This document shows, in pieces, positions 1-64,000 of a stretch of DNA of 64,000 bases. The position numbers and the translations under genes were made by a program. The notes under the pieces were generated by a model, which was not told the DNA's origin, did not search any database, and saw only the letters and a program-made list of their open reading frames with translations. How positions within the stretch are numbered: the first letter of the stretch is position 1; every line of letters begins with the position of its first letter. The DNA comes from Podocnemis expansa (Eukaryota > Chordata > Testudines > Podocnemididae): NCBI GenBank assembly GCA_007922195.1, contig ML682038.1, positions 625,208 to 689,207 on the forward strand, written 5' to 3'.

Positions 1-20
1 AAGGGTGGCTGTCTTCATTT

Positions 21-80
21 AGGGCCTGATCTGAAATACGCTGAAGTTACTGGAAAAGCTCCTGTTGGCTTGGATCAGGA
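21..80. repeat. Short foldback repeat, gaagtcaatggg type
   Basis: The stretch opens with agggcctgatct and closes with tggatcagga, so its ends are imperfect inverted repeats. The same layout recurs near 3426-3508 and 53171-53237. It looks like an old sauropsid interspersed foldback element. I cannot name the family. Confidence 0.4.
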
Positions 81-581
81 CCATGAAAATCACTGGCTAA
101 AAGTAACTATTCAGTGAGGTATCTATCTTCTTATCTTGGGTCTGTAAACTCAGTCATGAGAGACATTGGAATGTGAGCTATTTTATGCTTGCAAAGAACC
201 TTATCACTGTGGTTTGCATTTAGTAAAATAGCTATAACACATCAGTTGGAGACAAATGTGTACAGAGGAAATGTGACAATAAATCAATATGGGAACACAT
301 CCTTTCTCTCAAAATCCTGTGATTTGATATACATAGTATATCAAAAAAAAATTCTAGCTTTGTGTTCACACCAATTCTGTTCTCTTTTGCACGTTGTCTT
401 CACTCTTGGGCATCATTTCGTTTTGTAACTGGTTTCACAGTGTCTTTAAATTTAATGCCATCTTCCTGAATGATGGTTCACTGATTATAAATCTGATTTT
501 TACTGTATAGCACATCTTATCCAACAAAATGTGTATTTAATCATCTTTAAATTTCTCCAGTTTTATAGAATTAAACTGCAA

Positions 582-1129
582 GGCTGTGCCTACACTTAAG
601 AAGTTAGTTCAAATTAATTTAGTCTAAATTAATTAATTTGAACTAATAATGGTTAATTTGAGCTAAGTTAATTTGAACTAACATGACCCCACCAGAAACC
701 CAAATCAAACTAGCATGTCCATGGACAGGACTTGCTAGTTCAATTTAGGAAGAGGGTGCCATGGGAAGTGTGGCAACATTGCACCCAAGAAGGGCCATGC
801 CCCCACCCAATACATGGAAAGGGGAAGGCACCCTGGGGTAAAGAAGGTCAAACCATGTTAATTCAAACTAATGCTTAGTTCAAATTTACATGGTTCCACT
901 GGGTTCATTCAAACTAAGAAGTTTGAATTAAACATTACTTCAAACTAAGAAGTTCGAATTAACTGTTACTTTGAAGTTAAGCAAGGTTTTATAACTTCAA
1001 AGTAAGCGTTCATTACTTTGAACTAAGGAGTTCCTTGGTTTGAAGTAATGATAGCCAATGTAGCCAGGCATAATTGAGTTCAAATTAATCTTCATTAAGT
1101 CGAACTAAATTGTAAGTGTAGACACAACC
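582..1129. mobile_element. MITE, AGTTCAAATTAA-type arms with GC-rich core
   Basis: Terminal inverted repeats read GGCTGTGCCTACAC at the left and GTGTAGACACAACC at the right. The element is flanked by a perfect 3-bp duplication, CAA (579-581 and 1130-1132). The arms are built from many copies of motifs such as agttcaaattaa and ttcgaattaa. The centre (about 740-860) is GC-rich and shares phrases such as gtgtggcaacat with the cores at 4841-5638 and 25801-26780. There is no coding capacity. The 3-bp duplication and GG-starting ends resemble PIF/Harbinger-like non-autonomous elements, but the superfamily is inferred. Confidence 0.85.
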
Positions 1130-1132
1130 CAA

Positions 1133-2240
1133 GTGAATGAGTGTGCTGATTACTGGCAGGAGACAGAATACCACTGTCTTGTTTGTAAGAGTACTTCTCT
1201 GGTGATTTCCCAGTCAGCATCAAGACTTTAAAAAATGGGTGCCTAATTTCAGACTCAAATGTTCATCTTTAGGCACGTAAGAGTTGCCCCAGTTTCCAAG
1301 GCGGTCAGCTCTCAACATCTCCCTTCAACTTTGGTAGGAGGTGCACAGTGCTCAACGCTCTTAAAATCAGGCTATTTAGTTAGGCACTACAGTATGGTGT
1401 TAGAAGCATAACTTTATACAGTTCTTTTGAGAATCACGGCCCAGAAGTCTTTCTATTGAGCTGATTAGAAAGATCAGTTCAGAAAGGATAGGACATGAAA
1501 GACAAAAGATGCTAAAGAAACAAGCTATTTCCAGCAGACAGCTAATGGAGTATAATTTAAGGGTACCTAATACAGTGGCTTAACTTATTATTAGCTGGCT
1601 TCATAATAATCAGATTGACCTACTGAGGAGGGGAAAATGCCATCAATACAAGAGGGGCTGGAATGGTGCCTGGTTGAATTTTCAAAAAATCTCTCGGTGA
1701 AAATAACAGCAAATAAAATGGAACACTGAGCAACAAGAAATCACTGATAAGAATATATAAAAGCAAAAATGAAAATGTATATCATTCATGTGATATGCTT
1801 CCAATTATGTTAAATAACATATATAAAGTATGTTTGCAGGTTAAGACAAAACACTTACATGTAAATTTAAACAACAGGCCTCATCATCAGTAATAGGAGG
1901 ACTGAGAGTTCCAGATCTACAGTTGATGCACATAGGGGTAACTTTCCTTGAAGTTTTAATGGAACTGTGCAAATTTACACCTGTTAAAGACCTGGCCCTT
2001 TATATCCTGCGATATTTAGATTTTACAAACATACTTCCACCCCACTAGGATTTTTTTTTAGAGGGATACATTGGCCACCCTTGCACACAGCACAGAACAT
2101 CTTTGAACTCATGATTACCATTTTTTGGTGGGTTTTTTGTTTCACGATACATTAAGCACTCTTAAATGACTGGATGTTGATCTGTTAAACTATTGTCAGT
2201 GGTTCAGAGGTGAGGTTTTGTGTTTCTGACACTTGAATCA
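1133..2240. other. AT-rich DNA without recognised features
   Basis: No open frame, RNA gene or repeat that I recognise lies between the two flanking MITEs. The sequence is AT-rich with short A and T runs. Confidence 0.5.
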
Positions 2241-2242
2241 AT

Positions 2243-2710
2243 GGGTATATCTACACTTAGAAGTTATTTAAAAATAAAGAGGTTTATTTCAAAATAACTT
2301 CTTTCCTGTTCATTCATGCGTTTTGTTGTTTTGAATTAAACATTTATTTTCAAACAGCAAAGCACTATTTCAAAATAATAAAACCTGCTTTTATTTCAAA
2401 ATAGTGCTTAAATCAAAATTATTATTTTGAAATAAGCCATTCTAAGCCACAGTATAGGCTTATTTCAAAATAATGGCCCTATTCTTTTGCCTGCCTTCCC
2501 CTCTTTCGAATTAGAGAGTAAAAATGAAGACTCGCTATTTTGAAATAATAACTCCTACCTTATTTTGAGTTAGAGAGTCTTCACTGGACTCCTAATTCAA
2601 AATAATAAATTCCAAGTAGTGCTAATTTGAAATAATTACTTCAAATTAAAATCAAAGTAGTTATTTCAAAATAACTATTTCAAATTAATGTTGTAGGTGT
2701 AGATATAGCC
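2243..2710. mobile_element. MITE, TTATTTCAAAATAA-type arms
   Basis: The left end reads GGGTATATCTACACTT and the right end GTGTAGATATAGCC. A 3-bp AAT duplication flanks it (2240-2242 and 2711-2713). The interior alternates motif copies (ttatttcaaaataa and variants) with unique spacers, for example cttttgcctgcc and agagagtcttcactggact. The same spacers occur in the same order in the copy at 15699-16169, where the motif is different. It is non-coding. Confidence 0.85.
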
Positions 2711-2713
2711 AAT

Positions 2714-3425
2714 GTGATCAGTGATTTTTTTTTTTTTGAGCTATCCCTGGATTGTTTTGTAAAGGTTATTTGTAAAGGTTATTTGACTGATCACTTTAAA
2801 AAGAGTTTTCCCATTGATGAAGCTACCTTTTAGGACCATGAAACGTAATTGTTTTAAAAAAAATTACTGCTCTTCCTGTAATTGAAAGCTGATCAATTTC
2901 TTTCCCAATGACCCAACTAGAGGATTCACCTTTTTTCTTCAAACTGCAGCTGCCTTGATGTGTATGTTCATTTTCTCAGAAAGACAAGAACTTGAGACTC
3001 ATTGTAATCATAGTCGTCATTTTCTGCCCAGCCAGAGAGGCCTGGAGTATGAATCTCTTTTCAGACATTTAATTCCCAGAATAATATATTTTAAAAAATT
3101 ATGCAACTTGTTTTATGCTAGCAACACTTTTTTTCCCAGTTGTATAAAAACTGGCTTGGTCTTTCTCAGAATTGTTAAAGTGGGAAGATAGGCACATAAG
3201 ACATGAAGAAAAGGGGTTAAATTCTGCGCTACTGTCATTCTTTTGACCTTTTCACAGCACAGATGCAACAACTCCCAGCTAAAATAAATAAAGGACAGTT
3301 CTAGTCTGTAAAAGAAAATCTACTGTCATTTAAAAGCTATCCTTTTGATTATTTCTAGTTTCAAGAGCATAAATATGCAGTTGCTTCCTGTTTCATATAG
3401 CATTGTCAGAGTGAACAGTTCTGGA
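2714..3425. other. AT-rich DNA without recognised features
   Basis: A T11 run near 2725 and several AT-rich stretches are present. The 78-codon open frame at 2955-3191 resembles no protein I know and is best read as chance. Confidence 0.45.
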
Positions 3426-3508
3426 GCCAGATTTTCAGCAGCTATAAATTGGTACAGGTTTGATTTCAATGGAGATATGCCAATTTTATGTTGGCTGAAG
3501 ATCTGGCC
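3426..3508. repeat. Short foldback repeat
   Basis: The ends gccagattttcagc and gctgaagatctggc are inverted copies, and the middle carries the phrase gatttcaatggagat. This matches the pattern of common sauropsid foldback repeats with a gacttcaatgg centre. It is non-coding and probably old. Confidence 0.45.
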
Positions 3509-4534
3509 GTAGCCTGCAGACTTCAGTAACTAAATGAGGCTCTTGTCTAAGATACCCTTTCCTAATAGCTACAAAGAGATTTTGCAAAATAGCTAGCTAA
3601 GAACCACCCCTCAAAAAATGATCAAACCCAGCACATGTACTGAGAAGAGGAGAGAATGGAGCAATGCAAGGACATAGTTTCCAGCTCCCTCTCTCTTCTT
3701 ACTGGCTCTATTCCCTGACATGACTTAGAAGAGCTACTATGTGGCTCCAGGTTGCCTCTGGGGTAGGGTTTTTAATGGATCCTACACAGCGTAGGTTGGT
3801 GTGACAGCATTCTTCTGCACATCTTGTTCATGCGCACTACATATCCACACCCTGGGAATGAAGTGGATGATTATGCAGGACCATCAGTAAAACAGATGAA
3901 CCTTTCCACAACAAAAGGGTAATTTTTTGCTTGATACTAATGGATAGGTTATGACCTTCTGTACCTTAATGAATCACAGACTCTGGCCCATGAACCTATC
4001 ATACAATCATAGAATATTAGATCTGGAAGGGACCTCATGAGCAGTGGTCCCTCTAAAGTTTGGCAGCTTGTATGCAAAATTTTCAACCTGTGCGCAAAAC
4101 TTTTTCTGAATTAAATTTGTGTGCAAACTCACATGACAAAAATTACTGACAAATCTAGAACAATGAAAAATTAATAAAAGCTGTTATTTAAAGGTTTTTT
4201 TATTAATAAAAACACCTAAGTTCTTTAGTGTTTACCCAAATTGCTATACAATCAAAGGAAACTCATTCATGGCTTTCAGATAACCAAAGACCAAAGTTAT
4301 ATTCAATCTGGATCCTAGTCATCATATTTCTGCCTAATACCCTCATCTCCTGTGTTCTACATGCAGAGTTACAGTTCACAGGGAGGCCAGCTAGTTATCA
4401 CTGACAGCATTTAAGCTGTGTTAATGGCCCCAGAGTAATGTTCCTTCTAAGGACTGGGATGTCATAAGCAAAAATTTTAGTTTGTGAAAAGAAAGTTTAC
4501 CTTATGGTAACTTGTGAGTCCACTAAATCAAGAC

Positions 4535-5690
4535 TTCAAAGAGAAATAGCTGGATTAGAATTGATATGCAGATTTGATTACGTGAAAGCAGAATTAAATC
4601 AGGACTATGAATTCTTTTCCTATTACAAGAGGTGATTTGACGTAACCCTTGTCTATGTTCTGTTTCCCAGTGTTTGAATCTTAACAACTGCTCTGATTTG
4701 CTGTTGCTGTATGACCTAATCCCATGTTTTACACACTCTTGCATTTATTTTCATCCCATTCTGGAAATTCCCCCATCTTCAAAGCATCTGACAAAGTGGA
4801 ATTTTGCTCATGAAAGCTCATGCGATAAATAAATCAGTTAAGTTGTGTTCACACGTACACTGTTACTTTGAAATAAAATCCTTATTTCGAAATAAGAAAA
4901 CATTAAATCAAAATAAGGGAAACCCTCAAAGCGAAATAGCATCCCCTGTGTCTGGACATGTTATTTCGCTTCAGGAGAGGGGCAGTATGGGAGGTGTGGC
5001 AACATGGGCTGCTGGCAGGGCCATGCTGTTGCCAACCAATCCCCAGCCACTGGCTCTGGAGAGCCAGTGGCAGGGGAAAAAATGCCGGGGGGGGGGGCAC
5101 ACAGGGGCAGGGGACTAGGAGCACACTGCAAGCAGCTCCCAGCCTCGTCAATTTCACAGCTTGGTGGCCAATCCCAGGAGGCGAGGAGAGCTGACCTGGG
5201 CATCACCCACCCAGGCAGCAGCCACCAAATCCTGGCGGCGAGGAGAGCTGGCTCAGGGATCCATCGCCCCCCTAAGCCCTCCTGCAATCCCCTCAACACC
5301 TTGGCCAGGGTGCTGATTGGCTCCCTGGCCTGGGTGCTGAGGGGGTTGGGCCTTCCTTCCAGGGTGCCATGCATCCTGGGAGGAAGGTCAAAGCTCTGTT
5401 TTGAAACAGCGGTTGTTTCAAATCAACGCATCCGAACGGTGTTGTTTCGAAACAACCATTTCAAAACAAGGGTTATTTCTATTCCACCCAAGGTTTTATT
5501 GTTCCGGAATGACAGACCTTATTTTGAAATGATGGGCTCCCATCATTTCGAAATAAAGAAACATCATTCAGACATGACATCTTTTATTTCAAAACAATGG
5601 TCATTGTTTTGAAATAAAACCCTTGTGTGGACACAGTCTTAGTCTTTAAATGCCACAAGACTCCTTGCTTCTTTTGTACAAAATAGGCCT
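4535..5690 (+). mobile_element. Penelope-like element 3' end, split by MITE
   Basis: Phrases shared with the Penelope copies at 48680-49548 and 54325-54627 occur in the same order: aacaactgctctgatttgct, a pyrimidine-rich stretch, ccatcttcaaagcatctga, ctcatgaaagctcatgc, and after the MITE gtctttaaatgcc. Joining 4840 to 5642 restores the normal ending. No coding part is left. The hammerhead-like core is mutated here (ctgacaaag instead of ctgatgaag). Confidence 0.8.
4841..5638. mobile_element. MITE, TTTCGAAATAA-type arms with GC-rich core
   Basis: The left end AGTTGTGTTCACACG and right end GTGTGGACACAGTC are inverted copies, flanked by a perfect TTA duplication (4838-4840 and 5639-5641). The arms hold repeated ttatttcgaaataa-type motifs. 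The core (about 4975-5395) is GC-rich and contains inverted pieces around 5044-5075 (ccagccactggctc and gagccagtggcag). The longer open frames on both strands here are by-products of GC richness and resemble no protein. Confidence 0.88.
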
Positions 5691-5888
5691 ATGTTTTAAA
5701 AAATACTTATTAAAAATTAAAAGAGGCCTATGTTTTAAAATGTTTATTAAAATGACTGTTTTAAAATGTGTTTATTGTAAATAGAATTAATTAATTGGGT
5801 TTAATTAATGGAATTTGTGTGAATTTCTATTTGAAATTTAATTTTTAGAAAGCTTTTTAATTAAACTAATTTTTAATTTTTTTTTTAA

Positions 5889-6190
5889 ATGGAGATAGGG
5901 AAGAAGGAGGATGAGAAAGAAAAAAGAAAGAAGGAAGAGAGAAAAAAGAGAGAGAGAAAAAAGGTAGAAAAAGAAAAGAAGAGAAGAGAAGGAAGGAAGA
6001 GAATGAAAAAATAGGACAAAGAGAGAAGGAAGGAAAAGAGGGAGAGGAAAGAAGGAAGGAAACAAGAAAGGAAGGAAGAGAAAGAAAAAAGAAAAAGAAG
6101 GAAGGGAAGTGAGAAGAGAGAGAGGGAAGAAAGGAAGAGAAAGAGAAAAAGAGAAGGAATGAAAAGAAAAGAGAGAAAGAAAGCAGAAGG
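5889..6190. repeat. Purine-rich (GGAA/GAAA) tract, 300 bp
   Basis: The plus strand is almost pure A and G, built of aagg, gaga and gaaa units with few interruptions. The minus-strand frames rich in Phe, Ser and Leu across it are artefacts of this composition. Such polypurine mirror-like tracts can form triplex DNA; that is general knowledge and not shown here. Confidence 0.9.
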
Positions 6191-7060
6191 CAGGCACCAC
6201 CTCCTCCCCAGCTGCATACCTGCCAGTGCTAAGGATGCCCTGCATGGCACTGCTCAGCTCAGCTCCGCAGCTGAAATCTGAGCTGCTGGCCAGCAAGGAG
6301 ACACTGTCAGCTCCCACAGCCCCGCAGCTAGTGCTGTCTCTGTGCTGAGCCTCTCACTGCAGCCAGTCTTATTTTCTTTCTCCAGCCCGGTGCTGCCATG
6401 AGAGGCTTAGGCTCGGAGACAGCGCTGGCTGCGGGGCTTCAGGAGCTGATGCTGCCTCCTCGCTGGCCAGTAGCTCAGATCTCAGCTGCTGAGCCTTGGC
6501 CCCCTGCCCTGCCAGCCAACATGTGTGCACTGAGGCCAGAAAAGTTGTGCGCGGGCACGCACACATGCACCTTAAAGGGAACAGTGCTCATGAGGTCATC
6601 TAGTCCAACCCTTTGCTAAAAGCAGAACTACTCCCACTAAATCATCCCAATCTGGGTTTTGTCCAACTGGGTTTTAAAAGTTTCAAAGATGGATATTCCA
6701 CCGCTTCCCTAGGCAACCCATTCCCATGCTTCACCACTCTCTTAGAAAGAAGGGTTTTTCCTAATATCCAACCTTGACCTCCCCGGCTGCAACTTGAAAC
6801 CATTGCTCCTTGTTCTGTCCTTTGTTACTACTGAGAACAGCCTAGCTCCCTCTTCTTTGGAGCATCCCTTCAGTAGCTGTAGGCTGCTATCAAATCCCTC
6901 CTCAGTCTTCTCTTCTGCTGACTAAAGAAGCCTAGTTCCTTCAGTCTTTCCTTGTAAGTCATGTGCCCCCGCCCTCTAATCATTTTCAGTGCCCTCCACT
7001 GGACTTCTTCTAATTTGTCCACATCTTTTCTGTAGTGGGGAGCCCAAAACTACACACAGT

Positions 7061-7780
7061 TACTATGTCTACATTGCAGAGCATTTTCAAAAAAACTTTT
7101 TTCAAAAATATTATTTTGAAATAATTATCTCGAAATGACTTTTTTCAAAAATGCTATTTCTGGAGAATGGTCAGAGTATGGCTCCTTGTCCAGAAAGACC
7201 ATGGCTTTTTTATTTATTTATTTATTTATTTTTGAAAGTGAAAGTCTACACCGGACATTCTTTTTCAAAAAAAACCAGTGGGGGAGAGAGGCAGGCTTTT
7301 TCGAAAAAAGCTTTTGCCGTGTCCGGCAATGGCTTTTTTCAAAAAAGCTATCTCAAAAAAGGCTTTTTTTTCAAAAGGTAACCAGGTTTAGCATTGGCAA
7401 AAAAGTGCACTGGTATTTTGAGATACCAGCACACTTTTTGAAAAAGCTAAACATGACCGCTTTTTCAAAAGAAAAAGCCTTTTTGGAGATAGCTTTTTTT
7501 GAAAAAAGCCATCGCCAGATGCGGCAAAGGCTTTTTTCAAAAAAGCCTGCCTATCTCTTCCATTGGCTTTTTTTTTTTCCTCAAAAAAGAAAGTCTGGTA
7601 TAGACTTTCATTTTTGGAAAAAAAAGCCTCAGTATTTTCAGACAAGGAGCCATCCTTGGACCGTTCTCCTGAAATAGCTTTTTTGAAAGAAGTTATTTTG
7701 AGATAATTATTCTGAATATATTTTGAAATAATTTTCAAAAAAAAGTTTTTTCAAAAATGCTCTGCAATATAGATGAAGCC
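7061..7780. mobile_element. MITE, TTTTTTCGAAAAAA-type arms, inside CR1
   Basis: The left end tactatgtctacattgc and the complement of the right end (ggcttcatctatattgc) are inverted copies. A 3-bp AGT duplication (7058-7060 and 7781-7783) flanks it, and removal rejoins the CR1 sequence cacacagt-attctagatg. Nearly the whole 720 bp folds on itself: for example, the block at 7180-7380 has its inverted copy at 7490-7670. The motif is a T run, tcaa or tcga, then an A run. The 180-codon frame across it is repetitive and not a gene. Confidence 0.88.
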
Positions 7781-7783
7781 AGT

Positions 7784-8069
7784 ATTCTAGATGTGGCCTC
7801 ACCCGTGACAAATAGAGGGTAATAATTATACCCCTCAATCTGTTGGCATTGCTACTACTTACGCAGCCCAGTAGCCTGTTAGCCTTTTTGGCAACAAGGG
7901 CACACTGTTGACTCATACCCAGCTTTCCATACACCAAAACCCCCAGGTCCTTTTCTACAGAGCTGCTACTCAGCTGGTCGGTCCCTAGCCTGTACGAGTA
8001 CATGGGATTTTTCTGTTCTAAGTGCACAATGTTTTGCACTTGTGCTTGCTGAACCTCATGAGATTTCAT
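7784..8069 (-). pseudogene. CR1 ORF2 C-terminal reverse-transcriptase fragment
   Basis: The minus-strand translation contains EKDLGVLVYGKLGMSQQCAL followed by VAKKANRLLGC and VRPHLEYW, the well-known segment C-terminal to the reverse-transcriptase palm in CR1-type LINEs. ORF2 would supply endonuclease and reverse transcriptase for target-primed reverse transcription. The frame runs out into the MITE at 7780, and the rest of the domain is missing or frameshifted. It is a relic within the antisense CR1. Confidence 0.85.
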
Positions 8070-8509
8070 TTGGTCAAATACTCCACTTTACCCATCTCCC
8101 TGAATCCTAGCCCTGCCCTCCAGCATATCTAGTGTCATCCACAAACTTGCTGAGTGTCCAATCTATCCTATTATCCAGATCATTAATGAAGAGATTGAAC
8201 AAAATCAGCCCTAGGATGGTCAGGCACAATTTGCCCTTGACGAGTCCATGCTGACTGTTCTTGATCACTGTTTTCCTCCAAGTGTTTCAGAATGGATTCT
8301 TTGAGGACCCAATCCACCTTTTTTCCTTTCTTTGAGGTGGTATTTGCCTTTTTCCAATCATCTTGGACCTCCCCTGATCACCATTAGTTTTCAAAGATAA
8401 TGGCCAGTGGCTCTTCAATTCCATCAGCCAACTACCTCAACACTCTCGGATGCAGTTCACCCAGCCCCATAGACTTGTGCATGTCCAACTTCTCTAAGTA
8501 GTCCCTAAC

Positions 8510-8869
8510 CTAATCTTCCATTACCAAGGGCCACTCTGTTTCTCCCCATTTTGTGTTGCCCGGTGCAGTAGCCTGGGAGCTGACCCTGACTATGAAGACT
8601 GAGGTAAAAAAGGGATTGAATATTTCAATCTTTTCCACATCATCCACTAGGTTGCCTGCCCCAATCAGTAAGGGGCCTACACCAGCCCTCAGCCTCTTCT
8701 TGTCACTGACATAGACCCCCTTCCTGTTACCTTTCACATCCCTTGTTAGCTGCAACTCCAGTTGCCCTTTGGCCTTCCTGATTTTACCCCTGTAGCCCTG
8801 AGCAATATCATTATACTCCTCCCTACTCATGTGTCCAAGCTTCCACTTCTTGTGAGCTTCCCTCTTCAT
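8510..8869 (-). pseudogene. CR1 ORF2 linker before the reverse transcriptase
   Basis: An open frame of 119 codons reads KREAHKKWKLGHMSREEY, then GKIRKAKGQLELQLTRDVKG and later FNPFFTSVF. This is the stretch between the endonuclease and the reverse-transcriptase palm in CR1 ORF2. The usual palm motifs do not follow, because the copy is deleted downstream near 8230. No function is expected. Confidence 0.82.
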
Positions 8870-9185
8870 GCTTCAGCTCACTGCAGACTTCTGTGCTAAG
8901 CCACGCTGGGTGCCATTTATATTTCCTATTCTTTCTGCACATTGGACTGTTATCTTCCTGTACCCTTAGTAGGGTTTCTTTAAAATACAGCCAGCTCTCT
9001 TTGCACTCCTTTCTCCTTCAGATTAGCCTCCCAGGGGGATCCTGCCCATCAGTTCCCTGAGGGAGCCAAAGTCTGCTTTTCTGATGTCTGGGTTCTGCTT
9101 CTTTCCCTTCTTCCTTTGATCAAGATCCTGAACTCTACCGTCTTATGGTCTCTGCTGCCCGGGTTGCTGTTCACTTCTACTTCTA

Positions 9186-9485
9186 GGGTATGTTCACATG
9201 AGAGTTTTATTTCGAAACAACAGCCGTTGTTCTGAAATAAAACTTGTTAGGTCCAGATGACATTTTGTTATTTTGAAGGGACAGAAGGTTATTTCAAAAC
9301 TGCTAAACCTCATCTGAAATCGAAATAACTCGTTTCAAAAGGGTTGTTTCGAAACAACGCAGTTAGGACACGTTGTTTCGAAACAACCTCTGTTTCAAAA
9401 CAGGGATTTGACCTTCTTCCCAGAGTGCATGGCACCCTGGGAGGAAGTCCTACCCCCTCTCAGCACTCTGGCCCTCCTTCTTGGA
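9186..9485. mobile_element. MITE, TTTCGAAACAA-type arm, one end only
   Basis: The left end reads GGGTATGTTCACATG and is followed by repeated ttatttcgaaacaac motifs, then the GC-rich core phrase accttcttcccagagtgc. No inverted right end is found before the CR1 sequence resumes near 9486. The copy therefore looks truncated, and the deletion probably also took neighbouring CR1 endonuclease sequence. It shares its core with 4841-5638 and 55543-56843. Confidence 0.75.
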
Positions 9486-9499
9486 ACAATATCTCATGG

Positions 9500-9709
9500 T
9501 CAAAGAAGCCAAAGCCCTCTCTTCAACACCATCTTCATATCCATGTATGTGTGACAGTCTCTGCCTGGGCCTTTTCCATCAATAGGAAGGATGGATGAGA
9601 ATACCACCTGCACCTCCAACTCCTTTACCCCCCTTTCCATGGCCACATAGTCCACAGTGATATGCTTAAGATCATTCTTGGCTGTATCATTGTTGCCCAC
9701 ATGAATCAA
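9500..9709 (-). pseudogene. CR1 ORF1 esterase-like fragment
   Basis: The minus-strand frame reads IHVGNNDTAKNDL and later VKELEVQVVFSSILPI. This is the conserved part of the SGNH/esterase-like domain in CR1 ORF1, including the GNND block, where the usual family form is G-x-N-D. Vertebrate CR1 ORF1 proteins are known to carry such a domain. Only about 70 codons remain in one frame, so it is a relic. It supports assigning 9486-10500 to the same CR1. Confidence 0.8.
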
Positions 9710-10500
9710 AAGAAAGCAGCAGTGGTCCGAGGGCTTGATGAATCTCCAAAGATTCTCTGTCCTATCCTGAATTCTAGCTTAAGGCAAGCAGCACACTTCT
9801 CAGGTTTGCTGGTCTGGATGGCAGATGGATGACTCAGTCCTTCTGAGGAGGGAATCCCTGACAACCATCATCCATCTTTTCCTCTTGGGATTGGTGGTCA
9901 CAAAACCACCACCTCTGGGGCAATGCATGCTTTTCAACCAACAGCATCTCCTTCTGATCCTTTCGCTCAGATGGCTCTTCCAAGGCATTCTAAGCAACAG
10001 TACCTGTAGAGAGTAACAACTTTCAGGTTCTTACCTCTATCGGTTTTGGGGATATAGGGATTCTCTTCTTACATCCTCTGTGGGTCACATGCTGCCAATT
10101 TTCTTCTCCAGTCTTCAGTCCCCTATGCACTGTGCTCTCAGATTCTTTGGCAGGCTGTGCCCACAGAATCCGCTCCTGACTCCTATCCAGAAAGTCGTCT
10201 TGTTCTCTGATGGACTGCAGGGTTGATATTTGAGCCTCTACTCTTTAATCGTTTCCTCCAGTATGGAAACCAGCTTGCACTTTGTATAGATGATGTTAGT
10301 AGGATTGTCAGGGAGAAAGATGAACAAGGCACATCCCATAGAGGTCATAACAGCTGATGTCTCACTACTCATGCTGTCCTCTCTGAAAGAGCCTCTGAAG
10401 ATGATGTACTTAGTGAGATCGGATACCTGAAAAACAAGGCTTTGTGGGCTTCCCCGAGGCAAACTCCTGTTTGCCTCTCCTCTGGTCACCACTCACTCTG

Positions 10501-13500
10501 TCCTCTTTACTGAGGCACAATTAATATTGATGTGAGCTTTGCCCGAATCAGGCTCCTAATATTCCAGGTATAAATTACTCCATGATAATTACAGCAGAAT
10601 TAGATCTGTTCCTTCCACAGAGTTGATAGGATTGGCTTGTTTGAGTTCAATGGGGTTTAACATACCTATTATCTATGATGGTGTGCAAAATGCATTGGTA
10701 TGTGGAAGACTCAGTTTAATTCCAAGAAATAAATACATAAGCATGTGCTTGACTAATCCACTTTTCTTTTTGCCTGAAAGCCTTGCCATTGAAATATTGT
10801 CCTTGAACAACAAGAAGTTACAGACTCAGACTTTTAATAGCAAACAAAGCTTTTGTTTTGATTTTGAATTTCAGCTTGGGGACTATGAAAGAATTGCAGT
10901 ATTAATCCAAAATTTTATAGTCTCTATTGACCAAAAAAGTTATGGCGTATCATGTTTTAAATGGAGATCCTATAGTGTTAAATCCCACTCGGAAATAGAT
11001 CCGTTCCTTCTTCAAAGTTTAATTCATTTTGTTTATTTCTTTATTTACAGTGTGATGCATTTAGTTTCTAGAAGAATTTATAACTAGTATGTTGCATCCA
11101 TACAATTTATATAGCTATTTGCTCATAAATCTACAATCCACTGCTGAGTCAGGAGCTCACTTTAAGTCAGAGACTGAAAGAGGACAAAGTTGGTTCAATA
11201 AATTGTCAGTCCATGCCATTTCAGAGATTGCCTAAATTCAATTCTTATAGCAAGCTGGTAATGGCAAAATAGTGCAGGTTTACCAGCTGAGTTGCATTAA
11301 AGAAGTTCAGTCAAATGCTTGCTGTTAGCGTTGAGACACTATTTGAACTGTAATGTAGGACTAAACAAACTTCTGGCTAAAACGACTCTAATGGGAAGCT
11401 GTGGTTGAGTCCTGGTATGATTTCACACAATTACAACTCTGTGGATACCCAAATCACTTTTAGTATATTAATGGCCACTTGGGGTGGTAAACAGTTTGAT
11501 GCTGACTGCTGTGTAGTGCTCCTGTATTAAGCTCTGTAAGAAAGAAAAATAGTGTTTACATTTATTCAATCTATTTAAACACAGGAAACAGCACAGGAAA
11601 CAGTTTCCTTACACAATGTCTGCTTTGGCTGCCTTGCAACATCCTTTCTATTGTATGGAGGCTATCTTAAACCATTTTGTTAAAGTAGCACTTCAGTGTG
11701 TCTGTGTTTTATTTAATATATGTTTATAAAACATGATTCTAAGAGCTGCACTCACACAGAGTACAAACACTTGCCATGAGGTCTACATTTCTACTCAAAA
11801 TTGTTCAGTTCTAAATTTCAAGTAACAAATATCTATAATGACATGCTGGAGAAGAGTCTTATCCATCAAGAATTACTGAATTCTGTATTAACAAATCTGA
11901 GAAAGTCACAACATATTTGTAGAAAAGTTGCAAATGAAAAAATCAGAAATACATGTAAAAAAAGTTGTTATTCACCCAGCTCTACTTAGTCTAATCAGCA
12001 CTTATCAAGTGTATCTCTCATGAAGACTGACTAAAGAGTTAGGGCAAAATGACACAAAAACTTGAACACTTCTGTGTCAGTAGAAGCTCTGGTTTGCAAT
12101 TATTAGAAGCAAAATGTAAATGTAATAATACTTCTTTTAGATAGATACTCACTCACTTTCAGTTAAACTGTTGTGTAAAATATTGTGTACAACTTTTGAC
12201 TCTTTCCAGAGTTTCTGATCTTAAATATATTAATGAAGATTTAACATTGTGTTTTGAATTCTTTATATAGCAGCCAGTAGTGTCCTAGGTACTGTACAAA
12301 TAATGACAAAGGATTATATTATATGGATGTTTCACTAAAAGTTCAAAAATGACTGTATCAATATTTATTCTGCAGTAGAGAAGGTCTTGGTACTTGATAT
12401 TGGCATATGTTTTAAACAGGGTGGGGATTTGCAATGGAAAAGTGTATGCATACACAGTTTAATCAGTACAAATTCAGTGTCATTGTCTCAAATATCATTC
12501 TTTTTCCAAATGATAGGACAGCTTGGATTCCTGTTAGACTAAAGCGGACTGGTTTCTTAGATTCTAACTAAGATTGTTCCTATCAACATGTTGGTTCATT
12601 CTGTTCTCAGTTCATGGGTAGCTAGATCAAAGGTTGAAAATCTTTCTTTTAGCTTGTAAGCCAGTGATTGAGAATGGCATATATTTACTATCACTTTATA
12701 TTAGTAGGGCCATCTTGTCTTTTTGTACATGGATGGGGGGCGGGGGGAGACACAGAACAGAAACAGTGTTCATTCCCTTTGGTAGGTTGAGGTTTATCAT
12801 CCTGACTGTTGACTACAAGGTGTTGCCTTGCGGCTTCCTCAGCAGCGAGGGGGGTCAGATTTAGCCAAGATGGGGAAACCTACAGCTTTAGGGAGGGCTT
12901 TGCAAATCCCAGCAAATTGGAACTAACCAGTCTACCCTAGCAGGAGCAATCGATGCATTTTGACCTGCCACTGCACATTTTAATACAAAACATTCTCCCT
13001 GTTAGCCACAAAATATTAAGGACATCCCACTTACCCATTTCTGTGAAAGTTCTACATTCTTAAGCATCCTCAGAAGTTGTCCACTGTGTTTGTCACCATA
13101 CTTTATATAAGAAGAAAACTGACAGGATGAGAAGCCTTTACAGACAGAAAAAGAAACATTTTTTGACATCAGAGATGTTTAGCCTTTGCCTTACTTTATT
13201 TCAAAAGGCAAGGTGATTAGCTAACAGAAAAACGTTGTGGCTTTCCCCTCCTGCATGAAAATATGTATCAATTTATCACTTACTTATCATTGGCAATATT
13301 GCTACATAAGGCACAAATATAGGCAGTACTCAGCATGAGTAAGCAATATCAAAGACTGACGTGCATCATCACTCAGCAAGAAGCTCCATATTGGAGGATC
13401 CCTGCCCCTGAGCAAGTGAAGTCAATTTGCTCTCTGCACGAAGACAGGCCAGGACACAACAGGAATTCCTAGGAGAGAACGAACTAAGGAATTAGTAGGA

Positions 13501-13800
13501 TATTCTATTGTAATGATTAAGGAATTAATGAGTTTTCAGGAGAAATCTAAATGAGTAGAAAGGCTTCTCCTCTAAATAGGCCTCCTTTGTTGAAAAGAGA
13601 CTGTATTTGCTTAGCCTTGTTTTCATTTCTAATTAAATAGAAAGTAACTCTAATCACATGAGTAGCCAATGTATATAACCAGAGTATAAATATTTTATAC
13701 AGTTTCTTGAAGAGGTAAATAAAGAAAAAAATGGTCTATCCTGTGAAATTTCAAGAAATTAAGAACAATGAAAAGGCAAAGATAAAGAGACTTCAGAATT
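10501..13800. other. AT-rich region without recognised repeats or genes
   Basis: No known repeat signature is seen over 3.3 kb. The longest open frame is 154 codons at 10623-11087 on the plus strand. I do not recognise the product, it has no evident domain, and its composition looks like translated AT-rich DNA. A small direct repeat (acaggaaacagcacaggaaacag) lies near 11581. Confidence 0.5.
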
Positions 13801-13980
13801 CACTTACCAGAACCACCACTGACCTCACTGGCCAAATCTAATATCCAAGATGAGCCATCATCTCCATGTGGAGAGGTTGGCCCAGAGGCTTTAAACTATC
13901 TTGGTTTCATCATCCACGCAGACAGAACTTCACAAGGGACTGCTGGTACCCAAGGCCTTGGGTTCCTAGCCAGCTTTCAA

Positions 13981-14640
13981 ATGTTCATATTGGCTGTATT
14001 GGGGAGCCTTGGAATCCCTACGCTTAACATCCTAGATCAGTTGTATGTGTACCAACAGCTCTCCTGTTTTCTGGCAGCAGCAGACTGTCATATTATTAGA
14101 GAAGAAGATGTGCAGTATAAGTTCCTGAACCTCCTGCAGTACACTGGCCCCAGCTGGGTGGCTCTCCCAATAAATGAGGCCATCATGAAATGTGCCAGGG
14201 TGGTTTGGCATACTCTCTGGCATCTTGTAAACTTTCCCCTGATACTTTGTTCAGTTAAAGGGGGCAGAATTTTTGTTTGCCCACCTTGCCAAGCAGTGCA
14301 AGCTTCCATGGAAAGATACAGGCAGCAACAGCTTAAGGCCACACTCGTAGACAAAAGTGCTAAATCCTTTGACTTTCTAGGGAGGAAGAGTATTTTCATC
14401 ACCATCCTGTAGTTTAGAATCTCTAACTATCAAGTCCTGTTTGCAAAGTATGATTTTAAAAATTATACCACCTTTCAGAAAACAACCTCCTCAGGAGAAC
14501 AGAGTTTCCAATTCCAGATCCTCAAGGACAAAGCAAACTGGTAACTAAGACCTCTTTTCAAGCTCTGGTGGACATGGCCAATATCTCATCCAGAGCCATA
14601 GCAACTGCAACAGTTACACTGTGTGACTTCTGCTTCCACA
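13981..14640 (+). pseudogene. DIRS-like gag remnant
   Basis: The frame 13981-14412 ends with LPINEAIMK and, about 60 residues later, KSFDFLGRK; both are recognisable DIRS-family gag signatures. After the stop, other frames continue with NYQVLFAKYDF (about 14425) and QALVDMANISSRAIATAT (about 14560), which match the C-terminal end of such gag proteins. The gene is broken by frameshifts and stops. Gag would form the particle; this copy cannot. Confidence 0.72.
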
Positions 14641-15698
14641 GGGGTATACAGAAAATGACTATGCATTTGCCCTTTAAGTCTAACCTCTTTTATTATAAGA
14701 TTGATAAGTCCTTACACTCACTAAGACCCTAGTATAGCTCTCCACTTTCTAGGCCATTATACTGCAGCCCCAAAGAGGAAAAGCCATCGTACGTGTATAA
14801 GCCAAGGCCTCCTGCCAACCTTTCTATCACCAATATCCATATGAGCCACCCTACCAATGCCAGATGGTAGATGGTACAAACACTATGTAGCCTCTTTCAC
14901 CCCAACAACACCCACTGACCAGGGATTATTTTTGATAGGAGCCTTGAGAACTGTGTACCATTCTTGATGACACCTGCCAGTATCTCCTGAACTATTGGTG
15001 GCCACTTCTAGTACTTTTCCCACAACTGAAGGACAATAACAATAGACCAGAGGTTATTGGAAATCACCTGTTCTGGACACACTATTGAATTTTGGGCTCC
15101 TCTTCAAGGATGGAGTTCATGGTGGACTCCCTCTTCCAACAAAGTGCTATGGTGTGAGTGCCACCTCAACATCAAGGAAAAGGATTCTACTCACAATATT
15201 TCATAGTCCACAAGCACAGGGATGATGGACACCTATTCTTTACTTAGGTCAGCTGTATATTTTTATTCACAGAACAAAATTCCACATGGTTATGTTGATA
15301 TAGATAATCCACTCCCTGGAGAAGTCTATATGATTTTTCAGCTCTCAACATCAAAGCTGATTATTTTCATGCTGACATTCACCCATCCCAAAGAATTTTC
15401 CTTAGGTTTCTGGTAGAACAAGAGAACTACCAATTCAGAGTACCTTTGTTTGGGCTGGCAATGGCATCCAGGATCTTCATGAAGGTCTTCCCAGTGGTGG
15501 CAGCTCAAATGAGGCAAAGCTACTACACTGTCTTCTCGTACCTGGATGATTGGCTCCTAACAGGAAAATGCAACTGGAAAGTTCAATCAGCTATCTTACT
15601 TTTGCTCCACCATTCACGTGAGTTGGCTTTAACAGGAAAAAGTCTACTTTGACTTCCACAAATACCATAAACTTTGTAGGAATGACCCTAGATTCTAT

Positions 15699-16169
15699 GG
15701 TTATGTCTTTACTTAGAAGTTATTTTAAATTAAGGAGGCGTAATTTGAAATCACTTATTCCCTGACCAAGGAGGCATTTTCTTATATTGAATTAAGCAGT
15801 TTCTTAATTCAAAATAAGGAACTGCTAATTCAACATAATAAAACCTCCTTTTTCTTTGAATTACCGCTTACTCTGAAGTTATTAGTTCAAAGTAAGTCAT
15901 TTTAAGCTGCGGAATAGGCTTAATTCAAAGTAATTTCCCTACTCTTTTGCCTGCTTTCCTCTATTCCAAATTAGAGAGTCTAGTGAAGACTCTCTACTTT
16001 GAATTAATAATGCCCACTTCATTTTGAATTAGAGAGTCTTCACTGGACTCCTGATTCAAAATAATAACTTCAAAGTAGTGCTAATTCAAAATAACAACTT
16101 TTATTTAAATTCAAAGGAGTTATTTTGAATTAACTACTTCAAATTACTTTTGTAAGTATAGATATAGCC
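15699..16169. mobile_element. MITE, AATTCAAAGTAA-type arms
   Basis: The left end GGTTATGTCTTTAC and right end GTATAGATATAGCC are inverted copies with a TAT duplication (15696-15698 and 16170-16172). Its spacers (cttttgcctgct, agagagtcttcactggact) match those at 2243-2710 in order and distance, yet the motifs between them differ. It lies in the DIRS polymerase directly next to a second MITE. Confidence 0.86.
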
Positions 16170-16172
16170 TAT

Positions 16173-16559
16173 GGTGCATCTACACTGGCAAGTTAGTTTG
16201 AACTAAGGAGCCTTAATGTGAACTAACTTAGTCCCTGTCCACCACAGACTTTCACTAGTTCAAATTAAGGAATTTCTTAATTTGAAATAATGAAAGCTTA
16301 GTTTGAATTAGTAACACCTGCATTTAGTTCAAACTAAGGGCAATGTAGACCAGGATTAAGCCTTAATTTGAACTAAATAAATTCAAATTAGGGCAGTTAG
16401 TTCAAATTAACAAAGTGCACCAATTCAATTTAACATTTAAGTTGAATTAGTGCACTTTGTTAATTCAACTTACTAAGGTCTGGTTTAGTTCAAATTACGG
16501 TCAAATTTATTAGTTTGACTTTGTTAATTTGAACTAATTTCGGTAGTGTAGACATAGCC
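16173..16559. mobile_element. MITE, AGTTCAAATTAA-type arms
   Basis: The left end GGTGCATCTACACTGG and right end GTGTAGACATAGCC are inverted copies. The TAT at 16170-16172 is shared with the neighbouring MITE and repeated at 16560-16562. The interior has about fifteen variants of agttcaaattaa and its complement and almost no unique sequence. It is non-coding. Confidence 0.86.
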
Positions 16560-16584
16560 TATCTTAGCAAAGACCTTCCTCCCT

Positions 16585-17085
16585 ATGGATAGAGTCCATG
16601 GAAAGAACAGCCTGATAAAACAGATCACCTTCCAACCTCAAAACACCATCAAGGTTTGTCTTTTCCTGCTGGCTCATATGGTGTCATGCACTTACATAAC
16701 ACTATTTGCCAGGCTTCATTTCTGTTGCCTACAGGCTTGGCTTTGGTCTGTTTACCCACCAGACGGTGACAACATGAATACAAAGGTAATAATAGACATC
16801 AAAGTCACAGATTCTCTTATATGGTGGACAAATCCAGAACAGATGCATAGTGGAGTCCCCTTCCTTCTTCTCTCACCCTATGCAATCATAATCATGGATG
16901 CATCCATTGTAGGCTGGGGTCCCACATGGGAAGTCAAACTGCACAGGGCAGGTGGGCTCCTCAGGATGTCTGGATACATGTCAGCCTCCTAGACTAAAAG
17001 CCAGACTATCATGCAATACATGTCTTTCAGTTAAACTGTCCCAGCATGTTTAAATAATGTCAAACAATATGACAGCAGTCTATAA
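16585..17085 (+). pseudogene. DIRS-like connection and RNase H start
   Basis: The frame at 16585-16992 contains LLAHMVSCTYITLFARLHFC, SLIWWTNPEQMHSGVPF and IIMDASIVGWG, the last being the start of the RNase H fold. After a stop at 16990, similarity to the next segment (ending in a DNMTAM-like phrase) continues in another frame to about 17085. RNase H would remove RNA from the hybrid in reverse transcription. It is a relic. Confidence 0.75.
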
Positions 17086-17090
17086 ACAGA

Positions 17091-17690
17091 CAAGAAGTGA
17101 AATCACTTCTTCACAGTACAGAGGCAGTACCTAAGTAGAGTTTATGCACCCATCTTTAGGCAGCCACTTCTGAAAATGCTGACCTTACTGTTTAATTTCT
17201 GCTATCTGCTACGTTTATGTGCACTGTGCATTAAAGTGATTAGTTAAGGGTCTAAAAAGAATATATATTGGGCTGAGGACTGATTACTATTCTTTAATTC
17301 TGGCTTCTATTAAACCACACACAAATTTAGCAAGCACCACTCTTGTATAAGTTGATCAAGAAAGTTGTCATACATCTTGTGCTAATTCATGGTTCAGCCA
17401 GTAGCATAATAAAAGAGATCTACAAATGGATGAGTATCATCAAAACGGATTAGCGAAGTCTTTTCAAAAGACTTTGCAGCCCCTAGTAATGCAAAATGTA
17501 GTACTTTTGCAAGCCTGCAAAACTGTGTGATTATTTCTTTTTTCATTTACTCAGGGGGTTGGGAAAATTTTTATGGTGTGTACATGTGCTCAATTTGTAT
17601 GTGACTTGGTAATGTTCAATTACATGTATTTTGAAAGGTGATGTTATTTGAGTCTGTTAATATGAGTTGTGAATACTTACATTTGCTCCT
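17091..17690. other. AT-rich DNA without recognised features
   Basis: This lies between the DIRS remnant and the LTR-like block. I see no gene or recognisable repeat. Confidence 0.45.
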
Positions 17691-18845
17691 CCCTAGCAGT
17701 GGGTGCGCGAGAGTGAGTTAGTGCTACAAGATAATTTAGTATTACTCTTGTTCATGACTAGAGCTTATGTAACTAATAGCGTAGCTCTGATGAACAGCAG
17801 CTGTTGGCAGCCTGCCCGTTGGTGGGATCTGCCTGGCAACAAGGAGGGACGGTGAGAGCTGTAGCGTGCTATGTGCGCTCCCTTCGAGAACTCTCAACAT
17901 AGAGTCTTATGCGGGTGCTCAGTGGCGCAAAAATAGGGATCCCTGATTGGTGGACACCCTGAATACTTAACGGAAGCACCCTTGGGGAGCGGCGTTTGCT
18001 GCACCTGTCTCTGCAACTGGAAGGAAGCTGTGACTTGCTGCTCTGGCTGTGGCCTCAGGCTGTACTGTGGACTGGACTGAGGAGCAGGCCTCGGAGACTT
18101 GGGAGTTCATCAGAACTGACCCTCTGGTTCCCAGAATCAGAGAGCTCAGACCTATCCCCAAGATCCTCCAAGCCAGCCAGAAGAGGACTCCAAATCATTG
18201 CTGGACGAGTCCCTGAAGGGACAGGAGCCTGCAGCTGCTTTGCTGGAGAGGCCCTGTTAAGAACTTTGGTAAGGGGTGAATGGACTTTTCAATACAGGCC
18301 AGGCCAGAAGAGGCTCTGAAGAAGACGGGCGAGTCTGGTTCATCTCTTCAGGACTCAGGATGCCATGGGACTCTCTTCAGATCCTCAAGCACAGCACCCA
18401 TGGTTGAAGAGAAACCATGAGCTCTTAGGGACCTCACCCCAAAGGGAGGCTTTTCCAAGCCTTGGCTGGGGAGGGGATCAAACAAGGGAGTACTTACCTG
18501 AGGGAAACCTTCGCTGAAGTAAGGTCTGTGCCTGGGCTCATCCAGCCCACAGAATGTATTTACCTGAGTAAGGGCTGGGACTAAAGAATACTCACCTGGG
18601 TGGCTTGTGCGCATCCTGGGAAGGTGAGGGAGGAGATTGAGTCTGGTTTGGTGGTTCCTTGTGAATCTGAGTGTATTGAAAACTGTTTGTATATTGATTA
18701 GAGTCCTGCTTTGATAAGTTTTCTTTATTTCCCTTCACTCCCAAGGTTTATTGTTCACCCCTTCAATAAACTGGTGTTGTGTTTGAGTGGTGTCTCCTGG
18801 CTTTTACTACAGGAGAGGGCGTCCAGAGTGACAGATATCTGAGTT
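17690..18845 (+). mobile_element. Possible solo LTR or LTR fragment
   Basis: A 1.1-kb block is markedly more GC-rich than its surroundings. It has an inverted CCAAT-like box (gattggtgg near 17945) and, near its end, a polyadenylation signal (aataaactgg, 18764) followed by a GT-rich stretch (gtgttgtgtttgagtggtg). This order is LTR-like. I could not identify TG...CA ends, a target duplication or internal genes, so another kind of repeat remains possible. The open frames in it look like chance. Confidence 0.3.
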
Positions 18846-19000
18846 TTGGGGGACCTACCTGTGGAAAAGCGAATCTCTGACCTATCACCTGGCAGAGTAG
18901 AAATTTTTCATAACAAGGGAGGAGTGGCAATCAACACATCTGAGCCTGACAGACAAAGAGGGCATTTCAGTCAACTCACTGCATTTAATATGACCTTAAG

Positions 19001-19340
19001 CAATGTTCCCCGTCAGCTGCGCGGGTGTGTCTGCACGCAACAACAATCACTCACCGGCGCACAAATCACTGCTGTCAGCACACAGCTGGCAGCCATGGAG
19101 TTGCATCAGGCTAAGGCAGTTTACAATTTCCCAACCTGATCACGCTTGTGGTGGCAGCAGCCTGTGGCCAGGCATTAGTGTAAAAGTGCTTTTTGCTGGA
19201 GGCTGGGGCAGTGCTCTAAAATTAGAAGTGTGCAGCTCCAGCCATGTATTCCCCTGCTGGTTCAGCCCACCTTCAGCTGCTGGTGGGGTTGGGAATTTTG
19301 AGAGGATCCCTTACTGGTCCCTGCATGTACATTGAGAGTG
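19001..19340. mobile_element. hAT fragment, left end only
   Basis: It starts caatgttccccgtcagctgc, close to the termini at 22435-22583 and 4042-6587 (cagtgttccctctaa form), and continues CG-rich. No matching right end is found within the next kilobase, so the right limit is a guess from base composition. Confidence 0.5.
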
Positions 19341-21130
19341 AAGAGGGCTAGCTGGCTGGGTGGGGCTGGCTGTGGTCTTGGAAGTGGTTTCACTTTGCCT
19401 TGTTGCTTCCACTCCTCACCCTTGGCTTCTTTCCAGGCTCCAGCTCATGTTTGCTCCCTTTACCCCCTCCCCCCATGTGATTTTGGGGAAGGCTTAACTT
19501 TATTTTTTGGTGGGCCTGGGGCTTTTCTTCAGCTTGATGGTGTCTCTGTGGTGCCCAGAGACAAACCTGTGACTGCTTCTTTGCTTTGTGCTTTGCTGCC
19601 CTGCTTAAAGTTTCTGGGGAGGTTTCTTTCTCTAATGGCTCGGCTAAGCCAGATCTTTATTCCTCCCAATGAACTTTGGCTTTTGGCAACAAATCGTTTG
19701 TTTAGTGGTCAAGAAAAGTTCACTTGTGATTGTGAGGAGGTTTGAATCCATATGATTTTCCTTTTCTCATTGTGATTTTTCAATTTGCTTCTCCTTTCCA
19801 AGATGAGATTAGTCCACTAAAGATGAATCCTTAAATTTTATTAAGATACACAGATGTGGAAGTATTACACATTCTAAAGTAGCTGCTGGGCTGGGCCTGA
19901 TCCTATAGTTTAAATGAAGTCAGTGGGAAATTTGATTCAGCAAGGATTACAATATTTGTCCCTTTGTTAGTAGTTTATCAAATCACAGAGAACAAGCAGC
20001 TTGGTTCTGCCTTTTGCGTATATATTTTATGCTTGTTTTTATTTTACTTTTAGGGAGAGTGTTTCTTTTGGTTTATCTAGGAAAAAACTGATCATTGCAT
20101 CTAAGAATAGGTGCTGTCCTCTTAGGTGGAGCATTTGATAGTCACAAACATCTAATTCTACTCCCCCTCCCCCCATTTGATGTATATTTCACATAAAAGC
20201 AAACAGAAAATGTCAACTGTCATTATATATATCTCCATCTGTGGTTTATGGAAGGCATAGTAGGATGTCTCCAGAAATTTGCATTTTAGGTAAAAGGTTA
20301 TGTTTTGGGCAGGTCTGCACATAAAAACCAGCAGGTCTCACTTCTGATTTCTCCTTTCCTGTGTGTATAAAACTTAAACAGCTTGTCTGTGATTTTTTTT
20401 TTAAATACTACACAGTGAGGCTCAAAACTAAGGCTAGACAGGGATTTCCATAGACCCCTCTCACCCCCCCACCCCCAGTTTTCAGCTAGTAACAGTGTTA
20501 TACCAAATGAATGGCACCCCCTGCACCACACCCCTAATTTCAAGTCAGGGGGAGAATACTGCCAACAGAGATTACTTTTCCTTTAGGAGCCAACACCTCA
20601 AATTCTGTTAGACTTCATGTAGTCAAGGGACCATCCCTGTGTGTGTCAAACAATGAAAGTGAATTCTGTGAAGGAACGTGTTGTGTTTAAACTGATTTTA
20701 ATCTTGTCCATAAATACTACATTAAATTTATTGGAGGTTTGCTTCCATTTGCAACTGACAATGTAAAAACATCAATCTGGATAGGAGTTCTGCAGTGTGA
20801 TTCTCCTTGCATCTTGATATAAACATTAAATAATTAATTTTGTGACTTCTTAAAGTGGTTGGCATTATGGTTACTTCAATGTGAAGATGAAGAATACTTA
20901 AGCTGTTCATTTGATATACTTGAGCTGCTGTTCTTGCAATTAATCTCACACTGTAACTAGGGGCTAGGCAGATTTCTCTGGAGTTGGGTGATGAATGGGG
21001 CAAGCATTTGGGGGGGCAGTAGCTGAGGTGGCTGGGTGGATGAAGGGGGCCCAGGTAGGGCCCTAGATGTGTACGTGTCCTCCAATGTCCTCCTTTCCAT
21101 GCTTTGGTATCTGTTAACCCTACCCAATAC
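19341..21130. other. Region without recognised genes
   Basis: Moderately GC-rich sequence to about 19750, then AT-rich. A gaagtcagtggg phrase near 19915 suggests a remnant of the foldback family. The 137-codon frame at 19332-19745 has no recognisable domain. Confidence 0.4.
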
Positions 21131-21138
21131 CCACCCTC

Positions 21139-21201
21139 AGAGAGAGAGAGAGAGACACACAGAGCCACCCCTAGACAGACACACCCACCCACACACAGAG
21201 C
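21139..21201. repeat. GA/CA microsatellite cluster
   Basis: Runs of gagaga and cacaca with short interruptions. Confidence 0.8.
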
Positions 21202-21270
21202 CACTGATGCAAGCACTAAGGGACGTCAGCATAGCAACTTGGCTTGCACCCAGTATGTTGGATAATGAGC

Positions 21271-21498
21271 AAAGAGTCATGTGGCACTTAGACTAACAAT
21301 TATATTTATTGCATGAGCTGTGGGAGAAAATCCCACTTCATCAGACTTAAATTCTAAGTTCCTCCATCTTCAAAGCATTGGATGAACTGGGATTTTCTCC
21401 CACAAAAGCTCATGCAATAAATATAATTGCTAGTCTTTAAGTGCCACCGGATCCTTCTTTGTTTTACTGAACTAGACTAACACAGCTGCCCCTTTGGA
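21271..21498. mobile_element. Head-to-head pair of Penelope-like 3' ends
   Basis: Positions 21271-21346 are the antisense end (gtggcacttagactaac, then the complement of the hammerhead-like stretch). Positions 21359-21498 are the same end in sense orientation (ccatcttcaaagcattgg, ttttctcccac, gctcatgcaataaat, gtctttaagtgccac, ctagactaacacagctgcc). Together they form a long inverted repeat. No coding sequence remains. Confidence 0.85.
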
Positions 21499-22128
21499 TC
21501 TTGAAAGGATGTTTATTTCACCTAAGAGTTTTTTAAACTTCTTCATTCCTGAAAATAGATGAGCACCATAGTGTGAATACACAAAGTGTGTATGACTCTT
21601 AAGTTCATGTGAATGCATCTTCGTCTCTTTCATGATAGATACCTGTAAACATTCTGGCTCAGTATAACTTCACAAAGTGCAACAATGTTCTCTGTGTAGG
21701 GTTGTAAGCAGAATCCATTACAATAAATTAGCAGCAACACAGCAGAAAAACATATCCAGAAATTCTGCTCTTTAAGTCTATTTTTCCCTTGTTATTCACA
21801 ATACTGTATAATTGCACCCCTCCTTTTTGCATATTCTATTATGGGCTTTGTCAGAAAAAGAAAGGAAACTACTTACTCCAGTAAATGGCAGGTTGAATGT
21901 CCAATCTTTGCTAAACTGGTCATATGGCAGCAAAATTGATAACTATGTGCAGTAAAGACAGGGATATCAATAAGTTCTCTGTTGATAAAAGGCTCTACAA
22001 TTTCAGGAAGAGTAAAATCACAGGATCAGGATGAATTCTTAATTAAGAAGTATGTTTAATTGAGGATTACTGTCTGGTTCTGACTAAACTGTATGCCAGT
22101 TTTTATTTGTCTAATGTTTGACATAGTG

Positions 22129-22302
22129 CAGGGCTCTTAAACTCATATTGCAAGGGCTGCATGAGGACTAGTACATTAGCCTGAGGTCTTCAGCACTGAA
22201 ACGTTTTCATACAGCAATATTGCAAATACTAGTAACAATGGTTTCACTGTGGGCCACAGGCAATAGCTTTTGGGGCCACATGCAGCATGTTTGAGATCCC
22301 TG
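22129..22302. mobile_element. hAT MITE
   Basis: The ends cagggctcttaaactc and gtttgagatccctg are inverted. Flanks acatagtg (22121-22128) and acacagtg (22303-22310) match at 7 of 8 positions, as expected for a hAT duplication. The same family lies inverted at 31883-32068. Confidence 0.85.
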
Positions 22303-22328
22303 ACACAGTGTGAAAAGAAGAGACACAG

Positions 22329-22356
22329 ACAGACACACACACACACACACACACAA
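22329..22356. repeat. (CA)n microsatellite
   Basis: An uninterrupted dinucleotide run just downstream of the hAT copy. The cysteine/valine-rich frames over it are artefacts. Confidence 0.9.
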
Positions 22357-22434
22357 ACTGCCAAGCACTGAAGAGTAGAAAACAAAGATATTTCTCATCT
22401 AATTCTGTTGTCTAGCTTTTTCCTTATTTACAGT

Positions 22435-22583
22435 CAGTGTTCCCTCTAAAAGGTTGATGATGCAGTTGAACAAGTTGTTGGATGCAGTGGGGGAGCTGGC
22501 AGGCAGCAGGGAAGGGGCCCAGTGGGAGTCACGAACCAGCAGGGAACTTGCTCAGCTGCATCATCAGCTTAGAGGGAACATTG
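22435..22583. mobile_element. Short hAT-like MITE, 149 bp
   Basis: The ends cagtgttccctctaa and the complement of its right end (caatgttccctctaagctg) are inverted copies. Both flanks share acagt but no full 8-bp duplication can be drawn. The termini are those of the 2.5-kb element at 4042-6587. Confidence 0.75.
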
Positions 22584-23347
22584 ACAGTATCTGTTGATCT
22601 TCTAATGTAGCTCCACCAGACCTGTTTTGTCAGGCACATGAGCTTTAGACATTTATGCATGTACTGAAGTAGGAGTTCACAAACAAGTCCTTTAATCTTA
22701 CTAATAAAGCATAATAGGTAGGAAAAAGTCATAACTGACTACTAGATGTCTTAAGGTTGCGAGGAGCAGGAGAGGGGATTATAAGGGCAAGGGACTAGTT
22801 GTTTTAGCTTGGAGTTAAAACAGAAGCCCCTCTATTTTCTCCCCCTTCCCCTCCCACTGTTTAAATTGTAAATGACTTCTTTCCCCTTTTGAGAAGGATT
22901 AATTCAAAAAGCCCTCTTTATAGAAAGAAATCTCAAACAATCAGTAATACATCTCAGTCTTTGGCATTAATTCTTTTTCCTTCATAGGATTTTCTTAACA
23001 AATTGGAAGAGTGGAACAAGCAGTAGGATTGGAAGGGAGAATCAATGATTTCTCTTGATAGATTTGTCAGGAATATTTAGTGCCCAGTAGAGAGCCTGTG
23101 GTATTGTTTATGCTATTGACTTCAATCTTGGCTTTCATGCTTTCTGCCATCAATGCTGCAATGAAGTCCTAATGTACAGTTTTGGATAGTATCTCATTGC
23201 AAGGAAAAACATAGAGATGTCATGTGTTGAGGATCATGTGACAAAATCTAGCAGGAGAATTTGCATTGCAGAATGCAACACCCTGGCCCTAGTTTTCCCT
23301 CCCTTGTACTTATAATCGACTTATTTTCAATTGTGTAGTATTTAAAA

Positions 23348-23717
23348 CATGGATGTCAAACAAATCTGTTATGGCAGGCCAGATTTGACTTAAATGTATT
23401 TCAAGTGGGCTGTACATACCATAAATCAAAATACTATGGCACCCACATGGCATCACAGAGTACTGTGTATGCAAAACTGTGCTTTGCAATACATCTCTCT
23501 CTCTGTCTCAGAGCATGTGGTTTCATGGAGCACAGTCTCACATACCCAGTGCTCTGTGATGCTGTGAAACCTCAAAAGTCTTGTGGCATTGCAGAGCTCT
23601 GGGTATGCAAGACCTCTCTCTGTTAGGGAGAGTGTGGTCCCATGGAGCATAGTCACAAGCCAGATAGAATCGGTTCATGGGCCACATTCAGCCTATGGAC
23701 CACGTTTGACACCCCTG
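23348..23717. mobile_element. hAT element, non-autonomous, 370 bp
   Basis: The left end catggatgtcaaac and right end gtttgacacccctg are inverted. The outer parts carry the phrase gggccacattcagcctatgg. The expected 8-bp duplication is not visible, presumably lost to mutation. There is no transposase. Confidence 0.7.
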
Positions 23718-23734
23718 CTTAATCTATGAGCATT

Positions 23735-23830
23735 TTGAGATACGGACTCTCACTGTACTTGTGAAGGGGACCTTAATCCTTGCATGGGCATCCTTAGGTG
23801 CTACCACAATATAAATAATTGATAACAATG
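23735..23830 (+). repeat. Old interspersed repeat tail
   Basis: It ends in taggtgctaccacaatataa, the ending of a common amniote repeat whose beginning (ctcttcagggcatggaccg type) is seen at 35655-35735. I cannot name the family. Confidence 0.35.
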
Positions 23831-25797
23831 AAAAGAAGTTCCTCACTAGTTCAGTGACCAGGTGCCCTGATTTTATAGTCTTGATTTTGGAGTCTTGACA
23901 GTCTTGATTTTGGAGGCTTTGTCGTATACAGGCTCCTATTATCTGTCCTCCTGCCCCGTCTTGATTTTTTTACGCATGCTATCTGATCACCCTACAAAAT
24001 GTCTACCATCATAGTGAAGGGGAAAGAAAAATGTTTTGTTTTTTCTTTAAATTTATTTATTTATTAAATGCTTTCTTTTTTGTTTTCTCACCTGTTTCTT
24101 TTTAAATGCAGTTCTTTCTGAAAACTCCTTCTGTTGAGAATTCTCAGCCCAACACACAGGCACCACACCAGCAGACTGTAGGCAGCTACAGGTAGACATC
24201 TGCCAGTCTCTTCAAACTGAATTTATTTTAATCCTTATAACCTCATGCTTTAGCAGTGAGTTCATTAAAAACATTTTTTTCACTTTGGTGACCTGAGTGT
24301 CTGGCACCCTCAAGAGCGGCGTTAATGCTGTCTGTTAGGGAAACAATGCTACACCCAACAACTCAAAGATAATTTATACATCTGATCAACAAGCCTGGTC
24401 TCCACTAGCTGAGAAGAGAAATACCAAGATTTCTCGTTCACCTCTTTTATTTTTATTTGCATGTCAGTATGATGCACTACTCTACCATGAGACCTGCCTG
24501 TATGCACACATTCTGGAAGCAAAGCAGGGGAATCATTTAGAATCTAATGCCATGATATGGAAAAGATTATGATAAGGGGAGTGGTAATGTCCTATGTTGT
24601 TGTACAGAAAAGAAGTCCCGAGTTATTACTTACTGGCTGCTGTAGAGTTCTATTAATAACGGTAAGTTCAGGTTACATAGCAGTCTTCAGAATATAGGCA
24701 ATCTCCACTTTCAAAGTTCCCAAATTTGTGTCTGCATTGTGAAGCCCTACCAGGTTGACACAGGCTTCCCAAGGTGACAAACAAAAGAGTTCTGTATGCA
24801 ACGTTTAACATTGTATCTTCAGAGTTTAAAATGGCATTTCACTAAAACTCCAGAAAGGAGTTTTTTCCTGTCCTTTTGAGAGCAAAGTCCTCAAAAGGGT
24901 CAAAACTAGGGATATTGCAGTGTGTTTTTGCAATGCAGTTGCATCATATAATTGTTTATGCACCTATCTCAAAGCCACAATATATATCAGTTACAGCAAT
25001 GTAGGTGCTGTAATGAAAGTACGCGGTGGACAGCAGCAAAGAGATGTATGAATGGCTAGTTATAGTAAGTGTTAATGTGAAAAGTAAGTATGGGAATTAT
25101 CATAATTGGGCAGATCAGGAGTCCAACTCATCCAGCATTCTGACAGAAGCTGAAATAAACTTCCTGAGATGAAGACATCTCTCATATTTAGTGCACCTTG
25201 ATGTGCAATGCCAAAGGAAAAAGTTTTTCTGATATCAGCTGGCATCAGCTTATCCCCTGAAGCATAAAGATGGAAAGCTTTAATACTTTCATCCTCGTGT
25301 TGCAGCATCTACTGACGTCATGACTTCGGAGTCTCTCAATACTATTATAAAGCCTGCTTTTTTAGTATACTATTTGATCCTAAAACTCAGCACTAAGTTC
25401 TAACTTGATATGCTCATTTTGAAAAATAAGTTAAACAGTAGTAATACTAGTCAATGAAAAATATGCATTTAGTCTTTCAAAACCACTTTAGTAAGGCTAG
25501 AGATCTTGATTATACAATCATATTATTGTTCCTAATGCATATCTGTGTTTCAGTGAGGGCATTGCTTTTTAAGGCCTAGATGAGTTCTCATTAAGGGCTA
25601 GCTTCTGCTATAATATAGATTGACAATGAGGTGCAGTAGTCGACTATCACTCTTGCATAACAAAATCCTCCAGTGGAATAGAGATGTTACAGCAGCTCCT
25701 AAACTTCCTACTCTCCTAGTCCCTGGTATAGAGGGACTGGTCAGAGGAAAAGAGGTATGTGTGGGCTTTTTTATGCACTCTAGTGTTCCTCAGTTAC
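23831..25797. other. AT-rich DNA without recognised genes
   Basis: No repeat or gene signature is recognised over about 2 kb. A short tandem phrase (gattttggag with cttga) occurs at 23877-23920. Confidence 0.45.
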
Positions 25798-25800
25798 TAG

Positions 25801-26780
25801 GGGTATGTCCACTCGTCTTTTTTTATTTTGAAATAACACTGGTTATTTCGAAATAAAAAAGAGTAAGTCCACGCAACGTTTTTTTATTTTGAAACGATGA
25901 GCTCCATCATTTTGAAATAAGAGGCATCCTTTCAGAGCACCTTAAATCTGTTTGCTTTCAAAATGACTGTTGTTTCAAAACGGTTGTTTAGAAATAATGC
26001 CATTTGGACACATTATTTTGAAATAACTGGCATTTTGAAACAACGTGTTGGACCTTCCTCCCAGGGTGCTATGGGCCACCCCCCCTCAGCACCCTGGCCA
26101 GGGTACTGAGGAGAGATGCAGGGGTGGGGTAGCTGCAGCCCCGCGGCTCACCCTGCGCCCAGCTCTGGGGGCTGCAGCCCCTGTGGGGTGGCCACAGCTG
26201 TGACAGCTCACCCCGCCACCNNNNNNNNNNNNNNNNNNNNNNNNNNNNNNNNNNNNNNNNNNNNNNNNNNNNNNNNNNNNNNNNNNNNNNNNNNNNNNNN
26301 NNNNNNNNNNNNNNNNNNNNGGGGCTCAGAGCTGGTGGCGGGGTGAGCTGCTGTGGCTGTGGCCACCGCACGGGGGCTGCAGCCCCCAGAGCTGGGCGCA
26401 GGGTGAGCCGCGGGGCTCCCCGCCGCTGCAGCTGCAGCTGCTCAGCCCAGGGGCCTGGTGTGGGACCTAGGGCAAGGAGATCCCTCTCCTGGGGGCTGTT
26501 TTCCCCTGCCTGGCTCTCCAGCGGAGAGCCAGGCAGGGGATTGGGTGGCAACATGGCCCGCCAAGGGCCATGTTGCCACACCTCCCAGGGTGCCCCTCTC
26601 CAGCAATCGAAATAACATGTCCATATGCAGGGAATGCTATTGTGATTGGACGGGCTTTACTTATTTCGAATTAATTTTTTTTAATTTGAAATAAGTCATT
26701 TCGATTTAAGGGTTTTATTTTGAAATAAGTCATTTTGAAATGACTTATTTCAAAATAAAACTTTGTGTGTGAACATAGCC
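25801..26780. mobile_element. MITE, TTTCGAAATAA-type arms, GC-rich core with gap
   Basis: The left end GGGTATGTCCACTCG and right end GTGTGAACATAGCC are inverted, flanked by a TAG duplication (25798-25800 and 26781-26783). The AT-rich arms hold ttattttgaaataa motifs. The core is a GC-rich palindrome: 26131-26220 pairs with 26331-26440. A run of 100 N at 26221-26320 occupies the centre. The size of the missing part is unknown. Confidence 0.88.
26221..26320. other. Assembly gap (100 N)
   Basis: Exactly 100 N, a common placeholder for unknown length, at the apex of a GC-rich inverted repeat. Confidence 0.99.
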
Positions 26781-26804
26781 TAGAATATCCCCTGGCGGCC
26801 TTGT

Positions 26805-26900
26805 GACAGATAATGTAGGTGAGACAGTATGTCACTGGGCCAACTTCTGTTGATGGAAAGAATAAGCTTTTGAGCTTCGTGGAGCTCTTCTCCAGATCTG
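26805..26900 (-). mobile_element. Second Penelope-like family, 3' end
   Basis: The complement contains gctcaaaagcttattc and caacagaagttggcccagtg, typical of another turtle retroelement 3' end of the Penelope type. The part after it on the plus strand belongs to the first Penelope family, so the two ends abut. Confidence 0.55.
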
Positions 26901-26959
26901 GAGAAGGTAATGAGAGTGTCTAAGATAAATGCAAGCTGGGACAAATTTTTAAGCATATC

Positions 26960-27135
26960 TTGCTGTTACAGTGTGACCTGTTCCCATGACTTACACTTCC
27001 CTGCATTTATTTCTCCCATTCTGTAAGTTTCCCCATCTTCAAAACATTTGATGAAGTGGGATTTTCTCCCATGAAAGCTCATGCAGTATATAAATTTATT
27101 AGCCTTTAAGTACCACAGGACTCCTTGTTTTTTTC
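26960..27135 (+). mobile_element. Penelope-like element 3' end
   Basis: It has the order ctgttacagtgtgacctg, ccatcttcaaaacatttgatg, ttttctcccatgaaagctc, then ctttaagtaccacaggactc. It is 5' truncated with no coding part. The hammerhead-like core carries one change (ttgatgaag). Confidence 0.8.
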
Positions 27136-30100
27136 TCTGTTGGAGTGTCTTTGTTTAGTCAAGCAGGTTTCAAGTGTTTTGGGTGTTTTTTCTGGATTTT
27201 CTCTTCAGAGCAAATTCTGTGGTATCTAAATGCCTAGCTGTAAGTAAAAGATTTCTTGGTGCATCTGGGGTTCTTGTGGATCTGTGGAAGTAGTTGTGGT
27301 GATCTGCAGGTTTTGTGTATATAATTGTTTGTAAGGTTTTTTAAATAAAGCTGATCATAACTTGCAGGGAGTTGGTGCTGGTGGGGTATTTAAGGGGTGG
27401 GTGGTGGCAGCTGAAGTTGTGGAAATCTGTGAGGGAGTTGAGGTTGTCTGGGCAGAGGCTGAAAATATCATTGATGTTTCTCAGGTATACTATTGGTTTC
27501 ATGGCTCATTTTTGAAGAAATTCTTCTTTAAGTTGGTCCCTGAAGAGGTTAGTGTATTGAGGAGCCTCCTAGTACCCTTGGTATTAACATGGTTTGAACA
27601 AAGTGTTTGTTGCTAACTGCAAAGTTATGCATTAAAATGAAATGGATGAGTTTAGCAATGTGTTTAGGTTGGATTTCCAAGTGTTGTATGTTATCTTTTA
27701 AATATTTAATGCAGGCAGTAATGCTGTCATGGTGAGGGATGTACTTTTGATAATCTGGAAATCTAAACCACTAGTTTATGTATATGCTATATTGTCACAT
27801 TTCACTAGTCTAGGAAAAATAGCAGAAATTGTGACTTGGCCCAACATATTGTATGGGGCTCTTCAATATATTTCAGATACATATGTGTTTAAAATATTTC
27901 TTGATAGAACAGTTAGATGCACAGAGTTAACTTTCCATCCCCTTTGGCCTTCAAATTTTGTTCCATTTAGCCTACAGATGTACAAATAATCCAGCAACTT
28001 TGATTTAATAGAGCAATCATGATACTGTAATTTCTGGACTTCAATTATTTTTTAGTTTATTCAGCTTTGCAAGCGTTCAAGAAAAGTGTGATATTTTATA
28101 AGAAAAGATTTGCAATAGCTAGCTACACACTAAGGAAATCACATGTTCCAATCTTTCTAAAGTAATTGTCTTCAGTGCTTTGCTCAGAGAAGTGAGGAGA
28201 CAAGAATGCATGCACAACATACAACACATCCTCTGAATATTCTCAGAACTGTTCAGATTCCACCCATACTCCTTCCCACAAAGTGTAGTGTTGGCAACAT
28301 CTCTCTGAGTCAAATGCATATCTCGCATGAGATGTGTGATGTTATGACTGATCTTGAATTTCCAGATTAAGACAAAATAGAAGGAAAAGGGAAAAGAATG
28401 CTTAAAGGAAAAGCTTGTAAAGGGCATCACTGGTGACCGTGCTGGAAGTCATTCCATTATATGGGAAAGTTGCATTTAGATTTAGAGGCTGGTAAAATTA
28501 TGGAGGTAGTCAGCATGCTCAGCTCTGTTCTCATCTGACATCTTGTCCCTTCCTCTATTGTGTTTCTCTGTTTATTCATCTTTTGAATATTGTGTTTATA
28601 TACTACACCATGAGTTCTCTAAGGTAAGGACTATTTGTGCTAGTGTAATGGAACCATAAACCCTCTTCATTGCCCTTAAGTGTTATTGCAATAGAAATAA
28701 CTGTGGGAGGGAGTCATTCTGGGTGCTCCTCTTTGATGATGCTCGGAGAAACAGCAAAAAGCTTGAACAGAAACTGTATAGGGACAAACCAGAAGTGATT
28801 GTAGTATAATGAGGACTGTTAGCTTGAGGAGAGAGGAACAAAGATTATGAGTGAGAAAATCAGAGGTGACAAAATGTGGGGGAGAAGGGGACAAATCCTC
28901 ATTAGAGCTCTTTCACTAGCACTGGTTGCAGTTTCAATGCAAGCAGAAATTTTCTGGAGAAAGGGGAATTAACAAAACCATATTGCTTCTCACAAGTGAG
29001 AACTAAGAATTGATTTGACAGTTCAGATACACTCATTAGGTGGGTTAATTTGCTTGAGAACTTCCTCTTTTTGATGTGTGGAGTGGTATAACAATTAAAT
29101 ATATTCTGTTTGATCAGTTTGTATGGACATTGTTACATCTAGTGAAATAAGACTATATTACTTTCCCAAATGCTTGTGTTCATGACACATCCTTTTGCAT
29201 TTTTTGTGAAGCGCTACTGCCTGCTGCAATAATCCAAAAAATGATTAAAGATATCAAGTTGGCTCTAATTCCCAGCTGTGATAACATACCTCAGGAAGCA
29301 GAGCATTTCATGCATAACAGGAATATAATTCACAATGAGGGAATGCAACAAAATAGCATGTAGCATCTTTTACGAGTTACAGTTGATAATTAACCTTTTA
29401 AATATGATCACTCACAGATTACACAGTGGAAAGATTCAAAGAATGAGATAATCTGCAATGACCTTAATTCAGTTACCGATTTGCCGTCTCATTTTGTGTC
29501 AGTCTCTGTATGACCCTAGCGTAATTTGGGGTCATAATGCTTCAGTTTAGAGTCACAAAAGAATGCAATGGCACTGAGATCAGCTGGAACACTTCAGGAA
29601 ACATCCCCAACAAAACAGATTTGTACAGTTCTAAATCTGCTTTTGGACTCTTTCTGGAACTTGGAAGCAACGGGAAGGAATACCTAATGTGAAGATGAAA
29701 GCTAGTAGGGAAGAGGGCAATCATCAGAAGCTAGGAAACTACTGGTAGTCACCTCACCTGCTAATCAAGAGAGGACCCAACCATGCCAATGTCATAGAAA
29801 ATGACTGGGATGGGTGTATATCAATGCCTTAAGCAATGAACCGCTATTCATTTTGTAAGGGCTGCCCGGAAAACAAACTGCTTGTATGGGCATATAGATA
29901 AAACAGGGCTGGCTTAATGGCCTCATAAGGCTTTTCCTGAATTCCTATTTCTGTCACCTTTTGTAATGTCAGATCAGTTCTAATGTCTGAGTTTACCTCA
30001 CTGGTAAACCCAGGAAAAATGCTTCTTTGGCAAACTGGATAGAAACCTGATTTGGAGACAATGGTTAAGTCTTCCTTTTATGGTATACATGTAGTTGGTT

Positions 30101-30449
30101 GAGACATATGATGTTGCACATTGGTCAGGAGAAGAAAGATAGCACCACTCAGACATTGTAAAAATATCTAAAGTTCCCATTAGGTGTTACAGCTAAGACA
30201 CAGACTGTCCTATGTTCTGCCCTTAGACTTTGAAACTAGTGCTATGCTTCCAAACAGAGGGCTCAAGCCTGCATCCATTTTTGTCAATGAAAGTAGGGTG
30301 GGTCTAGCTCCTGGACACATTATTACCCATAGTTTTCAGAATCTGAAACAACACTAACCAATTTTTTTATGGGTAGGTTTACATAATAAATCAGTGGGGG
30401 ACACTACTCCTCCATCTGATAAATGACTGGTACACATGATGCCAAGTTC
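27136..30449. other. Long AT-rich region without recognised genes
   Basis: No gene is recognisable. A weak old-repeat phrase occurs at about 28610-28700. Open frames here are 60-103 codons with no known domain. Confidence 0.4.
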
Positions 30450-30450
30450 C

Positions 30451-30604
30451 AAATGGCAGCTATGTTAGTCCACTTCAGTAAAACAAACAAGGAGTCCTGT
30501 GGCACTTAAAGACTGACGTCTTACAAAGTGGGATTTTCTCTCAGGAAAGCTCATGCAATAAATAAATCTGTTAGTCTTTAAGTGCCACAGGATTCCTTGT
30601 TTGT
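30451..30604. mobile_element. Head-to-head pair of Penelope-like 3' ends
   Basis: 30451-30516 is antisense (gttagtccacttcagtaaa, caaggagtcctgtggcac) and 30517-30604 is sense (gtgggattttctctcagg, gctcatgcaataaataaat, ctttaagtgccacaggattc). The pair makes a hairpin-like inverted repeat of the same kind as at 21271. Confidence 0.85.
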
Positions 30605-30681
30605 GGTACACATCAGTGCTTTTACCCCAAATTCTTTTTATTGAGTCTGAAGCACACATCTAAAATAACAATAGTCTAAAG

Positions 30682-31245
30682 CAGCAGTTCTCAACCTTGG
30701 TATGGACCACTTAAGAGAGGCAAGAACTGTGTGTGTGTGAGTGTGTGTATGTGTGTGTGTGTGTGCGTGCGTTCGTTCGTTCTTTTTTTTTAAATCTATA
30801 GGTGGCTGGGGCTTGTATAGAGAGGCCATACATACCCAGGAGGTGGGAAGGAAGAGCTGGAGCTCCTCCATCACAAGGCTGACAGCCAGAGCCAGGCCAC
30901 TCAGGCCCTTCTCCCTCCTCTCTCCATGGGAGGCAGTCTAGGCTCAGGCTCTCCTTCCTCTCAGCTGGAGGCAGCAGACTTTTGGCCATTAGCCTGAGGT
31001 GGAAGCAGCAGTGCAGAAGTCAGGATGGCAATAGGGCACTAAGTTTGCTATGAAAAGTGATATTGACACTCGTATTTCTGTGCTGCTGCTGGCACACCGC
31101 TGTATTCAGAGGTGGACACCTGGCCAACACCTACTGTATTCTGCTCTGTCTTCAGAGCTTGATAGCAGTATATGTACTTGTATTGGGGAGCATAAATGAC
31201 TGCCGCCACACAAAGAACTCAATCAAATAAATTTAAGAAACACTG
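30682..31245. mobile_element. hAT element, non-autonomous
   Basis: It begins cagcagttctcaacc and ends aagaaacactg. The flanks gtctaaag and atctggag differ only by three transitions. It contains a (TG)n and T tract at 30729-30793 and a GC-rich middle. The open frames inside are not recognisable. Confidence 0.65.
30729..30775. repeat. (TG)n microsatellite
   Basis: Interrupted tg dinucleotide run followed by a T8 run. Confidence 0.9.
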
Positions 31246-31249
31246 ATCT

Positions 31250-31880
31250 GGAGCAACTCAGATATAGTTACCCGAAGTCTGAGATGGTGCCAAGCAGACA
31301 GGGGCAGGTTTCTGGTGGCTTTCCCTCCTACTAGCTGCTGGGGAGTTGGATGTCAGTCTTCTAGCTCATAGAAAGCCTCTCCAAACTTCTCCAAATCACA
31401 CATTCTAAATAGTCTCTTTATAGGTTTCCCCAAACAAAGCACATAAGTCATAGTAACCCCTAGTGGGCTCACTATTTTCCTAGCATCAGCAAAACCCCTC
31501 AGAATTCTACTTCAGCAAAGCAACTCCCAGTCACAACAACAGCAAGAAATAGACGGTCTAAGGTCAGCTATTTACATTTCATTCCATTCTCCTGAATCTA
31601 TCACTTTTTCTCTCCTCATTAGCAAAGCTGCAGCTGTTTTGCCTGCTTAGGCAAAACCCAAAATGTTCCTGAATATGTGGTGGTCTCTTCTTCAGTTAAT
31701 TATGACAGAGTGTACAAAATGGCTGTGGTTATGTCAAGTTGAATTCTCCTATAACACCTTGATTTGATATAAAAGATAAGGTTTAGACTGTGCTCTGAAA
31801 ATGTGACTAAAATGAATCTGTGTTCAGAATCTTTGTTACCATGAAGTATTTGATTCTACAAAAAAAAAGTTGTTTTAACT
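31250..31880. other. No recognised features
   Basis: No repeat or gene signature is recognised. Confidence 0.4.
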
Positions 31881-31882
31881 CA

Positions 31883-32068
31883 CAGGTCTTAAATATGTGG
31901 CCCGTGCACTGCATGTGGCTCATAAAGCTATTTCCTGTGGCCTGCAATGACACTTTCGTTACCAATAGTTGCAATGCCGTTGTATGAAAAGGTTTCAGTG
32001 GTGCAACTCACAGGCTAACATATTAGTCCTCATGCGGCCCTTGTGGTGATTCACTTTTAAGACCCCTG
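31883..32068. mobile_element. hAT MITE, inverted copy of the 22129 family
   Basis: The complement aligns along its length with 22129-22302 (shared phrases gggcc.catgaggacta, ccactgaaac.ttttcatac, ggccacagg.aatagctt). Its ends are caggtcttaaa and ttttaagacccctg. No clear 8-bp duplication is seen. Confidence 0.8.
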
Positions 32069-32069
32069 T

Positions 32070-35000
32070 TTTACTTTATCTTGACAATTTAATTGTTAAT
32101 TGTGTTTGTTGAGTGACTGTGGTAATATATCAGTGAAATAATGTCAGTCCTTGCTCCTCCTTTTCCTGGGATCTGTTACATCCTCACTTGTGAGTCCCCC
32201 CCACCTGTATAAGGGCATATTCCAATCTAGCTCTTTTAAGAGACACACAGTAAATCCCAGGATTTTGAAATTTTTCTAAATACAGAAATTATGGCAGTCT
32301 GGAAGGATGTCACTTGTCCTTTTCACAATGGAGTCAGATCTATTTTGGGAGGTATTTTGTTTGCTTACAGTAAATGGATCATTCCATTGAGTCAAATTGT
32401 TTAATGGGGCAAACCAGGAAAACCTTACTGAATTCTTTTTAGACAGAATTATGGAAATTTCCTTCTAACACTGCCTGTTAATGCCAAGAATGTATGTTTG
32501 CTCCATAAGTGCTAGCCATACGCATCCAGTTTCTGTGCATGTCAAAATACTGAGTCTCTTCAACAGTAAACTAAAAAAACTTCCCATTTCCTTGGCAGTT
32601 AAATAACCATTCCCCTGTGTCTTATAGCTCTCACCATAGCTATTACTTGGGAGTGCAGATGTTTGTGTTTTTTTTCCAATTTACCTTACTTGTTAATAGA
32701 ATTAGTTGCACTATGAAGGAAGCTGTAAAAACCACTTCATATTTAGACATGTGTAGCAATTGGTAAAGAAGTTATAATGGCATAGAGATGTCATGAGTCA
32801 CATATAAATGTAACAAGATGATACTTTTAAGGAGTAACACTACCATGGTTAAAACTCTTAATATACTTTAAAGCTTAGAATACATCATGGAAAAATATTA
32901 TCATTATGATAGTATGTGCTCCATTGACTTTTGATTTTATCAGACGCTTCAGCTTCTTGTGGCTAATGAATGTTTTCTCTGTTGCACTACAAAAGCAAAA
33001 CTAAAATGAGCTAGAATTCAAGGACAACTTTTCTAATTCTCTAGCAAGTAAATATATTTATCATCTAATGACAAAGCCATATACTCAGTAGATTATAATC
33101 ATTCATTATATTTCTGGCAGCTTGCTTATTATATCCAAGAAATCATTTTCATAGAACTTCCGGTGCATGCATAAAAATTGTTTTTCAGGTGGGAGCTCTT
33201 CGTGGACAGTTCTATGTGAGACCATTTCCCCATGGCTAGATGACTAATGTATGCAATGTACTGTCATCTTTCTTTCTATAGATAAATGAAGTTTTGTTAG
33301 ACTTCCCTTCCCTTAAATTGTACCACAAGCATCCCAGATGCCTTGAAAAGAGGAGAACCAGGGGTATTCAATATTATAAAGTATCAAATCCACGCTAAAA
33401 TCCCATCTGCTCTTTGTTTGCTGTGGCATTGTCAGAATTCTAACCATAAGAGAGGGAAACAGAAATTACTGCACCAAAGTGAGACTGTTTCAAGGGCTGC
33501 AATTCATTAGCATAATCTTTTTCCAATGGACTTAGCTAATGCATTTTATACACCTCTGTCAAATCAATTACCTAAACAGAAACAAGATGTTAGTTTCTGA
33601 AAGACACAAACTTCAGAATCTTTTATATAACTCCTAAAATGCCTCTCATTCTTCTATTGTGTTCCATTTGTTGCCCATGTTAAAGGGGCATAGTGTAGGA
33701 AGTTGCATGATTAATATGTTTTGTATAACTTGCAGAGAGAAATTAATTCAGGACTTACTTAACTACAGTGGCTATTTCCCTGACAGGTGGTAGAGCCGAG
33801 TTTACCTAATGATTTGTGGGTCTAGGCTCCTGATGTGTGGGAGGTATCCCAGAGATAAATCTGAGGCATGATCATGCAGCCCTTTCTTGTGTGTTACCAA
33901 AGGTATCATGTTGGCTGCAGGATCAGGAATTGAGAACATTGGGAAGTGCTGGGATATTTGAGCATAATATAGAAACAGAAGAGCTTAGCGCCATATGTCT
34001 AAAGGTGATGCATCTCTTCATGAAAACAATGTTGGCTTTAAACAAACTAACTAAAATATGCAGTTGTCCCACTAAATTATTTACTTTTCTGTTTCTACTA
34101 CTCATAATCTCAGTTTATTCCTGCAGTGAATGGGTAGTTTATTTAATAATGAAGTGAGTCATTTCTTTTCAATTGCCTTCAGTGTAACAGAATTGAGCTG
34201 CAGAAAAACCATCAGTGTGGGCAACATAAGATTTCGGAGCTCAATGTAAATGTGTCTTATACAGCAAAAATGTGTTAATGATCGACTGAAAAAATCAAAA
34301 ACAAACCAAAAAATAAAGCTGAATCAGAGCTGGAGCCAGAGTGAAGTACAAGTGAAGTAACAAATATTCACTTCTATCTCACATGCACGTTCACACACAT
34401 GCACATGCACACACAGATGACTTTTCCTATTTTTAAGACTGCGAAACAGTCTAATGAGGAAGTAGAGTGCGTGCTGTGAACTCTAACAGAACATGATTGA
34501 ATTTCACTTTTACTGCTTTGCTGCTATTACTGAGCAGTGAACTGTGGAGTCCATTAATAAACTGCTATTCCATTATTGTTACTCATAGTAATAGACATTA
34601 TCAATGTCCTTCCCTGCCTTCTCTCTTCAGAAGATTCAGTCATTTATTTCTGTCACGTATAAGTAAATTACTATTACAACAAAGGCATTTTATATATTTG
34701 TCTGTATCTCAAGAGCAGAATGCTTGCCTGCTTTTACTGGCTAAAACAAAACACTGTTAAACACAGATGTTGCACAGCACTCATGAGTGAAGTAATTATT
34801 TCCACATGCTGTTTTGTCTATTAAGTACAGTTTTTAATTCTCTTCCCCTGCTATCCTTCTTCAAGGATAAAGTTCCCCATAAACACAATCTTTAGATGAT
34901 AATTTTTGTGACCTGGATATCATTTGTTTAAATTATTCTTAGTTACAAACTGTAGTATTTTATAATAGAGCAATAATTTAGTTTAAAGAGGGCTTGGGGA

Positions 35001-35795
35001 AGATGTAAACACTTAGTGACCCACACTGGTTTGCCAAACCTCTTACCTTGTGAAAATGACTTCAAGAAAATTTGTAGCTCCATTTTACTGTGTGTTTAGA
35101 TGGGAGCTCATGTTAGGCCTGCCTGCAATTGAAAGAAACTTTAACTCTGCACTCTTTCTTTAGCAAAATGGACTTTTTTTTTTTTCTGCAACTCCAGATG
35201 TTAATAAGCAAGCAGGCTGGTAGATTTCACTGATCTGAGATGCAGGAATTCTCAGCTCTCCACTCTGCCACAGACTCCCCCTAAAACGCTGTAAAAGTCA
35301 TTTATTCCTTCAGTTCCCATTTTGTAAGATACTTCCTTTTGTCTGTCTTATTTAGAATCGAACTTCTCCAAAACGAACTATTTTCTGCTATGTTTATACA
35401 GTGTACAGAGTTTTTGCTGGGACTTTTAGGTGCTAATAAAATACAAATAAAAAAATCTAATATGTTATAATAGTGTTCATGTATTGTTTGATTGTGTAAT
35501 ATTTTTTCTTGAAAATATGTATAACAGGGCTGAGAGCTAAGGTGTTTACGAGAAGCTAATTTACATATGTAGAAATTTCCAACATGCTCATCATTACTGT
35601 AGCATCTAAATGAGAAAAAATATTATATCAATCTGCCATTATTTATCTTTAGCCTGTGGGCTCTTCAGGGCATGGACCGTATCTTCTATTCTATTTAGAG
35701 AGCACTTAGCACACTGTGAGAGCAATCAGAAAACAAGAACAAAAATCCAGGGATGCCCTTTTTACTGTAACTTTTCAAAGCTGAAATGCATGATC
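32070..35795. other. Long AT-rich region without recognised genes
   Basis: About 3.7 kb of apparently unique sequence. A CA-rich stretch lies at 34380-34416. The 106-codon frame at 33837-34157 is not recognisable. A part of an old repeat (ctcttcagggcatggaccg to agcacttagcaca) lies at 35655-35735. Confidence 0.45.
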
Positions 35796-35799
35796 AATC

Positions 35800-35905
35800 C
35801 AGAGAGATCAGGAATGGTCTAAATAATGCTTGGTCCTGCCTTGAAGTGCAGGGGACTGGACTACAAGAGCTCTCAATAGTCCTTCCAGTCCTGTGATTCT
35901 TTATA
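35800..35905 (+). mobile_element. CR1 LINE 3' end, sense
   Basis: The phrases ggtcctgccttgaagtgcag, gactggactacaagagctct and ccttccagtcctgtgattct are the ordinary CR1 3' terminus on the plus strand. It is 5' truncated to about 100 bp. Confidence 0.7.
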
Positions 35906-35939
35906 ATACTTTTTTCTAATTTGGAAAAAAGAAGACTGC

Positions 35940-36052
35940 AAATAGTGTAGTGGCTAGCACATCTGCTTAACATGCAGAAGGTCCTGGGTTCAATTCCCAG
36001 GGGGTTAGACTTGATGATCTCATGAGGTCCCTTCCAGCCCTATGATTTGAAG
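35940..36052 (+). mobile_element. tRNA-derived SINE with CR1-type tail
   Basis: The head reads tagtggctagca (A-box like), then gtcctgggttcaattcccag (B-box ggttcaattcc with a matching T-arm). It is followed directly by the CR1-like tail ttgatgatctcatgaggtcc and cttccagccctatgattt. Turtles are known for tRNA-headed SINEs that share the CR1 tail. The middle seems short here. The tail fusion shows it is not a tRNA gene. Confidence 0.8.
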
Positions 36053-36297
36053 AGAAATTTACAAGTGTAAAAGACGTTGGGCCAAATTCTGCTTTGAGTT
36101 ACAGAGGTGTAACTCCCATTAATTAAGAGTGGAGTATTTGCTGGCAGTTGTGATGGAAGATGGATTTGTACAGTGGATGAAGACTTGGGAGATGGAGTTA
36201 TGTAATTAATGAGTCTACACTTCTCAGTGCAGTGGGAGTGATTGATTTCTCAGCTTAGAATGCTTGTTTTGTGGATGAAATGTGTTTTATCAATATG

Positions 36298-36480
36298 CAG
36301 GGGTGGCCAAACTTATGGAACTCAAGAGCCACACAAGTTGATTATTAAACCTTCAAGAGCTGCACTGAGGCACAAAGCCATATACTTTTACCTACTAAAT
36401 TGATTTGCTGACATTCTTCCGCGAGCCGCACTTTTCATTCAAGAGCCACGTATTATATAGTCTATTAGAGAGCTCAAAAT
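36298..36480. mobile_element. hAT-like fragment, left end
   Basis: It starts caggggtggccaaacttatg, a common hAT end, followed by repeated aagagcca phrases. The right end and target duplication are not found. Confidence 0.5.
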
Positions 36481-37139
36481 AGTTTTTAGTAGTCAACTTG
36501 CTGATACCTAGTCCATAGGGTAAAATATAGTGATTTATACTTTATTCTTGATAATATCATCACTCCTGGAAGAACCTTTAGAGCCTCTTTGCCCAAGTGC
36601 CTTGCTAGGAAACTTGCTATGCAAAGGAATTTGTACAAAGCTACCATTTATCCCTATCATGGAGTGAGACATGAATATCCTTGCCTCTTTGGTCCTTTCC
36701 TTGAGCATACAGCCATTTTTTGTATATGAGACAGTTTTCCACAACTTTTATAGAAAGGTGTCCTCCACAACACACACAAGTCATTGGGAGCTGAAGGGTC
36801 ATAAGCGGTTTATTAATATTTTGATTAGCTCCCTTTGATTTCTTGTTCCACCCAGGGTTACATTTTTATGACATCCAAATTCCAAAGAGGAGGATGGATA
36901 GAAAAGTAGACAGGCATGCATTGCAAAAGTTCTTGAGGGGGACTGTAAGAAGGGATATCGGGGGACAGGAATGGATAGCCCGGTGTAATGGTGCTATGTG
37001 CTTGCTTCCATCCCAAGATCATGATTTTGTGGGTATGTATATATGGATTATGGAGACTTATTTATAAAAATCTATATATAAGTGTAGCTAGATCACCACA
37101 GTATCCAAGCCCCTCACAAACATCAAAGAATATCTTCTC
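36481..37139. other. No recognised features
   Basis: Apparently unique AT-rich DNA. Confidence 0.4.
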
Positions 37140-37955
37140 ACAGTACCTCAGAGGGAAGGGAGTATTTTTATTTTCATTTTAGGCATGGGGCAAATAAGAC
37201 ATAGGCCATATCTATCCTAGAAAATTGTTCCACAATAAGCTTTTGTCCTATTATAAGTGCATTGTATTTATAGTGCAGTTATGCATTTACACTGCACACT
37301 GTATAACGCAAATGAATGTGCAACTGTTCTTTAGATTTCCACAAGAAAGTGCATTGAATTGTGGGCATCTATCCCACTATAACACACATCAGCTTCCAAT
37401 GCTAGGGACCCTGGATAGAAGAGAAGTACTGAGCACTGTGGGTAAATTTACAAGTTCCCCTGGGATGCTGTGTTTCCATGTCATCATTCACTATAGCTGC
37501 TAGCAAAACTCATGTCCTTTTCAGTGTTATACCAAGAAGAAAATCAAAAGTTCTTCTGACTCACAAGAGGGAGGGCCTAATCATGTTAGAGCAGCAGAGT
37601 CCAAGCGGAAGACCACAGCTTGGAATTCTGGGACATTTCCAGAGGACACTTACTGTGGAAGAAAACTCCTTCAGCCTTCACACATACCTTGTAGCACAAG
37701 AGCTGTTCCACAATAGGTGTTTGACTCTTGCACAGGTGGTATTATTGTTCTAGTGTAACAGGGCACTTGTAAAGCAACAAGGAACATTCAGGTATGTACA
37801 GTGGGCTTGTTTTTCCACTATTAGAGGGTTTATTCTACAATAACTCTCCAGTGTGTACACAGCCTTAGAGCAGTTAAGAGATGTGGTAGAGCTTGGAATC
37901 AAACCTAGTCATCTGAGTCCCAATATAGTACGCTTACTACCAAACTATCCTTCTT
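37140..37955 (-). mobile_element. MIR-like SINE, antisense, split by MITE
   Basis: 37140-37203 resembles the complement of the MIR 3' half (cattttaggcatggggcaaa) and 37865-37955 the complement of the 5' half (ggtagagcttggaatcaaac, gtcatctgagtccc). The two parts are in the right order with the MITE between them. The divergence is high, as expected for this old amniote family. Confidence 0.6.
37204..37864. mobile_element. MITE, poorly motif-structured
   Basis: The left end GGCCATATCTATCC and right end GTGTGTACACAGCC are inverted copies of the common terminus. The flanks ATA and TTA match at two of three bases. The interior shows gttccacaataag and related phrases on both arms (cacaataagc at 37233, ctacaataactc at 37835) and a middle of unknown nature. 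Confidence 0.65.
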
Positions 37956-38091
37956 TTAAGATGTCAGCATTTGCTATGGAGTTGTGACATACCTCACAGG
38001 GTGCTGCTTCTGTTTCCTAATAGGAGGATTTAATCTTTTATATATAATAGGAGAGCTGCCTAAAGAAATCAATGGAGTTTTGATCTTTTAG

Positions 38092-38143
38092 GAGAGGGAA
38101 GATTTGGAGAGGGAACAAGCAAGTGAGCAGCCTCGAGAGATAC
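38092..38143 (+). CDS. Candidate isolated coding exon, host gene unknown
   Basis: A 52-nt stretch is bounded by a possible acceptor (gatcttttag, ending 38091) and a consensus donor (gtaagt at 38144). In frame 1 it reads EREDLEREQASEQPREI with no stop; a second frame is also open. It is locally purine-rich and GC-richer than the DNA around it. The charged Glu/Arg/Gln content would fit a linker or coiled-coil-like part of a protein. I do not recognise the gene. No other exon of the same gene is evident, as would be the case inside large introns. Chance cannot be excluded. Confidence 0.35.
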
Positions 38144-38149
38144 GTAAGT

Positions 38150-39060
38150 CTAAAGAATTTTAAATATTTTTATGTTCTCTGTTGCACAGGCTAGAGCATT
38201 ATGTTTGGCTACTTGCAAGAACTCCATATTTTATAATACCTGCATTTCTTCCTGACTGAGAGAAAAATATAAGCCATATTTATTTATTGGATAGCAGATT
38301 TCACATTTGCACATAGTAACTGCACTTACTTGTGCAATATTTCTGTAAAGGAAGTTGATACCATTCTTTGTTCCTTTTGTATTATAAGTTTCTTGGGAGT
38401 CATAGTAGAGCTGGGAACTGCTTTGTATTCCCCCATCTTATGCCCTGCATACTATTTAATATTTTCCAAATGGTCTCAATTTTATCATTCATTCACCATC
38501 CATCCGTGAAGATATTTTGTATTTACATACATAGTGTTTATAAAAGATGATGTGCTCTTTCCTCCCTTCCTCTATACATGAGCATGTCCAATACAGTATT
38601 CTCATTCATGCTTCGATACTCATATTTGCACAAATAATACCTCCCCCCCATAAACATCTGTACAAAGAGAAAATATTTCACATAGACTTTTGTAGCAAAA
38701 AAAACCCATTACCAAACTGAAAAAAAAAAAAAAACCATTCAAATCCAAGAATCACCTTTTTTCTGGTGCTTCTAATAGCTGTTCTTGAGAAAAGCCTTTT
38801 TTAGTCATTAACCCTTTTAATTTAACACAGGCAAAAAGAAGTACTGCAGACTGTAACCTTTTAAAATGATGCTACCATTCGAAAGTCACTACCTGTGGAG
38901 GAATGCGAGACCATTATTATAAATGCACAGTTCTGGCAAATGTTCTTCATTCCTGACCTGTAATCTACTATTACCAATTGTGAGTTCCATTTGAGCAGAC
39001 TGTCAATTGAGGCAACAATCTGTGCTCAAATATTACACTGGACAGCTGGAAAACATCAGG
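38150..39060. other. No recognised features
   Basis: AT-rich DNA with an A-rich run at 38715-38735. Confidence 0.4.
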
Positions 39061-39074
39061 TCATAAAGGAAGCA

Positions 39075-39310
39075 GACTTACTATTTAGAACACTGGATTA
39101 GGGTAAGATGTTCAGGGATCTGTTCCGAACTTTGCTACTGACTTTTGCTGTGGCATTTGGCAAGTCATTTTCTCTCTTTGTGTCTTTCTTCATCTGTAAA
39201 ATAAGGATATTTAACTATCTATTTTTGGAATATTAGAGGTTTAATTAAGCTCTTTGAGATCCTAATGAAAGCTCTATATAACTGCAAGGCATTGTTTATT
39301 ACTAACTACT
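39075..39310 (+). mobile_element. MIR SINE, sense
   Basis: The order is ctgtggcatttggcaagtca, ttcatctgtaaaataaggat and ctctttgagatcctaatgaa, which matches the core and 3' part of MIR. It is strongly diverged. Confidence 0.8.
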
Positions 39311-40440
39311 ATTATATCAGACTCTGTGGCAATTTTATGGTATGTGCTAATGGGTACTGAAATGTTACCACCTTTACACTTGTGATCTAAGCAGACTCGT
39401 AAACTTGTATCTCCTGAAGTTTTTTTTTTTTAATACTTTAAAAAATACCCCACTGCATAGCTTACCACTTTTCTTTAACTAAAAATGGAAACAAATGCAT
39501 CAGTTCTATGATGCACATGGTTATGATGTTGAGCTCACCTCATCAACTCGTCAACCAAAATCAATTTTGACAGAGCTGTTCGGAATAACTCTGTGATGAA
39601 TTAGATTCAATATACTGAACAGTCTTTGCCTATTTGTCATGGAAGCTTAAGCAGAAGCTAGCTGTTCACTTCATTAAAAATAATTCTGAAAATGGATAAA
39701 ACTGGAAGTTTAATCTCAAACAGCAAAGTGATTTATTGTAACAGTGTTGTTCAAGAGCTCACCATTGTAGCTCATTTGTGCTAGAATACTAGAGTGTTGA
39801 TCTTTTGCATTACAAAATAAAGAATTCTAATACTGCCATTACTCAGTGCCCCAGGTACCGCAGTTGAGAGCAGCGTCAATTCCTACTGCGTAGAGAAAGC
39901 TGTAGAATTTAGGTAGAACATAAATCAGATGTCAGATCATTGACTGGTTGACCTGTGATGAAGGTGCATAGTATGGAGATTACCAAGCTAGGAGAAAGTG
40001 TTTGATTTATCAAATACTGAATCTGTCTGAAGGCTTCCCTCAGATTCTGGCAGTTTATTGAAAACTTTTCTCTCCATTTCCTTGGCCTCTCACCACCCCC
40101 CATATCCTCTTCATTTTAGACCAAATCATTTCACCTTTAAGTCACTAAGCCACTGCCATAAAACTTACTGTGGAAGTAAGAAAAGAATCTGGCCTTGTTT
40201 GAACTCTTTCTCTTTGCCCCCGCACCATTTGTTTACCTGCTCTTCATTTGTTTTAAACTCACTATTTTATTCACTGCTCCCTGCCACTTTGAACTTCATG
40301 CTCACCAGAAACGTCATAGGCCTCAATTACGTTCTTACTTTCAAAGGCTTTACACCATTGACTTCAATGGGTGTAATTCCAGGTCATAAACTAGTGTGCA
40401 CAGGAAAAGAATCACTGAAGGATAAGGGCCTTAAAAAAAA
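39311..40440. other. No recognised genes
   Basis: Mostly unique. At 40345-40390 the phrases cattgacttcaatgggtgt and taattccagg mark a remnant of the foldback family. Confidence 0.4.
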
Positions 40441-40444
40441 AATC

Positions 40445-40585
40445 ACATTCTTACAAATTGCCTTACCAGATCAGACCAGGGGTCCATTTAGCCCATTACT
40501 GCTTGACAGTGGCCAGCAGGCATGTAGCCATGGCCCACTTGGAGATGAGTCCCACCCACCACAGAGCCTGACAGTGGTGTGAATT
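40445..40585 (+). repeat. Interspersed repeat, same family as 50490-50668
   Basis: It contains ttaccagatcagaccagggg and tccatttagccc followed by acagtggccagc. The complement of 50490-50668 has the same phrases (gggtcagaccaatggtccat, ttagctcagtatcctgtct). The family is widespread in turtles and crocodilians as far as I recall, but I cannot name it. Confidence 0.55.
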
Positions 40586-40589
40586 TCAC

Positions 40590-41780
40590 TACCTGGGCTG
40601 CAGGACTGCTCAGCAGCCACTGCGGTGAAGTTTGCACCACTGCTGAGTGCTGCAATGGGCAGGCCTCCTTCTACCTCTTCTTTCCATAGGTAACAAGTGG
40701 AGCTGGCAACTGGTATCTTCTGTTCACATGGTCTAGAAGCTGCCCTTGGCCGGGCCCATCTTGCAGATTCAGGAGCTGGCTATGCCCTGGTGTCCAGTAC
40801 TAGATGCTTCAGAAGAAAATGTAGAAGACCCATCCTAGACAGATGTGTAATAACCTGCCCCCAAAAGAGTTTTTCTTTACCGGCCTGATTTCTCACTTTG
40901 TATGACTTGAGTGCATTCAGGCTGCATGACGCAACCTCTTTCATTGTGATTCAGCATTAAGCTGCCTACAGTGCTCTGTGAAATAGCCATAAGGTGAAGT
41001 CTGTTTTCTATTCTGTAGAAATAGGGACAGCAGATGGCTTGTGCAAGAAAAGAAACTACATTTCAGGTCCTCCTGGGGCTTGTTTAACTCATCCTTCCAT
41101 ATAAATAGTCAGACTGTGTTTACGGCTAGTGAAGAAATGCCTGTTTTCATAACCCTTCTCCTATTTGCAGGAGACATAGCTGTCAACAAAAGTTGAGATA
41201 ATTTTCCAGGAGATCTAGAGAGGAAAAAAAATCAAACTACTATAAATTGTGAGCTGGAAGAATAAAAATATACCATTATAAACTCTTTTAATGTATCAAA
41301 TGTGGTAGTTTGGGATCTATTTTATGTGTTTCTGGAGATTAGATTGTAAAATCTCAGTGCAAGAGGTAATTCATAACTGATCCCAGTTCTGGTATATGCA
41401 AATCTGAGATGATATAGGCCACAAAACCTTCACTTTCAATTGCCTTGATAATTTTGTTTGTTTTGATGTTGCTCCTAAATATTTTATGACTAATATACTG
41501 ATTAATAGTGTAAAGTTGCAGCTCTTAAAGCAAAGCAATCTGCTGAGGTTTTCAACTACCTTTTCAATGGTTATGAGAAAGGGGGTGAAAGATTTTGGCC
41601 AAAACTATTTTGTCAAAAAATACAGAAGCGGGTCAAGTGAAACATTTCACAATTTTACGTCGTCTTTTTTTTTTTTTGGTTGAAATGAAAATGAAAGTGA
41701 GGAAACACTGAAATGAACTGTTTCAACATTAATGAAATAGGTCTTTTTGCTTTGGGGAGTTCACACAATGAAGCCCTTTA
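40590..41780. other. No recognised genes
   Basis: No repeat or coding signature is recognised. A T12 run lies near 41667. Confidence 0.4.
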
Positions 41781-41784
41781 TAAC

Positions 41785-41965
41785 CTTTCACTGAGAGGTC
41801 AGGGCATTCACCTGGTATGTGGAAGTCCCAGGTTCAAATCCTTGCTTGAGTAAGGGACTTGAAATCATGTGTTGCCATCTTAGAAGAGTGTCTTAACATC
41901 ATGTTATGGAGTGCCTCAGTCTTTTCTGTTGAAGCTGTTATACTTTGTATATCAGATCTCCCCAC
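41785..41965 (+). mobile_element. tRNA-derived SINE
   Basis: The head gaggtcagggcattcacc (A-box like) is followed by ggttcaaatcc (B-box). Downstream is a tail with ctgttgaagctgttatactt, typical of a sauropsid tRNA-SINE as I recall. It is diverged and not a functional tRNA gene. Confidence 0.6.
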
Positions 41966-42010
41966 TTCTAGCTAGCCAGTAGACAACAGAGTCTGTCTGT
42001 CTCTCTCTAA

Positions 42011-42310
42011 TACTATGTCTAAACTGGAGCCTTAAGTCGACTCAAGAAGCTTAAGTCAACTTAAGCTACTCCATAGCCACATTTGGAGTTCCTTAAGTCA
42101 ACTTAAGCACTTACTTAAGTCAACTTAATAACTCTCACTATTAAAGTCAACTTTAAGGGTTAAGTCGACATTATTAAGCTAGCTTAACAAAATGTGGCCA
42201 ATAAAATCGACTTAATAAAGTCAACTTAAAGGCAGGATAGCCATTTAAGTTGACTTTATAAAGTCGACTTAAACAAATGGGGACTCTCTAAGTCGACTTA
42301 ATAAAATCTT
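42011..42310. mobile_element. MITE, TTAAGTCGACTTAA-type arms
   Basis: The left end tactatgtctaaactgg matches the usual terminus. The interior is a chain of ttaagtcgacttaa, ttaagtcaacttaa and aaagtcaactttaa motifs. No right terminus is found; the copy stops near 42310. Confidence 0.75.
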
Positions 42311-42517
42311 CCCAACCCCATGACTATTCAACTATTTTCATACAAGACAGAACAGCTTCAACAGAGCAATTGTGACCTGTACTCCCATCACCTTAGATTG
42401 CTCTGTTCCTGGGTTGTTAGGACACTTATGTGGGAAAGGGGAGACCGAGGGTCAAGTCTCTGGAACGTTAAAACTGTGTTTTTACTACTAAATAACTAAC
42501 ACTGTAAAATCCTAGAC

Positions 42518-43041
42518 CAGTTGTTCCCAATCTGTGGGCTGTGGATCCCTGGTGGGCCACACTGCAGCTCCAGGGGGTCCACGGACAGACAGGGACCTGG
42601 GGCTGGGAGTGCCGTGGTCTCCAGTTGCCATGAAGACCCAGGGGCAGCCAGGTGCCCCAGCTTCAGTGGCCAGGTATGGGGGAGAAGGGACACAGGGGAG
42701 TTGTGGAGGGGAACCTGCGGGAAGGGAGGGCCACAGCCACAGAGGCTCCCAGCTCCCCAGGCAAGGGCAGGGGGCCTCACCTGCTGCGTCTCCCGGCCTG
42801 GGGGAAGGGGCCATGGTACAGCAGCTCCTGAATCCCCAGGCAAGGGGAGGGGGACCACGGCCGCAGCAGCTCCCGGCTCCCCAGGCAGGCAGAGGGGGGC
42901 CACAGCCATGTGGAGCAGCGGGCCACATTATACCCCTGCGCAGGCCACATTTGGTGCGGTGCCTCATCCACCCAGGGGGGCCACACACTCCCTTCCCCCT
43001 GCAAAGGGGGTCCCCAGCCTTGAAAAGGTTGGGAACCTCTG
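42518..43041. mobile_element. hAT element, non-autonomous, GC-rich
   Basis: It begins cagttgttcccaatctgtg and ends aaggttgggaacctctg. The target duplication TCCTAGAC is perfect (42510-42517 and 43042-43049). The GC-rich interior gives 130-180-codon frames on both strands that resemble no protein. Confidence 0.92.
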
Positions 43042-43049
43042 TCCTAGAC

Positions 43050-44080
43050 TAAATGGGACAAGTTGAAGCTCTACCTCTGTGTAACTTAATTGAGGTGACT
43101 TTCAATGTGACAGTACTCCTGAATCTCTAAAGTGCTTTTAAAAGCCCCCTTCTAAAGCATATTTCGTTCCCTGCAGAGTTTATGTCCAGCATGCTTATAA
43201 ATACTGTGAGTAGAAGATGCAGAGAAAATGTTAACAAAATCTTGGTCAGTGACGATTGTTTCATCATCACTCAGTAATTGTTTCTTCATCACTGGGCCTT
43301 ATGGTGACTTAAAGAATTCATAAAAAGACAGACAGACACATTTATGCATACCTGGCACTATACGACCAGAGTAGATGTAGTGTATGCCAGGAAGTGTTTA
43401 CTGATTTACTCAACAGCAATGTCAGAAACACTTGAAAGTAATTTTCATCCTTCCTGGATCATAAACATGTTAACATATTGTCATTTTTTCTAGAAACAAG
43501 TCTGTTTATTGTGTTCCCATTTCAATATCTGTGGCCAGATGTCTGTAGGCATTGCTGGTGTCAGATGATTAATCAGCAAGTGGTGCATTTGATTCCACAG
43601 CCTAACTGTGCTGTGGGTGCATTGTTAGTAGAGCTGGCTAAAAAGAGTTTTGGAAAGTTATTGGCGGCTGAAATTATTAGGAATGTAAGTGCTTTGGTAT
43701 AAGATTTGTTTATATGGTTCCTTTTAATATGACAAAATTAAATGGTACACACTCTGTGGATCCCACAAGGGAAAACGTATGTTTTATCATGGCTATAGAA
43801 AAATGTATGTCAGGTTTTACAACTCATTCCTTGAAAAACATTAGATGTATGGATGCTGTGGGATTGCCTCACTGGCCGACTGGAGAGTTACAGGTTTTCA
43901 AAAAGGTAACAGGATTTGGATGGTGGACTAACAAGTCCAGCCATTTTATAAGAACAGGACAGACAAATTACAGTGTAAAATACTGGTAAAAATAGCCATT
44001 CTACTTTGGCATTGCATACAAATTCTACATCATAGGTCAGTGAAGAAATAAGGCCTTTCTGTTTCATAATATTTTACAGC
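43050..44080. other. No recognised genes
   Basis: Apparently unique sequence. The open frames at 43478-43702 and 43714-43989 have no domain that I recognise. Confidence 0.4.
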
Positions 44081-44084
44081 TCTA

Positions 44085-44180
44085 GACGCCGCAAAGATGC
44101 CAAGAAATCAGAGGGAGTTCAGAGAAGGGTAACACAAGTGATTTTAGAGACTCATGTAATTGGAGAAAAAAATTAACAAA
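44085..44180 (+). mobile_element. Old CR1/L3-type LINE fragment
   Basis: The phrase gggagttcagagaagggtaa and cacaagtgattttagag recall the ORF2 3' region of CR1/L3 LINEs. It is short and diverged. Confidence 0.4.
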
Positions 44181-44199
44181 GAATAGGTTGTGTAACTTA

Positions 44200-45620
44200 A
44201 TCAATTAACGTGCACAGGCAGTTATGCCTGTAAACCTATGAAAAATGTGAATTCCAAGGAAAGGAGAGGAATCATCTAAGGTGGTCCCTGGAGACATTAA
44301 ATAAAAAGAATGCACTGTAATTTAAAAAAAAAAACTTTTAAAATTTTAATACATCAGCACAAAATGCATAGGGTCCCATTTTAGTACATTGGAAACTTTT
44401 AGAGGTTTTTATTTCGATATTTTATACACTTTCCTTAAACAAATATTTCCTAGTTTTAATGTTAATAACATGAGGGAATATTCTCCCAGGGGAAGGTAGA
44501 AGGTGGATGGCTGTGTGTATTTTGTAGCGAAAAGCCCACTAATGATAGGGAGATTGATTAGAGCTGGTGAGAGCGGGCAGGCTCTTCGTAGATGTGTCAG
44601 GTTTTTATTTTGGGGATTTTTGTTTCTTTGGGTTTTTTGGAGGGAGAGAAATTTGTGTAGCTGATATATACTGTTGCTGAAGGTAGATGCTTTTCAGTTC
44701 CCAGAGTGAGGCTTTTAATATTCTCTTAAAACTGAGTATAAGGAAAATGGGCAACATTCAGCCTGATAGACTCAATAGAGTTTTTTCTCTGGGCCTTGTT
44801 TTGCAAGCATGTAGCTTTCCATATGTGTCCTTTTAATATTATCTTCTCTGGTTTTAGGAAACACAGCCTGATTGTCTGAGTGATCATTCCCATTACCAGG
44901 TATTCAGAAATAATGGAAGGGATAGAAAAACTACCATTTCAAGTGGGAAGCAGTGAATCATGATGATGACTAAGAGAAATATGATTCACGCTCTCAAATT
45001 CTTAGGAGTTTCAGTTCCTCAAATATTGCAGCTAATGATTCATTGTGTATTTACATATTTGGATCCAGCTCCAATATATGTTCTCTAACAGGTACTATGT
45101 GAAAAATGTCAGTGTTACATTCTTAAAGCGTCTGTTTGGAAACTATTTAGTTTTCTAAAAACATACATTTGAAGATTTTACATTTAACATAGGCCATATA
45201 CTACTATCAGCAGGCCTATAGGTCCTCATGTGGACAGCCTAGGGTAGATAAAAGCAAACTTCCTCAGAAGTTGGCATGGACATTTAGATGGAGTTGATGG
45301 AAGTAGGAAGTAAGCCTATATAGGGAACCAAAATAGGCAGCTTAAGGCAGAATTGGGAATTACATGGAAGAAGAGTCTGTAAATGGGCAGCACAATGGCA
45401 TCTGATACGGAGCAGCATTTTGGGGGATCTGTGCACAATTTAGTTTAAATCCACCCTTGAAAACTTCTTTAAACACCCTTCTGATCTCTAGGACTTGTGG
45501 GTCTCATTTCCACTATGTCTACTGCTGTTAAATCATTGGCATGTGGGAAGAAACTATTGATTTGTGTGTTTTAACAGAGCTCTGTTCTGTGTGAGCAATT
45601 ACGCTGTCATTCACCATGGG
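44200..45620. other. No recognised features
   Basis: AT-rich and apparently unique. Confidence 0.4.
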
Positions 45621-45630
45621 TCTCCTAGAC

Positions 45631-45991
45631 CAGGTGTCTGCAACCTATGGCTTTGGAGCTGAACACAGCTCTTTAGTTGTCCCCTTGTGGCTCTGGGCTC
45701 CAGGTTCCCCTCCTTATCACTGGCAAAACCTGTGGGTGGCCCACGCCTGGCTCCAGGCTGCTCACTGCCACCTGAGGACCCTGGAGGCAGCCTGTGCCAA
45801 GCTACCCCTTGCATCTTGTGAAGAAACCACTCCTGGTTCCAGGTTCCCCCCACACAGTATGGGACCCTGTGGCAGGTGCCCTGGCTCAGCTCCCCCCACC
45901 AGGAGACTATACCTATTGTGGCTCTCAAAACACTTGGCTATTGAAAGAAATCTTTTAAAATGGCTCTTATCCTTTGGGTTGCCAACCCCTG
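45631..45991. mobile_element. hAT element, non-autonomous
   Basis: It begins caggtgtctgcaacctatgg and ends ggttgccaacccctg. The flanks tcctagac (45623-45630) and tcctaggc (45992-45999) match at 7 of 8. No transposase is present. Confidence 0.9.
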
Positions 45992-46019
45992 TCCTAGGCA
46001 AACTAGTGATGATTTAAGG

Positions 46020-46455
46020 CAGCGTTTCCCAAACTGTGTTCCACAGAATGCTGGTGTTCCTTGCAATGCGAATAGGTGTTTTCTAAAAAAAAGTCAATTT
46101 TAGTGATTTTTTTGCTTCTAAAACAGTAAATAAGAAATTGTGTGTATGTCAGAATTGTTCTTGTAAAATAAGACATCCCTCAAAAAACTAACTTTTAAAC
46201 CAACTGTTGAGCAATACGTGCTGCAGTTTTTCAATATGAAACTCCCCTTCCCCCCTCGCCCCCAGGCCACCATGTATGTATTCTGTCATTATATTAACAA
46301 TTAGTTGGGGAAATGCTGCTTTATGGCATATACATTGCAATGTTGGCCTATTGATATTCATTTTAATGCCTGTTCTAGAGGGTCTGTTTAGCACAGTATG
46401 TATAATATAGGGATGATACATTAATATATGCATAATTACATTTGAAAACCACTCT
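46020..46455. mobile_element. hAT-like fragment
   Basis: It starts cagcgtttcccaaactgtg, a usual hAT terminus. A possible but weak right end is catttgaaaaccactc near 46440-46453. No 8-bp duplication is recognised. Confidence 0.45.
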
Positions 46456-46472
46456 ATATGAAGAGTATAAAG

Positions 46473-46745
46473 CAGTGGTTCCCAGCCTGTGGTCCATGAG
46501 GGAGGGGGAAAGGATGATTACTGCAGGTAAATGTACCGTGATGAATGCAATATGTTTGTGAGTGAGCATAATAAATTATTAAAAATAGCTATGTTTTAAA
46601 TACCCCTTGTTATACAGGTTTGGCTCCTGTCAGCTATAGGCCATATTAAAAAGAATGTGTAAATTGTCTTGCATACATGGTGGTCTGCAAAAGCTTTCGG
46701 TGAAGATGTAGTGGTCCACATAAAGGAAAAGGTTGGGAACTGCTG
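46473..46745. mobile_element. hAT element, non-autonomous, 273 bp
   Basis: It begins cagtggttcccagcctgtgg and ends ggttgggaactgctg. The flanks gtataaag and atacaaag differ by two transitions. The phrase ggtccaca/tgtggtcc occurs at both ends. Confidence 0.85.
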
Positions 46746-47039
46746 ATACAAAGGATGATTCTCTCTGCTCCCACCTTGGCTCCTGCCCACTTCCTCCTTT
46801 GCTTCTATCCAAGTCTCCAGCCTCTGGCTTCCACATCAGGACCCATACATCCCCTCAACCTCCACTGCTCAGTCCCCCACACTACATCTTATTACCATCC
46901 TCCTCTGGTCCCCAATCCCATCCATACACAAACACACACACCCTCTGGCTCCTACAAGTCCTTCTCTCCCCTTGTTGTCTCTTTACAATATCGTCTCCCC
47001 CATCCTCAGTTTTTACTTTCTGCATTCCAGTGTGACTGC

Positions 47040-47390
47040 TTCTCTTTAGAGCCTGAAGAGGAGCACAGAAGAGACCTGGTAGTCAGGAGAAGCAACAGCC
47101 AGGAAATTCTTGCTCTTGCACCTCTGGGCTGGATTATACTCAAGCACTCTCATGGGAATGGTGCATGTACAGTTCGCTTTGCAGAGTCTGAGCAGAGATT
47201 GGGGATGCTCAGTGCAGACAGAATCCTCAGGGAACTGAACTGCCAAACTCCATCAGGTCTCTAACTAGAATGTGTGAACTGAGATTTTTTTTTTAACGGT
47301 TTATAACTTGTCCAAATTAGGATTGTTTCCCAAGGGGATAAGAAAAGGCATATCCCTGGTAGCAGGACAATTCTTTCAAGTTTTAATTCT
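47040..47390 (+). repeat. Probable interspersed repeat, unnamed
   Basis: A more GC-rich block with phrases such as gctcagtgcagacagaatcc and ggaactgaactgccaaactc, which I recall as recurrent in turtle genomes. No coding domain is seen. The assignment rests on memory of the pattern alone. Confidence 0.3.
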
Positions 47391-47399
47391 CTTATACAT

Positions 47400-48460
47400 A
47401 GCATGTAGCTCCAGAGTGTCTCAGTGCAGTCACTGTGGGATTATTTTTTAACAGGGTCAAAACAATTTATTTTCCCCTTATCTCATTCTCTGAAATATCT
47501 GAGCCATTTGATCTTAGACTTTCTTGTAATAATAATAATTAATTATAATAATCAGCATGAGGCACGACTGCATGTATGGAAAATTTCAACCCAGCTGATT
47601 ATAGTCTGGCAAGGTTGTGAGCAACCAAAAACAGAGTCTTGTATGAAAAATATTAGGCAAACTTAACTAAAGGTAGTTCTACTAGCTCTTTATAAAATAT
47701 GCTATATAAAACACTGCTAAACCACAGTTATAGTCTGCCTGTTAATTCATTTTCTATGGTTCTCAATTTCCAGATTTCTGAGAAACCTCAAACAATTTAA
47801 TAAAGGAGGAAGAAAACTGACTATGAAATGTTCCTTTTTTTCCACCAAATATGGAATTAGTCCCCCCCAAATTGCACTGAAAATATTCAACCATGGATCT
47901 ACAACAATATTAAGTCTTATCTTGTGACGTAAAAGAACTAGAAATTGGAACTTCATTCTTTCAATAAAGGGGGGGGGCTTTACAGGAATACACAGCACTG
48001 ACTTCTAATGAACTAAAATGAGTTTGGAGATCGTAAATTAAATTTCTTAATTTCTATGCAAGATTTTTAAAAAAATGCATTTATTTTTGTTTCCCTTAGG
48101 CTTGCTCAGTTCAGATCTAGCTAATGGAAATCAAGGTACCAGATTTCACTGGTAAAATAATAACATATTGTATTAATTATTTTTTGTTCTCTAAGTTGTT
48201 CTAAAAGATTTTTCTTACTCCTGCTGATATGTGGACTTCAGCAAATTCCTGTTTTACAAGGAAACTTATTATAGTATAGTCTATTCCAATTTCTGTAAAG
48301 CAAAGAAGCACTTCAGCTGTGAGTTTGTAAAATGGATTTCAAAAAACTCTTGTAAAATTTCCCCTCAGTTTCTTGGTACTCATTTTTATTTAAGGGAAGC
48401 TTCCCTTCAGCAAGACATTCATCAACTCAATTTAAATCATCTGTGGATTTGAATGAAATT
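47400..48460. other. No recognised genes
   Basis: AT-rich DNA. A foldback-type phrase (gaagtcaatggg ... attgacttgaatgg) occurs at 48470-48508. Confidence 0.4.
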
Positions 48461-48679
48461 CTAGTCTCGGTGAAGTCAATGGGGATTTTACAATTGACTT
48501 GAATGGTGCTAGAGGTCACCCCCCCCCTTTTTCTCTTGTGTCAGAAAAAGTGGGACATAGGTTGACTCCGTGCTTTTAAATGTGAAGAATGATGTGGCTA
48601 ATTCCTAGATCTCTGGACAGGCCAGTTATTACAGTTCAAAGTATTGTCCCATGTTGCTAATCAAAAATCTGACTGAATC

Positions 48680-49548
48680 TAATCTAAATGCATTCCAAAG
48701 ATACTGGAACATCCAAATCAAACCCCTGTAGCCTATTCTACAAGATAATCCCTCACTCTCTCACGACTTGGGTAGCAGACCTCTCTTCACTTACAGACAG
48801 CCACACAACCTCAGGCATCTACAGACCTAACAACAGAAACATTAAGGAAGGCACATACCCCTGGAACAAACTATGTTGCCAACTTTGTCCACATATCTGA
48901 ACAAAAGACACCATTGCAGGACCTAATCAAGCCATCTACTCCATCAAAGGCTCATTCACCTACTCATCCACCAATGTGATTTATGCCATCATGTGCCAGA
49001 AACGCCCCTCTGCCTTATACATTGGACAAACAGGACAGTCTCTGCACAAAAGAATAAATAGACACAAATCTGAAATCAGAAATAACAATACTCAAAATCC
49101 AATAGGAAAACTCTTCAATCTCCCTGATCATTCCATTAAGGATCTCTTAATAGCTGTAAGCAGGCAAATAAATGAAAAATCAAAATTTCAATGAAAAACT
49201 GCAAAACTGGAATTCATATACAGGCTTGACACTGTCAATTTAGGGCTGAATGCAGACAGCTGGGGGTTTTTTCCCATTACATCAGGAACAGGTAATTTTG
49301 CTTTTCTTTTTCCCTGCCCATCTCCCTGCTAATTGCTGTACTTCACTGTTTGAATCTAAACAACTGCTTTGATTTGCTGTAACAGTTTGACCTGATCCCA
49401 TGATTTACACGCCCCTACATTTATTTTCCTCCCATTCTTTAACTTGCCAGTCTTCAAGCATCTGATGAAATAGGATTTTCTCCCTTGAAAGCCTATGTTA
49501 TAAATACATTTGTTAGTCTTTGAGTGCCACCAGACTACTTGTGGGTTT
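48680..49548 (+). mobile_element. Penelope-like element, 5' truncated, with endonuclease
   Basis: It starts inside the linker that follows the reverse transcriptase (phrases ataatccctcactctctcac and aactttgtccacatatctga), continues through the GIY-YIG endonuclease and ends with the shared 3' end (ccagtcttcaagcatctgat, gtctttgagtgccaccagac). This is the longest sense-strand copy. Penelope-like elements combine a telomerase-related reverse transcriptase with a C-terminal GIY-YIG nuclease. Confidence 0.88.
48976..49194 (+). pseudogene. GIY-YIG endonuclease domain of a Penelope-like element
   Basis: The 72-codon frame reads MIYAIMCQKRPSALYIGQTG and then QSLHKRINRHKSEI. The IYAI and LYIGQT blocks are the GIY-YIG signature, and the R of HKRINRH is at the usual place of the conserved catalytic arginine. 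In the complete protein this domain would nick target DNA. The frame ends at 49194, and stops interrupt the upstream linker, so the gene is dead. The minus-strand copy at 51848-52159 is nearly identical over the first 35 residues. Confidence 0.88.
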
Positions 49549-49950
49549 CTTTAGGAGTCGTTTGATGATAAAACCATTTTCTGATGATGCCACTATAAAT
49601 TGAACAGGTTCACTAAGTACTAGCATCCTCAGTTTACATGTTCTGAGTTGACATTTTGATAACCATTCAGACTCTCAAAACGACTCTCGGATAATAGTTA
49701 AAACCGGTCTTCTGACAAGAGATATACTAGAGGAAGTTTTATTGGTCTTTTAATTTTTAACTTCATTTATTTACTGGTTTTCTGATTTCAATTTTAAATG
49801 AAAAACTCCAGAAACTGTAAACCATGATAGTAAATATTGGTTTCTTCCAAATGAACCAGTTATAAACAGCCCACCCATTCTTTGACTTAATGAGTTCTGA
49901 TCCTGAATGCTAGCTAATTCAGCAGTGTTCTCTTCACTGAGGTGCAGTCT
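49549..49950. other. No recognised features
   Basis: AT-rich and apparently unique. Confidence 0.4.
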
Positions 49951-49952
49951 TT

Positions 49953-50273
49953 GGCCATGTCTACAATACAGGGCTCAAGTAAGTTGACTTAATAAGGTCG
50001 ACTTAAAGTCAACTTAGTGAGGCCCCATTTGTTTAAGCAACTCTATAAAGTCTACTTAAGTGGCTCTAATGCACTAAGTCAAGTTTATTAAGTTGACTTT
50101 AATGGGTACATTGTGTTAAGTTGGACTAATAAAGTCGACTTAATCCTTAAAGTTGACTTTAAGGGCAGGAGTTATTAAGTCGACTTAAGCAAGTGCTTAA
50201 GTCGACTTAATGAACTCCAGATGTGGCCAGGGAGTTGCTTAAGTTGACTTAGGCCTCCAGTGTAGACATAGCC
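49953..50273. mobile_element. MITE, TTAAGTCGACTTAA-type arms
   Basis: The left end GGCCATGTCTACAAT and right end GTGTAGACATAGCC are inverted. The flanks TTT and TAT match at two of three. The interior is made of aagttgactt, aagtcgactt and aaagtcaactt motifs. It is the full-length counterpart of 42011-42310. Confidence 0.85.
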
Positions 50274-50489
50274 TATGTGTACTTTCTAGCTATTGCAATT
50301 GGCAGGTAACCCTGGCTGCCAACCATCAAAACCAGAATACCCAATATTGTGCAGCTACAGCCTTCTCCAGAAGGGGAACAAAAATATTTAATGTTACTAT
50401 CCACCTTTTTAGGGGGGAAAAATAGTGTTTTTAAAAAGCTGAAAGGGAATGAAAAATACTGTATCATGCAAATTAGCCACCCATATAAT

Positions 50490-50668
50490 CCAAATAGTCC
50501 ACATTCTGTCAGATTTGCTGGAAGCTGGGAATGGGTGATGGGATGGACCATTTGATGATTACATGTTCTGTTCATTCCCTCTGAAATACCTGGCAATGAC
50601 ACTATTGGAAGACAGGATACTGAGCTAAATGGACCATTGGTCTGACCCAGTATGGCCATTCTTATGTA
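50490..50668 (-). repeat. Interspersed repeat, same family as 40445-40585
   Basis: The complement begins aagaatggccatactgggtc and agaccaatggtccat and continues for about 170 bp. It is better preserved than the 40445 copy. Confidence 0.6.
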
Positions 50669-50698
50669 CATTTTGGTCATGGCATTAATATCTCATAC

Positions 50699-50737
50699 CT
50701 ATTATTATTATTATTATTTTATTATTATTATTATTAT
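50699..50737. repeat. (TTA)n microsatellite
   Basis: Thirteen att/tta units with one interruption. Confidence 0.95.
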
Positions 50738-50739
50738 CT

Positions 50740-51580
50740 ATTCATTTCTGTGTAATATTAACAAGTACAAATCACTGGCTACAGGATTTTCCCTTCCAAG
50801 GGCCTTCTGCTTTCAGGTAATGTACAGTTTATCTTATCCATTCAAAAGAGATTGTGGCACAAATTCAGAAGTGATATGAAAAGTGGTGTAATTTGCACCT
50901 GGGTAAATGGGTGAAAAGGAGAGAAACTGGTTCAGTATTCTTTTCACAATTACACAGGCATAGATTTGAAGTAACTCCACTGATTTTAGCCTTCAGTCAG
51001 AACATACTTGACTGAATATAATGAAATTAGGGTAACGCAGTCTACGTATTCAGGGGGGCTGGAAAAGGTTTAAGTTAAACTGATTTAAACTGCTCTCTGA
51101 ACTTGGTCCTATATAGCCATCTTGCTCATTCCAAATGTGCTATTGCAAAAGACACAAAAATAAGTTCCAAATCTCAGTTTTTTCTCAACTTTCACAAATG
51201 TGATATTCTAGCTAGCCACCATTTGTCTCTTTAAATATCTTGTTTATGGAAGTCATGTTCTCTCAGATTATTAAATGTGTCCTTGCCTGTGAATAAGATC
51301 AAGGACTTAAAATGGCAGGTGTTTAACTGCAGAAATGTTAATAATCTTCTCAGACTTGGTTAAGCTCCAAATCTGACACCAAAAAAGTTTTTTTGTTTTT
51401 AATATGGTAATGAATGTAATCAACTTTTCGTTTTCTTTTTTGATACAGGAATACAGATTGATCCCTTATCAGACTGTGCTCTAAACCTGCAATGGGGTCC
51501 TTAGTTGACAGGAGATATGCAATCTACATGCCTCAGAAGCATATCTCCAGTTGACTTACATACTTTCATTTACTGCAGCA
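50740..51580. other. No recognised genes
   Basis: Mostly unique. A gtaactccactgatttt phrase near 50970 suggests another relic of the foldback family. Confidence 0.4.
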
Positions 51581-51584
51581 TTCC

Positions 51585-52467
51585 AAAGGGGCAGGAGTGT
51601 TAGTCTAGTTCAGTAAAACAAACAAGGAGTCGTGTGGCACTTAAAGACAAACAAATTTATTTATTGCATGAGCTTTCATAGCAGAAAATCCCAGTTTGTC
51701 AGACACTTTGAAGATGGGGAACTTCCAGAATGGGAGGAAATAAATGCAGTGAAGTGTAAGTCATGGGAAGAGGTCACACTGTAACAGCAAAACAGTTGTA
51801 AAGATTCAAACACTGGAGAACTGCATACAGAGGAAGAAGAGGTCAAATCACCTGTTGTAATGAGAGAAAAATCCAAAGTCCCTGTTAAGCCCTGAAGCAA
51901 TGCAACTGAATTTGCAAATAAATTCAATCTCAGCAGCTTCTCTTTGGAGCCTTGATTTGGCATTCATCTGTTCGAGCACAGCAATTAGCAAATCATTAAT
52001 GGAGTAATCAAGAAGTTTGAAATGCTCACCCACTGGCTTTAGAGTGTTGAGATTTTTGATGTCAGATTTGTGCCTATTTATTCTTTTGTGCAGAGACTGT
52101 CCTGTTTGCCCAATATATAAGGGAGAGGGGCATTTCTGACACATGATGGCATAAATCACATTGGTGGATGAGCAGGTGAATGAGCCTTTGATGGAGTAGC
52201 TGGTTTTATTAGGTTCTGCGATGGTGTCTGTTGTGGAGATAGGTGGACAAAGTTGACAGTGTGCTTAGTTGCAAGGACATGTGCCTGCTTTAATGGCTCT
52301 GTTGTTGGGTCTGTAGTATAAGATAAGTATCTGCCTAAGGTTAGGCGACTGTCTATATGCGAGGAGAGTTCTGTCTCCCAAGGCTTGAGAGAGTGAGGGA
52401 TCATCTTGTAGAACAGGCTGTAAATCCCTGAGGATGTGCTGTAGAGGTCTGACTTGGGGTCATAGTT
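51585..52467 (-). mobile_element. Penelope-like element, antisense part with endonuclease
   Basis: On the minus strand, reading from 52467 down, come the linker (phrase KHTVNFVHLSPQQTPSQNLI in 52156-52404), the GIY-YIG endonuclease (51848-52159) and the shared 3' end down to 51585 (aaaggggcaggagtgttagt on plus). It meets a sense-strand Penelope piece at about 52468. The two may be one insertion with an internal inversion. Confidence 0.87.
51848..52159 (-). pseudogene. GIY-YIG endonuclease of a Penelope-like element
   Basis: The 103-codon frame contains MIYAIMCQKCPSPLYIGQTG and QSLHKRINRHKSDI, then VLEQMNAKSRLQREAAEIEF. It is longer and better preserved than the 48976 copy and keeps a C-terminal EIEFICKF stretch before the end. 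The adjoining linker frame overlaps it by four bases in another phase, so a frameshift separates them. Confidence 0.87.
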
Positions 52468-52958
52468 GATGACTAGAGGAACTATACCACCTACTCAGGA
52501 AACTCCCCAAAGCAGCACAGGAACAAAGAAAGACACACACATCACCAGAACCCTGACCTGGGATATTCTACCTACTACCTAAAATCCATAAAAAAAGGAA
52601 ACCGTGGGAGCCCCAACATCTCAGATGCTGGCACTCTTACAGCAGGCTTATCTGGCTATGTGGACTTCCTCCTTAGACCCTATGCTATCAACAGTCCTAT
52701 CTATCTTTGAGACACCATGAACTTCCTGATAAAGATCCAATCCATTGGTGAGTTTCCAGAAAACATCATCCTGACCACTCTTTACACCAACATCTCACAT
52801 AAGGATGGATTACCAGATGGTTACACAGCACACCTCATGGCTGAAATTTGTGACTTTGTACTCACCCACAACCATTTCAGATTTGAGGATAACTTATACC
52901 TTCAAGGTATAAATTTATTAGTCTTTAAGTGCCACAGGACTCCTTGTTTGTTTCACTC
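52468..52958 (+). pseudogene. Penelope-like reverse-transcriptase fragment joined to 3' end
   Basis: The plus-strand reading gives FYLLPKIHKKGN (about 52568), GLSGYVDFLLRPYA (52647-52688) and, after a stop, MNFLIKIQSIGEFP and LTTLYTNISHKDGL (52717-52820), the block around the first catalytic aspartate, which here has become T (family form LDVxSLYTNIP). The fragment ends at about 52905 and jumps to the 3' terminal phrase ttagtctttaagtgccacag. Most of the palm, linker and endonuclease are missing. It is not functional. Confidence 0.85.
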
Positions 52959-53119
52959 ACTGCAGTGTCTTCACTTACCTGTGTTGACAGGAAACACTCT
53001 ACTTTGATGCAGTGTTACTCTTATTGGAGGGGTGGATTTACTGCAATGAAAGGAGAGTGCTTCTGGGGTCAGTCAAGTGGGTCTATACTGGCTGCTCAGT
53101 TGATCCCACTGCTTCGATA

Positions 53120-53157
53120 CATGTTGTCAATGTAGACTTTTCTGTATAGACATGGCC
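53120..53157. mobile_element. MITE end remnant
   Basis: The sequence tgtatagacatggcc matches a MITE right terminus. The left end is not found. Confidence 0.35.
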
Positions 53158-53170
53158 TGTCTTTTTACGT

Positions 53171-53237
53171 CCTGATCCAAAATCTGCTGAGGTTATTGAG
53201 AGACTTTTCCATTGACGCTACTGAGCTTTGGATCAGG
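53171..53237. repeat. Short foldback repeat
   Basis: The ends cctgatccaaaatctgct and the complement of agctttggatcagg pair. The loop has the phrase tttccattgac. It is the same family as 21-80. Confidence 0.5.
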
Positions 53238-53249
53238 CCCTAAATTGTA

Positions 53250-54320
53250 GACTCTAGGCCCAGTACCTGCTTACCCTGTATCTTCCTGTTAATTTCAGAA
53301 AAACTATTCAGATAAGGATGGCAAGCAGAATTTTGAGCCTGTAAAACATTTTCCTAGAGCACTTGATAGAATTTTGTACCTTTATTAATATATAATATAG
53401 TGCAGTCTGATGAGGAACTTTATTATACAGTTGATATTTAGTTGTTCTCTTAAAGCACTGCTTTCTGCAATTATATATTATCTGAAAAGCTCTGCTTTCA
53501 CTTTTTAATAAGAAAAACAAGTAAGTGTTTAGCCTTCATGGTTTTGTAGGCAAGATTAAAATTATGAACTCTATGCCCAGTACTACAAGGCAATTAAAGA
53601 ATTATTATTAAATTCACATATGCATTTTTTGGCTTATGTCATAGTTTTAGGTGCCTGAAACATTATTTTTAAACAAGATAACATTGGCAATACTTATAAT
53701 AAATCTTTCTGTTTGCTTCTTCATATTCTTTCAACTTTTAAATTGAGTATACTTTGGTAGACTCCCATATTATGTAAAATGCTCGGTTAATTTTTTAGCT
53801 TTTTCCCCCATCATTACTGTACATCAACCTGATATTGTCAGAAATGGTTAGCAAATCTCATTGTTGCAGTTTATTAATATGTGACTGAGGTGTAAACTTC
53901 TCCACCCTTCTTAAGCCGAAGTATGTTGTTTGGATCAGTGGGTCATGGAACAGCAATTAGTTAGGAGAGAATAAAGGTTATGCGGCTAATATAAAATAAT
54001 TTTCAAGATTGGTCTGTGTTTATTGTTTTCTGAAATGGATTTATTTTATTCAAACAGAATTACAGTTGTATATTAACTGAAAATGTAATTGTCTTTATAC
54101 ATTCTTTATCTGGTTACCAGCCTGTTAGTCTCTTTGATGGAAATTAGCTTTTTTATTAATTCCATTTGTTAGTAATGCCCATTTGGGGGGGTGGGGTTTA
54201 AGGGAGAGTGGAAATAGGATTATGAGAAACTATACATAGAGTGAGAAGGCAGGGTATATATTATGCCAGAACATGGTGCAGATTTGAGTTCATTTAACTG
54301 AAACCTATTGTGTGTGAAAT
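53250..54320. other. No recognised features
   Basis: AT-rich and apparently unique. Confidence 0.45.
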
Positions 54321-54324
54321 TTAG

Positions 54325-54627
54325 CAGGATTAAACTGAGACTATGGGTTCTTTTCCCATTACAAAAGATAATTTGACTTCAGCCTTCCCAGGGTTTGAAC
54401 CTAAACAACTGCTCTGATTTGCTGTCACTGTATGACTTGATCTTATGTTTTACACTCCCTTGCATTTATTTTCATTCCATTCTGTAAATTCACCCATCTT
54501 CGAAGCATCTGATGAAGTGGGATTTTCTCCCACGAAAGCTCATGTGAAAAATAAATCTGTTAGTCTTTAGGTGCCACACAACTCCTTGGGTTTTTTGCTG
54601 GCCTAGACTAACACGGCTGCCACTTTG
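54325..54627 (+). mobile_element. Penelope-like element 3' end, well preserved
   Basis: The order is ggattaaactgagactatgg, aacaactgctctgatttgct, ccatcttcgaagcatctgat, ttttctcccacgaaagctca and ctagactaacacggctgcca. There is no coding part. It has the most intact hammerhead-like core in the window (54509-54537). Confidence 0.85.
54509..54545 (+). ncRNA. Hammerhead-like motif in Penelope 3' end
   Basis: CTGATGA (54509-54515) is followed by a 5-bp stem GTGGG/CCCAC (54517-54521 with 54529-54533) and then GAAA (54534-54537), the core order of a hammerhead ribozyme. An additional A follows CTGATGA, and I do not see a convincing stem III with the UH cleavage step, so activity is doubtful. Hammerhead motifs are documented in Penelope-like elements. 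Confidence 0.4.
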
Positions 54628-54629
54628 GA

Positions 54630-55540
54630 AATTGTGAATTTGAAGTCTTCCCTGTCAACTTACTATTCCCTCTCTAACTGATCACTTGCACCTCAACTTT
54701 TCCAAGTCCATCATTAAACTTTAGTTCATCTTGCTCCCCCCCCATCTTTTAATTTTTATAACAAAAAATGAATTAGTTATAACTATGATAAAAAGTAAAG
54801 TCTGTCACTTTCTGGATTTTGTTTTGTTTAACTTTTTGCTGTTTTCCATTTTTATTGTTGACTTAGTTTCACTCTCTTCTTGCTTCTGTTGCTACTATTG
54901 CTGTTAGAGTGAACTGGAAGGAGATGAAGGCAGTGGGGTTTTTTAGCTGCCTTGAAGCTGGGGCAGAAGTTATATAGACTTCATTGATTTTTTTTTTTTT
55001 AAAGATTAGTGAAAAAGAGATATTGATGGATCACTATTATGCCCCTTGAGTAGTCATTATGGTTAAACATGAAGCTATTCTTTCAAGAAAAAAATTAGTA
55101 ATTCATCAGAGAACTGACCATGCAATGTACATCTAAACTCAAAAACAAATAGTTTGAACCATCTCATTGATTTGTGCTGCAGTCTTGTATCTTCATAATC
55201 TGCAAATTATCAAGTAAAGATTTAGGCTTTACATGCCAGACACTGCTTTAAAAGTCTTTCAACTTTTGATTTTGAAATTCATTTTCTTTAAAATAGAAAA
55301 GAAAGCTATGGTTGAGGTATATATTCCTCCAGGAAATATCGTTTTGTGCAAGACGTAAGTACTAGATCTCTCTACTTTTGGAGTTCCAAAAGCATATATT
55401 TTTCATTCATTATGTTCTCTTCAAGGTTATAGTTAACATCTCCTTGCAGCCATTAGAAATACTTGGTAAGATGACATGGATTTAAGCGTCATTATTAAAC
55501 AGAGACTACATACAATAGCTCCACTGGTGTTTCACTCAGT
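54630..55540. other. No recognised features
   Basis: AT-rich and apparently unique. Confidence 0.45.
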
Positions 55541-55542
55541 AC

Positions 55543-56843
55543 GGGTACGTCTACACTTACAATTTAGTTTGAATTAAGGAGGCTTAATTCAAACTAATTT
55601 AGTGCATGTCCACGCTAGCTTTCATTAGTTTGAAATAAGGATTTCCTTAGTTTGAACTAAGGAAAGCCTAGTTTGAACATATAAAACCTCCCTTAAGTTC
55701 AAACTAAGTGTTAGTTCGAACTCATTAGATTGAACTAAACCAATGGAGATGCATTAATTCGAACTAACCATTAGTTCAAATTAAGGTTCTTTGACCTTCC
55801 TCCCAGGGTGCTTGGCACCCTGGAAAGAAGAGCCTGCCAGCCACTGCCTGGGGCAAGTAGCCCCAAAGACGTCCCCCCCACCCCACCAATCTGGCTGGGC
55901 AATGGGGCCCCAGTCCCCTGGCCAGGCAGGGGTTAGGGACTCGTGCACCTGGTTCTACAGAGCTGGCTGGGTGTAAGCAGAGACCCCTGCACCCATCTCC
56001 ACCTGTGCTGGCCGGGAATGGGGAAGGGACCCCCATGCCCAGCTGGAGCTGCACTGCCCAGGCGTGGGGAACATACTCTGTGCCCATCTGGAGCTGCACT
56101 GCATGGGCACCTGGCTTCAGCCCCACTGCTGGGGTGGAGGAGAGGGACCCCCACCACCAGCTCTGGGCTTTCTTGCCGGGACCAGCAGTGGGGCTGGAGC
56201 CGGGCATGGGACTGTGTTCCTGGTGCCCAGAAAAAAAGCCTGGAGCTGGTGGCAGGGCTTCCTCTCTCCCCGGCAGAAGGGTTGGAGCAGGGCACAGGGC
56301 TGTGTTCCCTGCACCTAGCCAGTGCAGCTCCAGCCACTTGCAGGGGTCCCCCTCCGCAATCCAGCCAGTGCAGCTGTAGCCAGGTGGGGGGAATCCCTTC
56401 TGCCTCCTCCCGGCCAGCGCTGTCTGAGTTGGGTGGGCGTGCCCTGGCCCCATAGAGCTCAGCCAGTGGAAAACATCCCCTGCCAGGCTCTAGTCTTCAG
56501 AGCCCAGTGTGGGGAAAACCATCCCCTTCCCAGCTCTAGCAACACTACAGCTAGAGCTCAGTGGGGATGCTTTTCCCTGTGCTGGGCTCAAAGGGCTGGA
56601 GCTAGGCAGGCGATTGGGTGGGGGCATGGCCCTCCTGGGTGGTGATGCTGCCACACCTCCCATAGTGCCCTTCTTCCAATTCGAACTAGCAAGTCCTGCC
56701 CATGGACGTGCTAGTTCAAATTGGTTTTCCTAGTGGGGTCATGTTAGTTTGAGTTAACTGAATTTGAACTAACAATTATTAGCTCAATTTCATTAGTTCG
56801 AACTGAGTTAATTCAAACTAACCTTATAAGTGTGGACATAGTA
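55543..56843. mobile_element. MITE, AGTTCGAACTAA-type arms with long GC-rich core
   Basis: The left end GGGTACGTCTACAC and the complement of the right end (tactatgtccacac) are inverted. The flanks TAC and TAT match at two of three. The arms consist of agtttgaactaa and ttagttcgaactaa motifs. The 0.9-kb GC-rich core begins ctttgaccttcctcccaggg and ends with ccacacctcccatagtgcc, as in the cores of 4841-5638 and 25801-26780. The 225-codon minus-strand frame in it is not recognisable and is probably composition-driven. Confidence 0.87.
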
Positions 56844-56849
56844 TATGAG

Positions 56850-57838
56850 AATACTACTACCATTAAGGTGACCCAGCACTTGAACAAGATTAACTCAGAT
56901 GAAAATCAACTGAGTACAAGAAAGATAGAGGTGATGTTGGTGGGCAAAGGAGAAATCTTTTGAAGAGTTGCAGCCACAGTGCAGTATTCTTTGGCTAAAG
57001 GTACACAACTTGTTAATCCAGTCCACAGTTTAGGAATAAGGTGACTATTCATCCTGTTTTGGTCAGGACAGTCCTCTGTTGAAGCTCTGTTCTTAGCATC
57101 CTCCTTTTTTCCCATAAAACTGGGCATTTTTGTCCTCTTTGCTCTTGTCAACTGATTATCAGGTGTGTGATTCCGATTAGTTTTGTCACAGGACTTTTTG
57201 CATACCTTAGGGAACACCATGATTAAAAGCAAGCGAAATAATCCTGATTACAATCCACAGCTATTTTATGATTAAGGAAAGGCATACGACCAACATAAAT
57301 AATACACTGGTTACTTCTGTTACAATCTCTCTTACATGTCCCTTTTTGAAGAACTTGTATCAGAGATTATACATTTGAAAACAGGCCCCTCTCTGCTTGA
57401 GGCACTTACTCTTGGTAAACTGAGGCTAAGTTTTTATTTCCCCAAAAGTATCATGAAACCAGTCTTTGTATATCCTTATCAGTGCTTAATTTGCAGTGGG
57501 GCTTGTTAGGTTTTAGCCCTACCACCTCTATGCTTCACAGTTCATAGCCTTGGGACCTTTGGACTTGCTGCAGCAGTTCCATATATTAAAAACAAAAAAA
57601 AACCCTTGAGCCTTAACACCTCTTTCATTACAAATTAAACACTGATCCTCAGATAACTGAGAAGGTTCATTAATGGGCAAAAGAATTTTGTTTAAGGACA
57701 GCTGGGTCCTGTTGGTTATTAATAATAATCTGACAGTTTATAGAGTATCTTAACTTAAATCCAAGGAAATCAAAGAAAATAATTAAATGTTACTTAGAGG
57801 AGGCCATTTAAGGAGCTGTCAAGACAGATCAGTTATGA
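56850..57838. other. No recognised genes
   Basis: The minus-strand frame of 108 codons at 56906-57232 has no domain that I know. Confidence 0.4.
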
Positions 57839-57846
57839 ATATAAAG

Positions 57847-58364
57847 CAGCGGTTCTGAACCTTTTTGGCTCAAAGGCCACAGATATCATTTTTACAATCC
57901 TGAAGAGCCACCAGTCTCTGCCAGCTGGCACCCTCCCCACTGCAGCCAGCAGAAGGAGATTAGTGAAGTGGCTGCCTCCTTGCTGATCTCCCATCTCCCT
58001 GGCTGCTGCAGAGAAATCACATGGATGCTATAGCTCTGTGTTCACGATCTAGGTTGCTTTGCAGTGGCTCCCTTTTGCAGCTAGAAGGATGGAAAATCAG
58101 TGCTCCCCCCCTCTGACTCCAGCAACAATAGACCTAGGTGAAGCACTTTTGCTGTGCTCCCTTCTACAGAAAGGGGCAGAGGATGTTCCAAGCTCCCATC
58201 CCTTTGGCTGCAGCAAGGAGGTCTTTTAACTCCATGGGAATGCACTCCATGTCGGTCCTTAGGTGGCAGCTCCCTTCTGCAGCCAGCAGGAGGGGAGCCA
58301 CAGGCCACTTTGAAAGGCCCCACAGGCCACTTTTGATCTCAGGGCCATAGGTTGGCAACCACTG
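57847..58364. mobile_element. hAT element, non-autonomous
   Basis: It begins cagcggttctgaacctttt and ends ggttggcaaccactg. The 8-bp duplication ATATAAAG is perfect (57839-57846 and 58365-58372). The interior is GC-rich without transposase. Confidence 0.92.
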
Positions 58365-58372
58365 ATATAAAG

Positions 58373-59820
58373 AATCTAAAATCAAATTCAATTCCATTTT
58401 TTTGTTTACCAGGGTTTTAGCCCATTTTCTCTTCAGGACTACATGGTTTATCCATTTAGTGATTAACAAGAGAAACTTTAGTATCTTAAGTTACCATAGC
58501 TTTCCCATATTCTGATAAAATCATTACAAGAGTTTTAAATTTCCTTCTTTGACAGTATCTTAGTTCACTTTCTCTCACCAATCCATGCTGAAGTCATGGG
58601 GAGATTTCTCTTGCACTGGTTTCTTCCTGAGTCTTCACTTGTTCTCCTGTTTTGGCAACTTGCCTATGGAGACAGACACAGGAAATTGACCAGTGCTTGA
58701 TGTTTAAGTGGGTAGCAAGGGGTGGGGTGTGTGTGTGTGTGTTAGCACATGTGAAGGGTGTTCACTGCAGAGAATTTTATATATATTAAAACTCCTTTCT
58801 ATTTCCAAAATATAGAAAAACACACTTCCTTCACGCTTTGTTAAGATTCAGAATTTGCTGTCATCCTTTCACTGATGCCATGCCTTCAGGGATCGCTTAG
58901 ATGATACTTTCAGATTTTGAATTTGAAGGGTTTTTTAATGAATATGGAGCATTTCTAAATGAATTTATTGTTCTTGTGTTGGGAAATTCCCAGATAACCT
59001 TTTAAAGCTAGAGTTTAACTTTTTACTTTTTATTCAATCCATTTTCTGAGATATTTCTTTAATTGTATTTGAGTTTGACAGGAAATGAAATTCTGTTTTC
59101 AGAAAGTGCAAGCATTCCTGTCGTCTTACATAAAATATTCTACTTCTAAGGAAAGCCTTCTAAAAACAAATAATTCATAAAGAGAGTGTTTTTCTTAAAT
59201 AGTTATTAAAGCAGTTGTTCTTTCTTCATGGCAGTCTGGAAGACATGGTTTTTTTCTTCCTGAGCTAGGAGAGGGAATTGTTTAAGTATGCCAATTAATT
59301 GATGAATTCCCCATTATTATTAGTGTTCCATACTTAAATGACTTCTTATATTGGTAATCAGATTAGGAAAGTCATTAAATTTTGGGTTGCTACATGATAT
59401 TAGAATTTTTGCATTCAGCTAACTTCTGCAAGTATCCATTCAAAAAGGTGTTTGACATTTCAATATATAAAAATAAACAAAAGGTTTTAAAAGTTTCCAG
59501 GTACATGTGTTTCATAGAGTCTTTTCTGACTGATTTTTTTTTTTAGAGTATACAAATTAATTCAACAGGGATATTTTTAGTATTCTTTGAGCAGGTTAAC
59601 TTAAAAGGTTTTTTTTTTTTTTTTCCTAAAAGGATGAGAGAGTCTACGCTACATATAGATGTATAATTCTGATAACACCACCTTCTACTCTTTTTTTTAC
59701 AATCAAGTCTTTTCCTAAAACATGTTTTACATGGTTAATTTTCTTGAGAGAGAGATGTCCTGGTTCAGGTAAAATGCTTTGTTTCTTGACCCAAGTGTCT
59801 TAGAATTACAGTCTGCTGAC
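58373..59820. other. No recognised genes
   Basis: AT-rich DNA. A (GT)n run lies at 58726-58741. Confidence 0.45.
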
Positions 59821-59825
59821 AAGTT

Positions 59826-59905
59826 CTAGAGGGGTAGCCATGTTACTCTAGTTCAGCAAAACAAACAAGGAGTCCTGTGGCATTTTTAAAGACTAAAAAT
59901 TTTAT
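59826..59905 (-). mobile_element. Penelope-like element 3' terminus, antisense
   Basis: The plus strand reads gaggggtagccatgttactc, tagttcagcaaaacaaacaa and ggagtcctgtggca, the complement of the terminal part. Only about 80 bp remain. Confidence 0.8.
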
Positions 59906-59909
59906 CATA

Positions 59910-62900
59910 TAAATAAATATATCTGGTAACTATTTTGTACAAAGCACATGTTTCAATAAATAAATATATGTTAAATATTTTACAGAAAGCACACTTTTCA
60001 GAAATATATCATTTTAAGCATAGCAACAAAGGAGGCTGTATAAAGGTAAAACTAGTTAAAGTTTAAAATAAAGCTTTTCTGACTTTGGAGAACACTTTTA
60101 AGAGTAATAAACTGAGTTTTATGGCTGTGGAGGGGTTATCTTCAGGGCATTTGCTTGTCGCTAGAGCCACAGAAGCAGAAATCTGGAATTTTTGGATTAG
60201 CTGGAACACTTTATAATATTACTAGCTAAGCATAACATGAATTGTTATATTTTCAATGTCTTGGCTATAATCTACTTGTAACTGTATTTTCATATTCAGA
60301 AAAGAGACAGACAAGCTTTCTAATGCCCTAAAATAGGAGTGAATACTTTTTTATTAATATTACATTTGCAACAATATTGAGGTCTCTCCATACCACAGTG
60401 AAGCACAGCATTTCGGTAAGTGAAGTTCAGCAATGTATAGGGCCAAAACAAAACCTATACATGCCTTAAATCTAAGAGCATTTGCTCTGAGGAACTGAAT
60501 TATGAGATCTTATGTGACATGTCAGCTGAGGATCATACCAGAGAAAGGGGTACTTGGACTCATTCTTTGTATACATGATCCATTCTGTGATTTAAACATT
60601 AAGGTACAATGGTGTTTCAAGTCTTTCATATTTAGCTTTGGCTCATAACTACAATCAAATTACTCTTGACATTGAGAAGCATGCAAAAATATGAATTACC
60701 TTATGTTTCTTATGGAAAGGCCAACTTTGTTCAACCTTGGACCCTTTATTGCTCAAATAAATTCATTTTGGCTTGATTGGCTAAATCAAACAAATGATTA
60801 TTTTTATCTCAGTGTTTTCTTCCCTGTCCATTACCATGGAATCTAAGTGCTCCTCAGATAAACAATCTGTGTGGCGAGATACTTAGAGCATGTCATAGAG
60901 TCTTCTCTTTTAACTTTTTCTTGGTTATCAAAATTTTCCTCAGGGCTTGTACATTGACTGTGTGTGTGTATGTGTGTGTGTTAATGCTGGGGAAAGGTGC
61001 CTCAGGAAAAGGATCCTGAATCTTGCCTGAATCATGCCCTGAAGTGGTAAGGCTGGATTACCCCAACTCTTTCTGCGAGCTTGGCACAAAGGAAACCCCC
61101 TTGACCAAGAATGCTGTATATCTGGTTGACAGATGCTTCATCCTTCTTTTTGAGATGCACTGTTTCAGAAGACCACAGCTGTCCTGGAAGCTCCTGGATG
61201 GAAATTTTAGTTGCAAAATAAAATTTGGTCCCAATCCTTTGATGATTCTGAAGAACAGGATGAAGGATATGAACTGATAATGGAAGCTGAATAGGAGGCA
61301 GTGCAGGGACTGGAACATAAGAATGAAATACTCACAGCAGTGCATCTTTCTCAGGGCACAGATTTCCACATTCTGCACAAGCTGGAACACCAGCACTTCT
61401 GTCATTTTCAGGTCCAACAGAAATTTGTAGCATTCTAGTCAGGATGTGATGAATGGCCGGATCACTCTGGACAGAGCTCCATCTTCAGGGGAATGAAAGA
61501 AAAAGGAATTTTTCACTACTGGTGTTCTCTCATGTTATAAGCATAGTGAGGAATCATGTAGGTCCCACAAACAGTGGAGAAGAGAGACACATTTGATGGA
61601 AGAATAGTTCAGTACATTGCTTAGTTCTTCACAGTGTTTGATGTTAGAACCAGCTCTAGTCTTACCTAGAACTAGTTTGAGCCAGTTCTTCACTCAAGTG
61701 CTGATCTCTTGAAGCCATTTTAGCATTATTTTTTTTTTGGATATCACAGTCAATTTCTTTTTCTGCAACTTTGGTATATTTGGGAGTCCTAATGAAATGC
61801 AAACACCTCCATTATTTTTCAAATAGCTTTGTGTTTTGTTATACATATTTTAAAGATTTGTGCATCATCTTTTGAGATGGAAAGACTTGCAGCTAAGCAG
61901 GGTAGTGACTAGCAGTGAGAGAGGAGCTGACACAAGCAAAAGATATGAAGCCCTCAAAAGGAGGAGGAAGCTGGGAAAACAGAAAACCAAATAATGTTTC
62001 CATGGGATTCAAACCATTTTGCAAAGCATGGCAGTTCAACAAGCCTTCAATGTGTTTGGGTTTTTTATTTATCTACTCTCTAAAGGAAGAAGAAGAAAAT
62101 GAATGAGATTGTGATATTTAGAACGGATCAAAGTTAGGCTAGTTGGAGTTCAAAGTTGAATCTGAGTTTTGGTTTGGGTTCGGATATGATAACACTGAAA
62201 ACTCATTGGCCTGCCTCCATTTCAGCTCAAAGTGATGGTAGTCTCAGCTGCTCTTTTACATTTCCTCTATCTTGAAAGCTGGAAATTTTGCAATAATCAG
62301 TTCTTGTAAGCTTCTGAAGGCCTTCAGACCTCAACAGAAAATATTCTGCTTTGTTTTGATTCTAACTTGGAATCAGTAAAATCAGGTTTGGATTTAAAGA
62401 CTTTAGTCTAAACCTCATTAAATTTAAAGGTAAAACTATAACAATGCAACAGTTAAAATAATCAGGTAAAAAGGCTACAGACATGTTAGTGGGAAGACAG
62501 TGTGATCCTAAGATCCCCTTGATGCTACCTGGTAATAGGCTCACCATTCTATAACAATAACTTCTTAGAGGTTTCACAAACTCTATACTGAACATATTGC
62601 TTTCATATTATTTACCCAAAGAAGGTCAAGTGAGAGACCCAATAAAACCTATGTTACACTGATTCTCATGACCCCAAGGTGGTGTATGGAGGTATGTAAT
62701 TGAAGGAGTTGACATATGTACTGAGAATATGTTTTTAAAATCTGTGTATAAGGCAGGGCTAAGAAACAGGTTTCTTCCAGACAGAAAATAAAATGTGTAT
62801 CTCTGTTTAATGTAAATTAAACATTGCAGGCCAACACAATGAAAGCCCTATTTACATACAAGTCAGCGGGAGACAAGACACCAGAGAACAATCCCAGACG

Positions 62901-63525
62901 ATTGTCCCAGCTCTGGGGACAAAATAATGAATTTTGGGGGTATGAGAAGATGGCAAAATTACACCATTTTATCCTTCACCGAGGAAGCCAAAAGAAGGAC
63001 AGCACTTTCCACGTTCAAGAAAAGCTGATCCTGGTCATGTTGGTTGGGAAATGACTGGGAGGTTGCTCAAGGTGAGGTGAGCTGCTTTAGACAAAGGCTT
63101 TTAGTCCATTACAATTTAAAATTAGACATTAGGAAGTGTGTTTATACCTTTTGTTCTGTATGTAACCATTTCTGTTTCCATTAGACTTGTTCTCTGTATC
63201 TTAAATTTATTATCTAAGACTAAGCTTATTGATTGTTTTCATTATAACTATCTCATTGTTGAGATGTTACATTGGAGTTGAATATCAGTTGAATCAAACA
63301 AGCTATATGTGTGTCCACAGTTACTCATTGTCAGGCTGGATGCTCTGGGGGAATGCTTGCAAAGGGATTCAGGTGCTGGGATTTATCCATTATTAACTGG
63401 CAAGGTAAAGTGAAAGCTGGCAGCGCCCCAAACAGATTATTTGGGTTGCTAACAGATTGGTGGTGGCAGGTAGCCACATTCAGTAAAGCACAAGTAAATG
63501 TTCCTCTTACTGGAGGCAAATGGAT
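59910..63525. other. Long region without recognised genes
   Basis: AT-rich, with a (TG)n run at 60959-60982. A more GC-balanced block at 61020-61500 has opposite frames of 84 (plus) and 119 (minus) codons. I do not recognise either and cannot exclude a degraded repeat or processed sequence. Confidence 0.4.
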
Positions 63526-63531
63526 ATCAAG

Positions 63532-63638
63532 GGGATATGTCTACACTGCAATTAAACACCTGCAACCTGGGCAGTGTCAGCTAGCTTGGGCTTTCAGGGA
63601 TCAGGCAAAGGGTTTTTAACTGCAGTGTAGACATACTC
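63532..63638. mobile_element. Short MITE, 107 bp
   Basis: The left end GGGATATGTCTACACTGC and right end GCAGTGTAGACATACTC are near-perfect inverted repeats, extended by aattaaacacc and gggtttttaac. The AAG duplication is perfect (63529-63531 and 63639-63641). It has no TCGA-type arm motif. Confidence 0.88.
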
Positions 63639-64000
63639 AAGGTGACTTACAGTCACAATCAGCCACAATTATAGTCAAGCAGTCACAGACAGAAAAACCT
63701 TTATTTAATTACACTATAATAAACAAAGAAGTGAGAATATATGCCTGCTTTTTCTGACGGCTTAAGATTCAATCCAGAAACAAGATTGTCAGAAGTAACT
63801 AATAATTTTGACTGCCTAATTTTTTTGGGAGCCCAACTTAGGGCCCTTTAAAAGGGGTTTACTGACATCTAAAGTTACCAATCATTTCTGAATATCTTGG
63901 ACACGAAGTAGAATTTTGACATCATTCTATAGTCATATGGATCAGCCTTCATAGTGCACATAAAGTGATGAAGTAAGGAAATTCCTTAGCATTGCAATAA

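Follow-up and report, generated by a model that had tools for sequence, protein, structure and literature searches.

Differences at the base flanking a TTCGAA core between two PIF/Harbinger-like MITE families of Podocnemis expansa

Two elements and their families

Two elements in the window, the whole stretch of 64,000 nucleotides that was analysed, raise the question of how a repeated unit can come to differ between copies of one element body. The preliminary description had read the two copies as sharing their termini and the same spacer phrases in the same order, and this was borne out: the elements are homologous, with homologous termini and collinear spacers, at the positions given here together with their relatives in the window.

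15699..16169, + strand, family B element (the feature under study), 471 bp, 3-bp flanks TAT/TAT
2243..2710, + strand, family A element, 3-bp flanks AAT/AAT
16172..16559, + strand, second element immediately after B, most flank letters in the a-c and g-c classes, TAT on both sides
582..1129, + strand, relative with mainly a-c class units
25801..26780, + strand, longer relative with 13 units, 11 in the t-a class
55543..56843, + strand, longer relative, 5' body common with B, a-c and g-c class units

Both copies are full-length and non-autonomous, with ends of the GGC..GCC type, outside which a perfect 3-bp target duplication was found in 39 of 77 scorable family copies. The duplications were A/T-rich, with 22 different triplets among the 39 (aat 6, ata 5, tat 4, tta once), and the TWA duplication of PIF/Harbinger elements in the narrow sense did not characterise these 39. 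The families are placed at the level of the PHIS superfamily. The elements are short (471 bp), occur in many copies, have inverted termini, share these termini with an autonomous element (loci L108 and L109, described below) and carry 3-bp target duplications, as is usual for MITEs. The best explanation of A and B is that they are sister families of non-autonomous PIF/Harbinger-like elements (MITEs), each a chain of hairpins built on the unit TTANTTCGAANTAA.

The genome (2.39 Gb, 1487 contigs) was searched with each copy, giving 3085 and 4043 first-look candidates for the two queries, and the best 40 copies were scored per query. The two best-40 lists had zero overlap, and 80/80 scored copies were clearly A (37–45 of 45 diagnostic columns) or B (35–44 of 45); since similarity to the two queries decided which copies entered the lists, they are unable to show intermediates. 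Loci L052 and L053 were identical, on contigs C50 and C49, and are probably one locus assembled twice; after leaving L053 out of the resident-copy mutation counts and the label-agreement test, the flank-base label equalled the spacer label in 79/79 distinct copies. Mean identity was 86.3% inside each family versus 77.8% between A and B. Among the scored copies no linked subgroups of non-transition variants were found within the element, apart from one or two weak exceptions involving three copies; the linkages were among flanking columns.

Several observations on the neighbourhood were made alongside. B and the element at 16172–16559 form a head-to-tail pair (window 15690–16562) in which TAT precedes B, separates the two and follows the second, and the second is an insertion at the 3-bp duplication of B; another terminus directly beside the element was seen in 2/77 copies (L041, L056). 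Beside B, 15500–15690 reads by eye like a reverse-transcriptase relic, its YLDDWLL being what we take to be the reverse-transcriptase motif. Several relatives can be aligned with A and B over their 5' part; L091 was left out of the C alignment. A run of N occupies 26222–26320, within the longer relative of the t-a class. AAGTCGACTT-type units replace TTCGAA in relatives that keep the same terminus and start at 42011, lie at 49953–50273 and at 13730 (minus-strand count); such units also occur at the transposase locus L137. An element of about 105 bp at 63533–63638 has the same terminus at both ends without TTCGAA units, and 37204–37864 combines units resembling ttctacaataa with terminus-like ends (4 and 3 mismatches).

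The base beside the core

The two window copies had been described as carrying different unit motifs; the alternation of ttcaaa and tttgaa was rejected as a signal, TTCAAA and TTTGAA being products of CpG decay from one TTCGAA core. Resident copies had changed from their founder at 48% (A) and 46% (B) of CpG columns and at 4.3% (A, 39 copies) and 4.5% (B, 40 copies) of other columns. The unit centre is CG in 19/19 units of both founders, even though decay has reached about half of the CpGs in resident copies, and 5/6 of A's CpGs outside units are common to B. Units of the form TANTT(CG/CA/TG)AANTA numbered 174 in 241.6 kb of window and flanks, against 0–3 for each of seven control cores.

The CpG-restored A and B founders differ at 45 positions: 16/38 flank bases, 5/114 core bases, 2/111 of the outer three bases and 22/207 spacer bases (flank against spacer, Fisher p 1.2e-5). 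The main change at founder level is thus a single base, N, on either side of the TTCGAA core, and the versions of the unit distinguished by it include TTTCGAAA, ATTCGAAA, GTTCGAAC and ATTCGAAT. Greater divergence of the units as a whole was rejected (23/263 unit columns against 22/207 spacer). Most of the A/B change lies in the 5' half (flank 12/18, spacer 17/119; 3' half, flank 4/20, spacer 5/88). Within 14 elements, comprising the two founders and 12 single relatives, two units of one element had the flank class in common at a frequency of 0.504, versus 0.219 after shuffling (maximum 0.267 of 2000).

A third family, I, was reached by pattern searches. The second pattern had 309 matches, and four copies among the 100 listed combined a B-like first flank letter with A-like spacer letters; of 11 loci sampled, four were I, L115 and L120 were B-like, L121 was A-like and L116–L119 were other relatives. 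A narrower pattern had 10 matches in the genome, nine being family I and one an A copy with a point change (L122), which was left out, the I consensus resting on the nine. An I-like first-hairpin pattern had 4 genome matches in all, two of them outside the I set.

Between A and I, 11/37 flank bases are different against 5/206 in the spacers (p 6.2e-7), with 5/112 in the core and 1/110 among the outer bases; the comparison is with a nine-copy consensus in which some copies are mosaic and were accepted partly by flank sites. Flank sites 225 and 232 had been set by the search pattern, as had spacer sites 237 and 238, and six flank sites had served to accept copies; without the four pattern-fixed sites the contrast was 10/35 flank versus 5/204 spacer (p 2.4e-6), and without pattern-fixed and acceptance sites 5/30 versus 5/204 (p 0.004). 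The first four I copies, chosen by pattern alone, differed from A at 11/38 flank and 4/202 spacer bases. The claim that the motif had changed and the spacers had not is thus nearly right for A against I and too strong for A against B, where 22/207 spacer bases differ between the founders; a spacer-preserving switch between A and B themselves was rejected on this count.

Since B, the outgroup, equals I at ten of the eleven A/I flank sites, ten changes are placed on A's branch, beside one or two in the spacers. Of these ten flank changes, nine produce a T preceding the core or an A following it, in the direction of TTTCGAAA (P 3.6e-4 with equal odds for every base; 2.6e-3 counting 7 of 8), and in seven units t-t or a-a became t-a, which is TTTCGAAA. 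A's branch thus leads from an I-like state toward TTTCGAAA at many units with almost no spacer change. Single I copies vary, L111, L123 and L125 being partly A-like and L114 B-like from one point onward; being intermediate, and several looking mosaic, they indicate a stepwise or recombinant change and not one event.

These copies bear on an origin of A and B as mosaics, in which a 3' half common by recombination was joined to 5' halves from different pre-existing families. The concentration of differences in the 5' half, a 5' body common to several families and I copies such as L114 would fit this. A and I, however, share their spacers over the whole length, yet their flank sites differ in both halves, and large-block exchange would have carried spacer letters along; we regard a mosaic origin as improbable. 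Ordinary subfamily divergence, in which founders drifted and the flank base was less constrained or more mutable, would accommodate the 22/207 spacer differences between A and B and the lack of a clear flank excess between B and I (flank 7/37, spacer 23/206, p 0.18). The flank base is not hot in resident copies, its mutation in 79 of them being 3.0% (A) and 4.6% (B), about the general rate, and a mutational hot spot was rejected; yet A and I differ at 30% of flank and 2% of spacer bases, and we hold drift of this kind to be very improbable.

Hairpins, paired arms and conversion

Both copies fold better than 100/100 shuffles (z −11.1 for B, −9.0 for A), as series of local hairpins, and the CpG-restored founders fold at −134.8 kcal/mol (A) and −156.0 kcal/mol (B). 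The hairpins referred to here are as follows.

15720..15754, + strand, first hairpin of B, founder flank letters T,T / A,A (genome-wide version TTAA)
2264..2298, + strand, first hairpin of A, founder flank letters T,A / T,A (version TATA), decayed in the window copy
2421..2474, + strand, hairpin of A, arms 2421–2438 and 2457–2474, 18 bp fully complementary
15879..15934, + strand, B hairpin homologous to A's 2421..2474
15976..16050, + strand, B spacer hairpin with the phrase agagagtcttcactggactc, arms of 24 nt, 92% complementary

In the A hairpin at 2421..2474 both flank pairs differ from B by compensatory changes. With flank letters masked, apposed flank pairs were complementary at 7/8 in A (p 0.02) and 5/8 in B (p 0.014). 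The first-hairpin pattern with free flank letters had 1339 exact genome matches and its reversed control none. Among the 100 matches listed of the 1339, flank letters were GTAC in 50, TATA (A) in 18 and TTAA (B) in 16, with other letters, in ones and twos, in the remaining 16; at least three versions of this piece are therefore common.

The main rival to the reading we prefer, given below, is that short tracts were converted, or templates switched, in the source lineage. A mismatch beside the common core would be rewritten while spacers stay, selection not being needed, and units would pair with each other, each with its own other half, or with TTTCGAAA-type elements. Much in the folds is in keeping with this. 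Both arm pairs were complementary in 84 of the 100 first hairpins listed, far above shuffles (outer pair 91/100 versus 48.8 expected, maximum 67 in 5000 shuffles; inner pair 93/100 versus 62.7 expected, maximum 78). Of the 170 pairs of the common fold, 160 were unchanged, seven had changed on both sides, six of them compensatory (Watson-Crick to Watson-Crick), and three on one side. The I copies are mosaic, and in seven of the ten changes on A's branch a t-t or a-a unit became self-palindromic, the outcome expected of conversion acting on single units, which counts against the selection reading. Template switching is also known to make and mend hairpin stems (PMC8794818).

Other results count against conversion. 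Undirected repair should yield ATTCGAAT as often as TTTCGAAA, yet 7/7 units became TTTCGAAA (0.008, or 0.03 with hairpin partners counted as one). Among 18 further rows of single relatives, several of them the same element on both strands, complementarity of flank pairs reached p ≤ 0.05 in only two, with L050, L052 and L059 at or below expectation. In the 79 resident copies, paired arms showed no co-mutation beyond chance at non-CpG sites (double changes 43 versus 46.0 expected in A, 36 versus 35.8 in B), while Watson-Crick-restoring double changes (A 28 versus 19.8 expected, sd 3.8; B 17 versus 17.1) were slightly above chance in A, and CpG-pair double changes were so slightly in A (190 versus 182.0, sd 6.6) and more in B (191 versus 171.8, sd 7.1), an excess that uneven decay among copies may explain. 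Conversion within a folded element, one of two causes first proposed, is thus not seen in resident copies at non-CpG sites and may have acted in the source lineage, to which the switch mainly belongs, given neither a flank hot spot nor a paired non-CpG excess in resident copies. As a full account we consider it rather unlikely. Complementarity of the hairpin arms appears to be a second, weaker constraint.

Helper elements and known systems

A PF13359 profile search for DDE_Tnp_4 transposases scored 150 matches of 8490 candidates, 150/150 over the cut-off, and 6/6 of the best loci sampled began with the terminus GGCTATGTYYACAC followed mostly by TTTCGAAA-type units. L108 is a 4.19-kb element with a transposase frame (DDE_Tnp_4) and an opposite-strand 362-aa Myb-like frame between the same termini (Myb/SANT, Myb_DNA-bind_4, E 5.9e-18), and L109 is a 2.6-kb element, likewise with a transposase frame and with a shorter Myb/SANT frame (181 aa, E 1.7e-16). 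Their termini are GGCTATGTCTACAC on the left and GTGTAGACATACCC on the right, the same as in the A and B founders save one base, and their 3-bp target duplications are ata (L108) and cta (L109). For a third transposase locus, L110, the right end was not found; some 2 kb behind its transposase there is a long frame on the minus strand, which includes a zinc-knuckle-like stretch of CX2C type and is perhaps a retroelement inserted in the Harbinger element.

Exact TTCGAA sites, all of them near the ends in L108 and L109, were TTTCGAAA at 14/15 in L108 and 11/12 in L109, compared with 8/17 in A, 0/16 in B and 1/15 in I, so that A's match to the helper motif is partial. L108 aligns with A (E 4e-7), and the listed rows of at least 50 bp include none that pairs it with B.

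A protein search with a transposase relic as query gave 8225 candidates, 150 of them listed, and ten with long frames were sampled upstream. Seven of these ten divergent loci had a terminus with ≤3 mismatches upstream, read at the left side only, so that terminus and gene may not belong to one element; in L128, L129 and L134 no terminus was found in the 601 bases taken. The units were g-c/a-c at L131, mainly a-t at L132, L133 and L135, a-a at L136 and AGTCGACT-type at L137, and L130 had the terminus without a scored unit. The L132 end matches the 55543 element and the L052 element (77–79% over 230–248 bp), and that of L136 matches L004 and L019 (81–82% over 105 bp) as well as B (E 1e-7) and A (E 4e-6) near the ends. 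L015 and L057 are transposase relics (37–43% to the L108 protein), in which no clear terminus with units was found. A link of transposase lineage to motif version is suggested by the sequence of these few loci.

We lean toward the explanation that source elements were selected, stepwise, to match the end motif of the helper. The helper's DNA-binding protein, probably the Myb-like one, would bind at the units, and base N would set which helper lineage reads them; successive source elements would have been selected, per unit or hairpin pair, to match the helper then active. TTCGAA would be under purifying selection as the helper site, a change of helper would bring a change at N, and the arms would need to pair, though less strictly; conversion in the source lineage may supply changes that selection keeps. 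Selection for a matched set of binding sites, the other cause first proposed, gains support from nine of ten A-branch changes leading toward the TTTCGAAA version of intact Harbinger ends and from the other versions seen at some divergent transposase loci, binding itself being inferred. The several flank classes found together in B argue against a single strict motif for each family. The statement that independent point mutation could not produce the switch was too strong, since point mutation with selection in successive sources fits and intermediates exist.

More tentatively, and with somewhat more doubt than belief, the flank base of TTCGAA could be a recognition code, each Harbinger lineage reading a version peculiar to it and MITE bodies rewriting their arrays, one unit after another, to suit the next helper. 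If so, MITE bodies would outlive their helpers, one chassis being amplified in turn by several. To our knowledge, it has not been settled why some MITEs outlive their transposon or by what route they come to use another helper. This one genome contains an intact helper, families of the old and the new version and an intermediate, which makes the helper-switch idea directly testable here.

MITEs, Harbinger helpers and subterminal motifs are already known; the literature search found no report of a founder chain with a kept body and a motif moving toward the helper version. Chompy, a crocodilian MITE, may be comparable as a foldback MITE of vertebrates; that search found no paper in which it is described as a MITE. 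The A and B elements resemble PIF/Harbinger elements of the PHIS superfamily (PMC4482050 and PMC9179366) in having the terminus of intact two-gene elements of this genome (DDE transposase and Myb/SANT, autonomous length 4.19 kb) and in their 3-bp duplications; they differ in that the duplications are A/T-rich but not TWA and in being short and mostly unit arrays. Tourist-like MITEs such as mPing are likewise short relatives sharing termini with a two-protein helper, but the A/B interior is a TTCGAA hairpin chain with a switching flank base, a feature not found in the available parts of PMC2836001. Hairpin evolution by template switching likewise accounts for multi-base, compensatory stem change; it is described for RNA genes in PMC8794818 and alone predicts no drift toward a helper motif. 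The Myb-like protein of PIF/Harbinger is the known DNA binder (PMC9710019 and PMC2836001), and that of zebrafish Harbinger3_DR recognises a 9-bp motif in the subterminal regions (PMC9710019). In the autonomous element described here a repeated motif likewise stands near both ends, a likeness of position.
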